Assembly (NCBI GenBank): GCA_003134815.1
Contig: PLCO01000029.1
Span: 1-64,000, forward strand
Origin: Acidobacteriaceae bacterium
GTDB lineage: Bacteria > Acidobacteriota > Terriglobia > Terriglobales > Acidobacteriaceae
Direction of reading: 5' to 3'
DNA length: 64,000 bases
A program made the position numbers and the translations under genes. A model generated the notes under the pieces. That model was not told where the DNA came from and did not search any database. It saw nothing but the letters and a program-made list of their open reading frames with translations. Shown here one piece after another: positions 1-64,000 of the stretch. Positions within the stretch are counted from its first letter, which is position 1. Each line of letters starts with the position of its first letter.

Positions 1-1539
1 CTGATGCAGATGGTGAGCGTTCTTGCGCTGAACAAGCTTGAGTTGAAGGAGATGATCGATGCGGAGATGGTTGAAAATCCCGTCCTGGAAGAGATTGACG
101 AAACGGTTCCGATGCTTGATGAGGTTGCGGGCCGCGAGGAGCGGCTGGAGCGCAGTGTCGAGGAGACGGCCGCTCCGCCCAAGGACGTATTCGACGAGAT
201 CGATTTTGGCTCGTACTTCCGGGATTATCTCGATCCCGGCTACCGCACGCAGCCGGAGTATGAGGAAAGCGACAAACCCTCGTTTGAAAATTTTCTCTCC
301 CAGCCTACGAGTTTGTCCGATCACCTGGCGTGGCAGCTGGGAGCTCTAAGCCTGGACGGAAAGCTACTTGGGGCAGCGGAGTTCGTGGTTGGCAATCTGG
401 ATGAAAACGGTTATCTGGCGGCGAGCGAAGAGGATCTCGCCGCTGCTTTTTGCGGTGTTCCAGCGGACGTGGCTGCGAGCAATGGCCATGTGGCGAAGCT
501 GGCCGCGGCACTCGAATTGATCCGGCGCGGGCTTGACCTGGTGCGGCATCTCGATCCGGCGGGAGTGGGAGCGCGGGATTTGCGGCAGTGCCTGGAATTG
601 CAGATTGCGGCGCAGCAGCACGAGTTTGACCATTTGTATGGGCAGGGCTCAGAAGAGATAAGCCAGGATGCGGGGACCGACCCGCACAGGAGCTTCAGGG
701 CCGAGGCCGAGGCCAGGATCGACGAGCGGCGGCGGGCAATGGAGGTGGCGGCGCTGATTGTGGAACGCCACTTGCCTCTGTTGCAAAAGCGGGACGTAAA
801 AGACCTGGCGCGAGCGGCGCAGGTGACAACCGAAGAGGCGCACGCCGGGGTAGAGTTTATCCGCACGCTCGATCCGCGGCCGGGCCGGTTGTACAACCGC
901 GAGCAGACGCGGCTGATAGAGCCTGATGTCTACTTTGTGAAGCGCGGCGGCGAGTGGGTAGTAAGCATGAACGAAGAGGACCTGCCCAGCCTGCGGCTCA
1001 GCCAGCGCTACCGGCGGATGCTGGTCTCCTCAGACACCGACAAGGAAGTGAAGGAGTACGTGAAGGAGCGGTTCCGCTCAGCGCTGCAACTGATGCGAAA
1101 CATCGCACAGAGGAAGAGCACAATTCTGCGGACTTGCGAAGTGATTGTGCGGCGGCAGCAGGAGTTTTTCGATAAGGGCGTGGAAGGGCTGCGCCCGATG
1201 ATGATCAAGGAAGTGGCCGAGGAGATCGGGGTTCACCCCTCGACGGTGAGCCGCGCCGTGGCCAACAAGTACGCGCACACGCCGCAGGGCGTGCTGGAGC
1301 TGCGGTTCTTCTTCTCTGAAGGCTCGAACGGCCCGGAGGGCGCGGACACGCCGCTGCTGGTTTTGAAGCGCAAGGTGCGCAAGTTCATTGAGGACGAAGA
1401 CGCGCGGCATCCGCTGACCGACGACCAACTCGCGGCGATGCTTCAGTCGCAGGGGATTCAACTGACGCGGCGAACGGTGGCGAAGTATCGCGAGGACATG
1501 AACATTCCGTCGACGCACCAGAGGCGGAGGAGGGTCTAG
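1..1539 (+). CDS. rpoN: RNA polymerase sigma-54 factor RpoN (5' end cut by the window)
   Basis: Sigma-54 directs core RNA polymerase to -24/-12 promoters and needs an AAA+ activator to open DNA. The frame is open from base 1, and the visible protein begins inside region I (the LxxLELxxxI segment followed by ENPVLEE), so the true start lies upstream of the window. Next come an acidic, variable region II, the core-binding domain (about residues 100-310), the helix-turn-helix (VAEEIGVHPSTVSRAV, about 405-420) and the C-terminal RpoN box RRTVAKYRE near residue 492, which reads the -24 element. All signature parts of the family are present apart from the missing N-terminal tip. The gene converges on argS across 122 bp. 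Identification is secure; only the start is unknown. Confidence 0.96.
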   Translation: MMQMVSVLALNKLELKEMIDAEMVENPVLEEIDETVPMLDEVAGREERLERSVEETAAPPKDVFDEIDFGSYFRDYLDPGYRTQPEYEESDKPSFENFLSQPTSLSDHLAWQLGALSLDGKLLGAAEFVVGNLDENGYLAASEEDLAAAFCGVPADVAASNGHVAKLAAALELIRRGLDLVRHLDPAGVGARDLRQCLELQIAAQQHEFDHLYGQGSEEISQDAGTDPHRSFRAEAEARIDERRRAMEVAALIVERHLPLLQKRDVKDLARAAQVTTEEAHAGVEFIRTLDPRPGRLYNREQTRLIEPDVYFVKRGGEWVVSMNEEDLPSLRLSQRYRRMLVSSDTDKEVKEYVKERFRSALQLMRNIAQRKSTILRTCEVIVRRQQEFFDKGVEGLRPMMIKEVAEEIGVHPSTVSRAVANKYAHTPQGVLELRFFFSEGSNGPEGADTPLLVLKRKVRKFIEDEDARHPLTDDQLAAMLQSQGIQLTRRTVAKYREDMNIPSTHQRRRRV

Positions 1540-1661
1540 CCCTCAGCTTTTAACCTTCAGCAACAACATCTCACCCCACAAAACAACGCTGTTATTCATT
1601 GGCGTGATTTCCGGAAGATCTCCACTACAGTTCGACTAAAGCCAGCAGCGAGACGCTGCTT

Positions 1662-3659
1662 TTACATGGCTTCGGGGCTTTCAATGTCGAGCAGGGCGAG
1701 AGAACCGACGAGTTCGCGGAGGGCGATGGCGGCGGTCGAGAGCAGAAATGTTTTGCGCGCGGGATCAACTTCCGTGAGGATGTGGTGGCGATGATAGAAG
1801 TTGGCGAACTCCTGCGCGAGCTGGAAGGCGTGCTTGGCGAGATAGGCGGGTTCCGATGTGGCGATGCATTGCTCGATGACTTGCGAGCGGCGACCGGCGC
1901 GGAGCCAGAGGGACCAGATGTCCTGGTTGGCCTCGCCGGCGAGGTAGGCGCCGAGACTGGCGGCGGGAAGGCCGGCGAAATCGGCAAGCACGGCGTCAGG
2001 CGTGGTGTTGCCTTTGCGGAAGATATTGCGGATGCGGACGACAGCGTATTGAATGTAGGGGCCGGTCTCGCCCTCAAAGCTCAGGGCGTCTTTGAAATCA
2101 AAGGCAATGACCGAGTTGCGCGTGACCTTGAGCATGAAGTAGCGGAGAGCGCCGATTGCGATCTGCTCGGCGATCTTCTGGCGCACGGCTGCGTCGTGGG
2201 AGGTCTGGCGCGAGTCGACCTCGGCGCGTGTCGCGGCGATGAGCTTGTCAATGAGATCGTCGGCCTTGACGCCGAAGCCCTTGCGGCCGCTGACTTCAAT
2301 GTAGGATTTTTGCTTGTCTACTTCCGAAATTTCGTAGCCGAGTTCGACGGCGCAGCGGGGTGTGAGCGCGACCATTTCATAACTGAAGTGCGTGTAGTGA
2401 TCGGCTTGATCGGTGTATCCCATGCCGCGCAGGGCCTGGATGACATTCGCCTGCGGGTCGGACTGGCGCGCATCGATGACGTTGTAGATTGCGGTTGCAC
2501 CGCCGAAGTGTGGATGGCTCGGCTCGCCGGATTCGGCGGAGATCCAGCACTCGTGATCGGGATAGGTGAAGAAGCGCTTGTAGCCGAAGTCCTTGCCGAG
2601 CAGGCCGAATTTCCAAAGGTGGTAGGCGATGTCTTTGCCGACGTAAGTGACGGTGCCATTGGAGCGGACGATCACCTTGGCGTCATCGTCCGTTTCGTTC
2701 TCCTTGGTTTCTGCGCCGGGCCGGTTCATCACCCAGCAGCCTTTGTTCTTGCCTTCATCCTCGAAATAGAGCACGCCTGATTGCTTGAGTTTTTCGAATG
2801 CAGCTTCCCAGAATTTAAGGTGAAGAATCTCGCTCTCGCGCGGCAGAAAATCGTATTCGATGCCGAGGCGAAGCATAGTTTCGAGATGGCGGCGGAGAAC
2901 GGCGGTAGATATGAGGTCGGCGATTTCAGCAGTGTCGTTGCCGCCGCGCTCGATGAGGTGCAGCGTGTCGAGGCGCAATTGTTTGCGCGCGGTCTTTTCC
3001 TCGTCGGTTCCTTCGCCATACCACTGTGATGTACGGGCGTAGAGGTCCCAACAGTAATAGTCGATGAGCTGGCCGTTACTAGCGAGCTCTGTCACCAGCG
3101 CGTGAACTTCGGCGACCGTTTTCTTTTCGAGATGCAGAAAACCCACAACGACATCGGCGACCTGGACGCCGGTGTTGTCAATGTAGTTCTGTACATCAAC
3201 TTTGTAGCCAGCGGCGCGAAGCAGGCGGACGAATGTGTCGCCAAGGATGGCATTCCGCAAATGTCCGATGTGCGCGGCCTTGTTGGGATTGATCGATGTG
3301 TGCTCAACGAGCACATGGCCCTGCGCAGATGGCAACCGACCCTCTGCGGGAACGACAAGTTGAACTGCTTCGGCGCGGTCGAGATAGGCGTTGATGTAGC
3401 CTGCGCCGGCAACTTCGAATTTGGCGAAGCCCGGGAGCAAGCCGAGGTCGGCGAGGAGGGCGGCGACGATCTCCTGGGCGATGATCTTCGGCGCCTTGCG
3501 CAGTTTGCGGGCCAGTTCGAAGGCGATGGGCGTAGCGATCTCGCCGAGGCCCAGATCAGGCGGCGTCTCGAGAGGAATCGAGCCGATGTCTAATTCGAAC
3601 CTATTTTTGAGGACGGCGCGAAGACGATCGGAGAGCCGCTTTTCGAGTTCGAGAACCAC
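1662..3659 (-). CDS. argS: Arginyl-tRNA synthetase
   Basis: Class I aminoacyl-tRNA synthetase that charges tRNA-Arg with arginine in the cytoplasm. The 665-residue protein has the N-terminal additional domain of ArgS (about 1-110) and the HIGH signature as AHIGHLRNA (HIGH at residues 130-133) within the Rossmann fold. A degenerate second signature, SGRKGFGVKADDL, stands in the place of KMSKS, as is usual for ArgS. An alpha-helical anticodon-binding domain follows, ending in the family-typical LLDIESPEAM. The start is a GTG with a GAGG element about 8 bases upstream. The gene is divergent from metG, with about 190 bp between them. It is slightly longer than the usual 550-600 residues because of insertions in the catalytic domain. 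A 332-residue open frame on the opposite strand is a shadow. Confidence 0.96.
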   Translation of the reverse strand: MVLELEKRLSDRLRAVLKNRFELDIGSIPLETPPDLGLGEIATPIAFELARKLRKAPKIIAQEIVAALLADLGLLPGFAKFEVAGAGYINAYLDRAEAVQLVVPAEGRLPSAQGHVLVEHTSINPNKAAHIGHLRNAILGDTFVRLLRAAGYKVDVQNYIDNTGVQVADVVVGFLHLEKKTVAEVHALVTELASNGQLIDYYCWDLYARTSQWYGEGTDEEKTARKQLRLDTLHLIERGGNDTAEIADLISTAVLRRHLETMLRLGIEYDFLPRESEILHLKFWEAAFEKLKQSGVLYFEDEGKNKGCWVMNRPGAETKENETDDDAKVIVRSNGTVTYVGKDIAYHLWKFGLLGKDFGYKRFFTYPDHECWISAESGEPSHPHFGGATAIYNVIDARQSDPQANVIQALRGMGYTDQADHYTHFSYEMVALTPRCAVELGYEISEVDKQKSYIEVSGRKGFGVKADDLIDKLIAATRAEVDSRQTSHDAAVRQKIAEQIAIGALRYFMLKVTRNSVIAFDFKDALSFEGETGPYIQYAVVRIRNIFRKGNTTPDAVLADFAGLPAASLGAYLAGEANQDIWSLWLRAGRRSQVIEQCIATSEPAYLAKHAFQLAQEFANFYHRHHILTEVDPARKTFLLSTAAIALRELVGSLALLDIESPEAM

Positions 3660-3853
3660 GCTTGAGCCTCAGGGAAACGCTTGATTTTCCTAGTGATTTT
3701 AGCACCTGCGGTGAGGCGGGCTCTCATGGAACGGTGCGAGGCGATGAGCGAAGCGCGAGGGCGCCTATCGATCCGCGATGCCTTAAGCGCGATGCCTTAA
3801 GATGGAGGGTGACCGCCGATCAAGCCGCCATTTCTTCTGCGCGCAGACCGACT

Positions 3854-6073
3854 ATGACCGAATCAGCTTCCAATCCAAACCGCTTTTACCTGACCACGCC
3901 GATTTACTACGTAAATGCGAGGCCGCACCTGGGTCACGCGTACTCGACGATCGTGTGTGACGCGATTGCGCGGCGCAAGCGTGCGCTTGGGATCGAGACG
4001 TGGTTTTTGACGGGGACGGACGAGCACGGGCAGAAGATTGAACGCAGCGCCAAGGCCGCAGGCTGCACACCGGAGGAGTTCGCGACCAAGATCGCGGGCG
4101 AGTTTCGTGGGTTGTGGGACCGGCTGGGGCTGACGTACGACGACTTTATCCGAACCACGGAGCCTCGTCACATCCGCGGCGTGCAGCACTTGTTCGCAAC
4201 GCTGCGCGACAAGGGGTACATCTACAAAGGCTCGTACACGGGGCAGTATTGCGTGTTCGACGAGGCGTACGTGGACGGGCCGCCGGAAACTCCGTGCCCC
4301 GATTGCGGACGGCCGACGGAGACGGTGAGCGAGGAGAACTATTTCTTCAAGCTGTCGGCATTCGAGCGGAAGTTGCTGGAGTTTTACGAAGCGAATCCGG
4401 AGTTCATGGGGCCGGAATCGACGCGGCGCGAGGTGATCAGCTTTGTGCGCAGCGGGCTGAAAGACCTTTCGGTGAGCCGGACGAGTTTTTCGTGGGGCAT
4501 ACCGGTGCCGGGCGACGAGAAGCACGTGGTGTATGTGTGGCTGGACGCACTGGCGAATTACATTACTGCGCTGGGATACGGGTCCGATGATCCGAAAGAC
4601 AAGGCGCGATTTGAAAAATTCTGGCCGGCGGACATTCATCTGATCGGGAAAGAGATCAGCCGATTCCACTGCGTTTACTGGCCTGCGTTTCTGATGGCCG
4701 CAGGGGTTGCGCTGCCGCGCTCGGTGCGAGCGAATGGGTGGCTGCTGTTCGACCAGGGAAAGATGTCGAAGTCGCGCGGGAACATTGTGCGCGCGGAAAC
4801 CGTTCACGAAGTGCTGGGCGCGGATGCGCTGCGGTACTTCCTGCTGCGGGAGATTCCCTTTGGGCAGGACGGGAATTTCAGCTTTGATGCATTGGTGCAG
4901 CGGTACAACGGCGACCTGGCCAACGGCTACGGCAACCTGGTGAGCCGCGTGGTGAACATGGTGCACAGGTACTTCGGCGGGTTTGCGCCGGAGGCGGGCG
5001 CGGAGACGCCGGCTGAAGCTACATTGCGCGGAAATGCCGAGGCGGCGATTGCGGCGTTTGGTCCGGCGTTCGATGAGTTGAATTTCTCCGATGCGCTGAA
5101 GACATTGTGGGCGGTGGTGGCGGAGACGGACGGATATTTGACGGCGAATGCGCCGTGGAAAAAGCCGGCGGAGCGATCGGACGCGGACCACGCGAGATTG
5201 CAGGCGCGAGTTCTGGCGACGGCAGCGGAGGCGATTCGCGTGATTACGGCCTTAGCGTATCCGATTTTGCCGGACGCGGCGGCGAAGGTGTGGGCGCAGC
5301 TTGGATTGGGCGAGTTGGCGGAAGCCGCGAAGAGCGGATTCTTGAGGGATCTTGCGTGGGGCGGATTGAAGGCGGGGACGAAGTTTGGCGAACCCGCGCC
5401 GCTGTTTCCGCGCGCGGAGAAGGAAGCGATTGAGCGTATGCAGAGCCTCGAAGACGAAAACAACCGCACTGCAGTGGAAGCGGCGGGCGGCGGAAGTGGT
5501 ACGGAGAACGCAAAAGCGCCTGCACCAGCGAAGCAGGAGATGGCTGCGGTACCGGTGAAGGCGGCTGTGGCGATGGCTCCCGTGGCGGCGGCAACGCGGG
5601 CAGCGCCGATGGCTGCGAAGGTTGTGGCGACTGCTGAGGCGGTGGGTGCAAGCGCTCCTTCGGCGAGTGTGGACCTGCCGGTTGCGCCGCAAACTGCGGT
5701 GGGGGCGTCGGCTCAAGCTGCGGCGGAAACCGCAGCGCAAGGTCCGCAGCACATTACGATCGACGACTTTGCCAAAGTTGAGCTGCGCGTGGCGCAGATT
5801 CTGGTGGCCGAGCGCGTGCCGAAGGCGGACAAGCTGTTGCGTCTCGAAGTCGATCTTGGAACCGAGAAGCGGCAGATACTTGCCGGGATCGCGGAACATT
5901 ACGAGCCGGAGAAACTGATCGGGCGCAGGATTGTGATCGTCGCGAACCTGGCGCCGAGGAAGATGCGCGGACTTGAATCAAACGGAATGCTGCTGGCCGC
6001 TTCGCTCGAAGGCGGAGCGCCGGTGCTGGCGGGGTTCCTTGAGGACGTGCCGCTGGGCGCGCGGCTCAAGTAG
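3854..6073 (+). CDS. metG: Methionyl-tRNA synthetase with C-terminal tRNA-binding domain
   Basis: Charges initiator and elongator tRNA-Met. I place the start at the ATG of MTESASNPNRFYLTTPIYY, because the 64 codons upstream in the same frame do not resemble MetG; this gives 739 residues. Visible parts are the HIGH-type motif PHLGHAYS (about 24-31), a connective-peptide knuckle with one CPDC pair, KMSKS at residues 303-307, and the helical anticodon domain to about 535. The C-terminal Trbp111/EMAPII-like domain begins at about residue 634 (IDDFAKVELRVAQIL) and normally dimerises and grips the tRNA elbow. Between the last two lies an unusually long linker of about 90 residues made almost entirely of Ala, Pro, Val and Gly. 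Family assignment is firm. Confidence 0.96.
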   Translation: MTESASNPNRFYLTTPIYYVNARPHLGHAYSTIVCDAIARRKRALGIETWFLTGTDEHGQKIERSAKAAGCTPEEFATKIAGEFRGLWDRLGLTYDDFIRTTEPRHIRGVQHLFATLRDKGYIYKGSYTGQYCVFDEAYVDGPPETPCPDCGRPTETVSEENYFFKLSAFERKLLEFYEANPEFMGPESTRREVISFVRSGLKDLSVSRTSFSWGIPVPGDEKHVVYVWLDALANYITALGYGSDDPKDKARFEKFWPADIHLIGKEISRFHCVYWPAFLMAAGVALPRSVRANGWLLFDQGKMSKSRGNIVRAETVHEVLGADALRYFLLREIPFGQDGNFSFDALVQRYNGDLANGYGNLVSRVVNMVHRYFGGFAPEAGAETPAEATLRGNAEAAIAAFGPAFDELNFSDALKTLWAVVAETDGYLTANAPWKKPAERSDADHARLQARVLATAAEAIRVITALAYPILPDAAAKVWAQLGLGELAEAAKSGFLRDLAWGGLKAGTKFGEPAPLFPRAEKEAIERMQSLEDENNRTAVEAAGGGSGTENAKAPAPAKQEMAAVPVKAAVAMAPVAAATRAAPMAAKVVATAEAVGASAPSASVDLPVAPQTAVGASAQAAAETAAQGPQHITIDDFAKVELRVAQILVAERVPKADKLLRLEVDLGTEKRQILAGIAEHYEPEKLIGRRIVIVANLAPRKMRGLESNGMLLAASLEGGAPVLAGFLEDVPLGARLK

Positions 6074-6138
6074 GCGCTCCGCGCTTTTACCTTATGGAGT
6101 AGAGACGTACGTTACGCACGGGCGGCGCAAGCAAAAAC

Positions 6139-6223
6139 TGGTGCGGAAGGCGGGACTTGAACCCGCAAGCCTTTTGGGCGCCAGCTCCTAAGGCTGGTGT
6201 GTTTGCCATTTCACCACTTCCGC
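6139..6223 (-). tRNA. tRNA-Leu (anticodon TAG)
   Basis: An 85-base class II tRNA is read on the minus strand, with CCA encoded. The acceptor arms GCGGAAG and CTTCCGC pair fully, the T-arm carries GGTTCAAGTCC, and the anticodon stem CCAGC/GCTGG encloses the loop CTTAGGA, giving anticodon TAG for CUA codons. The extra arm of the variable loop fits leucine. It sits between metG and moaC and is not part of a tRNA cluster. Confidence 0.96.
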
Positions 6224-6254
6224 ACAGTGCGGCAGGCCGGGCCTGACCTTCTCA

Positions 6255-6284
6255 AGTCTAGTGTGAAAACGACGCGGGTGGCAA
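6255..6284 (-). promoter_or_regulatory. Sigma-70-type promoter of tRNA-Leu
   Basis: On the minus strand TTGCCA (6284-6279) and TAGACT (6260-6255) are separated by 18 bases. Transcription would begin near 6248, about 25 bases before the mature tRNA 5' end. Placement directly ahead of a tRNA supports it; there is no experimental evidence. Confidence 0.6.
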
Positions 6285-6318
6285 TGCGCCTGTTGTGGTG
6301 TGCGCACCGGCAGGCATC

Positions 6319-6861
6319 CTATTTTGATTTGCGCGAGAAAGCTCCGGATTTGCCGCCGGATTTGGATTCGAGACGAATGTCGCGAATGATTATGGCTTTG
6401 TCGAGTGCCTTGGTCATGTCGTAGACAGTGAGCGCGGCGATGGAGGCCGCGGTGAGGGCTTCCATTTCGACACCGGTGGGGCCGGTGGTGGAAACGGTTG
6501 AGGTGATGCGCACGCCGCCGCGGACGATTGCAGCCTGGACGTCGATGTGAGTGAGCGCGAGGGGATGGCACATGGGAATAATGTCGGCGGTGCGCTTGGC
6601 GGCCTGAATTCCGGCGAAGCGCGCGACCTCAAGCGGATTGCCCTTGGGGTTCGAGGGCAGCGCCGCAAGGACCGCGGATGAAAGCTCGACGAAGGCGGAT
6701 GCAGTTGCGGTGCGGGGCGTGTGCCGCTTGGCGCCGACGTCGACCATAGAGGCGTGGCCTGCGGCGTCGAAATGCGAGAGGCGTGATTTTTTCGGCTGTG
6801 CATGGCGCTTGCGCGCGGGTTGCGAAGAAAGTGCGGGCTTGGGGCGCAAAGATTTGGGCAT
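6319..6861 (-). CDS. moaC: Cyclic pyranopterin monophosphate synthase MoaC
   Basis: Converts 3',8-cyclo-7,8-dihydro-GTP (the MoaA product) to cyclic pyranopterin monophosphate, an early step of molybdenum-cofactor synthesis. The 180-residue protein carries the family blocks DVGAKRHTPRTA, IPMCHPLALTH and GPTGVEMEALTA with the active-site region near the conserved Asp-Met-Thr-Lys (YDMTKALDK). The first 30 residues are a basic, Ala/Pro-rich extension not needed by the fold. A TGAGGA ribosome-binding site precedes the ATG, and only 8 bases separate it from the stop of moeA, so the two are cotranscribed with moeA first. No moaA or moaE is present in the window. Confidence 0.95.
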   Translation of the reverse strand: MPKSLRPKPALSSQPARKRHAQPKKSRLSHFDAAGHASMVDVGAKRHTPRTATASAFVELSSAVLAALPSNPKGNPLEVARFAGIQAAKRTADIIPMCHPLALTHIDVQAAIVRGGVRITSTVSTTGPTGVEMEALTAASIAALTVYDMTKALDKAIIIRDIRLESKSGGKSGAFSRKSK

Positions 6862-6869
6862 GAGAATCC

Positions 6870-8213
6870 TCAGAGAAGCAGAATGCGAACGGTCGAGCCG
6901 GCGCGAAGGCGATTTGTTTCTTCGGGCACGACGAGGAAGCAGTTGGCGCGGGCCATGGCGGCGAGGTCACCCGAACCCTGCCATGAAACGAGTGCGACTT
7001 CAGGGGTGGGGCCGGAGAAGGTGCAGGCAGCGGGGAGAAAGCGCGTGAGGCCAGTCTTTGTTTTGACGTCTTCGGTGAGGCGCGCGAGGGCAAAGCGAGG
7101 GCCGCGGGCGAAATTCGGGCTGCGGGCGCTGCGGCCGGCAAGGGCGGCAACTACCGGCGCGGCAAAGAGCAGAAACGTAACGGCCGAGGAGACTGGATTG
7201 CCGGGCAGACCAAAGATGCAGCAGCGCTTCGCGCCGTTCTGGTCTTGGACGGGATTCTTGGAACGTCTGGGCATCTCGCCAAAGACGAGAGGCTTGCCGG
7301 GCTGGATACGGACGCCGGTGAAGTGGAAGCGCGCTCCGGCACGGATGAGAGCCGGTTCGACGAGATCGAATTTACCCGCGGAGACGCCGCCGGTGATGAG
7401 GAGTAGATCGGCTGAGGCGGCGCGGGCAAGCGCGGCGTCGAGCGATTTGGCCGTGTCGCGAGCGACGGGCAGAATCCAAGGCTCGCCGCTCGCGGCAGAG
7501 ACCATGGCGGCGAGCATGGCGCTGCTCGAGTTGCGAATCTGGCTAGGGCCGGGAGTGGAGCGGATGGGGACGAGTTCGTCGCCGGTCGAGAGGATGGCCA
7601 CGCGCGGCTTGAGGAAGACGCTCAATGAAGTGCACCCGCAGGAGGCGGCAAGCGCGATTTGCGCTGCGCCGATCGGGGAGCCGGCGGGAAGAAGTTTGTC
7701 GCCTTTGCGCGCTTGAGCGCCGCGAGCGATGAAATTTTCACCTTTGCGGATGATGCGCGGCGGCAGGAGCCGGATGGAGCGGGCGGAGGCGGCGCAGGAT
7801 TTTTCGACGTGGGCGTCAAACTCTTTAACGTGTTCCAGCATGATGACTGCGTCAGCGCCGGCCGGGATGGGCGCGCCGGTCATGATCTCCCAGACCGAGC
7901 CGCGTGGAAGCGGACCGGACGAAGTTTGTCCGGCACGGGTTGAGCCGGCTAGAGCGAGGGGACGATGCGTTGACGCCTCTGTGGCGCGGCAGGCAAATCC
8001 GTCGCGCGTGGAGCGAGCGAAGGCGGGCTGGTCGGCGTCGGCGCGCAGAGGTTCGGCAAGGACGCGGCCGAGAGCGTGGTCGAGCCGGATACGCTCGATG
8101 GCCGAACTACGGGGGCCGGGACGATGGCGGGCGAGCTTCGCAGCGTAGGCGGCAACCAGCGCAGAAGCCTCGTCGTAGCTGAACAGACTGGGGCTCGGCA
8201 AAGCTTTGCTCAT
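6870..8213 (-). CDS. moeA: Molybdopterin molybdenumtransferase MoeA
   Basis: MoeA inserts molybdate into adenylylated molybdopterin, the last common step of molybdenum-cofactor synthesis. The 447-residue protein shows the MoeA N-terminal part (ARSTRDGFACRA, about 85-96; MTGAPIPAGADAVIMLE), then the MogA-like molybdopterin-binding domain with STGDELVP and ITGGVSAGKFDLV, PGKPLVFG and GLPGNPVSSAVTF. The C-terminal beta-barrel domain IV ends with RILLL. It lies 33 bases downstream of a secreted TPR gene on the same strand and 8 bases before moaC. The start ATG has no strong Shine-Dalgarno sequence, so translation may depend on upstream readthrough. Confidence 0.95.
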   Translation of the reverse strand: MSKALPSPSLFSYDEASALVAAYAAKLARHRPGPRSSAIERIRLDHALGRVLAEPLRADADQPAFARSTRDGFACRATEASTHRPLALAGSTRAGQTSSGPLPRGSVWEIMTGAPIPAGADAVIMLEHVKEFDAHVEKSCAASARSIRLLPPRIIRKGENFIARGAQARKGDKLLPAGSPIGAAQIALAASCGCTSLSVFLKPRVAILSTGDELVPIRSTPGPSQIRNSSSAMLAAMVSAASGEPWILPVARDTAKSLDAALARAASADLLLITGGVSAGKFDLVEPALIRAGARFHFTGVRIQPGKPLVFGEMPRRSKNPVQDQNGAKRCCIFGLPGNPVSSAVTFLLFAAPVVAALAGRSARSPNFARGPRFALARLTEDVKTKTGLTRFLPAACTFSGPTPEVALVSWQGSGDLAAMARANCFLVVPEETNRLRAGSTVRILLL

Positions 8214-8246
8214 GCAATGGATTGTAGAGGGTGAATGAGCGGCGCG

Positions 8247-9509
8247 TTATTTCTGTGAGGTTGAAGCGGGAGGGGCTGAGGGTTCACTCGCCCGCTCGAA
8301 AATGCCGGCGCGGTCGAGGATGCTTGAGGCGTTTGCGGCGTACGGGCCACTCGGGTCGAGCTCAAGATACTTGCGATAAGCGTCGGCGCAACCGGCAGGC
8401 AGAACGAGCTTGTTGGTCTCCGGATCGAGGCGGGCGTTCGCGGAAAGACCATCGGCCTTGATGTAATACAGAATGGCCTGGTCAGGATCGGCTTTGATGG
8501 CAATGTCGGCTGCATCGACCTGTGCATCGAAGTTTCTCGCGTTGAAGAAGGCGATGGCCTGACTGCGCAGGTATTTGGCGGCGTTGGCGGGATCTGCTTT
8601 GGCGGCGGCGTCAAAGGCGGCGTTTGCATCATCGACCATGAGCGTACGGGCATACACATCGCCCAGACCGGCCTGCGCGGCGGCTACGACTTCCGGCCGA
8701 GGCGGATCCTCCTTGAGCGCGAGATAGAGTGCCTTTTTGAAGTTCAATTCAGCGTCAAGATAATTTCTGAGGCCAGTCTCGGCCCGCGCCAACCCGATCC
8801 AAACGACAGGCTCGGAGGAATCGGCGGACGCGTCTTTGGTCATGAGGATCTCAATTTCGGTGAGCTTGGCGTTCTCGATCTCGGCGGTCAAGGACTCGAC
8901 GTCCTCGCGCGCGGCGGCTGGTCCAAGATTTTGTGCTGCGGTCGAGCGTGCATTGACGGCGGCCTGAAGGTCGAGATTCACAATCTGCAGGTCGGCATCG
9001 ATGGCAGCGGCACTGCGCTTGGCGCCTGAGGCTGCTTCGATGTTTGCTTCCGAAAGCTCCTGTAGAAGCTGTTGTTGCTCAGGCGATAGCCTGGCGATGA
9101 ACTCCCGCCGGGTCATGTCGATGTCCTGTGCCGTATCCTGCGCGGTCACAACCTGGACACCGCTGATGTAATCGACGATTTTTCCCGCTGGCGTATCGGG
9201 CGCACGGTAGACGATTGTGTATTCGCCCGGAGGCGCCTGGCCGGAGAATTCGCCGGCTGGAGAGACGGGGAAGTTGTAGCTCAATGTCTCGCCTCCGTCG
9301 ACAGAGAGGCTGACCGTACCGTCCTTTTGCGGCACGCCGGCCGGATTGATGACGCGGCCGTGGATCCGGCCCACTTCAGAGGTAGGCGGCTGCTGCGCCG
9401 GCGCGGATAACTGCTGCGCTTGCGCGGGCACCGGGACGGCCGAGAAAAAGCCGGCAAACCCTGAGAGGCACGCCAGCGAAATGATGCGCAGACGGAGCGC
9501 AGAACTCAT
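8247..9509 (-). CDS. Secreted TPR protein with N-terminal carboxypeptidase-regulatory-like domain (copy 2)
   Basis: I take the ATG of MSSALRLRIISLACL as the start, since it begins directly with a signal peptide cleaved near PAQAQQ; a frame-open extension of 21 codons upstream is non-hydrophobic. The mature protein starts with a beta-sandwich of CarboxypepD_reg type (GRIHGRVINPAGVPQKDGTV), then a coiled, Ala/Glu-rich helical stretch. Tetratricopeptide repeats follow (for example AQAGLGDVYARTLMVDDANAAF, spread over two helices) up to a C-terminal KYLELDPSGPYAANASSIL. It is a clear paralogue of the gene at 9671-10882, with which it is collinear throughout. It is probably a periplasmic or outer-membrane scaffold; its molecular function is unknown. 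It is followed at 33 bases by moeA, probably by chance of layout. Confidence 0.8.
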   Translation of the reverse strand: MSSALRLRIISLACLSGFAGFFSAVPVPAQAQQLSAPAQQPPTSEVGRIHGRVINPAGVPQKDGTVSLSVDGGETLSYNFPVSPAGEFSGQAPPGEYTIVYRAPDTPAGKIVDYISGVQVVTAQDTAQDIDMTRREFIARLSPEQQQLLQELSEANIEAASGAKRSAAAIDADLQIVNLDLQAAVNARSTAAQNLGPAAAREDVESLTAEIENAKLTEIEILMTKDASADSSEPVVWIGLARAETGLRNYLDAELNFKKALYLALKEDPPRPEVVAAAQAGLGDVYARTLMVDDANAAFDAAAKADPANAAKYLRSQAIAFFNARNFDAQVDAADIAIKADPDQAILYYIKADGLSANARLDPETNKLVLPAGCADAYRKYLELDPSGPYAANASSILDRAGIFERASEPSAPPASTSQK

Positions 9510-9602
9510 GCAAGGAATTGTAGAAGGTGAGGACCGCCGAGGAAAATCGAGGTTCGGCGGTTCGACATTCACATGTCCGGCAAAAACTGGTTTCGCAAAC
9601 AG

Positions 9603-9630
9603 AAGGGGCGCCCTGATGCGGACGCCCCTT
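9603..9630 (-). terminator. Probable intrinsic terminator after the first TPR gene
   Basis: AAGGGGCG and CGCCCCTT form an 8-bp stem about 40 bases past the stop at 9671, followed on the minus strand by the T-rich CTGTTT. The U-tract is modest, so it may terminate only partly and leave some readthrough into the second TPR gene. Confidence 0.6.
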
Positions 9631-9670
9631 GAGGCAAATGGTAAAGGCGGACAGACTAGCGGGACTTGCG

Positions 9671-10882
9671 CTAGTGTGCCTTCGGCGCCTTGTAGGAAGA
9701 GCTGACCTTTTCTCCGGCCTGCTGCAGGATGCTCGCAACCTCATCGGCATAGGGGCCGGTGGGCGCGAGGTCAAGATACTTCTGATAGGCGGCCGTGCAA
9801 TCCGGGGGCAGAACAATCTTTTGAGTCTTGGGATCGACGGTTGCGTTCTGAACCAACCCCTGACCTTTGATGTAGTAGAGGATGGCCTGGTTGGGGTCAA
9901 TTTTAATGGCCTCATCGGCGGCGGCAATTTGGGCGGGACCGTTATTTTGTTGGTAGAAGATGACGGCCTCATTCCGCAGATAGAGAGCGGCGTTGGAGGG
10001 ATCTGCCTTGGCGGCAGCGTCAAAGGCCGCGTTGGCATCAGGAACCTTGCCGGTGCGTGCGTAGATGTCACCTAAGCCGGCTTGAGCCGAGCCGATCACG
10101 GGCAAGCGAGGCTTTTTTGTGGCCGTCTCGATGTCAATCGACTTTTTGTATGTTGCGATTGCATCGTCGTTCTCATTGAGCCCCTCTTGGGCGAACCCGA
10201 GATTGTTCCAGAGCAAGGGCTCATCGGCCTTGAGTGCCGTGTCTTTGGTCATCAGGCTCTGGATGTCGGTGTACTTGGCAGTCTTAATCTCCGCGACCTT
10301 GGCAGCGAGGTCGGCTTTGGAAGCACTCGCGCCGAGCTGCTGCGCCGCGGTGGCGGATGCTTCATCGATGTCTTTCTTGTCCTGAGCAACGACTTTCAGG
10401 TCGGCATTAAGCAGGTTGATCAAAGAGTTGGCCTTGAGGGCCTCCGAATTCTCCTTCTTCAAATCCTCAAGCTGCTTCTTGTCAGACGCCGACATCGTGT
10501 CGATGTATTCCTGGCGCGACATATCGTCGTCCTCCGCAAGATCCACACCCGCGACAATCTTGATGCCGCGGATGGAGTCAACCATCTTTCCGGCAGGTGT
10601 GTCGACGTTGCGATAGACCAACATGTAGGTTCCGGCCGGAGCTTCGCCGGCGTAGGCGCCCGTGGGATCAACCGGGAAGGAGTACTTCAACGTGGAGCCG
10701 CCATCGGTAGAAAGGCTGACCGTGCCGCCCCCCTGAGGCTGTCCCGTGGGATTAATGACGCGACCGTGGATCTTGCCTGTTTTGTCAGCGGGCGGGGTCT
10801 GCGCATGAGCCGTGGGGAGAGTCAAAGCCAGCAGGCCCGCCGCGACGGCAAGACCGAGCCAAAGTGAGAAAGTGCGTTTCAT
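9671..10882 (-). CDS. Secreted TPR protein with N-terminal carboxypeptidase-regulatory-like domain (copy 1)
   Basis: A 403-residue protein with a clean signal peptide (MKRTFSLWLGLAVAAGLLAL, cleavage near AHAQ) and a strong AAGGAG ribosome-binding site 6 bases before the ATG. After the signal comes a CarboxypepD_reg-like beta-sandwich (KIHGRVINPTGQPQGGGTV, about 37-110) and a long Lys/Glu/Asp-rich helical segment likely to form a coiled coil (about 125-205). TPR helices follow, including AQAGLGDIYARTGKVPDANA and AADEAIKIDPNQAILYYIKG, and a final YQKYLDLAPTGPYADEVASI. It resembles the adjacent gene at 8247-9509 from end to end, so the pair is a tandem duplication. Proteins of this build are frequent in acidobacteria; no enzymatic motif is seen. 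Function unknown, probably periplasmic. Confidence 0.85.
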   Translation of the reverse strand: MKRTFSLWLGLAVAAGLLALTLPTAHAQTPPADKTGKIHGRVINPTGQPQGGGTVSLSTDGGSTLKYSFPVDPTGAYAGEAPAGTYMLVYRNVDTPAGKMVDSIRGIKIVAGVDLAEDDDMSRQEYIDTMSASDKKQLEDLKKENSEALKANSLINLLNADLKVVAQDKKDIDEASATAAQQLGASASKADLAAKVAEIKTAKYTDIQSLMTKDTALKADEPLLWNNLGFAQEGLNENDDAIATYKKSIDIETATKKPRLPVIGSAQAGLGDIYARTGKVPDANAAFDAAAKADPSNAALYLRNEAVIFYQQNNGPAQIAAADEAIKIDPNQAILYYIKGQGLVQNATVDPKTQKIVLPPDCTAAYQKYLDLAPTGPYADEVASILQQAGEKVSSSYKAPKAH

Positions 10883-11227
10883 GTCTTCTCCTTGAGAGCA
10901 GCGAGAGCAATACCTCCCGCAGCCTCGAAAAAATTCGAAGTTCAGGCGCCGACCGGGAGACTCAGGCGCAACTCCATCCGGCGGGGCGCATTTCCAGCAA
11001 AACCAACGTTAAATCCAACCCGTTGCCCCGCACAAGAGGGAGTATCCGGATCGTCCCACGCCGGACCTGGACGCCGCCGGAGCCAAATCTCGCTCGAAGT
11101 GATGCCAGCAAGCAGGCCAACCCTTCCTTGGCGACGAGGTGGAGCGCTTATGTGGATCAACGAATGTCATGGTAGAACGGGGGACGTGAGGTCGTGTGTG
11201 GCGCGCATCACACACTAGAATTTGAAT
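10883..11227. other. 345-bp divergent intergenic region with an inverted repeat
   Basis: No gene is seen between the TPR gene (leftward) and the acetyltransferase (rightward). The visible features are a 7-bp perfect inverted repeat, GTGTGTG at 11194-11200 and CACACAC at 11209-11215, and a -10-like TAGAAT at 11216-11221 directly before the acetyltransferase ATG. Confidence 0.5.
11216..11221 (+). promoter_or_regulatory. Candidate -10 element placing a leaderless start for the acetyltransferase
   Basis: TAGAAT matches TATAAT at five of six positions. The expected start of transcription, 7 bases on, is the A of the ATG at 11228. No Shine-Dalgarno sequence lies before that ATG. The -35 region is poor and overlaps the inverted repeat at 11194-11215, which could bind a regulator. 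Confidence 0.35.
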
Positions 11228-11722
11228 ATGAGCACTGTGATTCGCAGGGCAACGGCGGGCGATGCGGCGCAGATCCTGGAGTTTATTCGCGCACTGGCCG
11301 CTTTTGAGCGAGCGCCGGATGCAGTTACCGCGACCGAAGAGGGCCTGATCCGCGATGGATTTGGGGCCCATCCGTTTTTCCAGTGCCTGATTGCCGACTC
11401 CGACGGCCAGCCTGCCGGTTTTGCTCTCTATTTCTTCAATTACTCAACTTGGGTGGGGCGGCCGGGCATTTACGTTGAGGACCTGTTTGTGCTGCCGCAT
11501 TTCCGGCGCAAGGGCATTGGGAGGGAGCTGCTGAGACAGGTAGCCGCGATTGCGATTGAGAATGGCTGCCAGCGGCTGCAGTGGGAGGTTCTGGACTGGA
11601 ACACGCCGGCGATCGATTTTTATCGCGATCTTGGAGCGGAGTTTCTGGACGAATGGCGGAACGTGCGCCTGAGCGGCGAGGCATTGAAGCGGTTGGCTGG
11701 AATCGAGGGACAGCAGCCATGA
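11228..11722 (+). CDS. GNAT-family N-acetyltransferase
   Basis: A 164-residue acetyl-CoA-dependent acetyltransferase. The start is the ATG of MSTVIRRATAGDAA; a TTG two codons earlier is less likely. The GNAT fold is visible: an N-terminal strand with the RRATAGDAAQI pattern and motif A VEDLFVLPHFRRKGIGREL (about 80-98), whose RRKGIG loop grips the CoA pyrophosphate. Motif B with WEVLDWNTPAIDFYRDLGAEF (split across residues 119-139) is characteristic of the diamine/thialysine acetyltransferase (SSAT-like) branch. That would suggest a polyamine or amino-acid amine as acceptor, but the substrate cannot be read from sequence. The stop overlaps the ATG of trmFO as ATGA, so the two genes are translationally coupled. 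Confidence 0.85.
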   Translation: MSTVIRRATAGDAAQILEFIRALAAFERAPDAVTATEEGLIRDGFGAHPFFQCLIADSDGQPAGFALYFFNYSTWVGRPGIYVEDLFVLPHFRRKGIGRELLRQVAAIAIENGCQRLQWEVLDWNTPAIDFYRDLGAEFLDEWRNVRLSGEALKRLAGIEGQQP

Positions 11723-13215
11723 ACCTGCGCCGCGACCACCAGGAAGACGAGCCTCACACCGCATTCTCCGAGCCGAAGGCGGCTGCCCCACCGCAGGTGG
11801 TTCGCGTGATTGGCGGTGGGCTGGCCGGGCCCGAAGCGGCACTGACGGCGGCGCGGCTGGGCTGCCAGGTGGATCTCTATGAGATGCGAGCGATGGTGGA
11901 GGGAAAGCCGCGCCTGACGCCCGCGCACCAGACGACGGAGTTTGGCGAACTCGTGTGCTCAAATTCGCTGAAGAGTGAGTCGCCCAACACTGCGCCGTGG
12001 CTGCTGAAGCAGGAGATGCGGCGCGGGGGCTCGGCGCTGCTGCGGATTGCGGATGAAAGCGCCGTTCCGGCGGGGCACGCGCTGGCCGTGGACCGCGTGG
12101 AGTTTTCGCGACGCATTGCGGAGGCGATCGCGGCGGAGCCGAGGATTCGCGTGATTCGCGAAGAGGTGACGAGCCTCGAATGCGGCGATGCGCAGACGGC
12201 TGCGACGATTATCGCGACCGGGCCGTTGACTTCGGATGCGCTGAGCCGTGAGATTGAGCGGCTGACAGGCGCTGGGCATTTGGCGTTCTACGATTCCATC
12301 TCACCCATTGTCGATGCCGATTCGATTGAGATGAGCCGTGTGTATTTTGCCGCGCGGTGGGACAAGGGAACGGCGGATTACATCAACTGCCCGATGGACC
12401 GCGCCGAGTACGACCGGTTTCTGGATGGGCTAATTGCCGCGGAGGCGGCAGAAGAAAAGGACTGGGAAAAGCTCGACTATTTTGAAAGCTGCCTGCCGAT
12501 CGAAGTGCTGGCGAAGCGGGGGCGCGATACGCTGCGCTTTGGTCCGATGAAGCCGGTGGGACTGCGCGATCCGCGGACGGGAAAGACACCGTGGGCCGTG
12601 GTGCAACTGCGCAAGGAGAATCTGCGCGCCGACAGCTACAACCTTGTGGGGTTCCAAAACCATTTGAAGTTTGGCGAGCAGGCAAAGGTTCTGCGACTGA
12701 TTCCGGGGCTTGAGAATGCTCGCTTTCTGCGCTATGGGCAGATCCACCGGAACACCTATATTTGCGCGCCGGCGCTGATGGATGAATGCCTGAGGCTGAA
12801 AAGTTCACCGGGCTTGATGTTTGCCGGGCAGATTTGCGGAGTGGAGGGGTATACCGAGTCGATTGCGTCGGGTATGCTGGCGGGGATTTACGCGGCGGCG
12901 CTGGCGCGCGGTGAGGAAGCAAAGCCCGTGCCGCGCGCGACGGCCCTCGGTTCGCTGGTCCACTACATTACGCACGCCGACGCGAAGAACTTTCAACCGG
13001 CCAACATTACCTTCGACCTGCTCGAGCCTTTGGATCTCGACCCGCTGGACCAGGAGACGAGGAAGCGGGTTCGGGACAAGAAGGAGCGGCACCGAATTGT
13101 CTGCGAGCGGGCGCTCGAGGCGTTTGAGGGTTGGCGGGCGACGATTGGGCACCCGGCGGCGGAACTTCGCCCCCCGGCCCTGCGTATTTCTCAAGCAGGG
13201 CAGGTCTCCCCCTGA
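11719..13215 (+). CDS. trmFO: Folate/FAD-dependent tRNA m5U54 methyltransferase TrmFO
   Basis: Uses methylenetetrahydrofolate and FADH2 to methylate uridine 54 in the T-loop of tRNA. The start ATG overlaps the stop of the preceding acetyltransferase gene (ATGA); upstream codons in this frame lie inside that gene and are not family-like. The 498-residue protein has the FAD-binding GGGLAGPEAALTAAR (about 33-47) and the TrmFO/GidA-like blocks TTEFGELVCSNSLKS and HALAVDRVEFSR. The cysteine in YINCPMDRAEYDRF is the likely catalytic nucleophile, and FESCLPIEVLAKRG and GQICGVEGYTESIASG follow. Residues 1-25 form a non-conserved leader. The length is close to the usual 440-480 residues with a short C-terminal tail. 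Confidence 0.95.
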   Translation: MNLRRDHQEDEPHTAFSEPKAAAPPQVVRVIGGGLAGPEAALTAARLGCQVDLYEMRAMVEGKPRLTPAHQTTEFGELVCSNSLKSESPNTAPWLLKQEMRRGGSALLRIADESAVPAGHALAVDRVEFSRRIAEAIAAEPRIRVIREEVTSLECGDAQTAATIIATGPLTSDALSREIERLTGAGHLAFYDSISPIVDADSIEMSRVYFAARWDKGTADYINCPMDRAEYDRFLDGLIAAEAAEEKDWEKLDYFESCLPIEVLAKRGRDTLRFGPMKPVGLRDPRTGKTPWAVVQLRKENLRADSYNLVGFQNHLKFGEQAKVLRLIPGLENARFLRYGQIHRNTYICAPALMDECLRLKSSPGLMFAGQICGVEGYTESIASGMLAGIYAAALARGEEAKPVPRATALGSLVHYITHADAKNFQPANITFDLLEPLDLDPLDQETRKRVRDKKERHRIVCERALEAFEGWRATIGHPAAELRPPALRISQAGQVSP

Positions 13216-13225
13216 AAGGACTCAA

Positions 13226-14284
13226 ATGCGCCCCATCACCGCCGTAGATGCTGTTTCGCCTGCGATTGAACGCACCAGGGAATTTCTCTTCAGGCCATTC
13301 AAGTGGAGCACTTACCTGAAGCTGTGCCTGGTGGCGATTATCACGGAGGGCGTGGGTGGCAATTTCCATTCCTCAACTTCGCACATGAATCATCGCGGAG
13401 TACACAGCGGAGGGCATGAGCCACAGATTCCCTGGCTAACGCACATGACGCCGGAAGGTATTGCCGTGATTGCGGCGGCTGTGCTGCTGGCGATTGTCGT
13501 ATCGATTCTTGTTTTCTACCTGATCACGCGGCTGCGGTTTGCTTTCTTTCATTGCCTTGTGAGCAACACGAAGGAGATTGGGCCGGGCTGGAGTCTCTAT
13601 GGCGGGCAGGCGACGCGCTTTTTCTGGCTGAACATCGTAGTGGGAATCTGCTTTATGGCGCTGCTGGTATTGGTGGCGCTTCCGTTTGCAGCCGGTTTCT
13701 GGCGGCTTTTCCAGGAGAGCCAGCAAAGCGGGCATTTCGACATCGGATTGCTGCTGACTCTTGCGTTGCCTCTAATTCCGATCGTGATTTTGCTGGTGGT
13801 GGCCGGAGTACTAAGCGACCTGATTCTGCGTGACGGTATGCTGCCCCATATTGCGCTGGAAAACGCGACTGCGGGCGAGGCGTGGAGGCAGGTGCGGGCG
13901 CGGATCCGGGCCGAGAAGAAGCAGTTCATTGTTTACGCGATCCTGCGCGTGATCCTGCCGACGATTGCGGCGATCGGAACGTTTATCGTGTTGGCGCTTC
14001 CGGGGCTGATGGTGGCTGGTTCCCTCGTGGCGATTGAGTGGGGAGTTCACTCCGTCTTCGCAGGTGCGACAGGGTCATCCTGGCTTGTGGGAATTTTGCT
14101 TCAGGTGTTCTTCGGAGTAATCGCATTCGGCTTCGCGCTCCTGGCCAGCATCTGCGTTGGCGGGCCGTTGAGCACGGGGACACGGGAGTATGCGCTGATC
14201 TTCTACGGTGGCCGCTACAATGCACTTGGCGACATTCTGTACCCGACGCAGGCAATCGTTGGGGGTTCGACTGGGACTGCGTGA
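13226..14284 (+). CDS. Multi-pass membrane protein of unknown function
   Basis: The ATG of MRPITAVDAVSPAIERT has a GAAAGGA ribosome-binding site and lies 10 bases after trmFO, so it is probably in the same transcript. The 352-residue protein has about six hydrophobic segments: roughly residues 75-100 (AVIAAAVLLAIVVSILVFYL), 125-160, 170-200, 230-260, 265-285 and 290-315. A His/Gly-rich hydrophilic loop lies at about 40-65. The overall pattern resembles the DUF4013/DUF7544-type integral membrane proteins often called 'hypothetical' in acidobacteria. No transporter signature or catalytic motif is recognised. Function unknown. Confidence 0.8.
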   Translation: MRPITAVDAVSPAIERTREFLFRPFKWSTYLKLCLVAIITEGVGGNFHSSTSHMNHRGVHSGGHEPQIPWLTHMTPEGIAVIAAAVLLAIVVSILVFYLITRLRFAFFHCLVSNTKEIGPGWSLYGGQATRFFWLNIVVGICFMALLVLVALPFAAGFWRLFQESQQSGHFDIGLLLTLALPLIPIVILLVVAGVLSDLILRDGMLPHIALENATAGEAWRQVRARIRAEKKQFIVYAILRVILPTIAAIGTFIVLALPGLMVAGSLVAIEWGVHSVFAGATGSSWLVGILLQVFFGVIAFGFALLASICVGGPLSTGTREYALIFYGGRYNALGDILYPTQAIVGGSTGTA

Positions 14285-14439
14285 ATAAGGCTCCGTGAAC
14301 GTGGCGGCAGCATGAACGCGGGAACCTTTCTGCATCCTCCAGTGTCCAAAGCATAGAGGGACCTGTGCGCGGCGAGGACGCTGCGCCAGCGTGTACCCTG
14401 AAAGTTGGGGACCCGCCCGAAGGCTGAGGAACAAATTTG

Positions 14440-15651
14440 ATGCGCAAGATAGCTTTTCTGGCGGGTATGCTTGCATTCGGCTGTGGCGCGGTTCTGGCCG
14501 TGGCACAGGGTGAGCAGCCGACTGCAGCGGAAAAGCAGTCGGCGACAACGATTGTTCTTCCGCCGTCGCCAAAGGCGCTGCTGCCCGACGCGTTTGACGG
14601 ATGGGAGACGACGGGGCCGTCGAAAGTTTTGACCGATGCGACGCAGGCAGATGCGGCGAATGCGGCGGCGCTCAAAGAATATGGATTCAATGCAGCGGTG
14701 CTGGCCAATTACAAGCGCGACGGAGACACACTGAGCCTGCGCGCGCTGCGCTTTGACGACACGAGCGGTGCCTACGGCGCGTACACCTACTACAGACAAA
14801 ATGGCTGGCCCAGGGAAGACATTGGCGCTGGGGCAGCTTCAGACCACAACCGCGTTCTGTTCTGGAAAGGGACCACCGTGGTGGACGCGCTGTTTTCGCG
14901 CATCGGACCGATGACGGCCGGTGAACTGCGGGAGATTGCTGAAAAGTTGCCGATCCCGACGGGAAACCGCGGGATGATCCCGCCGATTCTTGCAGACCTG
15001 CCGCAGGAGAAGCTTGACGGGCAAACGACGCACTATGCGGAGGGTCCGGCGGGCTATGCGGGATCCGGGGGGGTGCTGCCCGCAGCCCTGGCCGGATTCG
15101 ACAAGGGCGCGGAAGCGGTGACGGCCAACTACTCGCTGGTTTCGGGCCAGGCGACGCTGACGATTATCGACTATCCCACACCGCAGATAGCCGAGGCGCA
15201 GGAGGCGGCCATTCGCGCCTACCTGAAGGCTGGCAGCCAGGCCCAGCCGGCGTGGCCCAAGCCGTTGACCGACTCCGACCAGGCATCGCTGGAGGTGCGC
15301 CACAGCGGGCCGCTGGTGGCCCTAGCGAGCGGCGACGCGGTGCTGGACGACAGTCACAGGCTTCTGGAGTCGGTGCACTACGAGGCGAGCCTGACAGCGA
15401 TTCCGGGGGCAGTGGAGTCCGATGTGGAGAAGACCAGCAAGCTGCTGATTGGGATTGCCGTGCTGTCGATTATCGGGGCCGCAGCGGCCATTGTGCTGGG
15501 AGGGTTCCTGGGTGGCGGTCGAGCGCTTTACCGGCTTTCGAGGGGCAGGCCGATCTCGTCGGTCTACGACGAGGAGTTCATTCATCTCGATTTGAGTGAG
15601 AAATGGATCGAGCGGGGCGAGGCGATTCCGGGACCGCATCCGAAAGGTTAA
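14440..15651 (+). CDS. Secreted or membrane-anchored protein of unknown function (DUF6599-like)
   Basis: Starts at the ATG of MRKIAFLAGMLAFGCG, with GAGGAAC upstream; a TTG one codon earlier is an artefact. The 403-residue protein has a signal peptide (cleavage near VLAVAQG), an exported domain with the pattern LLPDAFDGWETTG, and a stretch like RFDDTSGAYGAYTYYRQNGW that recurs in acidobacterial proteins of this type. One strong transmembrane helix (about 326-352, LLIGIAVLSIIGAAAAIVLG) is followed by a basic, cytoplasm-facing tail. It therefore looks like a periplasmic sensor or lipoprotein-like domain anchored at its C-terminus. No enzymatic residues are recognised; the family name is from memory and tentative. 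Confidence 0.75.
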   Translation: MRKIAFLAGMLAFGCGAVLAVAQGEQPTAAEKQSATTIVLPPSPKALLPDAFDGWETTGPSKVLTDATQADAANAAALKEYGFNAAVLANYKRDGDTLSLRALRFDDTSGAYGAYTYYRQNGWPREDIGAGAASDHNRVLFWKGTTVVDALFSRIGPMTAGELREIAEKLPIPTGNRGMIPPILADLPQEKLDGQTTHYAEGPAGYAGSGGVLPAALAGFDKGAEAVTANYSLVSGQATLTIIDYPTPQIAEAQEAAIRAYLKAGSQAQPAWPKPLTDSDQASLEVRHSGPLVALASGDAVLDDSHRLLESVHYEASLTAIPGAVESDVEKTSKLLIGIAVLSIIGAAAAIVLGGFLGGGRALYRLSRGRPISSVYDEEFIHLDLSEKWIERGEAIPGPHPKG

Positions 15652-15825
15652 CGCCGCCCTTGGCCTGTGGAAAAAAGGATGGAAACCCGAAGAAACCATA
15701 TTAAATCGCGGGAAATGCCAAAGGATTTAAGGCGAATGACCGGCGAATAGATGAGAGCTCATGAAGAGCAGGTTACATTGTTAAAGTATTGAAACAACAT
15801 TACTTATTTTCATAAACATTTTCTC

Positions 15826-15854
15826 TTGACACTGCTGGCCCCCGCTCCTAGTAT
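15826..15854 (+). promoter_or_regulatory. Strong sigma-70-type promoter with AT-rich upstream element
   Basis: A perfect TTGACA (15826-15831), a 17-base spacer and TAGTAT (15849-15854) are seen. The 45 bases before the -35 box are strikingly AT-rich compared with the surrounding GC-rich DNA, as in UP elements of stable-RNA promoters. Predicted transcription start is near A15861. The next gene downstream lies on the opposite strand, so the promoter serves no protein gene. Confidence 0.8.
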
Positions 15855-15860
15855 GCAGCC

Positions 15861-15946
15861 AGAAAGTTCTAATGGCTTTGCCTCCGTTGGAACTATTCTC
15901 CCTGAGGAGAGAGCTGCCCTGTTGCCGGGCGGCTCTTTCCGTTTTT
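15861..15946 (+). ncRNA. Predicted structured small RNA, about 86 bases
   Basis: The transcript is bounded by a near-consensus promoter and an intrinsic terminator and contains no plausible reading frame. Three hairpins can be drawn. The first is AGTTCTAA (15865-15872) with TTGGAACT (15887-15894), 8 bp with one G-U pair, enclosing a small GGC/GCC helix. The second is TCTCC with GGAGA near 15896-15910, mutually exclusive with part of the terminator. The third is the terminator stem. It lacks the GGAAGCAG loop of 4.5S SRP RNA and is too short for 6S or tmRNA. Acidobacteria-specific RNA motifs such as Acido-1 exist in Rfam, but I cannot tell whether this is one of them. Confidence 0.65.
15908..15946 (+). 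terminator. Intrinsic terminator of the small RNA
   Basis: The 10-bp stem AGAGCTGCCC (15910-15919) with GGGCGGCTCT (15927-15936) contains one U-G pair. It encloses the 7-base loop TGTTGCC and is followed by TTCCGTTTTT. This is a textbook Rho-independent terminator. Confidence 0.85.
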
Positions 15947-15999
15947 GAGGGGCCGTTTTGAGGGGTTATCAGGGGTTCCTAGGCCTCACGCGGGGCTGA

Positions 16000-16731
16000 T
16001 TAGTTTGGCGTCGGGTCGGTCCAGCGCTGGCCGCATTGCTCGCAAAACCAGGAATTGGCGGGATCGACACCTTCAAGAACGGGATCTGCCGCGCCGCATT
16101 TGGGACACGCGGGTGGCTCGAAGTCGGGAATTTTAGTCTCATTCTCCTCGACAATTTCAGGCGGTATGGGCCGCGAGGCGATGACCCGCGCCCGATCGAG
16201 CTGATCGGCGGCGACAAGCACGCGCGGATAACGGCGGCCGAATTCGCGCGCCTGTTGAACCCAGCTTTCGATTCCGGCCTGCAGCAAGGCTGTAGAGAGT
16301 TCCTGCGCTTGTTCACTGGTATCGCAGTCGCAGAGGACGGTCTTCCATGTGTAATCGACCGGGCCATCATCTTCGCTGACGGCATCGGGGCTGTCCGGAA
16401 CGAGCTCCGGAGGGCGCCCAAGAAAACCGAGAGCATTAACTCCCCAATCATGAATCGGCGCGCTGGTTTCGTATGCGGCGTCTGCACCGATCGTCGATGC
16501 CGTCATCGCAGGCGGCACATTGGAGGCGACCGGCGTATTTGAGGCAAGCGGCACAGGGCTCGCAGCCTGCCGATCGCCAAGACCGCGGCTCTGCATCTCG
16601 CTACACAGGGCCTGTTGAGAGGTTTCAGTGAGATCGTTGAATTCCGCGGCCAGCTCACGCAATTCATCATCGCTTAACTCGCGGTAGTGGGCGGTGAGTC
16701 TTTGCCACTCTGAAATTGGGTCGGATTGCAT
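16000..16731 (-). CDS. Zinc-ribbon protein with DUF2007-like domain
   Basis: I start the gene at the ATG of MQSDPISEWQRLTAHYRE; 31 codons upstream in frame overlap the tRNA-Thr promoter and look non-coding. The 243-residue protein has an N-terminal helical segment (SDDELRELAAEFNDLTETS) of a kind seen in small acidobacterial proteins and a Pro/Ala/Ser-rich linker. A domain resembling DUF2007, a proposed signal-transducing fold, follows (CDCDTSEQAQELSTALLQAG then RVLVAADQLDRARVI, about 140-195). A C-terminal zinc ribbon CPKCG...CEQCG completes it. No membrane segment is seen. It is probably a small cytoplasmic sensor or adaptor; the partner is unknown. Confidence 0.7.
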   Translation of the reverse strand: MQSDPISEWQRLTAHYRELSDDELRELAAEFNDLTETSQQALCSEMQSRGLGDRQAASPVPLASNTPVASNVPPAMTASTIGADAAYETSAPIHDWGVNALGFLGRPPELVPDSPDAVSEDDGPVDYTWKTVLCDCDTSEQAQELSTALLQAGIESWVQQAREFGRRYPRVLVAADQLDRARVIASRPIPPEIVEENETKIPDFEPPACPKCGAADPVLEGVDPANSWFCEQCGQRWTDPTPN

Positions 16732-16780
16732 GGGCAGAATTGTAGCGCTGATTCTGATGCTGCGAACGGCTGCGTACGGC

Positions 16781-16809
16781 TTTACCTCGATCCGGCGCGA
16801 CGATACAAT
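16781..16809 (+). promoter_or_regulatory. Sigma-70-type promoter of tRNA-Thr
   Basis: TTTACC (16781-16786) and TACAAT (16804-16809) are separated by 17 bases. The predicted start near 16816 is 20 bases before the tRNA 5' end. Confidence 0.65.
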
Positions 16810-16835
16810 CGAAAGGCAGGACAATCGAAGAGCAG

Positions 16836-16911
16836 GCCGACGTAGCTCAGTTGGTAGAGCAGCTGATTCGTAATCAGCAGGTCGTCAGTTCAAGTCTGAC
16901 CGTCGGCTCCA
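16836..16911 (+). tRNA. tRNA-Thr (anticodon CGT)
   Basis: A 76-base tRNA with encoded CCA. Acceptor arms GCCGACG/CGTCGGC pair fully, the D-loop has AGCTCAGTTGGTAGAGC, the anticodon stem CTGAT/ATCAG encloses TCGTA giving anticodon CGT, and the T-arm has GTTCAAGTC. It decodes ACG. Confidence 0.96.
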
Positions 16912-16941
16912 GATTCAAGCGAAAATTCCTGCATAAGGCAC

Positions 16942-16973
16942 ATGGTCTCTCGAAAACGAGGGGCCATTTTTAT
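16942..16973 (+). terminator. Intrinsic terminator of tRNA-Thr
   Basis: An 11-bp stem, ATGGTCTCTCG with CGAGGGGCCAT (two G-U pairs), with the loop AAAA, is followed by TTTTATTT. It lies 30 bases after the tRNA. Confidence 0.85.
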
Positions 16974-17030
16974 TTGCAGGTTTGTTTACAGGTTTGCCGA
17001 TTGGGGCCAAGCCGGCAGGCGCACAGAAAT

Positions 17031-17073
17031 TTGGGGCCTCTTCACACGAGAAAACTGTGTGAAGAGGCCCCAA
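17031..17073 (-). terminator. Perfect 17-bp hairpin, probable terminator of the giant NHL gene
   Basis: The arm at 17031-17047 (TTGGGGCCTCTTCACAC) is the exact reverse complement of 17057-17073, around a 9-base loop. It begins 28 bases after the stop codon of the minus-strand gene at 17102 and is followed on that strand by ATTTCTG. It could also stop readthrough coming from tRNA-Thr on the plus strand. Confidence 0.7.
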
Positions 17074-17101
17074 TTGTTGCGCAAGTCAATCGCGAATCAG
17101 A

Positions 17102-20100
17102 CTACTCGAAGATGACCGTCAAGGTCGAACTCGATTGGATCGATCCCGACGCGCCGGCAAGTCCAGGCGCCGGAGTCGCGGTAATGGTGGCTGTGGACGT
17201 GACTGGCTTGGTGGTCGTGCTACTGGACGTGCCGCCGCAGCCGGAGACAAAGCCCAGGCCGACAAAGAGGACCGCCAGCAACACGAGCATGTAAAGCCGG
17301 TTGCGCTTCTTGAAGCCCAGGAAGCAGAGCGCCACCGCCAAGGTCGCCGGGAAGAGCGGCCTGAAGTCCTGGCGGACAACGGCAGCCGTCGCGGGCGGCG
17401 TAATGGTCAGCGTCGTGGTTACGGTTGTGCCCAGAGGCAGACCGGTTGTCGAGTTCTGGGCAAAGACGGTTACGGGGTTCGGGTTGAAGCTGCAAGTGTA
17501 GCCGCTTGGCAGGCCGCTGCAGGAGAAGGCAATCGAGCTAACCGCGAAGTTGTTCACGGAGGTGAGGGTGATTTGCGTTATCCCGACGGTCCCCGGCTGA
17601 ATGGTGAGTGAGGACAGCGAGAGACTCATGTTCAGGTTCGGGCTCTGCCCTGCGGGGTTGACATTGAACGTCTGCGCGAGCGGCACCGCCGCGGCGAATG
17701 TGAGGTTGTCGCCGGGCTGGGTAGCCGTTATCGTGCAGGCGCTTGCCGCGGTGACCTTGGCAAACGTGATTGTGGAGCCGGTGACCGTGCAGACCGGCGA
17801 TGTGCTGGAAGTGTAGGTAACCGGGAATCCGGAACTGGCAGTCGCGCTGAGCGTCAAGGATGCGCCGCCAACCTGCGTACCCGGATTTGGCCACGTGATG
17901 CTCTGCAGCGGCAGCGCCCCAAGAACGCTGATGGTGATCTTTGCCTGCGTGGCGGCCGCGTAGTTTGCGCTGCCCTGCTGATTCCCGTCGATGATCAAAT
18001 TGGCCGGGAAGTTCAGGGCCTGGTTTGGCACCAGCGCAAGCGTCGCTGTCGTGACTCCGTTCTTATCCACGGAACTGCTGAGGATGGTGAAGATCACGGC
18101 ATTGCTCGGATCCGGGCTGAGGGCTACCAGATTATTCGTAGCACCGCCTGTAACCGTAATTTTGACCGTCGCGCACAAGGTGATGGGCGAGCACGACGCG
18201 ATGTAGTGGAGTGGCGTGGTCACCGGAGTGAAGGTGATGGTCTGGGCTGCCTGGTTGACGACCAGGACCTCCTGAACCTGCGGTGCTGCCAGGTAGTTGG
18301 CGTCCGCTGCCTGGTTGGCATCGAGCACGATTGTGCCTGCCGTGGTCACCGTCAACGTCGCCGCTGAAGTGTTGCCGGTCACCACAGTGGTGGAGACTGT
18401 TCCGGCGCCGGTGCTGGTCGCGTCTACCGTAAAGACCACCGGGGTGGTAGCGCCCCCGCCGAGCGCGCTCAGGTTAACCGTCAATCCAGGGGCATACACA
18501 ACCGGCGAAGTTGGCGGCGTAAAGGTGATCGCCTCCGCGGACTTGTTGATGGTGAGCGTCAACTGGACCTGCGGCGCAACGTCGTAATAGATGCCGCCTG
18601 CCAGGCCGCCCAATTCGTTGGCATCGATGACGATGCTGCCGGCCTGGGTAACGGTCAGCGTTGCCGACGAGGAGGTGCCCGTTACTGTCGTGGCGGAGAA
18701 AGTTCCTTTGCCGGTGCTGGATGCATCAACTGTAAAGGCGGCGGGGTTGTTGGAACCGCCGTTGGTTACCTTCACCGCGATCGTCTCGCCGGGCGAGAAG
18801 GTGAAGGTGGTTGTGGTGGGCGCCGTAAAGGTGAGCGCCTGCGGAGTCGTCAAGGAGAGGCCGGTCACCGTTGCGGTTCCTACGCCGCCGTTGGTCGTAT
18901 CGGAGACTGTCAGGTTCGCGGTTTGTAAACCCGGCTTTGTCGCCTGGAAGGTGAGGGTCGCCGGATAGGAAGAGCCGGAGACCGCGGTGGTGAAATTGGC
19001 CGAAATCGTCGAGCAGGTGGTTCCGGCCGTACCGCCAAACTCCGGATTGGAGGATGCGATTGCCAGGGTTGCAGCCGTTGTGCATTTCAAGGCATTGTCG
19101 ACGACTGTAGCCGGTGCGTTAACCGGAGCGCCTTGATATTGAGCGTTGGGCGTCGTCAAGTCGCCGAGGAGCGCTTCGCCAAGGTTATCGCCGCCGGAGT
19201 GATAGACCACCACCCACTCGTTGCCGCTGGCGTCGAGTTCCATGCCCTTTGCGCCGAGAGCCGATACGGCATATTGATGTGCCATGTCAGGACCGCCCGC
19301 CTGTGTGTTCGGAACGGCAAAGGTCCCTTCGTTCTGGGTCGCATAGTACACAGTGCCATTGGAGGCAACGGCCACGCCATCCAACTGATTGTCGAAGTTG
19401 GATGGAGAGGCGTCGGTTAAGGTCTGCAGCAGGACTGGCGTTGTGGCAAAGCCCGTTGCCGAAGTGTATGGCAGCTCGTAGAGGTTGGAAGACGTCACCT
19501 TAACATTGTTGGCGAAGCTTGTATCGTTGTAGATTCCGTCGGTGAAGAACATATTGCCCCAGGGATCGAAAGCAATCTGGCTGACCGCCCCAGTTGTATC
19601 GGAGTAGACCAGCGTTGCGGTTCCGCCAGTCTGGCAGGCCGCTTTGCACTCATAAACTGCGTTGACGCCCGGCGACCCTGGAACCGTCACCATGTAGAGG
19701 TTGCCGGAGGCATCGAATGCCACCGCCTTCGTTCCGCCGCTGGGAAGATTTGCAACGGTGCAGATAGCTATGTCGGTGCCGGTGCAGTTTGGCGCCGTCG
19801 ACACGTCGCTCAACGCCACATAAGCGCCACTCACAAACGGAATCTTGAAGACCGCCGAGTTGTAAAGGTGCCCCATGTAGAGATTGTTGTGGCTGTCGAT
19901 GGTAAACATTCCACCGCCGCTCATCGATATCTGCTGGACCAGGGCGCCGGTGCTTTGGCTAACGATGTCGGTCTTGTTGCTATAAGTCGTTCCGACATAG
20001 ATCAGTCCATTTTGCGTGACGGCGAAACTTCCGCCTGCCGGATTCTGGCCGTCGGTGAAGGAGCCGCTCTGGTAGCTCCAGTTGATCTGGTTCATCAGGA

Positions 20101-23029
20101 GCGCAGGCACGTCTGAAGCGACCACGGTGTTGGCGATCGCGATGGGCGCCTGAACTTGCGTGGCCGCGGCATATTGATTGCCGTTGGCGGCGCCGCCCGC
20201 CTGATTGGCGTCAACCTTCACGGCGCCGACCGAAACCGCCGTCAGCACGCTGCCTGCGATGGTGGCGCATGTGGGACACGCGGAGCCGGCGTCAATGGAG
20301 AAGACGACCGGATTGCCCGAGGCGCCGCCGGTAGCCGACAGCGTAATCTGCTGGCCGACCTGCAGCGAAGTGGGCGGATTAAAGCCGGTGATGGTCTGCG
20401 GCAGAATGGACGACACAGTGGCCGTGCCGCTCATGTTCACGTTGAACGTGACGGCCGGAGTGGTGATATCGATGACGGCCAGGCCTGATTGCGGTCCGTT
20501 GGCAGTCGAGGGCGGCGGGGCAAAGGTGCCCGTGAACTGGCAAGACGATCCGGGAGGTCCTGACGAGCCGGCGGAGCATCCGTTGCTCGCGGCCGGAACG
20601 AGAGTGAACATGGTGTTGGTAGGCTCTGTAACGACAGGAGTTGCCAAGGTTGCGGCCGTGTTGCCGGTGCTCTCGAGGGTAACGCTTGCTGAGTTGGTCA
20701 CGCCATCGGAAACCGTGCCGAGATCGAGGGCGGCGGCGCTACGCTGAATGGCATAGACTGTCTTGCCCGTCGCGTCGGTTGTGAAGAGATCGCCCGCAGC
20801 GTCAAGAGCAATTCCGAGCGCGGAGCTGGGATTCTTTTCGATCATCACTGCGCTCGCGGGGGTCAGCGTGCCGCTTAAATTGGGAACCCGCACAATATTG
20901 CCGCTTCCGTGGTCGGAGACGATCAAGCTGCCGGATGCATCGATGGCAATTCCCCAGGGGGCAGATACGCTCGGTACCGTCAACGTAGATTGAGCGTTGG
21001 CGACATCGATGAGAACGTTGCTGCTTCCAGTGGCGGTGACGTAAAGGTTATTCGACGAATCAACGGCGATTCCCCATGGGTTACTCACCGCAGTAATGGG
21101 GACCGCGGTCTCGCCGGTGACGAGGTTGTAGCTTACAACGCGGCTATTGCCGAGGTCGGCGATGTACAACCTGCCGTCGGGCCCAACTGCCAATGCGCTT
21201 GGCTCGCTGAGCGTTTTTCCGTTGAAGGCGAATGTGGACGAAATCAGAGTGGACTGCGAGCCGGGGGCCAAGGCGCCGCTGACGTAGGGAATCTCGATGA
21301 CATTGTTGTTCGAGAAGTCGGCTACGTAGAGATTTCCGCTGGCGTCGAATGCCGTGGCGTCGGGCTCGGCGAATCCGGTGCCTATCGTGGTGGGCGCGGT
21401 TCCCGCCGCAGATCCCGCGGGGATCCAGAAAACCTTCCCTGCTCCCTGATCGGCGATCGCCATGTCACCCAAGGCATCCACAGAAATCGAATAGGGAGTC
21501 GTGAAGCCGGTCCCGTACGCTGTAGAGACGCCGGGATCGACGTTGGCTTTAGGTCCTTGGCCCACGCCCGAGAGCGCTGCAGTTCCGCTCGCGCTATTCG
21601 TGGAATCCGTAATGACGAGCGCCGCGTTGCGCGCGCCCACCGCGGTAGGGGTGAAGGTAATCGTTGCTGAATAGGAAGCGCCGGTCGAGGCAAATACGGG
21701 ACTGAAGGTTCCACTGCCTGTGCCGACGGTGGTTGAACAGGTCGTTCCGGCCACAGTTGCGAACTCGGTTGAGGTAACCCCGCCTTCGACGCCCTTAAAG
21801 GCAAGCGTGGGAGGAGTGGTGCAGTTGCCTGCGTTATCGGTTACGGTCACGGTGGCCGCCGTCGCGGCGGTTCCGACCGGGGAAGAGCCAAAGGAGAAGT
21901 TGTTCAGCGGAGTCTTCGCGACTCCAGTGTGTGAAAGGGCATTCAGATACCCGACAGTATACAAATTACCGATGCTGTCGACTGCCAAGCCCTGGCCGCC
22001 CTGGCCGGACACCTTGTAAATTCCAGCCGGATTGGGGCCCGTTGAAGAATTCGGAAGGGCGAAGACACCGTCGTTGGCAACCGAGAAAAATACCGTATTC
22101 AAGCTGTTGGCGGAGACGCCGGTGATCGCATTGTATCCGGCAGTCGTCGTGTAGGAAGTCATCAGAGTTGGCGAGGCTGCAAAGTGTCCTCCCGAGAATG
22201 GCAGCTCCTGCAGATTGCTGACTTTTCCAGTGTTGGCGCCATTGTCGGCGCCGTCAGAGAAGAACAGATTGCCCCAGGGATCGATGGCGACCGAGCCCAA
22301 ACCACCCGACGCATCGGCGTAAACCACAACCGCCGGATAGGTTCCATTCCCGTCAGTTTCCGCCTGGCACTGCGCGCTGCACTCGTAAATAGTGTCCGGA
22401 TTGTTTGCAGGGTTGGCATCGGTAGAGAAGAAGAAGTTACCCTTGCCGTCAAAGAACAGGGATGAGAAGCCACCATTCTCGCCGGCGAAAAGCGCCTGCG
22501 TGCCGGGAGCAAACACGCATGCGGCCGTATCCTGGGTACCGCCCAGACAGTTGGTGGTTGGAAGGGTAGTGAATCCCGTATAGACGCCCGTCGCCGCGCT
22601 GTACGGCAACTTGATGATGCTCGCGCCGTAGTCTCTGGCAATATACGCGTTGCCGTACTGGTCCATGCCTGCCGCATTGCTATTGCCGAAATTGGCAAGG
22701 ACGGACTGCACGCCGGCGGGAGTGACGAGAAAAACGCCGCAGGCCGCGCAACCGCCGTAACCGTCACCGAAGATGACGTCGCCATTTGGGCCCACCACGA
22801 AGGTGCCGCCCAAGGGCGCCTGGCCGCCGGGCCAGCCGCCAGTAGCGCCGCCGAATTGGAGGTCTCCAATAACGACGGTCGGGCCGGTTACAACAATTGG
22901 CGGTGGCTGCGTGATAGCCATCGCGGAATTCGCACCAAGGCAAAGGGCCAACAGCGCGAACAGGGCTACCCATGTTCCCGCCGCGAGGGACCGAACTGGA
23001 CTCGTCATTTTGTTCATAGTCGTTTGCAT
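17102..23029 (-). CDS. Giant secreted NHL/beta-propeller and Ig-like repeat protein, 1975 residues
   Basis: The start is the ATG of MQTTMNKMTSPVRSLAAG, preceded by GGAGAAGG; the frame extends 45 codons upstream without family character. A signal peptide (cleavage near SAMAITQ) leads into a propeller module with repeats of the type GSVAIDPWGNLFFSDGADNG. A beta-sandwich (AATVTVTDNAGNC...) and a six-bladed NHL propeller (PSALAVGPDGRLYIADLGNSRV) follow. A second copy of the first propeller module (QIAFDPWGNMFFTDGIYN) is then seen, followed by a series of Ig-like domains (AITFTPPTSPVVYAPGLTVN). The end has a hydrophobic segment, a KKRNR cluster, a second hydrophobic segment ending in SGCGG near residue 1930, and a Thr/Ser-rich tail. 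It is probably anchored at the cell surface. Binding partner unknown. Confidence 0.8.
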   Translation of the reverse strand: MQTTMNKMTSPVRSLAAGTWVALFALLALCLGANSAMAITQPPPIVVTGPTVVIGDLQFGGATGGWPGGQAPLGGTFVVGPNGDVIFGDGYGGCAACGVFLVTPAGVQSVLANFGNSNAAGMDQYGNAYIARDYGASIIKLPYSAATGVYTGFTTLPTTNCLGGTQDTAACVFAPGTQALFAGENGGFSSLFFDGKGNFFFSTDANPANNPDTIYECSAQCQAETDGNGTYPAVVVYADASGGLGSVAIDPWGNLFFSDGADNGANTGKVSNLQELPFSGGHFAASPTLMTSYTTTAGYNAITGVSANSLNTVFFSVANDGVFALPNSSTGPNPAGIYKVSGQGGQGLAVDSIGNLYTVGYLNALSHTGVAKTPLNNFSFGSSPVGTAATAATVTVTDNAGNCTTPPTLAFKGVEGGVTSTEFATVAGTTCSTTVGTGSGTFSPVFASTGASYSATITFTPTAVGARNAALVITDSTNSASGTAALSGVGQGPKANVDPGVSTAYGTGFTTPYSISVDALGDMAIADQGAGKVFWIPAGSAAGTAPTTIGTGFAEPDATAFDASGNLYVADFSNNNVIEIPYVSGALAPGSQSTLISSTFAFNGKTLSEPSALAVGPDGRLYIADLGNSRVVSYNLVTGETAVPITAVSNPWGIAVDSSNNLYVTATGSSNVLIDVANAQSTLTVPSVSAPWGIAIDASGSLIVSDHGSGNIVRVPNLSGTLTPASAVMIEKNPSSALGIALDAAGDLFTTDATGKTVYAIQRSAAALDLGTVSDGVTNSASVTLESTGNTAATLATPVVTEPTNTMFTLVPAASNGCSAGSSGPPGSSCQFTGTFAPPPSTANGPQSGLAVIDITTPAVTFNVNMSGTATVSSILPQTITGFNPPTSLQVGQQITLSATGGASGNPVVFSIDAGSACPTCATIAGSVLTAVSVGAVKVDANQAGGAANGNQYAAATQVQAPIAIANTVVASDVPALLMNQINWSYQSGSFTDGQNPAGGSFAVTQNGLIYVGTTYSNKTDIVSQSTGALVQQISMSGGGMFTIDSHNNLYMGHLYNSAVFKIPFVSGAYVALSDVSTAPNCTGTDIAICTVANLPSGGTKAVAFDASGNLYMVTVPGSPGVNAVYECKAACQTGGTATLVYSDTTGAVSQIAFDPWGNMFFTDGIYNDTSFANNVKVTSSNLYELPYTSATGFATTPVLLQTLTDASPSNFDNQLDGVAVASNGTVYYATQNEGTFAVPNTQAGGPDMAHQYAVSALGAKGMELDASGNEWVVVYHSGGDNLGEALLGDLTTPNAQYQGAPVNAPATVVDNALKCTTAATLAIASSNPEFGGTAGTTCSTISANFTTAVSGSSYPATLTFQATKPGLQTANLTVSDTTNGGVGTATVTGLSLTTPQALTFTAPTTTTFTFSPGETIAVKVTNGGSNNPAAFTVDASSTGKGTFSATTVTGTSSSATLTVTQAGSIVIDANELGGLAGGIYYDVAPQVQLTLTINKSAEAITFTPPTSPVVYAPGLTVNLSALGGGATTPVVFTVDATSTGAGTVSTTVVTGNTSAATLTVTTAGTIVLDANQAADANYLAAPQVQEVLVVNQAAQTITFTPVTTPLHYIASCSPITLCATVKITVTGGATNNLVALSPDPSNAVIFTILSSSVDKNGVTTATLALVPNQALNFPANLIIDGNQQGSANYAAATQAKITISVLGALPLQSITWPNPGTQVGGASLTLSATASSGFPVTYTSSTSPVCTVTGSTITFAKVTAASACTITATQPGDNLTFAAAVPLAQTFNVNPAGQSPNLNMSLSLSSLTIQPGTVGITQITLTSVNNFAVSSIAFSCSGLPSGYTCSFNPNPVTVFAQNSTTGLPLGTTVTTTLTITPPATAAVVRQDFRPLFPATLAVALCFLGFKKRNRLYMLVLLAVLFVGLGFVSGCGGTSSSTTTKPVTSTATITATPAPGLAGASGSIQSSSTLTVIFE

Positions 23030-23364
23030 TCCTTCTCCTCCGATTTGTATCCATCCCCGAACCGGGGAATCGGTGACGGTCCGGTTTGTCCCGTATCGTC
23101 CTTGGCCAACTTCAAACTCTCGAATCGAACCCCATCCCGCTTGCCGTTCCTGTAACTGTCCCAAATCAGTCTCACGCGCGATTCGGCGTCGAAGGCCGAA
23201 ATCCCTGTCTTCGAATCGACCCTCAAAAACGCTGGGTGAGTATACGCAGGAAAAAGCGTCCTGAAAAACAGCCGGAAAACTCCGGCACTTATCCGCGCAC
23301 AGAGCAGCAACGTCAGGTTAACTGGAACTGCGTGCGGTTTATCCTACAAATTTGGTAACGGTAC

Positions 23365-23394
23365 ACCGTACTCGACAAAATTTGCGGTTGTCAA
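23365..23394 (-). promoter_or_regulatory. Candidate promoter of the giant NHL gene overlapped by a dyad
   Basis: On the minus strand TTGACA (23394-23389), an 18-base spacer and TACGGT (23370-23365) are seen. The -10 box matches weakly. The dyad ACGGT-AC-ACCGT (23358-23369) lies on it and could be an operator. The leader to the ATG at 23029 would be about 330 bases, which is long. Confidence 0.35.
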
Positions 23395-23582
23395 GTGAAA
23401 AACGTTTGAGTACAGGGAATCAGGCAGGCGAAAAAATCCCGGGGATGGAGACTTAACGCCGGTTCGCCTGAAGGCAGGGAATCTATCTCCTGCCATTGGC
23501 GATGCGCGCCGGGGAGCGGCCGGTTGACACTGTGGCCGACCCTGCCAGGCACCCGCCAGCATCGGCTTGGAATGAAAGTTCA

Positions 23583-23596
23583 TGATACCGTTATCT
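23583..23596. promoter_or_regulatory. LacI-type operator upstream of the GH44 gene
   Basis: TGATACCGTTATCT differs at one base from the palindrome TGATAACGTTATCT found between the ROK kinase and GH2 genes at 45876-45889. It sits about 184 bases before the GH44 start. The central CG and length are typical of LacI/GalR-family operators. Confidence 0.55.
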
Positions 23597-23779
23597 GTGC
23601 CTCACAGGTTCGAGGCGAGCAGGACGGCCAGGGAGAGGGAGAAATCCGCGACCCAGGCCCTGTTTCGCCTGTTTAGTTTTGCGCAGCGGCTTATGGGGGC
23701 TGGGGTTCGCCCGGGCTGAGTTTATAGAACCGGAAGCCGACAGAGAGATAAAGAGGAATTAGAGGAAAGAGGCCGGGTC

Positions 23780-26700
23780 ATGTTGAAAATGGGGAAGCAG
23801 TCGGCGATTTGGCTCGGTGTCGTGGCTAGTTTCTGGATGGCGAGTCTTGGGGTGGCAGGGTGCGGTGGCAGCGCGGGCGGTGGCGGGGGGACAAATACCA
23901 AGACCACGCCGACGGTGACCGCATGGCCCACGGCGAGCGCCATCACTTACGGCCGGACGCTGGCTTCGTCGACGCTGAGCGGGGGCTCGGCGTCAGTATC
24001 CGGCACCTTCGGCTGGACGTCTTCAGCGGTAGCCCCCGGTGCGGGCACGCCCAGCGAGAGTGTGACTTTCACGCCTTCAGACACGACCGACTACAACACG
24101 GTCTCGGGTTCTATCGGAGTCGTGGTAAACAAGGCGACTCCGACGGTGACGGCTTGGTCCGCTACGGGCCCATTCACCTACGGCCTGGCGCTGGCTTCGG
24201 TGGCGCTCAGCGGAGGCACGGCGTCGGTGCCGGGCACTTTCGCGTGGACGACGCCAGCAGCGGTGCCGTCTGCGGGGACGGCCAGCGAGGGCGTGACCTT
24301 CACGCCAACGGATGCGACCGACTACAAAACGGTGGCGGGCTCCATCAGCGTGACGGTGAACCAGGCAGTGCCATCTGTGTCCGTGGGGCCCACCGCGAGC
24401 GCCATCACCTACGGCCAGACGCTCGCATCCTCAACACTGAGCGGCGGCTCGGCATATGTCGTAGTCAGTGGGAGCACAGTACCGGTACCTGGCACGTTTG
24501 CCTGGAGTTCTACCACGTTTATCCCGAGCGGCGGAACACCCTACGAAGCCGTGACCTTCACCCCTGCGGACACAACCGACTACAGCAAGGCGGCGGGCCC
24601 AGTGGAAGTTACGGTGAATCCGGCCGCTCCCACCGTGACGGTGACTCCGGGCTCTTCGAGCATCACCGTCACAAGCTCACTTTCTGTGACCGTCGTGGTC
24701 AACGGCGGAGCGGGAACTCTGACGCCGACGGGCTCAGTGACGTTGAGCGGCGGAGGCTACCCGTCCACCGTGCTCCCACTGACGAGCGGAAGCGCGCAGT
24801 TCACCATTCCCGCGAGCTCGCTGGCAACGGGAACAATAACGCTGACCGGGAGCTATACTCCCGACACGACGAGCAATGCTTCGTATAAGAACGCCACCGG
24901 AACCGGGCAGGTCACGGTGAATGCCGGCGTGGCATATACGCTGACGGTGGATTCCGCGGCGCCAACGAGCGGCATCTTGATCTCGCCTGTTTCTCCCGCC
25001 GACAACAATGGGGCAAGCGCGGGAGCGACGCCTTTTACGCGCGTTTACAATTCCGGCACGCAGGTGACTCTGAGCGCTCCGCTCACTGATAACAGCTATT
25101 CATTCGTTTCCTGGAGCGGATGCACGTCGACAAGCGGGGCAGGCGGAATTAATTGCAACGTGACGATGAGCGCCAACACCACTGTGACGGCAAACTACAA
25201 CCAGGCGGGGATTTCGTCGATTACCGTGGCGCCTAGCACCGCAACGATCGGCGCGCAGCAGCAGTTCACGGCGACGGTGCATGGCACCGGCAGCTATAGC
25301 AGTGGCGTGACGTGGTCGCTGGCCTGTCCTTTGTGCGCCGGCTTGAGCCCCGGCACGCTGAGCGCGACCGGCCTCTACACCACGCCGTTTCCGGCTCCGG
25401 CATTCGTAACTGTTACGGCCACCAGCACCATGAGCGGGTTTACGAACGTGAGCGGCAGCGCGACGGTCACATTGAACCCACCGGCGACGGCGAGCGGCCC
25501 GGCACTGACTGTGGACCTGGGCACGCCGACGAATCCGAGCGAAAACCCGCACACAATCAGCCCGTACGTGTATGGAATGAACGGGTACGTTCTGGATTCA
25601 GCCTCGGAGAAGATCGCCAACCCCGGCCTCGTGCGCTGGGGCGGCGACGGTACATCGCGCTACAACTACGTGAACAACTGGACCAGCTCTGCCGCAGATT
25701 GGTACTTCGAGAACTTCCAGGGCGGGGGATCCATGTTCCCGAACGCAGGCTCAAGCTCCAATTTCACTCAGTTCTTCCAGGGCGTGAACAATGTGGGCGC
25801 AGCAGCCCTGGGCACGGTGCCGGTTCTGGGTTGGGTCTCAAATGGGACCAACGCATGCAGCTTCACAAAGACGGCTTACCCCAACCAGGTTGGGCAAAAT
25901 GGACACGCCGCTTTTGACCCCTACAGCCCACAGTGCGGGTACGGCGTTTACGCCGAGGGCTATGGAGGATGCACAAGCTCGACCGGCTGTTCAATCTATG
26001 GGAGCAACGCAATCGCCCAGATCACCAGCACCTCGGAACCTGCGCCGAGCATTACCGACCCGGCGACTCCGCTCCCCGGCTCGTCTAGCCCGGCGCTGAC
26101 AACGTGGGCGAATGGCACATGGCCGGGCGGCTGGGTGAACTCGATTGCAAGCAACCCAAGTTACGGCAACGGCGCCAGCGGCAAGGGCGTGGCCATGTGG
26201 GATCTGGACAATGAGCCAACATGGTGGGACGCCGTGCACCGCGACGTGCATCCCGTCGCTTTCACCTACGACGAGGTGACCAACAACGGCATCGGCACGG
26301 CGCTGGCCATCAAGACCGCCGATCCGACGGCTCTGGTCAGCGGTCCGGTGATCGACTACTGGGAAGCGTACTTCTACTCGAAGAAAGACATTGAGAGCGG
26401 GTGGAGCTCGGGTTCGCCCTGCTACCAGCCCTGGAGCAACCCTATCGACCGCGAGTCGCATGGCGGCGAACCCATGATTGAGTACTATCTGAAGCAATTC
26501 AACAGCTATTCGCAGCAGTATGGCATCCGCCTGCTCGATTACCTCGATATTCACGGGTATTTTGCGCCTGACTACCCGGCAAACAGCAGCAATTCAGTGG
26601 CTTTTACGACTGCCGGCGACACGGGGGAACAGGAAGCTCGCATGAACGCAACGCGCGTCTTCTGGGACCCGACCTACACCGATCCCAACTTCCCGCAGCC

Positions 26701-27349
26701 GAACTACGTCACAGACTCCAATTACGAGACCAAGACGTGCACGCCGCCGGCCCAGGCTCCGCAACTGATCCCGATGATGCAGAAATGGGTTGCGAACGAC
26801 TACCCCGGCACGAAGACAGGGATCGACGAGTACAACTTTGGCGGCCTGGAATCAATCAACGGCGCGGTGGTGCAGGTTGACATTCTGGGCATCTTCGGTC
26901 GCCAGGGGCTGGACATGGGCGCGTTCTGGCCGTCGATGAACTACAGCCAGCAGGGTCCCGGCAACTATTCCTTTGCCATTTACCGCAACTACGACGGGAA
27001 CGACTCCACGTTCGGCAACACGTATCTGTACGCGACGAGCACGGGGTCCAGCGGCGACGGCGAGGGGCAGCTTTCGGTTTACGGCGGGCAGAGAACCTCG
27101 GACAAGGCCATCACGGTGATGGTGATCAACAAGACCTACGGCTCGCTGACCTCAACGATCAGCCTGGAGAATTTTTCGGCGACGAGCGGCACGACGGCGC
27201 AGGTGTACCAATACAGCAACGCCAATCTGAATGCAATCGTGCAGCAAGCGGGGGTGAGCGTGACGCCACCCCAGGGAAGCAGTACGACGAGCACCATCAG
27301 CAATTACAGCTTCCCGGCGCAATCCATTACGCTCTTCGTAGTGCCGTAA
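23780..27349 (+). CDS. GH44 glycoside hydrolase lipoprotein with Ig-like stalk
   Basis: Probable endo-beta-1,4-glucanase or xyloglucanase of family GH44, exported as a lipoprotein: the signal ends in the lipobox VAGC (Cys 28) followed by a Gly-rich spacer. The start has GAGGAAAGAGG upstream. Three MBG-like repeats (each with TFTP..TDY, about 45-285) follow. Then come an Ig-like domain, an InlB-type repeat (about 385-475) and a Big_2-like domain (SITVAPSTATIGAQQQFTA), and the catalytic module from about residue 575. The acid/base is expected at Glu812 in WDLDNEPTWWD, a hallmark of GH44, and the nucleophile at Glu1017 in GIDEYNFGG. The C-terminal beta-sandwich carries QSITLFVVP. The stalk suggests display on the outer surface. 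Substrate preference within GH44 cannot be read from sequence. Confidence 0.88.
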   Translation: MLKMGKQSAIWLGVVASFWMASLGVAGCGGSAGGGGGTNTKTTPTVTAWPTASAITYGRTLASSTLSGGSASVSGTFGWTSSAVAPGAGTPSESVTFTPSDTTDYNTVSGSIGVVVNKATPTVTAWSATGPFTYGLALASVALSGGTASVPGTFAWTTPAAVPSAGTASEGVTFTPTDATDYKTVAGSISVTVNQAVPSVSVGPTASAITYGQTLASSTLSGGSAYVVVSGSTVPVPGTFAWSSTTFIPSGGTPYEAVTFTPADTTDYSKAAGPVEVTVNPAAPTVTVTPGSSSITVTSSLSVTVVVNGGAGTLTPTGSVTLSGGGYPSTVLPLTSGSAQFTIPASSLATGTITLTGSYTPDTTSNASYKNATGTGQVTVNAGVAYTLTVDSAAPTSGILISPVSPADNNGASAGATPFTRVYNSGTQVTLSAPLTDNSYSFVSWSGCTSTSGAGGINCNVTMSANTTVTANYNQAGISSITVAPSTATIGAQQQFTATVHGTGSYSSGVTWSLACPLCAGLSPGTLSATGLYTTPFPAPAFVTVTATSTMSGFTNVSGSATVTLNPPATASGPALTVDLGTPTNPSENPHTISPYVYGMNGYVLDSASEKIANPGLVRWGGDGTSRYNYVNNWTSSAADWYFENFQGGGSMFPNAGSSSNFTQFFQGVNNVGAAALGTVPVLGWVSNGTNACSFTKTAYPNQVGQNGHAAFDPYSPQCGYGVYAEGYGGCTSSTGCSIYGSNAIAQITSTSEPAPSITDPATPLPGSSSPALTTWANGTWPGGWVNSIASNPSYGNGASGKGVAMWDLDNEPTWWDAVHRDVHPVAFTYDEVTNNGIGTALAIKTADPTALVSGPVIDYWEAYFYSKKDIESGWSSGSPCYQPWSNPIDRESHGGEPMIEYYLKQFNSYSQQYGIRLLDYLDIHGYFAPDYPANSSNSVAFTTAGDTGEQEARMNATRVFWDPTYTDPNFPQPNYVTDSNYETKTCTPPAQAPQLIPMMQKWVANDYPGTKTGIDEYNFGGLESINGAVVQVDILGIFGRQGLDMGAFWPSMNYSQQGPGNYSFAIYRNYDGNDSTFGNTYLYATSTGSSGDGEGQLSVYGGQRTSDKAITVMVINKTYGSLTSTISLENFSATSGTTAQVYQYSNANLNAIVQQAGVSVTPPQGSSTTSTISNYSFPAQSITLFVVP

Positions 27350-28188
27350 TAGGCGGGAAGCATTGTCGATGGCGAGGATTTAGCGCCAGACTGCGATGCG
27401 CCGGGATCGAGCCGCGAACTGGCGGAATCCGGGCTGCGACAGGTGCACGACGGGTCCGAGGATGGCATTTTATGGTATCGCAATCATGCCCGGTAAAAAG
27501 CTCGGAACGCAAGACAAAAAGATGCCATTCCAGCCACGAGCGGACATATGCGCAGCGAAGTCCGATCAGCGCCTCCATCATAGGGTGGAGAAGCTCTGGC
27601 AAGCTCCACGCATGGACGAGAACGCAGCCGCTGCTGGAGGCAGTGTCCGATCTGAGTTCCGGGTCGCGGGTTGCGGTCGCGCTTATGGATGTGGATGTGA
27701 GGAGAAAATGCTAGCTCGGGCGTGAATGGGTTTTTCTCTTGCCAGGCGAATCGCTTTTATGGCCTGAAGGCCAAGGCGCCGAACCAGTTGCTTGATCGAA
27801 GCTTCTCACGCGCGAGCGGAACACCATTAGACCTCCCAGCTGCGAATCTTCCCGACTGGGTGCTCATGGTTGCGCCGTCGAGAGCAGCCGTGGGTCCGCG
27901 AAGTGTCGCGAAACGCGCCTGCAAAGGCATGAAAAGCCTCAAAAACAGGCAATCCTTCGGTACCGATCCCATCATTGGAAAACTCGGAAAGAATTCACTT
28001 GACAGAGTCTAACCTTAAGCTTCAGAATTCCCTGTCATCAAAGCAGAACGTGAATCTGCGTCCGAATACTCAAAGGCTTAAGTGGCACTTAAAAGCTTAG
28101 TTGGGGTGTGCAGAGACTTAGGCGCTGCGTGAGGACCGGGAACCATCTGTCAAAGACACAAAGGAATGTAGCCGACGGGGGGACTACT
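27350..28188. other. 839-bp intergenic region before the TonB-dependent receptor
   Basis: Short open frames here (for example 27396-27725) show no family resemblance, and I do not call a gene. A 15-bp palindrome lies at 28078-28092. A TTGACA at 27999-28004 lacks a good -10 partner. A long upstream region is consistent with a regulated receptor gene. Confidence 0.5.
28078..28092. promoter_or_regulatory. Palindromic operator candidate upstream of the TonB receptor
   Basis: TTAAGTG-G-CACTTAA is a perfect palindrome around one central base, 96 bases before the receptor ATG. A further CTTAAG lies about 65 bases upstream (near 28013-28020). Confidence 0.4.
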
Positions 28189-31100
28189 ATGAAGTTCTTT
28201 TCAGGGAACAGGCCGACTGCCTCGTTGCTGGTGATGCTAACCGCAGTGCTTCTGCTGGCGCAGACGACGCTCCAGGGGCAAGCGACAGGAAACGTGACTG
28301 GCGTTGTCTCGGATACGACAGGCGCCGTCATTCCAAAGGCCACGGTTGTATTGGCCGACCTGGCGAGCGGAATCAAGCGCACCTTGACCAGTAATAGCGA
28401 CGGCGCTTTTGCGTTCGCCGGCGTCACCCCCGGCCTCAGTTTCCAGCTCTCGGTGACGGCTGAGAATTTCGACCCCTGGCAATCCCAGCCGTTCCCGGTC
28501 CGCGCCGGAGACAAGTTGAGCTACGGGGATATCAAAATGAAAGTCGGCGCCACCACCGCGGCAGTCACCGTGGAAGCGGTAGTCGATTCCAATCTGGCCG
28601 CGCTCGACACTGGCGAGCGCAGCGACATCATCACCGCCAAGGACCTGAACACCCTCACTATCGTCGGTCGCGACGCCGGCGAGCTGGTCAAGATGTTGCC
28701 CGGATATGCATTGTCTACTGGGACTCAAGGCCTTTTCAACCGTCCGGGATACAACAACGCGGTTGTGGGCCTGAGCGGTCCCTCATCGGCATATGTCGCC
28801 AATGGCTCCGGCCCGGCCGGCATCGCAATCGTCAGCGACGGCGTTTCGCTCACCGATATCGCCACCAATTCGGGGTCGGTGCAGCAGATGAACATCGAGA
28901 TGGTGCAGAACGTCAAGGCCTCCAGTTCTTCATATGGGCCCGAATACGCGAAGGGGCCGGCGCTCATCAGCTCCTCGACTAAAACGGGAGGCTCCACGTA
29001 TCACGGCGCGGCCTATCTGGTGGCCCGCAACGCGGTTTTGAACTCCAACGACTGGTACGACAATTACCTGCGCCAGTCCCGCCCCAACGAGCAGTACTTT
29101 TATCCTGGCGGTAATTTCGGCGGTCCGTTACCGCTTCCGTTTACGAGTTTCAATCACAACAAAGATAAGCTATTCTTCTTCGCCGGATTCGAGTATTACC
29201 ATCAGGTCTTTGAAGCTAATCAGCAGGCGATTTCTGCCTGGGTGCCCACCTCGGCCGAGCGCCAGGGCGATTTCAGCGCTGCCTCGCTCGATGCCGAACT
29301 CTGCGGCTCGCGCCCCGACGGCAAGGCCAACCCCGATGCCATTCTGCCCATGTGCTTTGTGGATAGCTTCCTGCCGAATGGAACAGCAGTGGCAAACAAT
29401 AATGCCAATCCATACATCAACGGCGCCGGCGCAGCGCTCGTGAACTGGTTCCCGAAGCCTAATGCGGATCCATTCACCAACCCCTTTGGTTACAACTATA
29501 TTCAGCAGCTCCAGCAGAACCAGAACGGAAGCGTGTTCAGGTCCACGCTGCAGTACAACATCAATTCCAACAATAACCTGTTCCTGGTCTATGGGTTGCA
29601 GAGGGAGATCGACGAGGATCCTGTTGCTCTCGGCTACTTCCCGACTGGCGGCGTGCCTTATCCCGGCGACATCACTACCGGCGACGTTTCGAATGTGCTT
29701 TCCGCGCGCTACACGCGCTTCTTCGGTTCGACCGTAACCAACGAGCTATCGGCTGCAATGTCCTTCGTCAGCCTGCCAGGGAAGATGGGCAAACCTTTGG
29801 CGGTTGATCGGTTTGACATTCCGGGAAATGGCGGCCTGGGATTCGACTATCTGGGCGAGTACAAAAACAACAACGACTTTTCCGTGCCCGCGATTAACGG
29901 CGGGGGGCCGACCGGCTATCCAAACGTGGTCATGCCCGGGGGGTTCTTTAACAACCGGATCCACACCAAGAAGGTCGATCCGATTGTCCAAGACAACGTG
30001 AGCTGGCAGATAAAAAACCACTTCCTTCAGTTCGGTTTCTATGGGGAGCAAGGCACCTACAACGGCATCGCGGATCCTGGCGCTTATCCTCAGGGCGAGT
30101 ACACGTTCAATCCCCAAAACTCCTACTTCGAATATTCGTCGACCAATCAGGCGCCGTATAACGGCTGCGTGAATCCGAACCCGGCAGGCAACCTGCGCAC
30201 CTCAGGCGCGGCCTACCTGGGAAGCTGCTATAACCCGACGGCGATGATGTATGAGGGGTATGCCGATTCGTTTACACAGACCAATTTCACGCCCCTTGTT
30301 GACATGCGTTACACGACTCTGGCCGGGTTCGCCATGGACACGCTGAAAATTCACAACCTCAACCTGATCTTCGGCGCGCGCTTCGAGCATCTCGGCCCCT
30401 GGACAGACCGCTATAACAATGGCTTGGCAACGTTCTCCGACAGCCTTTACACCTCACAATGCAGCGGTTACACCCGCAACTGCAGCAGCGCCGGTTTCCC
30501 GGGCATCACGTGGGCTTCGCAGAAGACTGGTGTGTCGAACTCGGTCAACTCCCCGGCATCGATCTATTTAACCCCCCGCGTGGGGGTGGCCTGGGATATC
30601 CGCGGAAAAGGCAAGACCGTATTGCGCGGCGGTTGGGGCGTATACCGCAACCAGGAGCAGTTCAATCCCTACGCCCTCGCGGCAGCCACAGCTCAGGGAT
30701 ACAAATCCTCATTCCTGCAGGGACCGCTCACCTACAACCAGATTGATAGCCAGTCTCCCCTTCTGCCTCCCGATTTCAGCGCCTACACGATCTCGCCTCA
30801 CGATTCGGTTCGTCCGATCTATTACGAATTCAATGGCGGGATCGATGAAAGTTTGCCCTGGCACTCGCACCTGTCTGTTGCATACGTGGGCAACCACAGC
30901 GTCAACCTGGGATCGTACAGCGGGAGCAACAACTACAACAGCGCATCCGATATCAACATCATCTGCGGCATTGAGACGGGCTGCCCCGCGAATAATAACC
31001 CCAACATGGCCGGCACAAAAGACAACCTGTTCTTTCTTACCGACTATTCGGCGATCCCGCTCAATCTGACCTCGCTTTACGGTAATCCTGTCATCGGTAG

Positions 31101-32097
31101 CATTGCCTCGTTTGGCACGCCGGAATTCGATTTGTACCGGCCCTACCCGTTCTATCAGCATCTCTACCAGCTCAAGCATGACTTCTACTCGAACTACAAC
31201 AGCGCGCAGATCGAGTGGGACAAGGGTGCCGGCATGGTCAGTTGGGGCGCCAACTATACGTTTGCCAAGAACCTGGCGACCGCCTCGTCGTACAACAACC
31301 AGCTCGTTGATCCGGCGAATCTGCGCAACGATTACAACCCGGTGCCATACGACCGGACGCAAACCTTCAACATTCATTACCTGATCAACCTAGGCAAACG
31401 TTACAAGGGTGGAAACAGGTTGCTCTCAGAGGCCGCCAACGGCTGGCAAATCTCCGGAATCTCGCAGGTCGCAAGCGGTTTCCCGTTGGCGTCTGAAAAC
31501 GGCAATAACTTCGGATTCGGATTCGGCGGCCTCGCGAATGCAGTGCAGGTTGCAAATCCAACACAGGCGAATCAACAAGGTCAGGTTAATCCGTGTGAGA
31601 ACATCTACGGCATCAAGCCGGATAAGAACGGGAACACTTACTGTGTCAACAATATGAATCCGGTGGTGTGGCTGGGTACACCGGACGTACAATTAATGCC
31701 CACGCTGGTCACCGGCGTCAGCATTAAGGGCGGCTCGCATACGCACCAATTCATCAATCCTCTAGGCTTCGGCATTCCGCAGCCCGGCAGCAACGGGGCC
31801 TATCGGTTGCCCTACCTGCGTGGTCCAGCGTACATGGACCACGATCTGACGGTACTGAAGGATTTCTCTATGGGAGAAGGAAAAACCTTGCAGTTGCGGG
31901 CCGCGGCTTTCAACTTCCTTAATCACCCTCTGGTTTCGTTCAATAACCAAAACACTAACAACCTGAATCTCGGTTTTCAGAATGGGGTCGTTGGGCAGCC
32001 GCTGACGCAAAGCATGCTTACGTACCAGAATTTCGGCGTGGCGGATATCAAGGTCGGAAACAGGCTGGCGGAGTTGGAAGCTAAGTTTACGTTCTAG
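28189..32097 (+). CDS. Oar-like TonB-dependent outer-membrane receptor
   Basis: The start is the ATG of MKFFSGNRPTASLLVML, after a G-rich ribosome-binding stretch; the 27 codons upstream in frame are not signal-like. The 1302-residue protein has a signal peptide (cleavage near LQGQA) and a CarboxypepD_reg domain (about 32-110, NVTGVVSDTTGAVIPKATV). The plug domain (about 125-260, with DLNTLTIVGRDAGELVKMLPG and GVSLTDIATNSG) leads into a long beta-barrel with alternating aromatic strands, ending in LAELEAKFTF with the terminal Phe needed for outer-membrane assembly. This is the receptor type expanded in acidobacteria. Beside GH44, GH30 and giant binding proteins it probably imports plant-derived oligosaccharides, but the ligand is inferred only from context. 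Confidence 0.92.
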   Translation: MKFFSGNRPTASLLVMLTAVLLLAQTTLQGQATGNVTGVVSDTTGAVIPKATVVLADLASGIKRTLTSNSDGAFAFAGVTPGLSFQLSVTAENFDPWQSQPFPVRAGDKLSYGDIKMKVGATTAAVTVEAVVDSNLAALDTGERSDIITAKDLNTLTIVGRDAGELVKMLPGYALSTGTQGLFNRPGYNNAVVGLSGPSSAYVANGSGPAGIAIVSDGVSLTDIATNSGSVQQMNIEMVQNVKASSSSYGPEYAKGPALISSSTKTGGSTYHGAAYLVARNAVLNSNDWYDNYLRQSRPNEQYFYPGGNFGGPLPLPFTSFNHNKDKLFFFAGFEYYHQVFEANQQAISAWVPTSAERQGDFSAASLDAELCGSRPDGKANPDAILPMCFVDSFLPNGTAVANNNANPYINGAGAALVNWFPKPNADPFTNPFGYNYIQQLQQNQNGSVFRSTLQYNINSNNNLFLVYGLQREIDEDPVALGYFPTGGVPYPGDITTGDVSNVLSARYTRFFGSTVTNELSAAMSFVSLPGKMGKPLAVDRFDIPGNGGLGFDYLGEYKNNNDFSVPAINGGGPTGYPNVVMPGGFFNNRIHTKKVDPIVQDNVSWQIKNHFLQFGFYGEQGTYNGIADPGAYPQGEYTFNPQNSYFEYSSTNQAPYNGCVNPNPAGNLRTSGAAYLGSCYNPTAMMYEGYADSFTQTNFTPLVDMRYTTLAGFAMDTLKIHNLNLIFGARFEHLGPWTDRYNNGLATFSDSLYTSQCSGYTRNCSSAGFPGITWASQKTGVSNSVNSPASIYLTPRVGVAWDIRGKGKTVLRGGWGVYRNQEQFNPYALAAATAQGYKSSFLQGPLTYNQIDSQSPLLPPDFSAYTISPHDSVRPIYYEFNGGIDESLPWHSHLSVAYVGNHSVNLGSYSGSNNYNSASDINIICGIETGCPANNNPNMAGTKDNLFFLTDYSAIPLNLTSLYGNPVIGSIASFGTPEFDLYRPYPFYQHLYQLKHDFYSNYNSAQIEWDKGAGMVSWGANYTFAKNLATASSYNNQLVDPANLRNDYNPVPYDRTQTFNIHYLINLGKRYKGGNRLLSEAANGWQISGISQVASGFPLASENGNNFGFGFGGLANAVQVANPTQANQQGQVNPCENIYGIKPDKNGNTYCVNNMNPVVWLGTPDVQLMPTLVTGVSIKGGSHTHQFINPLGFGIPQPGSNGAYRLPYLRGPAYMDHDLTVLKDFSMGEGKTLQLRAAAFNFLNHPLVSFNNQNTNNLNLGFQNGVVGQPLTQSMLTYQNFGVADIKVGNRLAELEAKFTF

Positions 32098-32212
32098 TCC
32101 AGTCCCCGTCCAAGTGATCGGCGCATGAGTCGAGTGCGGCGGCCGGATAGGGGCAGGCAAATGGCCCGCGAAGACGGAACAGCTGGCCAAACAGGATTAA
32201 GTACTGCGGCAT

Positions 32213-32248
32213 CCGTCTTTTGTCGAATCCGCGAAAGCGGACAGACGG
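32213..32248 (+). other. GNRA-capped hairpin between the receptor and NHL genes
   Basis: TCCGC-GAAA-GCGGA (32228-32241) is a 5-bp stem with a GAAA tetraloop. It sits inside a CCGTC/GACGG outer pairing (32213-32217 with 32244-32248). No U-tract follows, so it is more likely an RNA leader element or mRNA-stabilising structure than a terminator. Confidence 0.4.
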
Positions 32249-32297
32249 GTAAGCCGCTCGTAACAGGAACTCTGATTGAGCTTGTGGGAGGAAGTAA

Positions 32298-35200
32298 ATG
32301 GCCATCGAATCTAACGTCATGTTTCGTAGAATTGCACGGATCGCGTGCCTGGTGCTTCTTGCCGGCCTGTTGCCGGCAGTTTCCGCCAAGGCCCAGTTGC
32401 CGATTAAGGCGCCGGCCCCGGTCTCGGTGGGCTCGGTCGTTCCCTTCAACCATGGCAGCACCGGCAACTGGATTCAGATCTATTCCATGAAGCAAGACCC
32501 CTTGCACGGCCATATCGTCTTCCTGGATTCCGCCGGCAGCGTGATCTACGATATGGCGCCCGGCGCATCGTTGCCGACGGAGATGGTGGGACCAGAACAG
32601 TCAAATAAAACCGCCTCCGATTGTTCGCTGCTGGAGTACAAGGGATCGTACTGGAACGGCGCCATTGCCTTCGATAAGTGGGACAACATGTATGTCACGG
32701 ATCGCTTCGGCTCCGCTGTCCAATTCTGCCGGGTTCCGTACAACGCCAGCGCGGGCACGTGGACTTTCACCGTCGCGGACATCTGGAAAGGTCCTACCTT
32801 CACAAATAGCAGCAACCAAACGGTGTCGATTCCGCCCCAGGATCTACAGGTGGCAGATGACGGCGTCACTTTCTATGTGTGTACGTCGGATACCTCGTCA
32901 ATCTACAAGTACACGGTGGATATCAACGGCAATGTCAGTGGGGTTACGGCTTTGGCCACCGGCCTGGAGGCTGGGGCTACGCAAATGGCTGTCGACCACG
33001 CCGGCAACCTGTTCTTCGTCGAAAATCAAGGCGCTTATCCCAACAATGTGCATGGCATTCGGGAGATTGTCGCTGGCTCCCCAACCGTTGTCGGCGACGG
33101 CACCGGAACAGCCGAGGGTGCGTTACCCCGGGTCGACCAGGGCGGCTGGAACGGCATTAACGGCATGTACATTGACCCGCAGGGAAACATGTACTTCGGA
33201 AGCACGAACAACATTTCCTATGGCGGGCAAGCGGACGGCGTTTTCATGATTCCCAATGAGGGCACACCGTCGAGCCCGAAGCTCACGTGGGCCGATACGG
33301 TGATGGTTTCGCCGGTTGATGGCGGATACCCGCCGATGGTCGATAGTAGAGGGTTCCTCTGGATCGCCACCAGCTATTACAACAACTGGGCGCCGGCCGG
33401 CATAAACGCCCCGCAATGCGATACCACGACCCAGCAGAACGCGACGGCCACTTGTTTGGAGTCGACCATCGTGCTGTGGAAGCCCGGCGCTCTCAGCCTG
33501 GGGAATTCTCCGGTAGGTGGGCCGAGCGTAGTGCCAATCACGGCCTATTCAGTCGCGGCGGGCGGCGGAACGGTGACGTTGACCGCGAATAACTCCTTCA
33601 CCGAAGAGCAAGTGGTCACGATCTCGGCAAAGGCCGGCGACCCCTTGTTTCCCCTGAATGGACTCAGTTTCTATGTGTCAGGAACCGGCCTGAGCGGTTC
33701 TGCCTTCCAGATCTCAACAAGCGCCATCGCAGCAGGCACCAGCGGCTCAACAACCGCCGCTCTCGGCCTCAATCAGACGCAGGCCATTTATTACATGTTC
33801 AACAAGCCCACCACGCCGGCCAGTATTGCTCTGGCGCCGCCGAGCAATACGAATTTCAAGACCGTCGCCAGCAGTCCTGAGGCGAGCGTGCCGGCGCCGA
33901 CAAATCCGGTCTTGCCCTGCACCGCCGGCGCCTCGTATCCGGCTTTCACCGCCAACATGACGACAACCAGCGCATACAGCTGGTGCCCTTATTATGTGCA
34001 ATTGAACACCACCAAGGCCGGCCCGGTGGAGGGCGAGGTTCAACTGCTCGACTCCGGCAGCAATGTCATCGACGGAAGCAACGCCTACCTAAGCGGTGTC
34101 GGGCAAGGCGCGGCGGTTTCGGTGGTTTCTTCGGCCACGGTTCAGTCCATTGCTACCGGGCTGAACAACCCAAAGCAAGTGGCGGCTGATCCTTATGGCA
34201 ACACCTACGTCGCAGACGCGGCATTGAAGGCCATTGAGGAATATCCGGCGGGCACCACCAGTCCGGTATCGGGCAAAGTCCTGGGCAGCAGCCTTTCGGC
34301 GCCCACCGGCGTGGCCGTCGATGGCGTTGGCAATCTCTATATCGGAGACTCCGGCAACGTCTACCTGATTCCGTTTGTCAAGGGCGCCTTGGCCACCACG
34401 CAGCAAACCAAGATTGCCTCCGGTTTGGGCACGGGCAACTTGAATCTTGCAGTCAATGGCCTTGGGGATCTGTTTGTAGCCGATGAGGCCAACAAGCAGG
34501 TGGTTGAGATCCCGAATCCGCAGACAGAGTTGATCGCGAAAAACTATCCGCAGATCGTGCTTGGGTCGGGATTCACGGGTCCGTCTGCTATTGCCACTGA
34601 CAGCTCAGGGAATGTTTGGGTAGCCGATGGAGCTAACCTGTTTGAGATCACAATACCCTTCGGAGGTTTGACCAAGGTTGCGAGCGGCCTCCACGCGCCA
34701 GTCACCGGTTTGGCCGTGGACCCATCGGGCTCGGTCTTTGTAGCAGAATCCACGGGGCTCGTGTGGATACCCTATAGCACGACTACGGGTGCCTTGAATG
34801 TCAACAGCGAGGTTCTATTGTCAAGCGGTCTGGGCACCGGCCCCGCCATACCGTGGGGCGTGACGCTCGACGGCATGCAGAATGCCTATGCATCTTATGG
34901 CTCCGGGTCAACGGCTGGCTTGTCGCAGCTCGGCATCGGCGGCACATACAATTTCAACGCCGGAAACGTTGAGGCCAATCCCAACGTGCCTGTCGAAGTC
35001 GACGCCCAGATTCTCAATCTGGGCAACCTGCCGCTGACGGTCTCCGACGACCCAACTGTCGACCTCGTCTCTGGCACAAATCCCGCAGATTACTCCGTGG
35101 CTCCGGCCACCCAGAACTCCCCGTCCTGCAGCTCCTCCACAAGCACTCCGCCGGGCGGTTCCTGCTACCTCGGAATGGTTCTGCAAGCGCCGGTTGCGGG

Positions 35201-36710
35201 CCAAACCAGTGCCTCCATCAATGTGATCAGCAACGCCGCGAATGCGACGTCCGGAGTTGCCGTCGCAGTGTCAGGTCTTGTGATCCAGGATCTTCGTCCC
35301 GCGACGACCGCTGCGATTACGGTTACGCCAGTGACCACCACGGGGTGCGCGGGCGCCACTTATCCAGGATGCAACACGATCCAAGTGACGGTAAGCGCCG
35401 GCACGGGCTACGGTACGCCGACGGGAACCGTGACGCTTTCAGTAGGCAGCGCCAACGGCAATCAGCCGAAACAGACCCAAACCCTGAATAGTGCCGGCGT
35501 CGCCACATTTGCCTACAATGCGCTCCTCGGCGGGATCTACACCGTCAACGCGGACTATAGCGGCGGCGGTACAGCAGGCGCCACGCAGAACACCTGCGCA
35601 ACGACTACTCCTTGCTTCGCCGGGGCCGCCCAAAAGGGAGCGTTCACAATCGCCCGGGCCATCCCAACCATCACCCTTGGGATACCGGTGACGAACAATC
35701 AATGCCTCAACTACACGACGCTGTTGAATGGCTCCTCATCGACGGTTACTGATCCGACGACTCATCTTCCGGTAAACCTCTGCACTCCCAACCCTACCCT
35801 GTTGACCGTGTGGGCCGGAAACACCTATGTGTACTGGGCACATCAAGCCTATGTTTCAGCAATTGTGAGCTCGACGGTGGGAACGCCGTCCGGCACCGTA
35901 ACCTTTACGCAGGGTGGACAACCTGCCGATCCAACTCAGGGGGTGGGCGGGGCCATTGCGCCGAACGGCAGTGGCGTTGCGACCTTCCTGCTCCAGAATC
36001 TCGGACAGGGTTTGTACAACCTGTCGGCGGTGTACAACGGTGACGTGAACTATGCCCCGCTATCTGTCGCGTTGCAACCTTTCTACGAAATCAGTCGAAG
36101 CGTCCAAATCACAGCCTCCGGAGCAACAACCATCACCCCCGGGACCCCCGCTCAAGTTACGCTCACGCTAATGCCGCTCGTGGGGTTCGCTGGGAACGTC
36201 GCCCTGGAGTGCAACTCATCCGATGCGCCGATCAAGCTGGCTGCGACTAATCCTTCAACCACGTTGCCCCAGTATTCCGAGTGCACATTCAATTACGCCA
36301 ACGCCAGCACGGGCACTGAGGCTGTGGGTACCGGCGGTGCGGTTGCATCAACCATCGTAATGACCATCAGTACAAACGTCGCTGTTAACGGCGGCGCCTC
36401 GGCTTCGATCGCGAGGCAGTCGCCATGGGCGCTGGCCGGCCTGTTCGGGTTGGGTATGGTCGGGTTGATTGCCGGGCGCAAAAAACTTTACCGCTCGATG
36501 GCTGTAATCTGCATCGCGATGATGCTTTCCGGCCTGTTCATGGGAATCACCGCTTGCACCAACGCCGGTTACTCAACGCCGCCGCCCGCACCAAAGGTGA
36601 AGACGCCCGGCGGGACTTATAACGTGCAAATCATCACCTACGATCCAGCGGCGCTGATTCAGAACTCACTGACGACGCCGATGTTTACGTTGCCCGTCAC
36701 CGTTCAGTAG
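32298..36710 (+). CDS. Giant secreted NHL-repeat/Ig-like protein, 1470 residues
   Basis: Start ATG preceded by GGGAGGAAG. A signal peptide (cleavage near VSAKAQL) leads into a first propeller (about 50-390, with blades such as QMAVDHAGNLFFVENQG). A small insert (YSVAAGGGTVTLTANNSF) and a second NHL propeller (about 620-860, PTGVAVDGVGNLYIGDSGN) follow. Then come ASH-type and Ig-like domains with PTGTVTLSVGSANG and PSGTVTFTQGG. The C-terminus has hydrophobic segment 1 from about 1374 (WALAGLFGLGMVGLIAG), the basic RKKLYR and hydrophobic segment 2 ending at Cys1420 (GITACTN). A short beta tail, TPGGTYNVQIITY, closes it. This is the same end architecture as the genes at 17102 and 36858. Likely surface-exposed and adhesive or sugar-binding; no catalytic residues are recognised. 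Confidence 0.82.
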   Translation: MAIESNVMFRRIARIACLVLLAGLLPAVSAKAQLPIKAPAPVSVGSVVPFNHGSTGNWIQIYSMKQDPLHGHIVFLDSAGSVIYDMAPGASLPTEMVGPEQSNKTASDCSLLEYKGSYWNGAIAFDKWDNMYVTDRFGSAVQFCRVPYNASAGTWTFTVADIWKGPTFTNSSNQTVSIPPQDLQVADDGVTFYVCTSDTSSIYKYTVDINGNVSGVTALATGLEAGATQMAVDHAGNLFFVENQGAYPNNVHGIREIVAGSPTVVGDGTGTAEGALPRVDQGGWNGINGMYIDPQGNMYFGSTNNISYGGQADGVFMIPNEGTPSSPKLTWADTVMVSPVDGGYPPMVDSRGFLWIATSYYNNWAPAGINAPQCDTTTQQNATATCLESTIVLWKPGALSLGNSPVGGPSVVPITAYSVAAGGGTVTLTANNSFTEEQVVTISAKAGDPLFPLNGLSFYVSGTGLSGSAFQISTSAIAAGTSGSTTAALGLNQTQAIYYMFNKPTTPASIALAPPSNTNFKTVASSPEASVPAPTNPVLPCTAGASYPAFTANMTTTSAYSWCPYYVQLNTTKAGPVEGEVQLLDSGSNVIDGSNAYLSGVGQGAAVSVVSSATVQSIATGLNNPKQVAADPYGNTYVADAALKAIEEYPAGTTSPVSGKVLGSSLSAPTGVAVDGVGNLYIGDSGNVYLIPFVKGALATTQQTKIASGLGTGNLNLAVNGLGDLFVADEANKQVVEIPNPQTELIAKNYPQIVLGSGFTGPSAIATDSSGNVWVADGANLFEITIPFGGLTKVASGLHAPVTGLAVDPSGSVFVAESTGLVWIPYSTTTGALNVNSEVLLSSGLGTGPAIPWGVTLDGMQNAYASYGSGSTAGLSQLGIGGTYNFNAGNVEANPNVPVEVDAQILNLGNLPLTVSDDPTVDLVSGTNPADYSVAPATQNSPSCSSSTSTPPGGSCYLGMVLQAPVAGQTSASINVISNAANATSGVAVAVSGLVIQDLRPATTAAITVTPVTTTGCAGATYPGCNTIQVTVSAGTGYGTPTGTVTLSVGSANGNQPKQTQTLNSAGVATFAYNALLGGIYTVNADYSGGGTAGATQNTCATTTPCFAGAAQKGAFTIARAIPTITLGIPVTNNQCLNYTTLLNGSSSTVTDPTTHLPVNLCTPNPTLLTVWAGNTYVYWAHQAYVSAIVSSTVGTPSGTVTFTQGGQPADPTQGVGGAIAPNGSGVATFLLQNLGQGLYNLSAVYNGDVNYAPLSVALQPFYEISRSVQITASGATTITPGTPAQVTLTLMPLVGFAGNVALECNSSDAPIKLAATNPSTTLPQYSECTFNYANASTGTEAVGTGGAVASTIVMTISTNVAVNGGASASIARQSPWALAGLFGLGMVGLIAGRKKLYRSMAVICIAMMLSGLFMGITACTNAGYSTPPPAPKVKTPGGTYNVQIITYDPAALIQNSLTTPMFTLPVTVQ

Positions 36711-36741
36711 GAGTTTTGTGAGCTGAGCGAAGTAAGCAGTT

Positions 36742-36773
36742 CTGTCCTGGAGTCGGAGGCGGCTCCAGGACAG
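36742..36773 (+). terminator. Strong hairpin after the NHL gene, possible terminator
   Basis: CTGTCCTGGAG (36742-36752) pairs perfectly with CTCCAGGACAG (36763-36773), starting 32 bases after the stop. No U-tract follows, so it may only stabilise the mRNA end or terminate weakly. Confidence 0.5.
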
Positions 36774-36857
36774 CGGAAAAGTAAGCAAGCCTCGATCCGC
36801 AAGCAGACTAGAGTCGCCTGCGGAGAGTCGTTACAAGTGAGTTTGGGGAGGAATGGA

Positions 36858-39800
36858 ATGGCCACCACGTCGTTCACCGCGCTGCGCCGGATTGCCGGCT
36901 ATGCCTTTACGCTGATGCTGATTAGCTTGTGTCTGACTGGATTCGCCGCAGGCCAGGGATCGCCGCTTGTGACTGCCAGCTCCGCCGTCGGCTTGAGTCA
37001 TCCGACCGGGTGGGGGACAATCCTGGACACGGCCATGGACCAGAACGGCGACTGGTGGGTGGTGGACTGGCAGAACGGCGCGCTTTACGAGTTCCCCGCG
37101 GGCGGAGGCCCGGCGATTGTGGTTGCTGGTGCGACCCCGTCGGCAAGCCTGGGGGGCGGCTACCAGAACCCTGGCATCATCTTCGATCCAGGTAACAATC
37201 TCTACCTTGAAGCCAACTACAACAACTGCATCGTGATGTTCCCGTGGAATGCGGCCACGAAAACCTGGACCGGCCTGAATGACGGCGGAGCTAAAGACCT
37301 ATCGCCTTCCAACCCAACGACGACGATGTGCACCAACTCCGGAAGCAACAACCAAGCTGAAGCCTGGGCGCAGTATAACGTCGCCGATCTGACGGGCGAA
37401 GGCCTTGGCTATTTTCAGCCCTGGGGCATGGCCATCGGCACAAACAACACCATCATTGTCGGCGATACCGGCGGCAATGAAGCCGCCGACATTCGGCGCC
37501 TGACAGTCAGCGGCGCGTGGTCCAATCCCAAGACCGCCGGATGGGACTGGGTACCCGCGATCGGCCTGACCAAGCGACCGAACTCCGTAGCGCAGGATCC
37601 GGAAGGCAACGTCTATTTTGTTGAAGATTCCGGCGGAGCCGCCGGAGTTCTTGAAATCCCCGCGACCGCGACCAATGAGCAATACCAGTCAACTAAAACG
37701 ACGGCCGCTGAGGCAACGATGACTCGCGTGGACCCGAATCTACCTGCCGTGACAGGTGTCGCCTCTGATGCCGCGGGCAACCTCTACATCAGCGATTCGC
37801 AAACCGGCGTGGTCGAGGTTCCAAATCCGTCCGGGACCCCGCAAACGTCATCGGCGGTCCTGATTTCGGGCCTGCATGCCGGAGGCCAGGTGGCCATCGA
37901 TGCGGCGCGCAATTTGATGTATGTTCCAACCTCGCAGACGCAGACCAACGGCCAGGCGAATGTGGCCAAGGTCGGCCTTGGCTCTGCTGAGTTCGGCGCT
38001 TCCCCTGTGGGCAAAGCAGTGACGACAGGGCCGAACGTTCTCTTCGGCTTTAACGGCGCGGCCACGCCGGCCACCTTCGTAATTGCTGAAAACGGCGTGT
38101 CCACGCCCGACTTCGCCATTACTGGCGGAACATGCACTACAGGCGTCGCCTACGCGAATGCCACGAGTTGCCTTGAGAACGTATCCTTTACGCCAACTTC
38201 CGTTGGGAACATTTCGGCCAAGCTGCTGATGCAGAAACTTGTACCGACCGGTCCGAACTTCTCGGTCACCGCATATTCAATCCCCAAAGGGAGCACCACT
38301 CTCACGCTCACCGCTGCGAACTCCCTCGTATCGGGCGAAATCGTCATATTCACCGACACCACGAAAACCGATCCGTTGTACGCGCTCAATGGCTTGCAAC
38401 TCACCGTTCTGCCCGCCGGTCTAAGCGCAACACAGTTCGAAGTTTCGACCAGCGCTGTGGCCCCGACCTTCACGCCGCCGGCGGCAGTGGTGACTGTGGC
38501 GGCTAATGCTACCGTTCTAGGCTCCAGCTACGTGACCCTGGCGAGCATGGCGCTCCACGGCGTCGGATTGGGCGCGAACATCCAGGCATCGCCCGCATTG
38601 CAGTCCTCGATCGGATCGAAGCTGTTGACTCCCAGCCAGGTTGCGACCGACGCAGCGGGGAATCTTTATGTCGCAGATCCCGGCCAGGCCAAGGTTCTTG
38701 TGTATGCCGCGGGTTCCGGCGCCTCATCTACCCCCTCTTCCGTAGGCACTGGACTGACGCTGCCGACAGGCGTGGCCGTCGATGGCTCAGGCGACATCTT
38801 CATCGCCGACAGCAGCTCCGGTAGCGTCGTCGAAGTGCCCTTCGGGCAAACCGAGACCACTGGCACGCCTGCGGGACTGAACCCAACGGACCAAGTGACT
38901 CTTGTGAGCGGGCTGGGTACTACCGGCCTGCAACTGGCAGTGGACGGGTTGAACAATCTGTATATCGCAGATCCGAGCAATGGGCGGGTCGTAAAGCTGG
39001 GCGCCGTAGGCGCTTCGACTACCTCCAATCTGAGCAACACGGAGACCATTCTGACCGCCGGCTTTACCGCGCCCTCGGCTGTGGCCGCGGATGAAGTCGG
39101 CAATGTCTACGTGATCGACGGCGTGAATCTTTTCGAGCTCATCGGCGGCGCCGGGGCTCCAGTCACGTTGCTGAACAATCTAAGCGGCGCTACCGGCTTG
39201 GCAGTCGATCCTTCCGGGGCCGTCTATATCACCTCGGCTAGCGGAACCACGCGCATCCCCTATGTGAGCGGCGCGTTGAATCTTGCCGATGAGACCACCG
39301 TCGCCTCGGCAGTGAGCAACACTTCGTCGGTCGCTCTTGACCGCGCAAACAACGTCTATCTGGTCCAGGCCTCTGGCGGAGCCATCACCCTGGTAAGCAC
39401 GAATGGTGCAATGGTCCTGCCCGAGCCCGCCACGCTCAATTCCTCAACAAATGCGATCGCCACGATCACCAATACGGGGAACTCGCCGCTGACCGTCACC
39501 GGCTACACCGGCAGCAACCCGGCAAACGCGCAGCAGCCCTCGTACTTTCAATTGCCGGTGGACTTCTCGGCTGCCGATGCGTCAACCGGCGGTTGCGAAG
39601 CGGGTAGCCCGGTGGCGGCAGGCGCGACCTGCGAGGTGAACATCACCTTCAACCCCGGAGCTGGAGAGCAAGGGGCGCTCACCGGCGTAATCGGCGTTAC
39701 CAGCAGTGCGATCAACGCACCAACGACCATTGCTACTACCGGAACGGCGTTGGCGCTGGCAAATTCCGCGTCGGCCCTCGTTGCGGGACAAGGCCATGCA

Positions 39801-41363
39801 TCCGAGGTAATCAATACTCCTCTCTCAATCACCGTGGCGTCCAAGAGCGGCGCAGGCGCGGCCCCCACTGGTACCGTCACGGTCGTCTATACGACGTGGA
39901 CGGTCGTCATTGTTGCGGGCGTTCCCACCATTACGCCGCAAACAGCGACTGCCACTTCAAGTTTGACCAATGGCGCCGCCAGTTTCACTCTTTCGCCGGT
40001 TTTAGCGGGGACGCAGACCATGACCGTGCTCTACAGCGGCGATCGGGTCTACGGTCGATCGGTGGGAACAATGTCCGTTACCGTGGCGAAGTCCGCGATT
40101 ACGGGAATTGCCCTGCCCACCCTCCCCGACCTAACAGATATCAACCTGCCGTTCGTTCCGGCGGGAACTGGCAGCGGAACCGTTCCATACGACGGATCGG
40201 AGACGCCGTTCCAATACAACTTCATCATGAAGGTGGGCACCGCCGCAGGCGTTCCCACCGGGTCAATTACAGTAATGGACAACTCGACCGCATGCCCCCC
40301 CGGAACATCGGCAGCGGGAATCGGCGCGGCAACCTGCAATCTACCCGGCTACGCAACCCCGGGTGGATACACCGGCGTCGCGTGCCCAACCAACACTGCC
40401 GCGGGAGTGTTGACCATCCAGAACGCCGGCACGATTACCGGCGCCCAGGCATCGTTCCCAACAAGTTGCTTGTGGTTTGTGCCCCAGGGTGTCAGCTATT
40501 CGCCGGTGATCTACACGCACAACATCTATCCGGTGTATAGCGGGGATCAGAATTTCCTGGGCCTTACCGGGCCGACATCGACGGTGCTGCAGTCCGTGCG
40601 TGGACCCATGGTGCAAATCACGCAAACTGGCAATGCAGCGTCACTCACAGCTGCTCCGTCGCTGACGGTGTCAGCGGGATCCTCGGCGAGCATGAATCTA
40701 ACTCTGACCTCGATTCTCGGTTACGGGATTGCTGGACGGAACTCCCAGTTGAACGCTACTAACTTCCCGGTTTCGCTCACCTGCGACAATCTGCCGCCAC
40801 ATACACAGTGTTCGTTCACTTATCCCATCCCGGACCCGCTTGTACCCAACTCCGTGGATATCCCGTGCCCCTCTGGCGCAACGTCGACACAGATTGCTAA
40901 CGGTTCAGTTCAATGCACGCCGGGACAGGTAAGCGTGACTTTCTACACCGACGTTTCAGCGGGTACCACCACCAGCCAGAATGCCCGCACTGCCTCTGTC
41001 ACACTGGCGGCAATCTTTGGCTTCGGAATGATGGGGCTCTTCTTCCGCCGCAAGGCCTTTGAAAAAGCCCGGCTTCTCATGATGGTGTTCCTCATGGTTG
41101 TCGGGGGCGCGCTTGCGGTTAGCATTACCGCTTGCAACACCACAACCTTGGCCCCTCTTGCGTCTTTGAAGACGCCTGCTGGAACGTATGCGGTGACGAT
41201 TACAGCGGACGAAGTGGGCTCGTTCTGTTCTTCCCAGCCCGGCGGCGGGGGCGACAATTGCATCGTGCCGGGGAGTGGCTCGACAACCAATAACGGCATC
41301 GAGGTCTTTGGCACCCAAAACCAGGTGTCTCTACCGTTCTACGTCAATGTGAATGTGCAGTAA
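36858..41363 (+). CDS. Giant secreted NHL-repeat/Ig-like protein, 1501 residues
   Basis: The start is the ATG of MATTSFTALRRIAG, with GGGGAGG 6 bases before it; a GTG seven codons earlier would put the ribosome-binding site inside the gene. After the signal peptide (cleavage near FAAGQG) come a first propeller (about 30-390) and a beta-sandwich with the insert YSIPKGSTTLTLTAANS, homologous to that of the previous gene. A second NHL propeller (PTGVAVDGSGDIFIADSSSG) and Ig-like domains including PTGTVTVVYTTW follow. The C-terminal module has a hydrophobic segment from about 1379 (AAIFGFGMMGLFF), RRKAFEKAR, a second hydrophobic segment ending at Cys near 1425 (SITACNT), and TPAGTYAVTITADE. It is a tandem paralogue of the 32298 gene. 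Confidence 0.82.
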   Translation: MATTSFTALRRIAGYAFTLMLISLCLTGFAAGQGSPLVTASSAVGLSHPTGWGTILDTAMDQNGDWWVVDWQNGALYEFPAGGGPAIVVAGATPSASLGGGYQNPGIIFDPGNNLYLEANYNNCIVMFPWNAATKTWTGLNDGGAKDLSPSNPTTTMCTNSGSNNQAEAWAQYNVADLTGEGLGYFQPWGMAIGTNNTIIVGDTGGNEAADIRRLTVSGAWSNPKTAGWDWVPAIGLTKRPNSVAQDPEGNVYFVEDSGGAAGVLEIPATATNEQYQSTKTTAAEATMTRVDPNLPAVTGVASDAAGNLYISDSQTGVVEVPNPSGTPQTSSAVLISGLHAGGQVAIDAARNLMYVPTSQTQTNGQANVAKVGLGSAEFGASPVGKAVTTGPNVLFGFNGAATPATFVIAENGVSTPDFAITGGTCTTGVAYANATSCLENVSFTPTSVGNISAKLLMQKLVPTGPNFSVTAYSIPKGSTTLTLTAANSLVSGEIVIFTDTTKTDPLYALNGLQLTVLPAGLSATQFEVSTSAVAPTFTPPAAVVTVAANATVLGSSYVTLASMALHGVGLGANIQASPALQSSIGSKLLTPSQVATDAAGNLYVADPGQAKVLVYAAGSGASSTPSSVGTGLTLPTGVAVDGSGDIFIADSSSGSVVEVPFGQTETTGTPAGLNPTDQVTLVSGLGTTGLQLAVDGLNNLYIADPSNGRVVKLGAVGASTTSNLSNTETILTAGFTAPSAVAADEVGNVYVIDGVNLFELIGGAGAPVTLLNNLSGATGLAVDPSGAVYITSASGTTRIPYVSGALNLADETTVASAVSNTSSVALDRANNVYLVQASGGAITLVSTNGAMVLPEPATLNSSTNAIATITNTGNSPLTVTGYTGSNPANAQQPSYFQLPVDFSAADASTGGCEAGSPVAAGATCEVNITFNPGAGEQGALTGVIGVTSSAINAPTTIATTGTALALANSASALVAGQGHASEVINTPLSITVASKSGAGAAPTGTVTVVYTTWTVVIVAGVPTITPQTATATSSLTNGAASFTLSPVLAGTQTMTVLYSGDRVYGRSVGTMSVTVAKSAITGIALPTLPDLTDINLPFVPAGTGSGTVPYDGSETPFQYNFIMKVGTAAGVPTGSITVMDNSTACPPGTSAAGIGAATCNLPGYATPGGYTGVACPTNTAAGVLTIQNAGTITGAQASFPTSCLWFVPQGVSYSPVIYTHNIYPVYSGDQNFLGLTGPTSTVLQSVRGPMVQITQTGNAASLTAAPSLTVSAGSSASMNLTLTSILGYGIAGRNSQLNATNFPVSLTCDNLPPHTQCSFTYPIPDPLVPNSVDIPCPSGATSTQIANGSVQCTPGQVSVTFYTDVSAGTTTSQNARTASVTLAAIFGFGMMGLFFRRKAFEKARLLMMVFLMVVGGALAVSITACNTTTLAPLASLKTPAGTYAVTITADEVGSFCSSQPGGGGDNCIVPGSGSTTNNGIEVFGTQNQVSLPFYVNVNVQ

Positions 41364-41400
41364 CAAACTCATCGATCGGGACTGAATTCAGGCATGCTTT

Positions 41401-41432
41401 CATCGCGCCGCGCAAGCGGCGCGATGTTGTTT
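41401..41432 (+). terminator. Intrinsic terminator after the second giant NHL gene
   Basis: CATCGCGCCGC (41401-41411) and GCGGCGCGATG (41416-41426) form a perfect 11-bp stem around GCAA, followed by TTGTTT, 38 bases after the stop. The rest of the 305-bp gap to the next gene (to 41668) holds no gene I can support. Confidence 0.8.
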
Positions 41433-41668
41433 GAGCCGGCGTTGCGTGGCTTAATAAATTGATTTAGTATGGGTGGGCTGCAGAAGAGCGAGCCCGATCT
41501 GCGCACTGATAAACGCGCTTTGGTATAGCCGCCCTTGACGATCCCTACAAGCGGCGGCCGGCGATTCCAGGCACTGCAATCAGCTTTCCCATGCGATTGA
41601 TGCCATGGCCGGGTTTTGATTCGGACAGATAGACCCACTGTCTAAGTGATCCTAAGGAGAAGCTGGTT

Positions 41669-44600
41669 ATGCGCTTTCGTTCGGCTTGGTGGCTGGTGGC
41701 TTCAACTCTCGTCATTGCCGGATGCGGCGGTTCCAATTCGGGCGGAGGTGGTGGGGGCGGGAACAACACTCCGCCGACAGTTGCCTCGGTGACGCCCACG
41801 AATGGCGCTATTAGCGTCGCGGTCGGCTCGACTATTTCAGCGGCATTCAGCGAGTCGATGACTTCGTCGACCGTCACCACCTCGACATTTACGCTCGTGC
41901 CGCAAGGCGGGTCGGCCATTGCCGGAACCGTCGTATATAACGGTGGCAATTTCACGGCGACATTCACGCCAAGCGTCCCGCTAGCTTATAGCACGATGTA
42001 CACCGCGACAATTACGACCGGCGTGCAGAGCAGCGGTTCAGTGGCATTGGGTTCCAGCTACACCTGGTCGTTTACAACGGCGCCAGTGCCTCCGCCGACG
42101 GTTTCTTCGGTGACACCAACGAACACAACCACTGGCGTTGCCATCACATCGGACGTTACGGCTACCTTCAGCGAGGCCATGAATGCGGCGAGCATCACCG
42201 CCGCGACGTTCACGCTCGTGCCCCAGGGAGGAGCAGCCGTCGCCGCGACTGTCAGCTATTCCAGTAATGGCAACGTCGCGACGCTTACTCCGACCGCGCC
42301 GCTCACCAACAACACGACCTATACGGCCACAATCACGACGGGCGTCTCATCCTCTGCCGGGAGTGCGCTGGCCGCGAACTATACCTGGTCGTTCACAACC
42401 GTGCTTGGCCCGGTGCCGACCGTTAACGCGGTGACGCCGGTGAACCTGACCAACGGCGTTGCCATTACCTCAACCGTCACGGCCACGTTCAGCGAGGCCA
42501 TGAGCTCATCGACAATCACTGGGTCGAATTTTACGTTGGCACCGACGGCGGGCGGGTCGGCGGTCACTGCGGCAGTCGTCTATACCGCCAACAATCTGAC
42601 CGCAACACTTACGCCGACCGCTCCGCTCGCCTACAACACCGCCTACACGGCCACAATAACAACTTTAGTGCAGAGTTCTTTAGGCACTCCGCTGGCCGCC
42701 AACTACACCTGGACATTTACCACCGCAACGGCGCCGGCTCCGGCGGTCACTGGAGTGACACCGATCAATCTGAGCACCACTGCGGCCATCTCAACGACTG
42801 TAACGGCAACCTTCAATCAGGCGATGAATTCCTCCACAATTACCGCCTCGACCTTCTCACTGACCGGACCAGGAAACACTTCTGTGCAGGGCACCGTCGC
42901 CTACAACGCCGGTACTTCGGTTGCGACGTTCACGCCGACGGCGAATCTTGCTTACAACACCATGTATGTGGCGACGCTCAGCACCAGCATTATGAGTTCC
43001 ACGAGCGTTGCGCTGGCTGCGGCTTATACGTGGAGCTTCACGACGGCTGCAGCACCGGTTCCCACTGTCTCAACCACCGTGCCGACGAGTGGCGCTGCGA
43101 GCGTGAACATCGGCAACGCGCTGACGGCGACCTTCAGTCAGCCGATGAACTCGTCGACCGTCACCGCGACCACCTTTACGCTGGCCACATCAAGCGGCAA
43201 CACTCCGGTTGCGGGCCTGGTCACTTACAACACCGGAACTTCGACGGCGACATTCACTCCCAATGCATCTCTGGCCTACAGCACGTCGTACACTGCGACA
43301 ATTACGACGGGAGCGACAAGCGCTGCCGGCGCCGCGCTGGCCTCTAACTACGTGTGGACATTCACCACTGGCGCGAGCCCCAACCAAGTGACAGTTGACT
43401 TCGGAACGACCTATCAGACCATTCGCGGATTCGGCGGCTCGACCGCATGGCTTGGACATATGCCATCAGCCGTCTCTACGGCCTTGTTCAACCCAACGAG
43501 CGGACTCGGCCTCAGCATCCTGCGCTTGCGCATCGATCCCCAGGGTTTGTCAACGGGTGGTGGCACTCATGGGGATCCATATGAAACCAGCGAATGGGAC
43601 TACGAGGCTGCCAATGGCGCAGACGCCGTCGCCGCCAACCCCAAAGCCATCGTCTTCGCCTCGCCCTGGACGGCGCCAGCCACCTGGAAACTCAGTGGCA
43701 CCTCAACCACAATAAGCGGCGTTGTCTTTAACGAGGCCTTCAACGGCAGTTGCGGCGATGGAGCGGGTTACTGTGGCGGCTATCTGGATCCGAATCACTA
43801 TGCCGACTATGCCAATTACCTGGAGGATTTTGTTAAATTCTTCAATACCACCAACACCTTCCATCTCTACGCCATCTCGATGCAGAATGAGCCGGAGGTG
43901 AACCAAAACTACGAGTCCTGCGTCTGGACTCCACAGCAAATGGATACCTGGGTCGCGGGCAACGCCTCGACGATCACTTCGGACGCATACTCGACGAAGT
44001 TCATCATGCCGGAGTCGGAGTCATTTAATTCGTTCGTTGCCTCACCAACCCTCAACGACACAAATGCGCAGGGACTTGTCAGCATCATCGGTGGCCACAT
44101 CTATGGGGTCCAGCCTGCGCCATACTCCATTCCTTCGGGAGACAGCCCGAAAGAAATCTGGATGACCGAGTTCGGCCCATTGAGCTCAGCGACGCTAACC
44201 TGGGTTCAAGCCTTGACGATCTATGGTGAATCGATCCATAACTCAATGGTCACCGGCCAATACAACGCCTATGTCTGGTGGGGACTTTTCGGCAACTCCG
44301 CCGGCAGTTGCGCAACATCCGCCGGCACCTGTGGCCTTGTCGACAATGCTGGGAGTGTGCAGCCGATGGGCGAAGTGATGGGCCAGTACTCGAAGTTCAT
44401 CCAGCCCGGCTATGTGCGCGTTTTGGCAACCGTAAACTCGCTTTCCGGAGTGTATGTTTCGGCGTACAGTAATAGCTCGCCAGCACACTATGTGATTGTG
44501 GCAATCAACGCCAATACGACCTCGGAGAGCCTGACGTTTGCGCTGAGCAATGGGACAGTCACGTCAGTTACGCCTTATGAAAGTTCGTCCACATTAAGCC

Positions 44601-44686
44601 TGGCAGCGCAATCCGCGGTCACGGTAACTGGCGGGCAATTCAACTACACGCTTCCCGCGCAAAGTATCGTTACGTTTGTGCAGTGA
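41669..44686 (+). CDS. GH30 xylanase-like lipoprotein with five SbsA-type Ig domains
   Basis: The signal peptide ends in the lipobox VIAGC (Cys 19), followed by a Gly/Asn spacer. Five Big_5 (SbsA-type) Ig domains of about 105 residues follow (each opening with P-T/A-V-x-x-V/T-x-P and closing with YTWSFTT or a variant), between about 35 and 565. The GH30 module starts near residue 572 with DFGTTYQTIRGFGGSTAWLG. Glu741 in SMQNEPEVNQNYESC is the expected acid/base, and Glu834 in WMTEFGPL the nucleophile. The NYESC-W pattern resembles subfamily 8 glucuronoxylanases, but a subfamily call needs alignment. The beta-sandwich that GH30 uses to complete its fold is present to the C-terminus (PAQSIVTFVQ). 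Likely displayed on the outer membrane. Confidence 0.88.
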   Translation: MRFRSAWWLVASTLVIAGCGGSNSGGGGGGGNNTPPTVASVTPTNGAISVAVGSTISAAFSESMTSSTVTTSTFTLVPQGGSAIAGTVVYNGGNFTATFTPSVPLAYSTMYTATITTGVQSSGSVALGSSYTWSFTTAPVPPPTVSSVTPTNTTTGVAITSDVTATFSEAMNAASITAATFTLVPQGGAAVAATVSYSSNGNVATLTPTAPLTNNTTYTATITTGVSSSAGSALAANYTWSFTTVLGPVPTVNAVTPVNLTNGVAITSTVTATFSEAMSSSTITGSNFTLAPTAGGSAVTAAVVYTANNLTATLTPTAPLAYNTAYTATITTLVQSSLGTPLAANYTWTFTTATAPAPAVTGVTPINLSTTAAISTTVTATFNQAMNSSTITASTFSLTGPGNTSVQGTVAYNAGTSVATFTPTANLAYNTMYVATLSTSIMSSTSVALAAAYTWSFTTAAAPVPTVSTTVPTSGAASVNIGNALTATFSQPMNSSTVTATTFTLATSSGNTPVAGLVTYNTGTSTATFTPNASLAYSTSYTATITTGATSAAGAALASNYVWTFTTGASPNQVTVDFGTTYQTIRGFGGSTAWLGHMPSAVSTALFNPTSGLGLSILRLRIDPQGLSTGGGTHGDPYETSEWDYEAANGADAVAANPKAIVFASPWTAPATWKLSGTSTTISGVVFNEAFNGSCGDGAGYCGGYLDPNHYADYANYLEDFVKFFNTTNTFHLYAISMQNEPEVNQNYESCVWTPQQMDTWVAGNASTITSDAYSTKFIMPESESFNSFVASPTLNDTNAQGLVSIIGGHIYGVQPAPYSIPSGDSPKEIWMTEFGPLSSATLTWVQALTIYGESIHNSMVTGQYNAYVWWGLFGNSAGSCATSAGTCGLVDNAGSVQPMGEVMGQYSKFIQPGYVRVLATVNSLSGVYVSAYSNSSPAHYVIVAINANTTSESLTFALSNGTVTSVTPYESSSTLSLAAQSAVTVTGGQFNYTLPAQSIVTFVQ

Positions 44687-44708
44687 TGCGGGCCGGCATG
44701 GCGCAGGC

Positions 44709-45656
44709 TTAGACTGCGCTGCTCGACACGGATTTGGATTCGGCTACTTCTTCCTGCGAACCATTGGCGGTGCGGAATGCGGCCACGCCGCAGCCGACAA
44801 GTGCGGCTTTGTCCTTAAGTTCGGAGACGCGCAACTGGACCGTGGAATCGCCGAGCTGGGCCTGCACAGCGGGCAGAAAGAGATTCGCTGACCGGGAGAT
44901 TCCGCCCCCAAGCACGATGACTTCCGCATGGAATCCGGCGAGCAAGGTCTGAATCACCACTCCAAGATGCTGGCCGAACTCACTGAAAGCCTGTTGCGCG
45001 GCCGGATCAGAAGAGACAGCAGCCGCGAGGTCGACGACTTCGAGCCGCTTGCCGGTGCGGCGTTCGTAATTGCCAACAATGGCTCGCGATGAAACGAAGT
45101 CCTCGACGATTCCGCCCTGGTAGGGAAGATTCCAGATCTCACCGCCGCTTGGAACGCCTGGCCCTGTGGTTGTGAGGTGTCCTTCTACTGCGAACGCTGA
45201 GCCAATCCCCGTTCCAAGAGTGAGTCCAACCGCGCGCCTGAATCCGCGTGCAGCTCCAGCGCCAACCTCGCCAAGCAGATATGCATCGGCATCGTTTAGA
45301 AAGCGGACCTGTGCGGCCTGCAAGCCAAATCGATTGGCCAAGGCGCAGCGCAAATCAACGCCATAGAGGTAAGGAAGTTTGTGGCGCATGAGGCTGACGC
45401 CGGCCTGGAGATCGAAGGGGCCGGGCACGGCAAGCATTGCGCCCGTGATTTTGACGTTGCCCCCGTTCTGGCCTGTCTGAGCTTTCATACCCAGCCCGTA
45501 GAGGAGATCGACGAAGGCGTCGGAGGTGTGCGCGGCCGGATGCGGACCGCTCACAACAGGGCCGAGGCTGAAACCTGGAGTAGAGCATACTGCCGCGGCG
45601 ACGTGGCTGCCGCCGACATCGAACACAAGCACACGGCTCTCCACAAGGTTGGCCAT
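44709..45656 (-). CDS. ROK-family sugar kinase
   Basis: ATP-dependent sugar kinase, likely for glucose or a related hexose released by the neighbouring hydrolases. Start at the ATG of MANLVESRVLVFDVGGSH; a GTG three codons upstream is possible. The phosphate-1 motif FDVGGSHVAAAVC, the catalytic aspartate in FLNDADAYLLGE and the phosphate-2 motif TLGTGIGSAF are visible. An adenosine region (LGGGISRSANLFLP) is also seen. The usual ROK zinc site CxCGxxGCxE is absent; the corresponding stretch reads SGGEIWNLPYQGGIVEDF. It is divergent from the GH2 gene across a LacI-type operator. Length (315 residues) is normal. Confidence 0.85.
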   Translation of the reverse strand: MANLVESRVLVFDVGGSHVAAAVCSTPGFSLGPVVSGPHPAAHTSDAFVDLLYGLGMKAQTGQNGGNVKITGAMLAVPGPFDLQAGVSLMRHKLPYLYGVDLRCALANRFGLQAAQVRFLNDADAYLLGEVGAGAARGFRRAVGLTLGTGIGSAFAVEGHLTTTGPGVPSGGEIWNLPYQGGIVEDFVSSRAIVGNYERRTGKRLEVVDLAAAVSSDPAAQQAFSEFGQHLGVVIQTLLAGFHAEVIVLGGGISRSANLFLPAVQAQLGDSTVQLRVSELKDKAALVGCGVAAFRTANGSQEEVAESKSVSSSAV

Positions 45657-45788
45657 CACGAACACCGCAAACCCCAGCCGGCGAGAGCACGCACACGCGG
45701 AATGAGATTGTTACCATTTGTATCACAGCTAGCAGCAGGAAGCAGGGGGATCTTTCTGGAAAAATCCGCGCATTTGCGCAAAATATAG

Positions 45789-45818
45789 GCGACAATTCTG
45801 ACTTGCTGCCGCTATGAT
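45789..45818 (+). promoter_or_regulatory. Candidate promoter of the GH2 gene
   Basis: GCGACA (45789-45794), 18 bases and TATGAT (45813-45818) are seen. Transcription would start near 45825, placing the LacI-type operator at 45876-45889 about 50 bases inside the transcribed leader, where a bound repressor could block elongation. Confidence 0.4.
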
Positions 45819-45875
45819 GGTTTCCGGTTTTCGGGGCCGGATTTTCCTCGCCTTGAAGAGGCGCGCGCCCGGCAG

Positions 45876-45889
45876 TGATAACGTTATCT
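45876..45889. promoter_or_regulatory. LacI-type operator between the ROK kinase and GH2 genes
   Basis: TGATAACGTTATCT contains the perfect 12-bp palindrome GATAACGTTATC with the central CG typical of LacI/GalR operators. A site differing at one position lies upstream of the GH44 gene at 23583-23596. A LacI-family regulator is encoded just beyond the GH2 gene. Confidence 0.65.
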
Positions 45890-45984
45890 TTCGATTGCAC
45901 CCGGATTACTGCGATCCCGACGCCCGAAGAAACCGAGGCTGGGCTTTTGCTCTCCAATTCGCGCGTCCGATAGGATGGTCTGCC

Positions 45985-48900
45985 ATGCTCAAGAATCACC
46001 CATTTAGTTCTTTCGGCATCACCGTTGCCCTCGTAGCAGCGGTGCTGGGGGCTCTGGTCCACGCGCAAGCAACGACGCCGGCGATATTGGCGTACGGTCC
46101 CTTTAACGCAGAATTCCTTGCCGACGGCTCTGGTTTGAACAAGACGCTTTCGCCACTGACATCGCTCGACGGCCTCGCGGCAGTGGCAACAACGATTCAA
46201 GCACCGAATCAGCAGCCAGCGATGCAGGATCCCATCGTGGCAGGGCGCGCTTCGTGGACAATCGCGTTCTGGTTCGAGTCTCCCGAGCCAGCGCAGGGGA
46301 TGATGCTGCTCGCCGGCATTGGCGATCCTGCGGCAGAGGATGCGCGCTTTATTGGTGTGCAAGACAATCGGCTCGGCCTGTGGCTTGGGCGAGCTCAAAA
46401 CGCGGCGGGATTTGTGAGCGGTAATCAGCCGCTCGACGCGCGAAAGTGGCACATGGCTGCCGCGGTGAGCGACGGAGAACATGTGGTTCTGTATGCCGAT
46501 GGCCGGCAGGTGGCTGCGAGCGCGCTTGCCCAGGGCAGCGTTGCGGCGGTTCTGGAGATGGCGCCGCCGCCGTTGACCGACGTCGCCGCCGGCCACTTCG
46601 GCGGCAAGATTGCGTCGTTGAGAATCTATCGTGGAGCACTGACAGCCGAGCAGGTGAAGGCGATTGCCGATGCGCCGCCGGAGTTCAACCTGGCCGCATA
46701 CGAGGAGGCCACGCAGCACTGGCCGGTTCAGACTCGTTCGCAGGCCGGATACAGCGAGCCGCAGGATCCGTCCACGTGGCCGCATGGAAAGGCCGAGATT
46801 CAGAAGCCAGTGGCGAAAGAGCCGACTGCGGCGGACCTGCATTGCCAGTTGACAGGCGATGCCCCGTGGAAACTCGCGGGCGGCTGGAGGCTGGCAGCGG
46901 CGCCGCAAGTGAGCGCAACCGGCGACGAAATTTCCAAATCTGGATTCGACGACAAAGGCTGGATGGTAGCTACGGTGCCGGGAACGGTGCTGACGACGAT
47001 GATCGACCGCGGGCTCTATCCCGATCCCTACTACGGGCTGAACAACCTGGCCATTCCCGAGAGTCTGGCTCGTCAGGATTATTGGTACCGCGTGGAGTTC
47101 AAGACGCCTGCCGCGGCACGTGGACGCAGCCTGACGCTCACTTTTGAAGGCGTGAATTACGCGGCCGAAGTCTGGATGAACGGCAAGAAACTCGGTGGAT
47201 TCGCGGGCGCATTTTTGCGCGGCAAATTCGACGTGACGGATGTTGCCGCCGGCGGCGAAAACGCGCTGGCCGTGCGTGTTTCTCCGCCTCCGCATCCGGG
47301 GATTCCGAACGAGCAGTCGCTCAGGGGTGGTCCCGGCGAGAACGGCGGAATTGAAGTGCTCGACGGGCCGACCTTTTCCGCGACCGAGGGCTGGGACTGG
47401 ATTCCCGGCATTCGCGACCGTGACACGGGCATCTGGCAGGACGTGACGCTGACAGCTACGGGGCCGGTGGAGATCGGCGACCTGAATGTGATTACAACCC
47501 TGCCCAAGCCCGACCGCAGCGAAGCCGACATCGAAATCGAAGCGCCGCTCACCAACACCGGCAACGCCGCGATCGATGGTGAGCTCACGGCCAGCTTCGA
47601 CGACGTCAAGGTCACGAAGCATGTGCATCTGGCTCCGGGGGAGACGGTGATTCGGCTGGAGCCTGCAGAGTTTGCCGGCCTCAAAGTTCAGAATCCTCTG
47701 CTGTGGTGGCCGAATGGGTACGGAGATCCCGTGCTGCACACGCTGAAAGTTTCGCTGGCCGCCGGTGGCAAGGTCAGTGCGGCGAAACAAATCGAGTTCG
47801 GCATGCGAGAGGTGAGCTACGAGATTTCGCTCTTCGATGCGCCGGGAAACCTGCGGCGCGTGGAGGTGCTGCCCAGCCGCACTCACGACGAGGCACTGCC
47901 CCTGATCGACGGGACGCACCAGGGCATCCGGCAAATTTTCGACTGGACGCCGAATCAAGTCCTGCCTGGGCAAACGCTGCCGGACTGGATGCTGCACGCC
48001 TGGGTGCAGACGCTGGAGCCGGGGGCCGCGGATTCGCCGTCGATCCGTCCCGTCGAGGGAGGTTGGCCGGGAACGGACCTGGTGATCAAAGTGAATGGCG
48101 TTCGCATCGCCGCGCGCGGCGGCAACTGGGGCATGGACGACATGCTGAAGCGCGTTAGCACTGCGCATCTCGAACCGTATTTCCGGCTGCATCGCGACGC
48201 GCATGTAAACATGATCCGCAATTGGATGGGCCAGAATACAGAAGAAAGTTTTTACGCGCTCGCAGACAAGTACGGGCTGATGGTGTGGAACGATTTCTGG
48301 GAGTCGACGCAGACTTACAACCTGGAAGCCGAAGACCCAGAGCTGTTTCTAGCGAATGCGCGCGACACGATCCTGCGCTACCGTCATCATCCGTCGATTG
48401 TGGTGTGGTGCGGGCGCAATGAGGGCGTGCCCCAGCCAACGATCAACGAGGGACTTGCGGAACTTGTTCGCACACTCGACCACACGCGCTATTACACGGG
48501 CAGCTCGAACCAGGTAAATCTGCGTAACTCCGGGCCGTATCAATTTCAGCCGCTCGAGACTTATTACCGGATCAACCGCGGATTTAGCGTTGAACTCGGC
48601 ATTCCCAGCGTGCCGACGCTGGAAAGCATGAAGTCATTTATTCCTGAGGCCGACCGCTGGCCGATCAGCGATACCTGGGCATATCACGACTGGCATCAGA
48701 GCGGGAACGGCGCGGTGCAGCCCTACATGGCTCATATGGAGACGGAGTTTGGCGCGCCAACGAGCCTCGAGGATTTCGAGCGCAAGGCACAGATGCTGGA
48801 TTATGTGGGCCATCGCGCCATCTTCGAGGGGTTTGCCGCGCATCTTTGGCAGCCCAACTCTGCACGCATGATCTGGATGACACAACCTTCGTGGCCTAGC

Positions 48901-49572
48901 ATGGAGTGGAATTTTCTAAGCTGGGATTATGATACGCAATCGAGTTTCTACGGAACGCAGAAGGCCTGCGAGCCGGTGCACGCGCAATTGAATTTGTCCG
49001 ATGGCTCGGTGGATCTGATCAACCTGGGCGATGCGCATTCCTATAAAGTGCGAACGCTTGTGGAGAGTCTCGACGGCAAGACGCTAAGCGACCAGACCAG
49101 CCCGGTGCAAGCCGTAGCCGACGATCGCACTGCGGTGGCGAAGCCCGGCCTCGCAAATTTGGCCGCAGGACATACGGTCTTAGTGAGGCTCGCGGTAAGC
49201 GATGCGAATGATGCGCCGGTGAGCGACAACTTCTATTGGTGGGCGGCGGACGAAGCGAGCTATCGCGAGCTGAACTCGCTTCCGCAGGCTACGCTTACGG
49301 CTACTGCGACGTCAGAACCAGCCAACGGTGAACGCGCAGTGACTGTGCGGATCAAGAATACGGGCTCAGCAGCGGCGCTCATGATTAAACTCACGCTCAA
49401 TGACGCCGCGACGGGCCAGCGCATTTTGCCCGCTTACTACAGCGACAACTACGTCTCGCTTTTGCCCGGCGAGGAGCGCACTGTGTCGGTAGCGTTCGCG
49501 GCTAGCGATACAAAGCCTTCGATTGGCCTGCGCGGTTGGAATGCAGCTACTGAGACAATCGCAGTGCAGTAG
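45985..49572 (+). CDS. GH2 exo-beta-glucosaminidase/beta-mannosidase-like enzyme with LamG domain
   Basis: The start is the ATG of MLKNHPFSSFGITVALVA, which begins a signal peptide (cleavage near VHAQA), with AGGATGG upstream; 57 codons before it in frame carry no signal. The 1195-residue protein opens with a LamG/concanavalin-like domain (about 30-210, RASWTIAFWFESPEP). A GH2 sugar-binding domain (YWYRVEFKTPAA; VNYAAEVWMNGKKLGG), an Ig-like domain and the TIM barrel follow. Glu813 in VVWCGRNEG is the expected acid/base and Glu921 in MAHMETEFG the likely nucleophile. The C-terminal WNFLSWDYDTQSSFYGTQKA resembles the CsxA-type branch (exo-beta-D-glucosaminidase), so it could act on chitosan-like or mannan-derived ends. 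A 949-codon frame on the opposite strand is a shadow. Confidence 0.85.
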   Translation: MLKNHPFSSFGITVALVAAVLGALVHAQATTPAILAYGPFNAEFLADGSGLNKTLSPLTSLDGLAAVATTIQAPNQQPAMQDPIVAGRASWTIAFWFESPEPAQGMMLLAGIGDPAAEDARFIGVQDNRLGLWLGRAQNAAGFVSGNQPLDARKWHMAAAVSDGEHVVLYADGRQVAASALAQGSVAAVLEMAPPPLTDVAAGHFGGKIASLRIYRGALTAEQVKAIADAPPEFNLAAYEEATQHWPVQTRSQAGYSEPQDPSTWPHGKAEIQKPVAKEPTAADLHCQLTGDAPWKLAGGWRLAAAPQVSATGDEISKSGFDDKGWMVATVPGTVLTTMIDRGLYPDPYYGLNNLAIPESLARQDYWYRVEFKTPAAARGRSLTLTFEGVNYAAEVWMNGKKLGGFAGAFLRGKFDVTDVAAGGENALAVRVSPPPHPGIPNEQSLRGGPGENGGIEVLDGPTFSATEGWDWIPGIRDRDTGIWQDVTLTATGPVEIGDLNVITTLPKPDRSEADIEIEAPLTNTGNAAIDGELTASFDDVKVTKHVHLAPGETVIRLEPAEFAGLKVQNPLLWWPNGYGDPVLHTLKVSLAAGGKVSAAKQIEFGMREVSYEISLFDAPGNLRRVEVLPSRTHDEALPLIDGTHQGIRQIFDWTPNQVLPGQTLPDWMLHAWVQTLEPGAADSPSIRPVEGGWPGTDLVIKVNGVRIAARGGNWGMDDMLKRVSTAHLEPYFRLHRDAHVNMIRNWMGQNTEESFYALADKYGLMVWNDFWESTQTYNLEAEDPELFLANARDTILRYRHHPSIVVWCGRNEGVPQPTINEGLAELVRTLDHTRYYTGSSNQVNLRNSGPYQFQPLETYYRINRGFSVELGIPSVPTLESMKSFIPEADRWPISDTWAYHDWHQSGNGAVQPYMAHMETEFGAPTSLEDFERKAQMLDYVGHRAIFEGFAAHLWQPNSARMIWMTQPSWPSMEWNFLSWDYDTQSSFYGTQKACEPVHAQLNLSDGSVDLINLGDAHSYKVRTLVESLDGKTLSDQTSPVQAVADDRTAVAKPGLANLAAGHTVLVRLAVSDANDAPVSDNFYWWAADEASYRELNSLPQATLTATATSEPANGERAVTVRIKNTGSAAALMIKLTLNDAATGQRILPAYYSDNYVSLLPGEERTVSVAFAASDTKPSIGLRGWNAATETIAVQ

Positions 49573-49596
49573 CGGAAACGCCTTGTGAAATCGCTT

Positions 49597-50688
49597 TCAA
49601 TGGATGACGAAGGCAGCGCGGTGTTTGCAGCCGCACGAGCGACGGAGCACTATTTCGACGGGTAAAACAATGCGGTTGCCCGTATGCGGCGTTTCACCGC
49701 GCGCGATCCGGTCGAAGAGGAGGTTTGCGGCGACGCGGCCCATCTCCTGCGCGGGCTGGCGAACGACTGTAAGCGGCGGTGAAGTGAATTCTGCCAGGTC
49801 GAAGTCGTCAAAGCCGGCGAATGCAAGATCGGTGGGAATGCGCAGGCCAAGGCGTGAGATCGCCCCAAGAACGTAGCGCGTAACCAAAGTATTCGAGGTG
49901 ACGACCGCGGTCGGCGGAGTGTCGAGCGCCATCTTCGCTTTCAGGATCTGCTCGACGATCTCTTCGGATGTGCAATCGAAGACCGCGCACGACTCAAGCC
50001 CCGCATCCTGCATGGCGCGACGATAGCCAAGAAAGCGCGTGTTGATGGTAAACAGGCTCCTGCTGAGCGCCAGATAGGTGATGTGCCTGTGGCCGTGTTC
50101 AATAAGATGTTCGACGACGCGGCGCGATCCGACAGCGTTCTGCACCAGCACAGTGTCGATGGATGGATCGGAGACCGGGCGATCGAAAGCCACAACCGGC
50201 GTTTTGCCAAAGAGAGCGCGCGTGAGGCGCGAGTTCCTTACGCGGGACGGAATTACCAATAAGCCGTCGACGTGGCGCTGCAGCATCTCATCGACTTCGG
50301 CGAATTCCGTTTCAGGATCTTCGTTGGAGGTGGTGATGATGACTGAATAGCCATGTTCCCGGGCGACAGCGGTGACAGCGTGGGCGCAACTGGCAAAAAA
50401 TGGATCGTAGAGATAGGGAATAATCAGCCCAATCGAATGGCTGCGCTGTCCGCGAAAGGCGCGGGCAAGGACATTGGGACGGTAGTTGAGCTGCTGAATC
50501 GCGGTTTGGACGCGCTGCGTAGTTTCCGCCGAAACGCGAACGGTACCGCTCAACACTCGCGAGACGGTCATGGTGCCCACGCCCGCGAGACGAGCTACGT
50601 CGCTCATGGTGGGCTTTCGATTGACCGCGGCCGCGGCAGCACGCTGCCTGGCTTTATTCACAGGTTGGCCCGTGAGTGATTTTGCCAA
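49597..50688 (-). CDS. LacI-family transcriptional regulator (regulator 1)
   Basis: A 363-residue regulator with an extended basic N-terminus and the LacI-type HTH TMSDVARLAGVGTMTVSRVL (about 28-47). A hinge helix (QLNYRPNVLARAFRG) and a periplasmic-binding-protein-like effector domain (IGLIIPYLYDPFFASCAHAV to VLRRSCGC) follow. The recognition helix reads GTMTVSR, close to that of GntR-type members. It converges on the GH2 gene with 24 bp between the stops and is the nearest candidate to bind the operator at 45876-45889. The C-terminal CGC is common in this family. The effector is unknown, presumably a mono- or disaccharide of the locus. Confidence 0.9.
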   Translation of the reverse strand: MAKSLTGQPVNKARQRAAAAAVNRKPTMSDVARLAGVGTMTVSRVLSGTVRVSAETTQRVQTAIQQLNYRPNVLARAFRGQRSHSIGLIIPYLYDPFFASCAHAVTAVAREHGYSVIITTSNEDPETEFAEVDEMLQRHVDGLLVIPSRVRNSRLTRALFGKTPVVAFDRPVSDPSIDTVLVQNAVGSRRVVEHLIEHGHRHITYLALSRSLFTINTRFLGYRRAMQDAGLESCAVFDCTSEEIVEQILKAKMALDTPPTAVVTSNTLVTRYVLGAISRLGLRIPTDLAFAGFDDFDLAEFTSPPLTVVRQPAQEMGRVAANLLFDRIARGETPHTGNRIVLPVEIVLRRSCGCKHRAAFVIH

Positions 50689-50949
50689 TTCGATGACTCC
50701 AGGAACAGCTTGCCTTTTTTCGCCCTGGCCGAGCTCTCGAATTTGAGGATAGGGCGGTCCTGCAGCTCTTTGGTCAGGCTGCGATTTCGTCTTATGGACC
50801 GAACAAGCTCAGCAATAGAATCGATTGCCGCATGTTAGCGGCCAAAGCAGGACTATAGCAGTCTGTATGTGGCGAAGGCAATGAAATATGGGGTTTGGGA
50901 GAACATTCTTATGCGGGTTTCGTTCACCGAAGGGGATTTTTTCGCGCCT

Positions 50950-52020
50950 TCAATTGCGCCTGCCTCGCATGAGCTTCTCGGATGGCGGACAAGTCGACTC
51001 GCGAATGACCAGTTCCGGCAGAACGGGCAACATGTGCGGAACCGCGGCCTCGCCGCGAACCCGCTGCAAAAGAGCGCGAGCGGCGATTGTGCCCATTTGA
51101 TGAAGCGGTTGGCGGATTGTGGTGATGCTGGGATTATGAAAGGCCGCGCTCTGGATGTCGTCGAAACCCACCACGGAGATGTCTTCAGGAACGCGCCGCC
51201 CATGGTCACGAAAGGCGCGAATAGCGCCTATGGCGGCGATATCGTCGTAGCAAACGAGGGCTGTGAAGGTGACCTTGCGGTTGAGCAACTCGCATGCGGG
51301 CCCGTACCCAAGTTCCGGCGTGGAAACCAGAAGTTTGAGCTGAACCGTTAACTCGGGTTGCACCGCAATGCCGAATTCTTTAGCCAATTCTTTGAGACAA
51401 TCCCAACGGTCGGCGGCGTCAGAGCTGTGACTGCCGCCGCGCATGAAGGCGATTCTGCGGTGACCGAGCTGGTAGAGGTGGCGCAAAGTGAGTTCCGCCG
51501 CTCTTCGCTGATCGAGCACCACATTGGTGATTCCCGGAATTTCGCGATGACCGGCGACCGCGACCGCCGGAATTTTGAAGCGATGCTGCAGCACGGTGTC
51601 GATCAGGATGAATCCCTCGACCGAGCGCTCCATGAGCATGCGCGGGTACTCTTCAATCAAGTCGGGCTTGCGGCGATGGCTGGCGGTCAGGTAAAAATAG
51701 CCCTCTTCGATGAGAGATTCTTCGACGCCGGTAAGTACCTGCGCGGAATAGCTGTCACTTAGCTCGGGCACTAACACGCCGATGGAAAAGGTTTGCCGCT
51801 TGCGCAGGGAGCGCGCGTAAAAACTCGGGCGGTAATCGAACTTCGCGGCGGCTGTCTTCACGCGGTCCCGGGTTTCCTGCGGAATCGCGCGAACACCGGG
51901 CGCATCATTCAGTACGAGGGAGATGGTGGCCGGCGACAAATCGAGGTATTCACCCAGAATACGCAGGCTGACTGGCTGTCCTGGCTTCGGCTCGCGCCCC
52001 GATTTCGTCTTTCTGACCAT
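50950..52020 (-). CDS. LacI-family transcriptional regulator (regulator 2)
   Basis: A 356-residue regulator with HTH VSLRILGEYLDLSPATISLV (about 17-36), hinge (KFDYRPSFYARSLRKR) and sugar-binding domain (IGVLVPELSDSYSAQVLTGVEES ... VVGFDDIQSAAFHNPSITTIRQP, in two lobes). The recognition helix carries SPATISLVLND, where most family members have an Arg instead of Leu in S-R-V-L, so its operator may differ from regulator 1. It lies 31 bases downstream of the symporter gene on the same strand and is likely part of the GH9-symporter-regulator operon. Effector unknown; a cello-oligosaccharide fits the context. Confidence 0.9.
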   Translation of the reverse strand: MVRKTKSGREPKPGQPVSLRILGEYLDLSPATISLVLNDAPGVRAIPQETRDRVKTAAAKFDYRPSFYARSLRKRQTFSIGVLVPELSDSYSAQVLTGVEESLIEEGYFYLTASHRRKPDLIEEYPRMLMERSVEGFILIDTVLQHRFKIPAVAVAGHREIPGITNVVLDQRRAAELTLRHLYQLGHRRIAFMRGGSHSSDAADRWDCLKELAKEFGIAVQPELTVQLKLLVSTPELGYGPACELLNRKVTFTALVCYDDIAAIGAIRAFRDHGRRVPEDISVVGFDDIQSAAFHNPSITTIRQPLHQMGTIAARALLQRVRGEAAVPHMLPVLPELVIRESTCPPSEKLMRGRRN

Positions 52021-52051
52021 TTATCTACTCTTCTAACAAGTTTCGAGAGAC

Positions 52052-53932
52052 TCAGGAGGAGGAATGCGGGGAAGCGGCGGCCTTGTCCGTCTCGACTTCG
52101 CGGCGCTCCAAGTGGTCGTACCAAGTGAACTTGAGAATCGCCGACGTGGCCAGAACGATGGCCAGGGTGATGGCGGCGCGGCGGAGTTCCCAGATGACAA
52201 CATACATAGGAAGCACAACCAATGCGACCTGCCATACGATCCCGACCGCGACATTGAACATGTCGCGCATGAAATCTTCGTTGCGCTTGAAGGCGGGATC
52301 CTCGGCAAGCACTTTGCGGTAGACGGGACCCCACAATCCCCATGGCCGAACTCGACGATAAAAGTCCTTGAGTACTTCGTCGTCTTCGGGCCTGGTGAGC
52401 AGGGTACCGGCGAAGCATCCGATGACCGAGAGAACGAGCACCAGCGGAAAAACGATCGAGACATCCATATTGATGGAATAGGTCGTCAACAGGTGCTGCA
52501 CGAACGGAACCTTCGCGGCGACAGGCGGCAGCGCGAGCGCAGATACGATTCCGGTTACCATGCCCCAGAAGTAGCCGTAGCCGTTAAAGCGCCACCAGTA
52601 CCACTTGAGGACGTTGGACGCTGTGTATCCTCCCCAAAGACCGGAAACGATCCAAACGACGACGGCGTTGACCGAGGTCACATTCCACCCGATGAGGACA
52701 CCGATGACGACGACGACAAATGAAGCGAGATAGCTCAGGCGGACATAAGTGCGCGGCGGAGCGTCGGGGCGGATGTAGCGCTTATAGATGTCGTTGACGA
52801 AGTAGGGCGGCGCGGCATTTACCGTCGCGGCAAAATTGGCCATAAAGGCGGCGAGCAGTCCAGAGATCAGGAATCCGAGCAGGCCGACCGGCACGAAGCG
52901 CGCCAAGGCGTACGGCAGAACCAGCTCAAAGTCCATGTTGGAGCCCATGGCGCGGATGTTGTCGCTGAAAAACACAGCGGCCAGAATGGCGAGGCCGGCG
53001 GTAAGAAAATAGCGCGGGAACGTGAGAACGATGTTAACCCACGCGCTCATCATGGATGCTTCGCGGGGATTTTTAGAGGAAAGTATGCGCTGCATATCGT
53101 AATTCGGCGCCGGTCCCGCGGCAGAGATGAGAACGCCCTTGAAGAAAAGCATCATGACGAAGAAGCCAAAGAGGCCATAGCCGTCCTGCGCGATGCGCGT
53201 GCCGGTGGCCGGGATGAGCGTCGACCAGTCGAGATTCAAGTGCCAACCGAAGAACACGTTGTCCCATCCGGCAGGGACAAATTTGTGCAGAACTCCTGGC
53301 GCCACGCGGCGCATGGCGATGATGCCCACCGCAAAGGACGCGATGGAAAGCACGCAGAATTGCACTACCTCCGTTATCACCACGCTGATCATGCCGCCCT
53401 TGATGACGTAGATGGCCGTGATGGCAACCAGAATCAACGCGTACTGGTTCGGCGAGAGATGCCATGGAAGAAACGTGGCAGCAAATTTACCGATCCCCTT
53501 GAAGCCGTAGCTGAAAAATCCGATGATGCTGATAAACGCATAGAGAACAACGATGAGGTGCGACAACTGTGCGCCGCGTCCTGTGCCGAAGCGCGTCTTG
53601 ATCCACTCCGCGCCGGTCATGACTCGCGAGCGGCGCAACCACGCTGAAAGGTAGACCATGAGAAAGACCTGGTTGAAGGTCGGCCAGAGCCATGGAATCC
53701 ACACACTCTTCAAGCCATAGACGAACATCCAATACACCAGCAACATGGTGCCGCTGATGTCGAACATGCCCGATGCATTGGAAAGGCCCAGGACATACCA
53801 CGGCATCTTGTTGCCGCCCAAAAAGTACGCGGTCATGTCGCGCGAGGCGTAGTGGGATACCCAATAGCCCACGAGAACTGTGCCGATCATGTACGCGAGA
53901 ATGATGCCAACGTCCAACGGTTGTAAGTGCAT
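52052..53932 (-). CDS. Sodium:solute symporter (SSS family)
   Basis: A 626-residue inner-membrane transporter with about 13-14 hydrophobic segments spread from residue 8 to 590. The SSS-type core is visible: GYWVSHYASRDMTAYFLGG near the start, MFDISGTMLLVYWMF in the first helical repeat, and ALILVAITAIYVIKGGMISV. FLISGLLAAFMANFAATVNAA lies in the core helices that line the sodium site. The C-terminal helices and a hydrophilic loop with RPEDDEVLKDFYRRVRPWG end in a charged tail. It sits between the GH9 and regulator genes on one strand (91 bp and 31 bp gaps). Substrate is probably glucose, cellobiose or another plant-wall sugar, inferred from the neighbours. The SSS family also carries amino acids and other solutes. 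Confidence 0.88.
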   Translation of the reverse strand: MHLQPLDVGIILAYMIGTVLVGYWVSHYASRDMTAYFLGGNKMPWYVLGLSNASGMFDISGTMLLVYWMFVYGLKSVWIPWLWPTFNQVFLMVYLSAWLRRSRVMTGAEWIKTRFGTGRGAQLSHLIVVLYAFISIIGFFSYGFKGIGKFAATFLPWHLSPNQYALILVAITAIYVIKGGMISVVITEVVQFCVLSIASFAVGIIAMRRVAPGVLHKFVPAGWDNVFFGWHLNLDWSTLIPATGTRIAQDGYGLFGFFVMMLFFKGVLISAAGPAPNYDMQRILSSKNPREASMMSAWVNIVLTFPRYFLTAGLAILAAVFFSDNIRAMGSNMDFELVLPYALARFVPVGLLGFLISGLLAAFMANFAATVNAAPPYFVNDIYKRYIRPDAPPRTYVRLSYLASFVVVVIGVLIGWNVTSVNAVVVWIVSGLWGGYTASNVLKWYWWRFNGYGYFWGMVTGIVSALALPPVAAKVPFVQHLLTTYSINMDVSIVFPLVLVLSVIGCFAGTLLTRPEDDEVLKDFYRRVRPWGLWGPVYRKVLAEDPAFKRNEDFMRDMFNVAVGIVWQVALVVLPMYVVIWELRRAAITLAIVLATSAILKFTWYDHLERREVETDKAAASPHSSS

Positions 53933-54023
53933 TCAGACTCCGAGTTCATTCGTCAACTGTTGTTTCCCGATCTCCTGCCGCGCGCTTGCGAATGCGGCGA
54001 GTGAAGCTCGGGCATAAAGTCTG

Positions 54024-55802
54024 TTAGTGCAAGTGCCCTGCTAACAAGAAGACCAAAGTTGCCTGCCAGTTGATGGCGATCTCATTGCTGGCGTACGAGG
54101 CCGTCTGGTCGGCATAGTCCTTTTCCGGAGGCAGGCCCGCGGGCAATGCCGCCAGCACGGAATCCTGGCGTCCGGCATTCGGTCCTCCAGACATTAGTCC
54201 CGGCCAGGGCCCCGGTTGCTCGCCAGAACCGCTGGGCCGGTGGTGCGGATGCAGGACCGAATGCTCGCCTACCTGCGTAACCCACGAGAGCGAGAACGTG
54301 TTCCGCCCGAGAAGATAGTGCAAATCGTCGCTCGCTGTATTTACAAAGTCACGATTCGGCGCAATTACGTTGGCGATCATCAGGTCCATGCCATACTGGG
54401 CGGCGATCCCGTTCGAGCCCCACCTGAAATCCTTCGGCTTGAGACTCACGTGATAAGGATTAGCGGCAGTCGCGCTAACGATGGTGCGCGCCGCGGCCAA
54501 CATTCGATTGCGAATCGCCGCCTGCGCGTCGGCGTTGGCGTCTTTGCGCCGCGAAAGAGCGTAGCTTCGCAGCGCCATGGGCCCCATAGAGCTCCAGCCT
54601 TCTGTGGCCGGCGAGTCGAGACCAGGAAGATACGCAGCATAGTTATTGAGAAAAAATTGGTGGTAAGCAGTGTCGCCTGTCGTGCGCCAAAGTTCCGCCG
54701 ACGCCCAAAGCCGTTCGTCTGAGCAGTTGGAATCGCCGTACTCACCGGTTGAAATGCCGGGCGGATTACGGAAAGTCACGTTCGGATATTTTTCGGCCCA
54801 TTGCCACGCACGGCGAGCTGCATCAAGCGCCCGAGCGGCAAACACCGCATCGTATGGTATGTAGACGCGCGCCGCAATCGCGGCTACCGCAGCCAGATCG
54901 GCAGTGGCGCAAGTGCCTTTAAACGGCGCCGAGCCAGTGCCGATGACCTCGCTTGGCAGCGTGTCCTTTTCAGGTGCGATGAACTTGGGAAAGTGAACGC
55001 TGGTCTGTTTGTGCCATGCGCCTCCGTCGGTGTCCTGCATCTTGAGCATCCATTCCAGGTTCCAGCGGATTTCGTTGAGGATGTCTGGAGTTCCATTGCC
55101 GGTTTCGGGAATCCTGAGTTGAATTGGCTTGAGATTCGGCGAGTAGATCTCCCAGGTCCATAGCAGCGTACCCGTTGCGATGCCCGAGTTGACCATGTAA
55201 CGGCCATAGTCGCCGGCATCGTGCCACCCGCCGATGTTGTCGCGGGGTCCGGACGCGCCCGAGCTGGGATGAAACTCGCCGTGCAGGTGACAGGCGGGAT
55301 GGGAATATCCGGGAAACTCCGGCCCGAGATCGACGGCCGTTCCGCAGCGCTGGCCGTAAAACCCACGCATGGCCAGGTAGTAAGCGCGCTTGAATACATT
55401 GCTGCCAACGACGAAGGTCCAGCTCTTTCCTACCCCAGGAACATAAACGTAGTAAGTACCTGCCTGCCGCAGTTGGGAAAAGTCCGCTGCCTGAACGGTG
55501 TCGCCTGAAAGTGGATCGGTTGCGGCCGGTCCGAGAGCTCCACTAAGAACCGCCTTCCCATCGCTTGAACGCCTGACCTCAAAGGTTCTCGCCGGACTCG
55601 CGACAAGGGCGATTTTGGGCTCGCCGGCAAGGTAGCCCACCTGGTCCAACTTGATCGCCAGGGTCGGATTCTTGGTCGCATGAACGAGACAACCGGGATA
55701 GAGAGCCAGGCCGGAGACGAATAGAAGCAAGCGCCGGACGCGACCGCCGCGGGGTGTTCGAGGCTTCCAGATTAATGAAGGCGAACTATCTTTTTTTCGC
55801 AT
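54024..55802 (-). CDS. GH9 endoglucanase (cellulase)
   Basis: Secreted hydrolase for beta-1,4-glucan. An N-terminal signal segment with a long basic head ([20 protein letters not shown], hydrophobic part about 23-40) precedes an Ig-like CelD_N domain (about 46-130, [20 protein letters not shown]). The GH9 (alpha/alpha)6 barrel follows. The catalytic base region is [13 protein letters not shown] with Asp195 and Asp198; the acid is Glu574 in [12 protein letters not shown]. The conserved [10 protein letters not shown] lies before it. It begins the operon GH9-symporter-LacI regulator and is divergent from cellobiose phosphorylase, which would use its products. The lipobox-like YPGC near residue 38 is not canonical, so lipidation is doubtful. 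Confidence 0.9.
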
Positions 55803-55903
55803 GAGCCAGGAGCTTCGGGTGAAAAGACGGATCAGTCTCTCACATCCTCACGCACTGCGGCAACGGATTCCTTTGCTCGGGCGAAGCGCTCGCGGAAAAA
55901 GTC

Positions 55904-55933
55904 TTGTTGCGGTTCCGCCGATTCGGCTATAAT
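55904..55933 (+). promoter_or_regulatory. Sigma-70-type promoter of cellobiose phosphorylase
   Basis: TTGTTG (55904-55909), an 18-base spacer and a perfect TATAAT (55928-55933) are seen. The start would be near 55940 and the leader about 110 bases. It lies in the 246-bp region shared with the divergent GH9 gene. Confidence 0.55.
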
Positions 55934-56048
55934 CGCGCTTCGCCGACAACCATGCCGGATCAGCCCCTGCAAAATCGTTTCAGTGAATACTGAGAAAAGT
56001 GCAGAAATCGCTTGCTTCAAGCGCCCCGGGTCAGAAAAGGAATTGACG

Positions 56049-58493
56049 ATGAAGTTCGGGACCTTCGATGACCAAAACCGCGAGTACGTAATCACGCGGC
56101 CGGATACTCCGCTGCCTTGGATCAACTACCTCGGCTGCCAGGAGTACTTCGGAATCATTTCCAACACCGCGGGTGGATACTCGTTTTATCGCGACGCGAG
56201 GCTGCGGAGACTGACCCGCTACAGGTATAACAACGCGCCGTTGGATTGCAGCGGGCGATATATTTACCTGCGAGATGAAGAGTCGGGCCGCTTCTGGTCA
56301 CCAAGCTGGCAGCCGACACGCCACGCCGCCGAGGACTATTCGTGCCGCCACGGCATGGGCTACACCACCCTTGGCTCTCAATTCGCCGGCATTCAAGCCC
56401 ACACACGCTATTTTGTCCCGCTCGACGAGAATCTCGAAATCTGGCAACTGACAGTCACAAATCGGCGCGAGACGCCGGCGCGGGTCTCTGTCTTTGCCAG
56501 CATCGAGTTTTGCCTGTGGGACGCGCAGGACGACGCCACGAACTTCCAGAGGAACTACAACATCGGCGAAGTGGAGGTGGTGGACGGCGTCATCTATCAC
56601 AAGACGGAGTACCGCGAACGCCGCAATCACTTCGCGTTTTTTGCCTGTTCGGAGCCAACTGCGGCATTTGACACCGCACGAGACGCATTTCTCGGGCCCT
56701 ACCGCGGCTGGGATAATCCTGCAGCGGTGGCCGCAGGCCAACTGACCAACTCCATCGCGCATGGCTGGGCGCCGATCGGTGCGCATCAGGTGAATCTCGA
56801 TTTGGCCGCTGGAGAAACACGGCAGATTGTCTTCGTCCTCGGCTATCAGGAAAATCCCGTGGACGAAAAGTTCGATCCGCCAGATTCACAAATCATCAAC
56901 AAGGAACGGGCCAAACCGACCATCGCAAAGTACCTCGGCGCTAAACAGGCGGACTCGGCCTTTGCGCGATTGCGCGAGCATTGGGACAAGCTGCTCGGAA
57001 TTTTCCAGGTAGAAACGCCGGATGTGCATACGAATCGCATGGTGAACATCTGGAACGCCTACCAGTGCATGGCCACATTCAATATGTCGCGCTCGGCTTC
57101 GTCGTTCGAGTCCGGCATCGGCCGTGGGCTCGGCTTCCGCGACTCCAACCAGGACCTGCTGGGCTTTGTGCACATGGTGCCGGCGCGAGCTCGCGAGCGC
57201 ATTCTTGACCTTGCCTCAACGCAACTTGAGAGCGGCGGCGCTTATCACCAATACCAGCCGCTCACCAAGCGCGGCAACAACGACATTGGCGGCGGATTCA
57301 ACGACGATCCCCTTTGGCTCATCCTCGGTGTCGCAGCCTACATCAAAGAAACAGGAGACTGGAGCATTCTGGACGAGCCCGTGCCCTACGACAACAAACC
57401 CGGCACGGAAGCGACACTCTACGATCACCTGCACCAAAGTTTTCGTTACACGCTTGAGCGGCTCGGTCCGCACGGGCTGCCGCTGATCGGCCGCGCGGAT
57501 TGGAACGACTGCCTCAATCTGAACTGCTTTTCTGACGCGCCAGGTAATTCCTTCCAGACCACGACGAATCGGGACGGCAAGGTGGCCGAGTCGGTATTCA
57601 TCGCCGGACTTTTCGTGCACGCCTCACACGAGTTGGCAGCGATGGCCAGCCGCCACGGCCATCCGAACGACGCGACGTGTTTTCTGACGGCAGCCGACCG
57701 AATGGAACAAACCGTAAAGAAACACGGCTGGGATGGCGAATGGTTTCTGCGCGCCTATGACAGCTTCGGCGAGAAGATCGGATCCAAGGAACGCGAGGAA
57801 GGAAAGATCTTCATCGAGTCGAACGGGTTCTGCGTGCTGGCGGGGATCGGCCTCGACGACGGCAGGGCGGCCAAAGCGCTAAATGCAGTGCGCGAGCATC
57901 TGGCCACGAAGCACGGACTCGTGGTCCATCAGCCGGCCTACACCCGCTACTATCTCCACCTGGGCGAGATTTCTTCGTATCCTCCGGGATACAAGGAAAA
58001 TGCCGGCGTTTTTTGCCATGTGAATCCCTGGGTAATGATCGGAGAAACGCTGCTGGGCCACGGCGATGAGGCGCACGATTACTATCTGCGCATCAATCCT
58101 TCGGCGCGCGAAGAGATCAGTGAGGTGCACCGCTGCGAGCCTTACGTTTATGCACAAATGATCGCCGGCAAGGACGCGCCGACCTTCGGCGAGGCCAAGA
58201 ACTCCTGGCTCACAGGAACGGCGGCGTGGAATTACTACGCAATCGCGCAGTGGATTCTCGGCGTGCGGCCCACCTATGACGGGCTTGAAATTGCTCCCGT
58301 ATTTCCCGCCAACTGGCCCGGATTCTCCGCAACGCGCATCTTTCGTGGAGTGACGTATAAGATCGCCGTTGAGCGCAAGGGCACCGGGAATTGTGTCGCG
58401 CTGACCGTGGACGGAGCGCCAGTAGAGGGAAATATTGTGCATCCCCCTGCGGACGGCCGCAGGGAAGTGACGATTGTGGCGGCTTTAGGCTAG
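56049..58493 (+). CDS. GH94 cellobiose phosphorylase
   Basis: Phosphorolyses cellobiose to glucose and alpha-D-glucose 1-phosphate in the cytoplasm, saving one ATP per disaccharide. Start at the ATG of [15 protein letters not shown] with AAGGA upstream; the 22 codons before it in frame are not family-like. The 814-residue length matches known enzymes. The N-terminal beta-sandwich (about 1-290) is followed by a helical linker and the (alpha/alpha)6 barrel with [15 protein letters not shown] (about 358-372). The expected general acid is Asp487 in [10 protein letters not shown]. The C-terminal sheet domain ends in VTIVAALG. No signal peptide, consistent with a cytoplasmic enzyme. It is 54 bp upstream of the aldo/keto reductase gene. 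Confidence 0.94.
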
Positions 58494-58546
58494 ACGGTTT
58501 TGAGCTAGTGCTGACGCTGCATCTCTCCGTGAACTAAGGAGCCGCT

Positions 58547-59539
58547 TTGTATTCCGCCAACGAGAAGCGCTACGACACCATGCAGTACCGCCGTTGCGGG
58601 CACAGTGGGATTCGGCTGCCCGCCATCTCACTCGGCCTGTGGCACAACTTCGGCGGCGTCGATGACTTCGAGAACTCCCGCGCCATGGTGCGCCGCGCCT
58701 TCGATCTGGGCATTACCCACTTCGACCTCGCCAACAATTACGGTCCTCCGCCGGGAAGCGCGGAAAGCAACTTTGGCGAGATTCTGCGCCTCGATCTCGC
58801 GCCTTACCGCGACGAGCTGATCATCAGCTGCAAGGCAGGCTACGATATGTGGCCCGGCCCGTACGGAAATTGGGGATCGCGGAAGTATCTGCTGGCGAGT
58901 CTCGACCAGAGCCTGAAACGGATGGGCCTGGAGTACGTGGACATTTTCTACTCGCATCGTCCCGATCCAGAGACGCCAGTGGAAGAAACGATGTCCGCGC
59001 TCGACCAAGCGGTGCGTTCCGGCAAGGCTCTCTATGCCGGCATCTCCAACTACGATCCGGCGCAGACTACCGCGGCAATTAGGATTCTTCGGGAGCTCGG
59101 CACGCCCTGCCTCATTCATCAGCCCAAATACTCGATGTTCGAGCGCACTCCGGAGCGTGGTTTGCTCGATGTGCTGGGCAATGAAGGCGTAGGCGCAATC
59201 GCGTTCTGTCCGCTGGCGCAGGGCCTGCTTACCGATCGCTATCTCAAAGGCATCCCCGCCGATGCGCGCGCCGCAAAGCCGCACGGATTCCTGAAGAAGC
59301 GCGACATCGACGACGGCAAGCTCGCCAAGGTGCGAAGTTTGGATCAACTGGCTCGAGAACGGGGACAATCGCTGGCGCAGATGGCTCTGGCGTGGGTACT
59401 GCGCGACGGCCGCATGACGTCAGCGCTGATCGGCGCCAGCCGCGTGGAGCAGATCGAGCAAAACGTCGCGGCACTCTCCGACCTGGCTTTCACGAGCAAG
59501 GATCTGGTCCGCATTGACGCGATTCTGGGCGCCGCCTGA
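58547..59539 (+). CDS. Aldo/keto reductase, YghZ/Gpr-like
   Basis: NADPH-dependent reductase of the AKR superfamily, closest by pattern to E. coli YghZ (L-glyceraldehyde 3-phosphate reductase). The start is TTG, with AAGGAG 5 bases before it. The codons between it and the first ATG encode ANEKRYDTMQYRRCG, which matches the N-terminus of YghZ, so the TTG is the real start. Recognisable blocks are LGLWHNFGG, ITHFDLANNYGPPPGSAE (Asp and Tyr of the active site), KAGYDMWPGPYG, VDIFYSHRPDP, PLAQGLLTDRYL and the cofactor-loop IGASRVEQIEQNV. It is probably cotranscribed with the phosphorylase gene. The in vivo substrate is uncertain. Confidence 0.9.
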   Translation: MYSANEKRYDTMQYRRCGHSGIRLPAISLGLWHNFGGVDDFENSRAMVRRAFDLGITHFDLANNYGPPPGSAESNFGEILRLDLAPYRDELIISCKAGYDMWPGPYGNWGSRKYLLASLDQSLKRMGLEYVDIFYSHRPDPETPVEETMSALDQAVRSGKALYAGISNYDPAQTTAAIRILRELGTPCLIHQPKYSMFERTPERGLLDVLGNEGVGAIAFCPLAQGLLTDRYLKGIPADARAAKPHGFLKKRDIDDGKLAKVRSLDQLARERGQSLAQMALAWVLRDGRMTSALIGASRVEQIEQNVAALSDLAFTSKDLVRIDAILGAA

Positions 59540-59612
59540 CAAGGTTCCGATGTTAGGAGCAGGCCACTTCGCCGCCCGAGAATTCAAATCTTCGCGCTGC
59601 CACAGGCTTGGC

Positions 59613-60173
59613 TCAACGCCTCATCGAGGGAGGGCGATAATCATAAAATGTCGGAATGTATTCGGTGACCACCATGACCACCCTCTTCCCTGACCAGACT
59701 CGATATTTCCGAACCAGCAATAAGGAAGCACCGTCACCGTCGAAGTATTTCGAAAGCTCCCCTGACGCTCGATAATCGACCTCTACCATTTCCTTAAATG
59801 TCTCCAGCTTGTGCTCAAGCCACAGTCGTCCCAGCGGGACCTGAGAGTTCAGGAGTTCATCAGACATTGCTGGACCCAGCCGGTCAACCGCTATGAGCGA
59901 CTCGGCGTAGACGTAGTTCCTTCCGGACTCAGAGCCGCGCAGGAGAATCTGTCGCTCCATTATGGATTCTTCATCTTTCGGCTCCAAGCTAGAATGTTCT
60001 CTCTTCGCATTTACCACTTGCTGCGCAACCTTGATCAGCTGGATGCGCTCAAGGAATGAAGCCTCCAGAATTTCTGTCAGCGTTCCATCCGTAACCAAGA
60101 GCACCCGCTGAGTGGGACCAAGGCCACTGGCACTGATCTTAGCGACATTATTGAGGACATCGATAGCTGACAT
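59613..60173 (-). CDS. Chorismate pyruvate-lyase-like protein (DUF98 family)
   Basis: Likely makes 4-hydroxybenzoate and pyruvate from chorismate. The 186-residue protein matches the DUF98/UbiC-like family: LLVTDGTLTEILEASF (about 25-40), IMERQILLRG with Arg79, YAESLIAVDRLG and the hallmark PLGRLWLEHKLETF (113-126). VRKYRV and VTEYIPTFYDYR with Glu171 follow; the Arg and Glu lie where UbiC uses such residues. A good AGGAGA site lies before the ATG. It is the last gene of the minus-strand cluster with the acyl-AMP ligase, carrier protein, SGNH and MBOAT genes. In mycobacteria a DUF98 enzyme supplies 4-hydroxybenzoate to FadD22, which loads it on a carrier. The same role is inferred here. Confidence 0.82.
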   Translation of the reverse strand: MSAIDVLNNVAKISASGLGPTQRVLLVTDGTLTEILEASFLERIQLIKVAQQVVNAKREHSSLEPKDEESIMERQILLRGSESGRNYVYAESLIAVDRLGPAMSDELLNSQVPLGRLWLEHKLETFKEMVEVDYRASGELSKYFDGDGASLLLVRKYRVWSGKRVVMVVTEYIPTFYDYRPPSMRR

Positions 60174-60279
60174 ATTTCTCCTGGTTGAAATGCAATCATA
60201 AGTTCCGCTATGGGCTTTTTTGCGCCAGCGAAGTTAGACGGCAACCCCCAATCTTGCGTAAGCCGGGAAACTTCAATAC

Positions 60280-61749
60280 CTAACCGACCAGATGCTTGCG
60301 CAGGACTTTTCCTATTCCATTGCGAGGGAGTTCACTAACGAATTCCACTCTTCGGGGAATCTTAAAGTCCGACATCCGTTCCCGACAGTAATCAATGATT
60401 TCCTGCTCGCGACATGCCTCGCGTGAAACGACGACAGCCTTCAACACGGTTTCGCCCTGATAGCCCGGGATCCCAACAACTGCCACCTCTTGCACCTTAG
60501 CAAATTTGCTGATCACGTCCTCGACCTCGAAGAGGTCGACCTTCTTCCCTGACGCCAAAATCAACCAGTCCGTACGTCCCTCAAGATAAAGAAAACCGCG
60601 ATCGTTTTTTCTCCCAAAATCGCCTGGGCAGAACAGTCCCTGCCGAAACCGTCGCTCGGTCAGTTCGGGCTGACCCTGATAACCAAGCGTCATGGCGGCG
60701 CTCTGAATCGCGATTTCGCCTCTTTCCCCCGGCACAACCGGCTCCCCACTCTCCAGAAGAACGTCGATTCGAACGTTTCGCAGTGGCAGACCCACGGATT
60801 CCAGCGTCTCCTGTGGATCAATATCCGTGTTGATTGCTACGGCGCCAACCTCCGTTGCTCCGTAAAGCTGACGGACGTAGACACCAAAGCCATCCTTGAA
60901 CTCCCTGGCCACCTTTGCAGGAAGGGGGGCGCCAGCGGAGAAAGCTAAGCGCAGCGACGTCCCGCGTCGGTGACGGTTCGGCCCTTGCTGAGCAAGCAGC
61001 TCGAACATCACCGGCACAGCAGGAAAGACCGTAATCCCCTCGTGTTCTACGATCTCCGCCACTGCGGCACGGTTGAATTCTTCCATCAACACGAGGGTCG
61101 CCCCAGCATACATTGCAGCCAAGAGTGCATTGCCAAAGCCGTGTGAGTGAAAAAGTGGAACGGTGCACAGGATAGAGTCATCGGCCGAGATTCCAGTCGT
61201 TTCATTGAAGTTCGCGGCCTCACAATAGAGATTCCGGTGGGACCGGACGATGCATTTGGGAATTCCAGTGGTGCCCGATGTGTACTGCACGATTGCAGCT
61301 TCGCTGTCGTAAATCAGCTCCGCTGGCGGTTCGCCCAAGTGATCGACTGAACTCTCAAAGCCTGCGTCTCGGACCAGAATCACAAAGCGTTGATTGGTTT
61401 CTTCTCTGACCTGTTCCAAAGAAAGTCGCTGGCTCGGTTCACAAATCGCTATTGCGATGTCGTTCTCGGAGAAGATCCTCATCAACTCACCAGGCTTTGA
61501 GCCGGGATCCAGTAAGTATGCGGGCGCACCGAGACGTGATGCCGCCAAGTAAGAGAAAATGAACAGCGGGCAGTTCTTCAGGACCAGCGCTACACCCATG
61601 TCACCCGTAACCCCTAGCCGCTTCAAGGCCGCTGCCCAGTGAGCCACTTGGTCTTCCAATTGCCCGTACGTGTAGCGGTCATCCCCAAACACAAGCGCCG
61701 TCCGAGGGCCAGCCGACCGAAAAGTCTCCTCAAAAACGCGATTCAACAC
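60280..61749 (-). CDS. Acyl-AMP ligase (ANL superfamily) for carrier-protein loading
   Basis: A 489-residue adenylate-forming enzyme. Start is GTG, with AGGA upstream. The ANL core motifs are in order: YTSGTTGIPK (156-165, phosphate loop), LYGATEVGA (295-303), PGDFGRKNDRGFLYLEGRTD (about 385-405) with the hinge, and the C-terminal catalytic Lys481 in NGIGKVLRKHL. It is single-domain, with no fused carrier, so it would charge the separate carrier encoded 225 bp upstream. It resembles benzoate/4-hydroxybenzoate-type and PltF-like ligases more than long-chain acyl-CoA synthetases. With a chorismate-lyase-like partner the acid is probably 4-hydroxybenzoate. Its specificity pocket cannot be judged by eye. 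Confidence 0.82.
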   Translation of the reverse strand: MLNRVFEETFRSAGPRTALVFGDDRYTYGQLEDQVAHWAAALKRLGVTGDMGVALVLKNCPLFIFSYLAASRLGAPAYLLDPGSKPGELMRIFSENDIAIAICEPSQRLSLEQVREETNQRFVILVRDAGFESSVDHLGEPPAELIYDSEAAIVQYTSGTTGIPKCIVRSHRNLYCEAANFNETTGISADDSILCTVPLFHSHGFGNALLAAMYAGATLVLMEEFNRAAVAEIVEHEGITVFPAVPVMFELLAQQGPNRHRRGTSLRLAFSAGAPLPAKVAREFKDGFGVYVRQLYGATEVGAVAINTDIDPQETLESVGLPLRNVRIDVLLESGEPVVPGERGEIAIQSAAMTLGYQGQPELTERRFRQGLFCPGDFGRKNDRGFLYLEGRTDWLILASGKKVDLFEVEDVISKFAKVQEVAVVGIPGYQGETVLKAVVVSREACREQEIIDYCRERMSDFKIPRRVEFVSELPRNGIGKVLRKHLVG

Positions 61750-61974
61750 GTCTGGATATCCTGGAAATCTGGATCGTATTCCCTACAGCGAGAAGACTCT
61801 TTGTTCCGATTTTCGATGACTCCTCATTACACGCAGTCTCTACGTGCTCTGAAGCAGACTCTCACGGGATTCGCTAATGGCTTATAGCCAGCCGTCCCCG
61901 TCCACGATTCTTTCTCTCGCTTGCGTACTTGTTCCCGATGTAAGACACGAAAATGGGGTATCCGTAGGCACAAC

Positions 61975-62241
61975 TCAGTTTTCACCCGCGATCTTTCTCT
62001 CAATCAAATCTGCGATGGCGTCGATTGTATCAAAGTTTTCTATGCTGGTATCGTAAGCTTTGAGTTCAATTCCGTACTGGCTCTCCACAAAACCGACAAG
62101 CCGCAGCAGCCCCATTGAATCCATTACGCCGCTGGTTCGCAAAGGCGTGTCGTCCTTTAAGCTCTCCGGCGACTCGTCCGGCAGGAATGCCGAGGCGATA
62201 TAAGTCCGAAGTTCTTCTTTCATTGCGCTCTTGTCTTTCAT
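61975..62241 (-). CDS. Acyl carrier protein
   Basis: An 88-residue acidic four-helix protein with the phosphopantetheine site at Ser42 in GVMDSMGLLRL; the Met after Ser is where most carriers have Leu. The ATG has an AGGAGG ribosome-binding site about 9 bases upstream. Its size and the surrounding ligase, SGNH and MBOAT genes point to a dedicated DltC-like carrier rather than the fatty-acid AcpP. The DSMG site also resembles carriers that accept aryl or amino-acyl groups. It lies between the SGNH gene (with an acyl-CoA dehydrogenase relic) and the ligase gene. Confidence 0.85.
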   Translation of the reverse strand: MKDKSAMKEELRTYIASAFLPDESPESLKDDTPLRTSGVMDSMGLLRLVGFVESQYGIELKAYDTSIENFDTIDAIADLIERKIAGEN

Positions 62242-62289
62242 TTTTGTGGCCTCCTCTAGCCTAACGCGAAAGGTCTTTTGTCCCTGCTC

Positions 62290-62403
62290 CTACAGGCCTG
62301 GGAGCCTGGCGAAGATGTTCCGTTGTATCTCCGACGTCTCGGAATAGAGAGTGCTTTCTAGCGCATCGCGAGCGTCTAACTCCACGCCCGTTCTTTCATA
62401 CAC
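62290..62403 (-). pseudogene. C-terminal relic of an acyl-CoA dehydrogenase gene
   Basis: A 37-codon frame ending in TAG encodes LESTLYSETSEIQRNIF followed by ARLPGL, the signature end of acyl-CoA dehydrogenases (Y-S-G/E-T-S-E-I-Q-R-N-I). The FAD domain and middle barrel are missing: the frame begins only 18 bases after the stop of the SGNH gene. A GTG could start a 37-residue peptide, but no function is likely. It shows that a dehydrogenase gene once stood between the SGNH and carrier-protein genes, on the same strand as the cluster. Confidence 0.75.
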
Positions 62404-62421
62404 CTGCGACCGCCGGAGATT

Positions 62422-63549
62422 TCAAGGGTGCTGGTTAATACCGAGAGCAGGTCCAACCAGTTTCGACCACGCTTCCGGATTCGCGCGCAGTTTCTCGTAG
62501 AGACTTTTGTATATCATCTCGTCGCCCTTTGCGTTGGGGTGGACATCGACCCCGTTAAGGCGGATGGATTTTCTGTCCAACATTCCTGTAAATGTGTCGG
62601 ACAGGTCGACGAAGGTAATATTCATCGTAGATAAAAGTTCTGGAATTCCGGCAAACCTCCGCCTGGATAAGTCAGCGTCTTCGACCGCCGGGACCAAGAC
62701 AACCAGAAACTGGGTGTGATGCTGCTCAGCATTGGCTTTTATCTTTAGTATTGTCTGCCGAATGATCGACATTCTGTAAGGCGCGAACTTCGCACTCAGC
62801 TTAGAATTGTCGTCGGACTGCTTCGCGTTTGCCTCGCTTGCGGTCTCTCGCAAAAAGTCGTATTTGACATCGGCTCCGGACTGCACCAGATAAATCAAAT
62901 GCGTGTCCCACGGCCGATAAACAGAGAGCTCCGTCAGCATCAAAACATATACATCGGGTTGAAATTGCGGTACATCATGCAGCGCAACGTCCATCGTTTG
63001 TGTCAGCTCATATCCTGGAACCGCAAAATTGAGGAATTCGAATTGTTGCCGATGCGGTGAGTGATCCGTATTGAGTCGATCCGCTAGCAAGCTGACAAAA
63101 TTCTGATCCGAGTCTACGCCCAGGCCCAGAGTAATCGAATCACCCAGAACCGCGACTCGGCGCGTGTCGGGAGGTTTGATGAGCGTCCACTCGGGACCTT
63201 CATATCCAAATCGATTGGTTGGCGAGTTCGTTGCAGGCCTGGTTGTCACACTGGCTAAGTTAGGCCTCATTCGCAGAACGCGAAAGGCGTCCGGTGCAAA
63301 CGTGGCGCTCCAGTGCTCACGCCAGTTATCGGGGTCTGGCCAGAACAACTGGTCAAAATATCCATCTGGCGTCCAGCCGAAGAGAGGGGGCCGACTCGAC
63401 ATGACGTCAATCATCATCGCTGGAAATCGCCCTAATGCCATCGTGTACATGGGTGTCGCGAGGCTCTTGAGCGCTACAAGGGCGATAATCGTGATCGTAG
63501 GAATCAGTATCGCACGCCGGGAAGATACGCCCCTTTGCAAAGTGATCAT
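62422..63549 (-). CDS. SGNH-fold membrane-anchored acyltransferase/esterase-like protein (AlgJ/DltD type)
   Basis: The start is the ATG of MITLQRGVSSRRAILIP, which overlaps the stop of the MBOAT gene as ATGA. An extension of 46 codons upstream lies inside that gene. The 375-residue protein has one N-terminal transmembrane helix (about 13-34) and an outward-facing SGNH domain. The nucleophile is Ser138 in VLGDSITLGLGVD, with a Gly-containing block in LNFAVPGYELTQT. The Asp/His pair is Asp335 and His337 in GVDVHPNAKGDE. Such proteins partner MBOATs in alginate acetylation (AlgJ/AlgX), PatA/PatB and Dlt systems, either moving the acyl group to its polymer or removing it. Substrate unknown. Confidence 0.82.
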   Translation of the reverse strand: MITLQRGVSSRRAILIPTITIIALVALKSLATPMYTMALGRFPAMMIDVMSSRPPLFGWTPDGYFDQLFWPDPDNWREHWSATFAPDAFRVLRMRPNLASVTTRPATNSPTNRFGYEGPEWTLIKPPDTRRVAVLGDSITLGLGVDSDQNFVSLLADRLNTDHSPHRQQFEFLNFAVPGYELTQTMDVALHDVPQFQPDVYVLMLTELSVYRPWDTHLIYLVQSGADVKYDFLRETASEANAKQSDDNSKLSAKFAPYRMSIIRQTILKIKANAEQHHTQFLVVLVPAVEDADLSRRRFAGIPELLSTMNITFVDLSDTFTGMLDRKSIRLNGVDVHPNAKGDEMIYKSLYEKLRANPEAWSKLVGPALGINQHP

Positions 63550-64000
63550 TGTGCGGCCCCATGGGTCCATCGTGTCATCAGGTAGAGCCAGGAAGAGAAG
63601 CTTGGTGACAGATTCAGGGACCACAAAATGACGATTGTGGCAAAGGTGCCGGCTGTTCGAAGCGCAAGAAGACCGCGACCCCGCCAACCGAAAGCAGTCC
63701 GGGGCGCCTTATGCCGCGATTCGTACACTACGTTCGCGATCACCAGTAGGCCGATACAACTCCAAAATATGGTACTTGTCCACGAGAAATTCCCGCTAAT
63801 CCAAATCCCATATGAATGCAGCGCCCATGAGACCGTAAATACAGCCGCGCTGCCAAATATCTGAGCGCGGAGATCTCCCTGTTTTCTGAACTTGAAGTAC
63901 ACCGGAAAGTAGACAACTTTCAGCATGAAGTCTTTCCAGTAAATGTTAATCCTGCGCCAGTAGTCCAAGAAGCCGCTCGCAAGAAAGTAGCGCCGGTTGG
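63546..64000 (-). CDS. MBOAT-family O-acyltransferase, C-terminal part (cut by the window)
   Basis: The frame stays open to the window's right edge, so the N-terminal two-thirds of this membrane O-acyltransferase lie outside. The visible 150 residues start with NRRYFLASGFLDYWRRINIY and contain the MBOAT signature YWKDFM, FPVYFKFRK and WALHSYGIW with the catalytic-type His. Hydrophobic helices then follow to the stop (MTRWTHGAAQ). MBOATs pass acyl groups across the membrane from a carrier or CoA to an extracellular acceptor. Its stop overlaps the start of the SGNH gene by ATGA, indicating translational coupling and a joint role. Confidence 0.85.
   Translation of the reverse strand, partial: NRRYFLASGFLDYWRRINIYWKDFMLKVVYFPVYFKFRKQGDLRAQIFGSAAVFTVSWALHSYGIWISGNFSWTSTIFWSCIGLLVIANVVYESRHKAPRTAFGWRGRGLLALRTAGTFATIVILWSLNLSPSFSSWLYLMTRWTHGAAQ

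Follow-up and report, generated by a model that had tools for sequence, protein, structure and literature searches.

A Dlt-like gene cluster with a predicted chorismate lyase and its proline-type relatives: candidates for aromatic acylation of the bacterial cell envelope

Which acyl group would a Dlt-like machine attach to the cell surface when a gene for a chorismate-lyase-like enzyme stands in its cluster, and what would be the acceptor? The question is raised by five genes at the end of a 64,000-nucleotide stretch of DNA from an Acidobacteriaceae bacterium (the window; positions 1-64000 of an 88,873-base contig). The MBOAT-SGNH systems in the literature consulted add acetyl or D-alanyl groups. 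Here the genes are transcribed from the minus strand in the order MBOAT (64877-63546), SGNH, carrier, ligase and DUF98 (Table 1). The SGNH and MBOAT genes overlap by ATGA, the SGNH ATG lying at 63549 and the MBOAT stop ending at 63546; the intergenic gaps are 180 bases between SGNH and carrier, 225 between carrier and ligase, and 106 between ligase and DUF98. Both the five-gene layout and the overlap had been described in a first-pass annotation, and they are confirmed by the open reading frames, by Pfam matches (DUF98, ligase, carrier and SGNH) and, for the MBOAT, by the fold of a relative.

Table 1. The five genes of the cluster, in window coordinates
Feature	Position	Strand	Remarks
DUF98 / Rv2949c-like chorismate lyase (predicted)	59613..60173	-	186 aa; PF01947; only PDB match (E <=1) is DUF98 2nwi
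ANL acyl-AMP ligase, aryl type	60280..61749	-	489 aa; PF00501 and PF13193; no Asp at amino-group position
Stand-alone acyl carrier protein	61975..62241	-	88 aa; DSM motif; PF00550
SGNH/GDSL protein	62422..63549	-	375 aa from ATG at 63549; N-terminal hydrophobic segment; PF13472
MBOAT, C-terminal 150 codons in window	63546..64000	-	gene reaches contig position 64877; 443 aa in full

The reading to which we lean, with slightly better than even confidence, is carrier-dependent acylation of the envelope by the MBOAT-SGNH pair with a chorismate-derived aromatic acid, most likely 4-hydroxybenzoate. The DUF98 enzyme would convert chorismate to 4-hydroxybenzoate and pyruvate, and the ligase would adenylate the 4-hydroxybenzoate and load it onto the phosphopantetheine of the carrier. 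The aroyl group would then be moved across the membrane by the MBOAT, and the membrane-anchored SGNH protein would form the aroyl ester on an exported glycan or glycolipid.

The Pfam MBOAT model matches neither the window MBOAT nor its relative at locus L018, which is 58% identical to it in the best segment. A structural model of the L018 protein (pLDDT 92.8) has DltB as its nearest neighbor in Foldseek. VIA-align also places DltB (8jem) first, with Z 25.9, rmsd 4.0 and 358 aligned residues, followed by PORCN, MBOAT7, LPCAT3 and HHAT at Z 21-23, the fold being superfamily-wide. Of 88 alignment rows, 87 have the MBOAT His, and the segment WRRINIYWKD is nearly invariant. In PatA and DltX, according to the available part of PMC12148441, the acyl group is carried on the Tyr of a C-terminal FXYXXF motif. 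This strict tyrosine-shuttle motif is not conserved among the aligned MBOATs: Tyr occupies the corresponding column in 5 of the 88 rows. Four of these are the window, L014, L018 and L020 proteins, which end in W-x-Y-L-M-T (WLYLMT in the window), and close relatives have Asp; a role for the Tyr in this small clade is possible. No hydrophobic small ORF ending in FXYXXF, which would mark a DltX-like microprotein, was found in the window locus (L002). The SGNH protein matches PF13472 (41.1 bits, cut-off 32.9), and its Ser138, Asp335 and His337 are invariant in 37 aligned sequences. At E up to 0.1, Pfam assigns it to GDSL families alone and not to the DltD family, and PDB sequences gave no useful match (best E 0.085).

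The DUF98 protein matches PF01947 with 58.6 bits (cut-off 22) and, just over the threshold, the Chor_lyase family PF04345 (25.5 bits, cut-off 23.6). The PDB entry 2nwi is matched at E 3e-12; the model for the cyanobacterial chorismate lyase, NF037993, gives 36.4 bits against a cut-off of 175. In an alignment of the window protein with three other DUF98 proteins and the lyase-like proteins of L020 and L072, the columns of the Arg and of the Glu in E-x-x-P are identical; these we take to be lyase-site residues, with roles as in UbiC. On the profile match and the site residues, the protein is predicted to be an Rv2949c-like chorismate lyase, which bears out the family assignment made at first pass.

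The ligase matches PF00501 with 265.7 bits, and also PF13193. When its substrate segment was compared with the PDB, feruloyl-CoA synthetase (best), benzoate-CoA and 4-coumarate-CoA ligases came out on top with a long-chain fatty-acid ligase close behind, and none of the 53 matches was a D-alanine ligase. The column that holds the amino-group Asp in an alignment with the relatives' ligases has Ser. The carrier is matched by PF00550 (24.3 bits, cut-off 20.8) and the related clusters have carriers of its family (90-94 bits). It scores well under the DltC models (NF003464, 20.3 bits against 68; TIGR01688, 15.4 against 52.35). Its top NCBIfam label, from ornithine lipids (79.6 bits, cut-off 130), was dropped, OlsH being independent of an acyl carrier (PMC12493201, in the part of the text available).

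Related clusters were collected by searching for the MBOAT in 84,980 species, each represented by one genome; 192 relatives were obtained. The best 80 of the 192 loci and four others, 84 besides the window, were annotated by single-sequence phmmer; many are truncated at contig ends. The named loci nearest the window MBOAT are mostly from Acidobacteriota, and at E 1e-5 relatives were found in 10 of 396 phylum genomes, the window's own included. Over the 84 loci, an SGNH gene was found in 79 (often fused to the MBOAT), an ANL ligase in 62, a carrier in 50, an acyl-CoA-dehydrogenase-like gene in 41, and DUF98 in none. For each of the 13 dehydrogenases checked, PigA is the best-scoring model and RedW the second, with scores below the cut-offs of both. 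The dehydrogenase of G075 (locus L014) matches the prolyl-ACP dehydrogenase 4irn in the PDB with 432 bits, the runner-up reaching 327. The substrate segment of the G075 ligase is nearest to that of PltF, the L-proline carrier ligase, with which it has the stretches HFDLS, WYS, LFAGE and GPTETNVCT in common; over the whole ligase, multi-domain peptide synthetases outscore PltF.

The amino-binding Asp is kept in 54 of 56 aligned amino-acid-type ligases, being Ala in L020 and L028; the ligases of the window and L017 have an aryl-type motif in place of the Asp motif. Of the 54 Asp ligases, 37 have a dehydrogenase gene no more than 9 kb away, as against 0 of the 4 non-Asp ligases, the window's included (Fisher p 0.014, a value that ignores relatedness; an unrelated ligase ORF, L060, 4951, was excluded beforehand). 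The 17 Asp ligases that have no dehydrogenase within 9 kb of the DNA available are mostly from a planctomycete clade. A PltF-like ligase, a carrier and a PigA/RedW-like dehydrogenase make up the known route by which proline becomes a pyrrole-2-carboxyl thioester. Judged by gene content, what the commonest form of the cluster appears to offer the MBOAT is thus a pyrrole acyl group on a carrier, in place of D-alanine or acetate. Two loci carry additional enzymes of the kind required if an aromatic group is to be tailored. In L073 the carrier and ligase genes flank a ring-hydroxylating dioxygenase pair and a gene for a radical SAM protein; in L025 a halogenase-family flavoenzyme and a radical SAM protein are encoded on the upstream side of the MBOAT. 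In the MBOAT tree, made like the ligase tree by a quick method, the window groups with L014, L018 and L020 at SH-aLRT 99. L014 and L018 have proline-type clusters, as do the cultured Mesorhizobium muleiense and Methylomonas sp. SURF-2; the window locus has neither a prolyl-type ligase with Asp nor a dehydrogenase.

In the fourth member of this group, L020, the gene row starts with a prolyl-type ligase in which Ala replaces the Asp; MBOAT, SGNH and a lyase-like gene of 188 residues follow, the last beginning 23 bases past the SGNH stop. The carrier gene is absent from the short contig available. The lyase-like protein has no Pfam match. It aligns with DUF98 at an hhalign probability of 79%, with the Arg and the E-x-x-P in common. 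Confidence in its structural model is low (pLDDT 69.5, with three of the five models at about 35); DUF98 2nwi is the nearest structure and UbiC ranks seventh, with GntR-type sensor domains, which have the same fold, in between. Homologues of this type lie near pabB and an aminotransferase gene in Azospirillum, and in G612 one lies beside a PaaK-like ligase of the type also found with DUF98 in G254, G206 and G611 (Pfam assignment for two of these four genomes). Even with its weak model, the putative L020 lyase provides the best evidence that chorismate-derived acids may have replaced proline more than once. G611 is a further genome with DUF98, which is grouped there with a carrier, a ligase and a PaaK-like ligase; three MBOAT-SGNH genes are found on different contigs of that genome. 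L072 was considered as a second case and rejected, its lyase-like gene being ~3.5 kb from the MBOAT and its family occurring in 30 of 396 genomes of the phylum. Neither PF01947 nor an L020-type lyase was found in the genome of L028, where the ligase Asp is also Ala. In L017, a window-like ligase stands beside a carrier and another kind of MBOAT, and no lyase-like ORF was seen. For two plasmid neighborhoods of DUF98, the gene tables, which are incomplete, list neither an MBOAT nor a stand-alone carrier.

The first-pass annotation had suggested a search for conserved co-occurrence of DUF98 with the other four genes, and had declared in advance that its absence from related clusters in which those genes persist would count against the proposal. 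Literally, that is what was found. Single-sequence phmmer gave no DUF98 in the 84 loci, and PF01947 occurs in 2 of 55 genomes searched by profile (those of 50 of the 80 loci included), namely the window's own and one in which it is on a contig other than that of the MBOAT locus; it occurs in 3 of 396 genomes of the phylum, and the window protein itself in 1 of 200 genomes of the family, its own. DUF98 as a fixed component of the cluster was therefore rejected. Since the clusters that lack DUF98 also differ in ligase type, the finding is better read as the exchange of a supply module than as a sign that DUF98 is a stray gene. The window would then represent one supply variant within a broader family, apparently undescribed so far, whose core of MBOAT, SGNH and carrier is mostly accompanied by pyrrole-2-carboxyl genes; aromatic acyl groups seem to be the common theme and the supply modules seem exchangeable. 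As for the proposed aromatic acid, the aryl-type ligase segment, the prolyl modules with the same core and the lyase-like gene of L020 speak for it and the distribution of DUF98 against it. The original interpretation is, overall, partly supported and right in kind. A broader proposal, which we put a little short of an even chance, is that a widespread family (in Acidobacteriota, Planctomycetota, Pseudomonadota, Gemmatimonadota, Rhodothermota and others) would take aromatic acyl groups off a dedicated carrier and pass them to a surface glycan by way of a DltB-fold MBOAT that lacks the strict tyrosine motif. Pyrrole-2-carboxyl from proline would be the usual group, and a chorismate-derived hydroxybenzoyl group would have been substituted at least twice, by exchange of the ligase in the window and by loss of the Asp in L020.

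The same export machine might be loaded with another acid (ferulate-like, 3-hydroxybenzoate, anthranilate or a fatty acid), with DUF98 serving elsewhere or making a mere precursor. We consider this unlikely, even with feruloyl-CoA synthetase as the best PDB match of the ligase and long-chain fatty-acid ligases close behind. Whole-length NCBIfam models also place a fatty-acyl-CoA ligase first, at 331.7 bits, which is below its cut-off of 476, benzoate-CoA ligase reaching 202.8. Against another acid stand the position of DUF98 directly behind the ligase, its rarity in the phylum, and the pairing of an altered ligase with a different lyase-like gene in L020.

The acceptor is likely a glycan or glycolipid. 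The Mesorhizobium muleiense locus L083 lies in an exopolysaccharide cluster with a flippase, three GT4-type glycosyltransferases, a pyruvyltransferase and an initiating sugar transferase, and the L016 and G611 clusters lie, as judged by eye, among sulfotransferase- and glycan-type genes. Around the window genes, beyond base 64000 of which a search for glycan export genes had been advised at first pass, neighboring membrane proteins look GT-C-type by eye, and one of three matches PMT_2, barely over the cut-off; none is a certain acceptor gene, and Pfam finds nothing in the membrane protein encoded next to the MBOAT on its upstream side. That the aromatic acid is right and the acceptor is instead a lipid, a small exported metabolite or a protein is also improbable to us, to the same degree as a different acid. 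The MBOAT fold is common to lipid and protein acyltransferases, which would allow such an acceptor, but SGNH partners are usual in glycan acylation (PMC12148441, in the part available), and the polysaccharide, sulfotransferase- and glycan-type surroundings of L083, L016 and G611 also speak for a glycan.

DUF98, perhaps with the ligase, could also come from another pathway (quinone or secondary metabolite) and be a chance neighbor of the MBOAT-SGNH-carrier set. DUF98 does occur beside a PaaK-like ligase and without an MBOAT in G254 and G206. Chance association is nevertheless quite improbable in the window, where the genes share one strand and one GC dip and the aryl-type ligase stands exactly at the place of the relatives' prolyl ligase. 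The GC content falls from 0.58-0.61 to 0.51-0.55 at ~59.5 kb, on the DUF98 side of the cluster, and stays low until ~68.5 kb; a second low-GC stretch at ~71.5-75.5 kb means that such a dip is not unique to the five-gene cluster. Because of the low GC, the few MBOAT relatives in the phylum and the restriction of DUF98 to one of the 200 family genomes, the set fits an acquired cluster. PADLOC gave no match on four window proteins.

A true Dlt system transferring D-alanine, with which the gene roles and the MBOAT fold would agree, can be set aside almost entirely on the ligase (not DltA-like, no amino-group Asp), the carrier (far under the DltC cut-offs) and the lack of an FXYXXF shuttle motif. 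Of the Dlt features compared, the DltB-nearest fold of the MBOAT relative stands; membership in the DltA, DltC and DltD families and the strict tyrosine motif do not.

If the aromatic version is true, surfaces would carry UV-absorbing, redox-active or hydrophobic decorations, and the pyrrole-forming chemistry of antibiotics would have been transferred to the cell surface. It would also pose the problem of how the membrane is crossed by an acyl group when the customary tyrosine motif is missing. Since versions apparently supplied from proline and from chorismate are found next to each other among close relatives, ligase and MBOAT specificity is open to direct testing. A literature search covering few subscription journals found no aromatic or pyrrole acylation by an MBOAT-SGNH system.

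Several known systems resemble the cluster in part. The O-acetylation systems PatAB, AlgIJX and WssHI likewise use an MBOAT and SGNH pair to acylate exported polymers; they depend on acetyl-CoA and a C-terminal FXYXXF Tyr (PMC12148441, in the part available), whereas the window encodes a carrier and a ligase and the motif is not conserved. The Dlt system (DltA, DltC, DltB, DltD and DltX) has the same set of a ligase, a stand-alone carrier, a DltB-fold MBOAT and an SGNH protein. The window differs from it in its aryl-type ligase, its own lyase gene, a non-DltC carrier and a different envelope type, and neither DltX nor FXYXXF was found. In the phenolic glycolipid pathway of mycobacteria, Rv2949c (a DUF98 lyase) and FadD22 (an ANL ligase) load 4-hydroxybenzoate on a carrier. 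There the acyl group starts a polyketide; the window has no polyketide synthase, but an MBOAT-SGNH pair. Pyrrole-2-carboxyl carrier modules (PltF/PltL/PltE, PigI/PigG/PigA and RedM/RedO/RedW) feed synthases in the making of antibiotics and pigments. The window lacks the prolyl ligase and dehydrogenase of such modules, but its relatives hold a PltF-like ligase, a carrier and a PigA/RedW-like dehydrogenase, placed beside an MBOAT-SGNH pair rather than beside synthases.

The clusters of two relatives carry genes that could modify the acyl group. In the MBOAT-SGNH cluster of Methylomonas sp. SURF-2 (L073), the carrier gene is separated from that of the prolyl-type ligase by genes for both subunits of a ring-hydroxylating dioxygenase and for a B12-binding radical SAM protein; tailoring of a pyrrole acyl group is a possible role for them. 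At L025, a halogenase-family flavoenzyme and a radical SAM protein are encoded immediately upstream of the MBOAT. The ligase of this cluster retains the Asp that binds the amino group in amino-acid-type enzymes, and no dehydrogenase was found near the cluster.

At eight planctomycete loci (L041, L042, L044, L047, L049, L058, L068 and L076) the MBOAT is accompanied by two SGNH proteins and by a ligase that keeps the Asp, with neither carrier nor dehydrogenase found nearby; their acyl group may be different. At L017 no lyase-like gene was seen beside the window-like, aryl-type ligase. In four genomes (G254, G206, G611 and G612; loci L102, L103, L104 and L123) a PaaK-like ligase follows a DUF98 lyase or one of the type at sister locus L020, possibly constituting a separate hydroxybenzoate pathway.

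Features of the compared loci (DUF5989-like ORFs end in FIYTLF or FIYTMF)
Locus	Position	Strand	Feature
L073	12772-16360		Ring-hydroxylating dioxygenase alpha and beta subunits, B12-binding radical SAM protein
L025	5719-8888		Halogenase-family flavoenzyme (PF04820), radical SAM protein
L017 (G265)	6303-9413	-	Carrier, Pfam-recognisable MBOAT and aryl-type ligase, in a row
L014 (G075)	387-587	-	DUF5989-like ORF
L014 (G075)	12411-12611	-	DUF5989-like ORF
L032	19230-19421		DUF5989-like ORF
L044	9344-9742		DUF5989-like ORF
L053	5336-5503		DUF5989-like ORF
L076	18836-19093		DUF5989-like ORF

Small DUF5989-like membrane proteins are encoded at five loci. PF19451 was present in three of the ten genomes searched, and a search of the window's genome did not find it. 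The two ORFs of G075 are near-identical and flank its cluster on both sides, which suggests a local duplication or rearrangement. Because these proteins end in FXYXXF, the motif that serves as acyl shuttle in DltX and PatA, DUF5989 may be a DltX-like shuttle.
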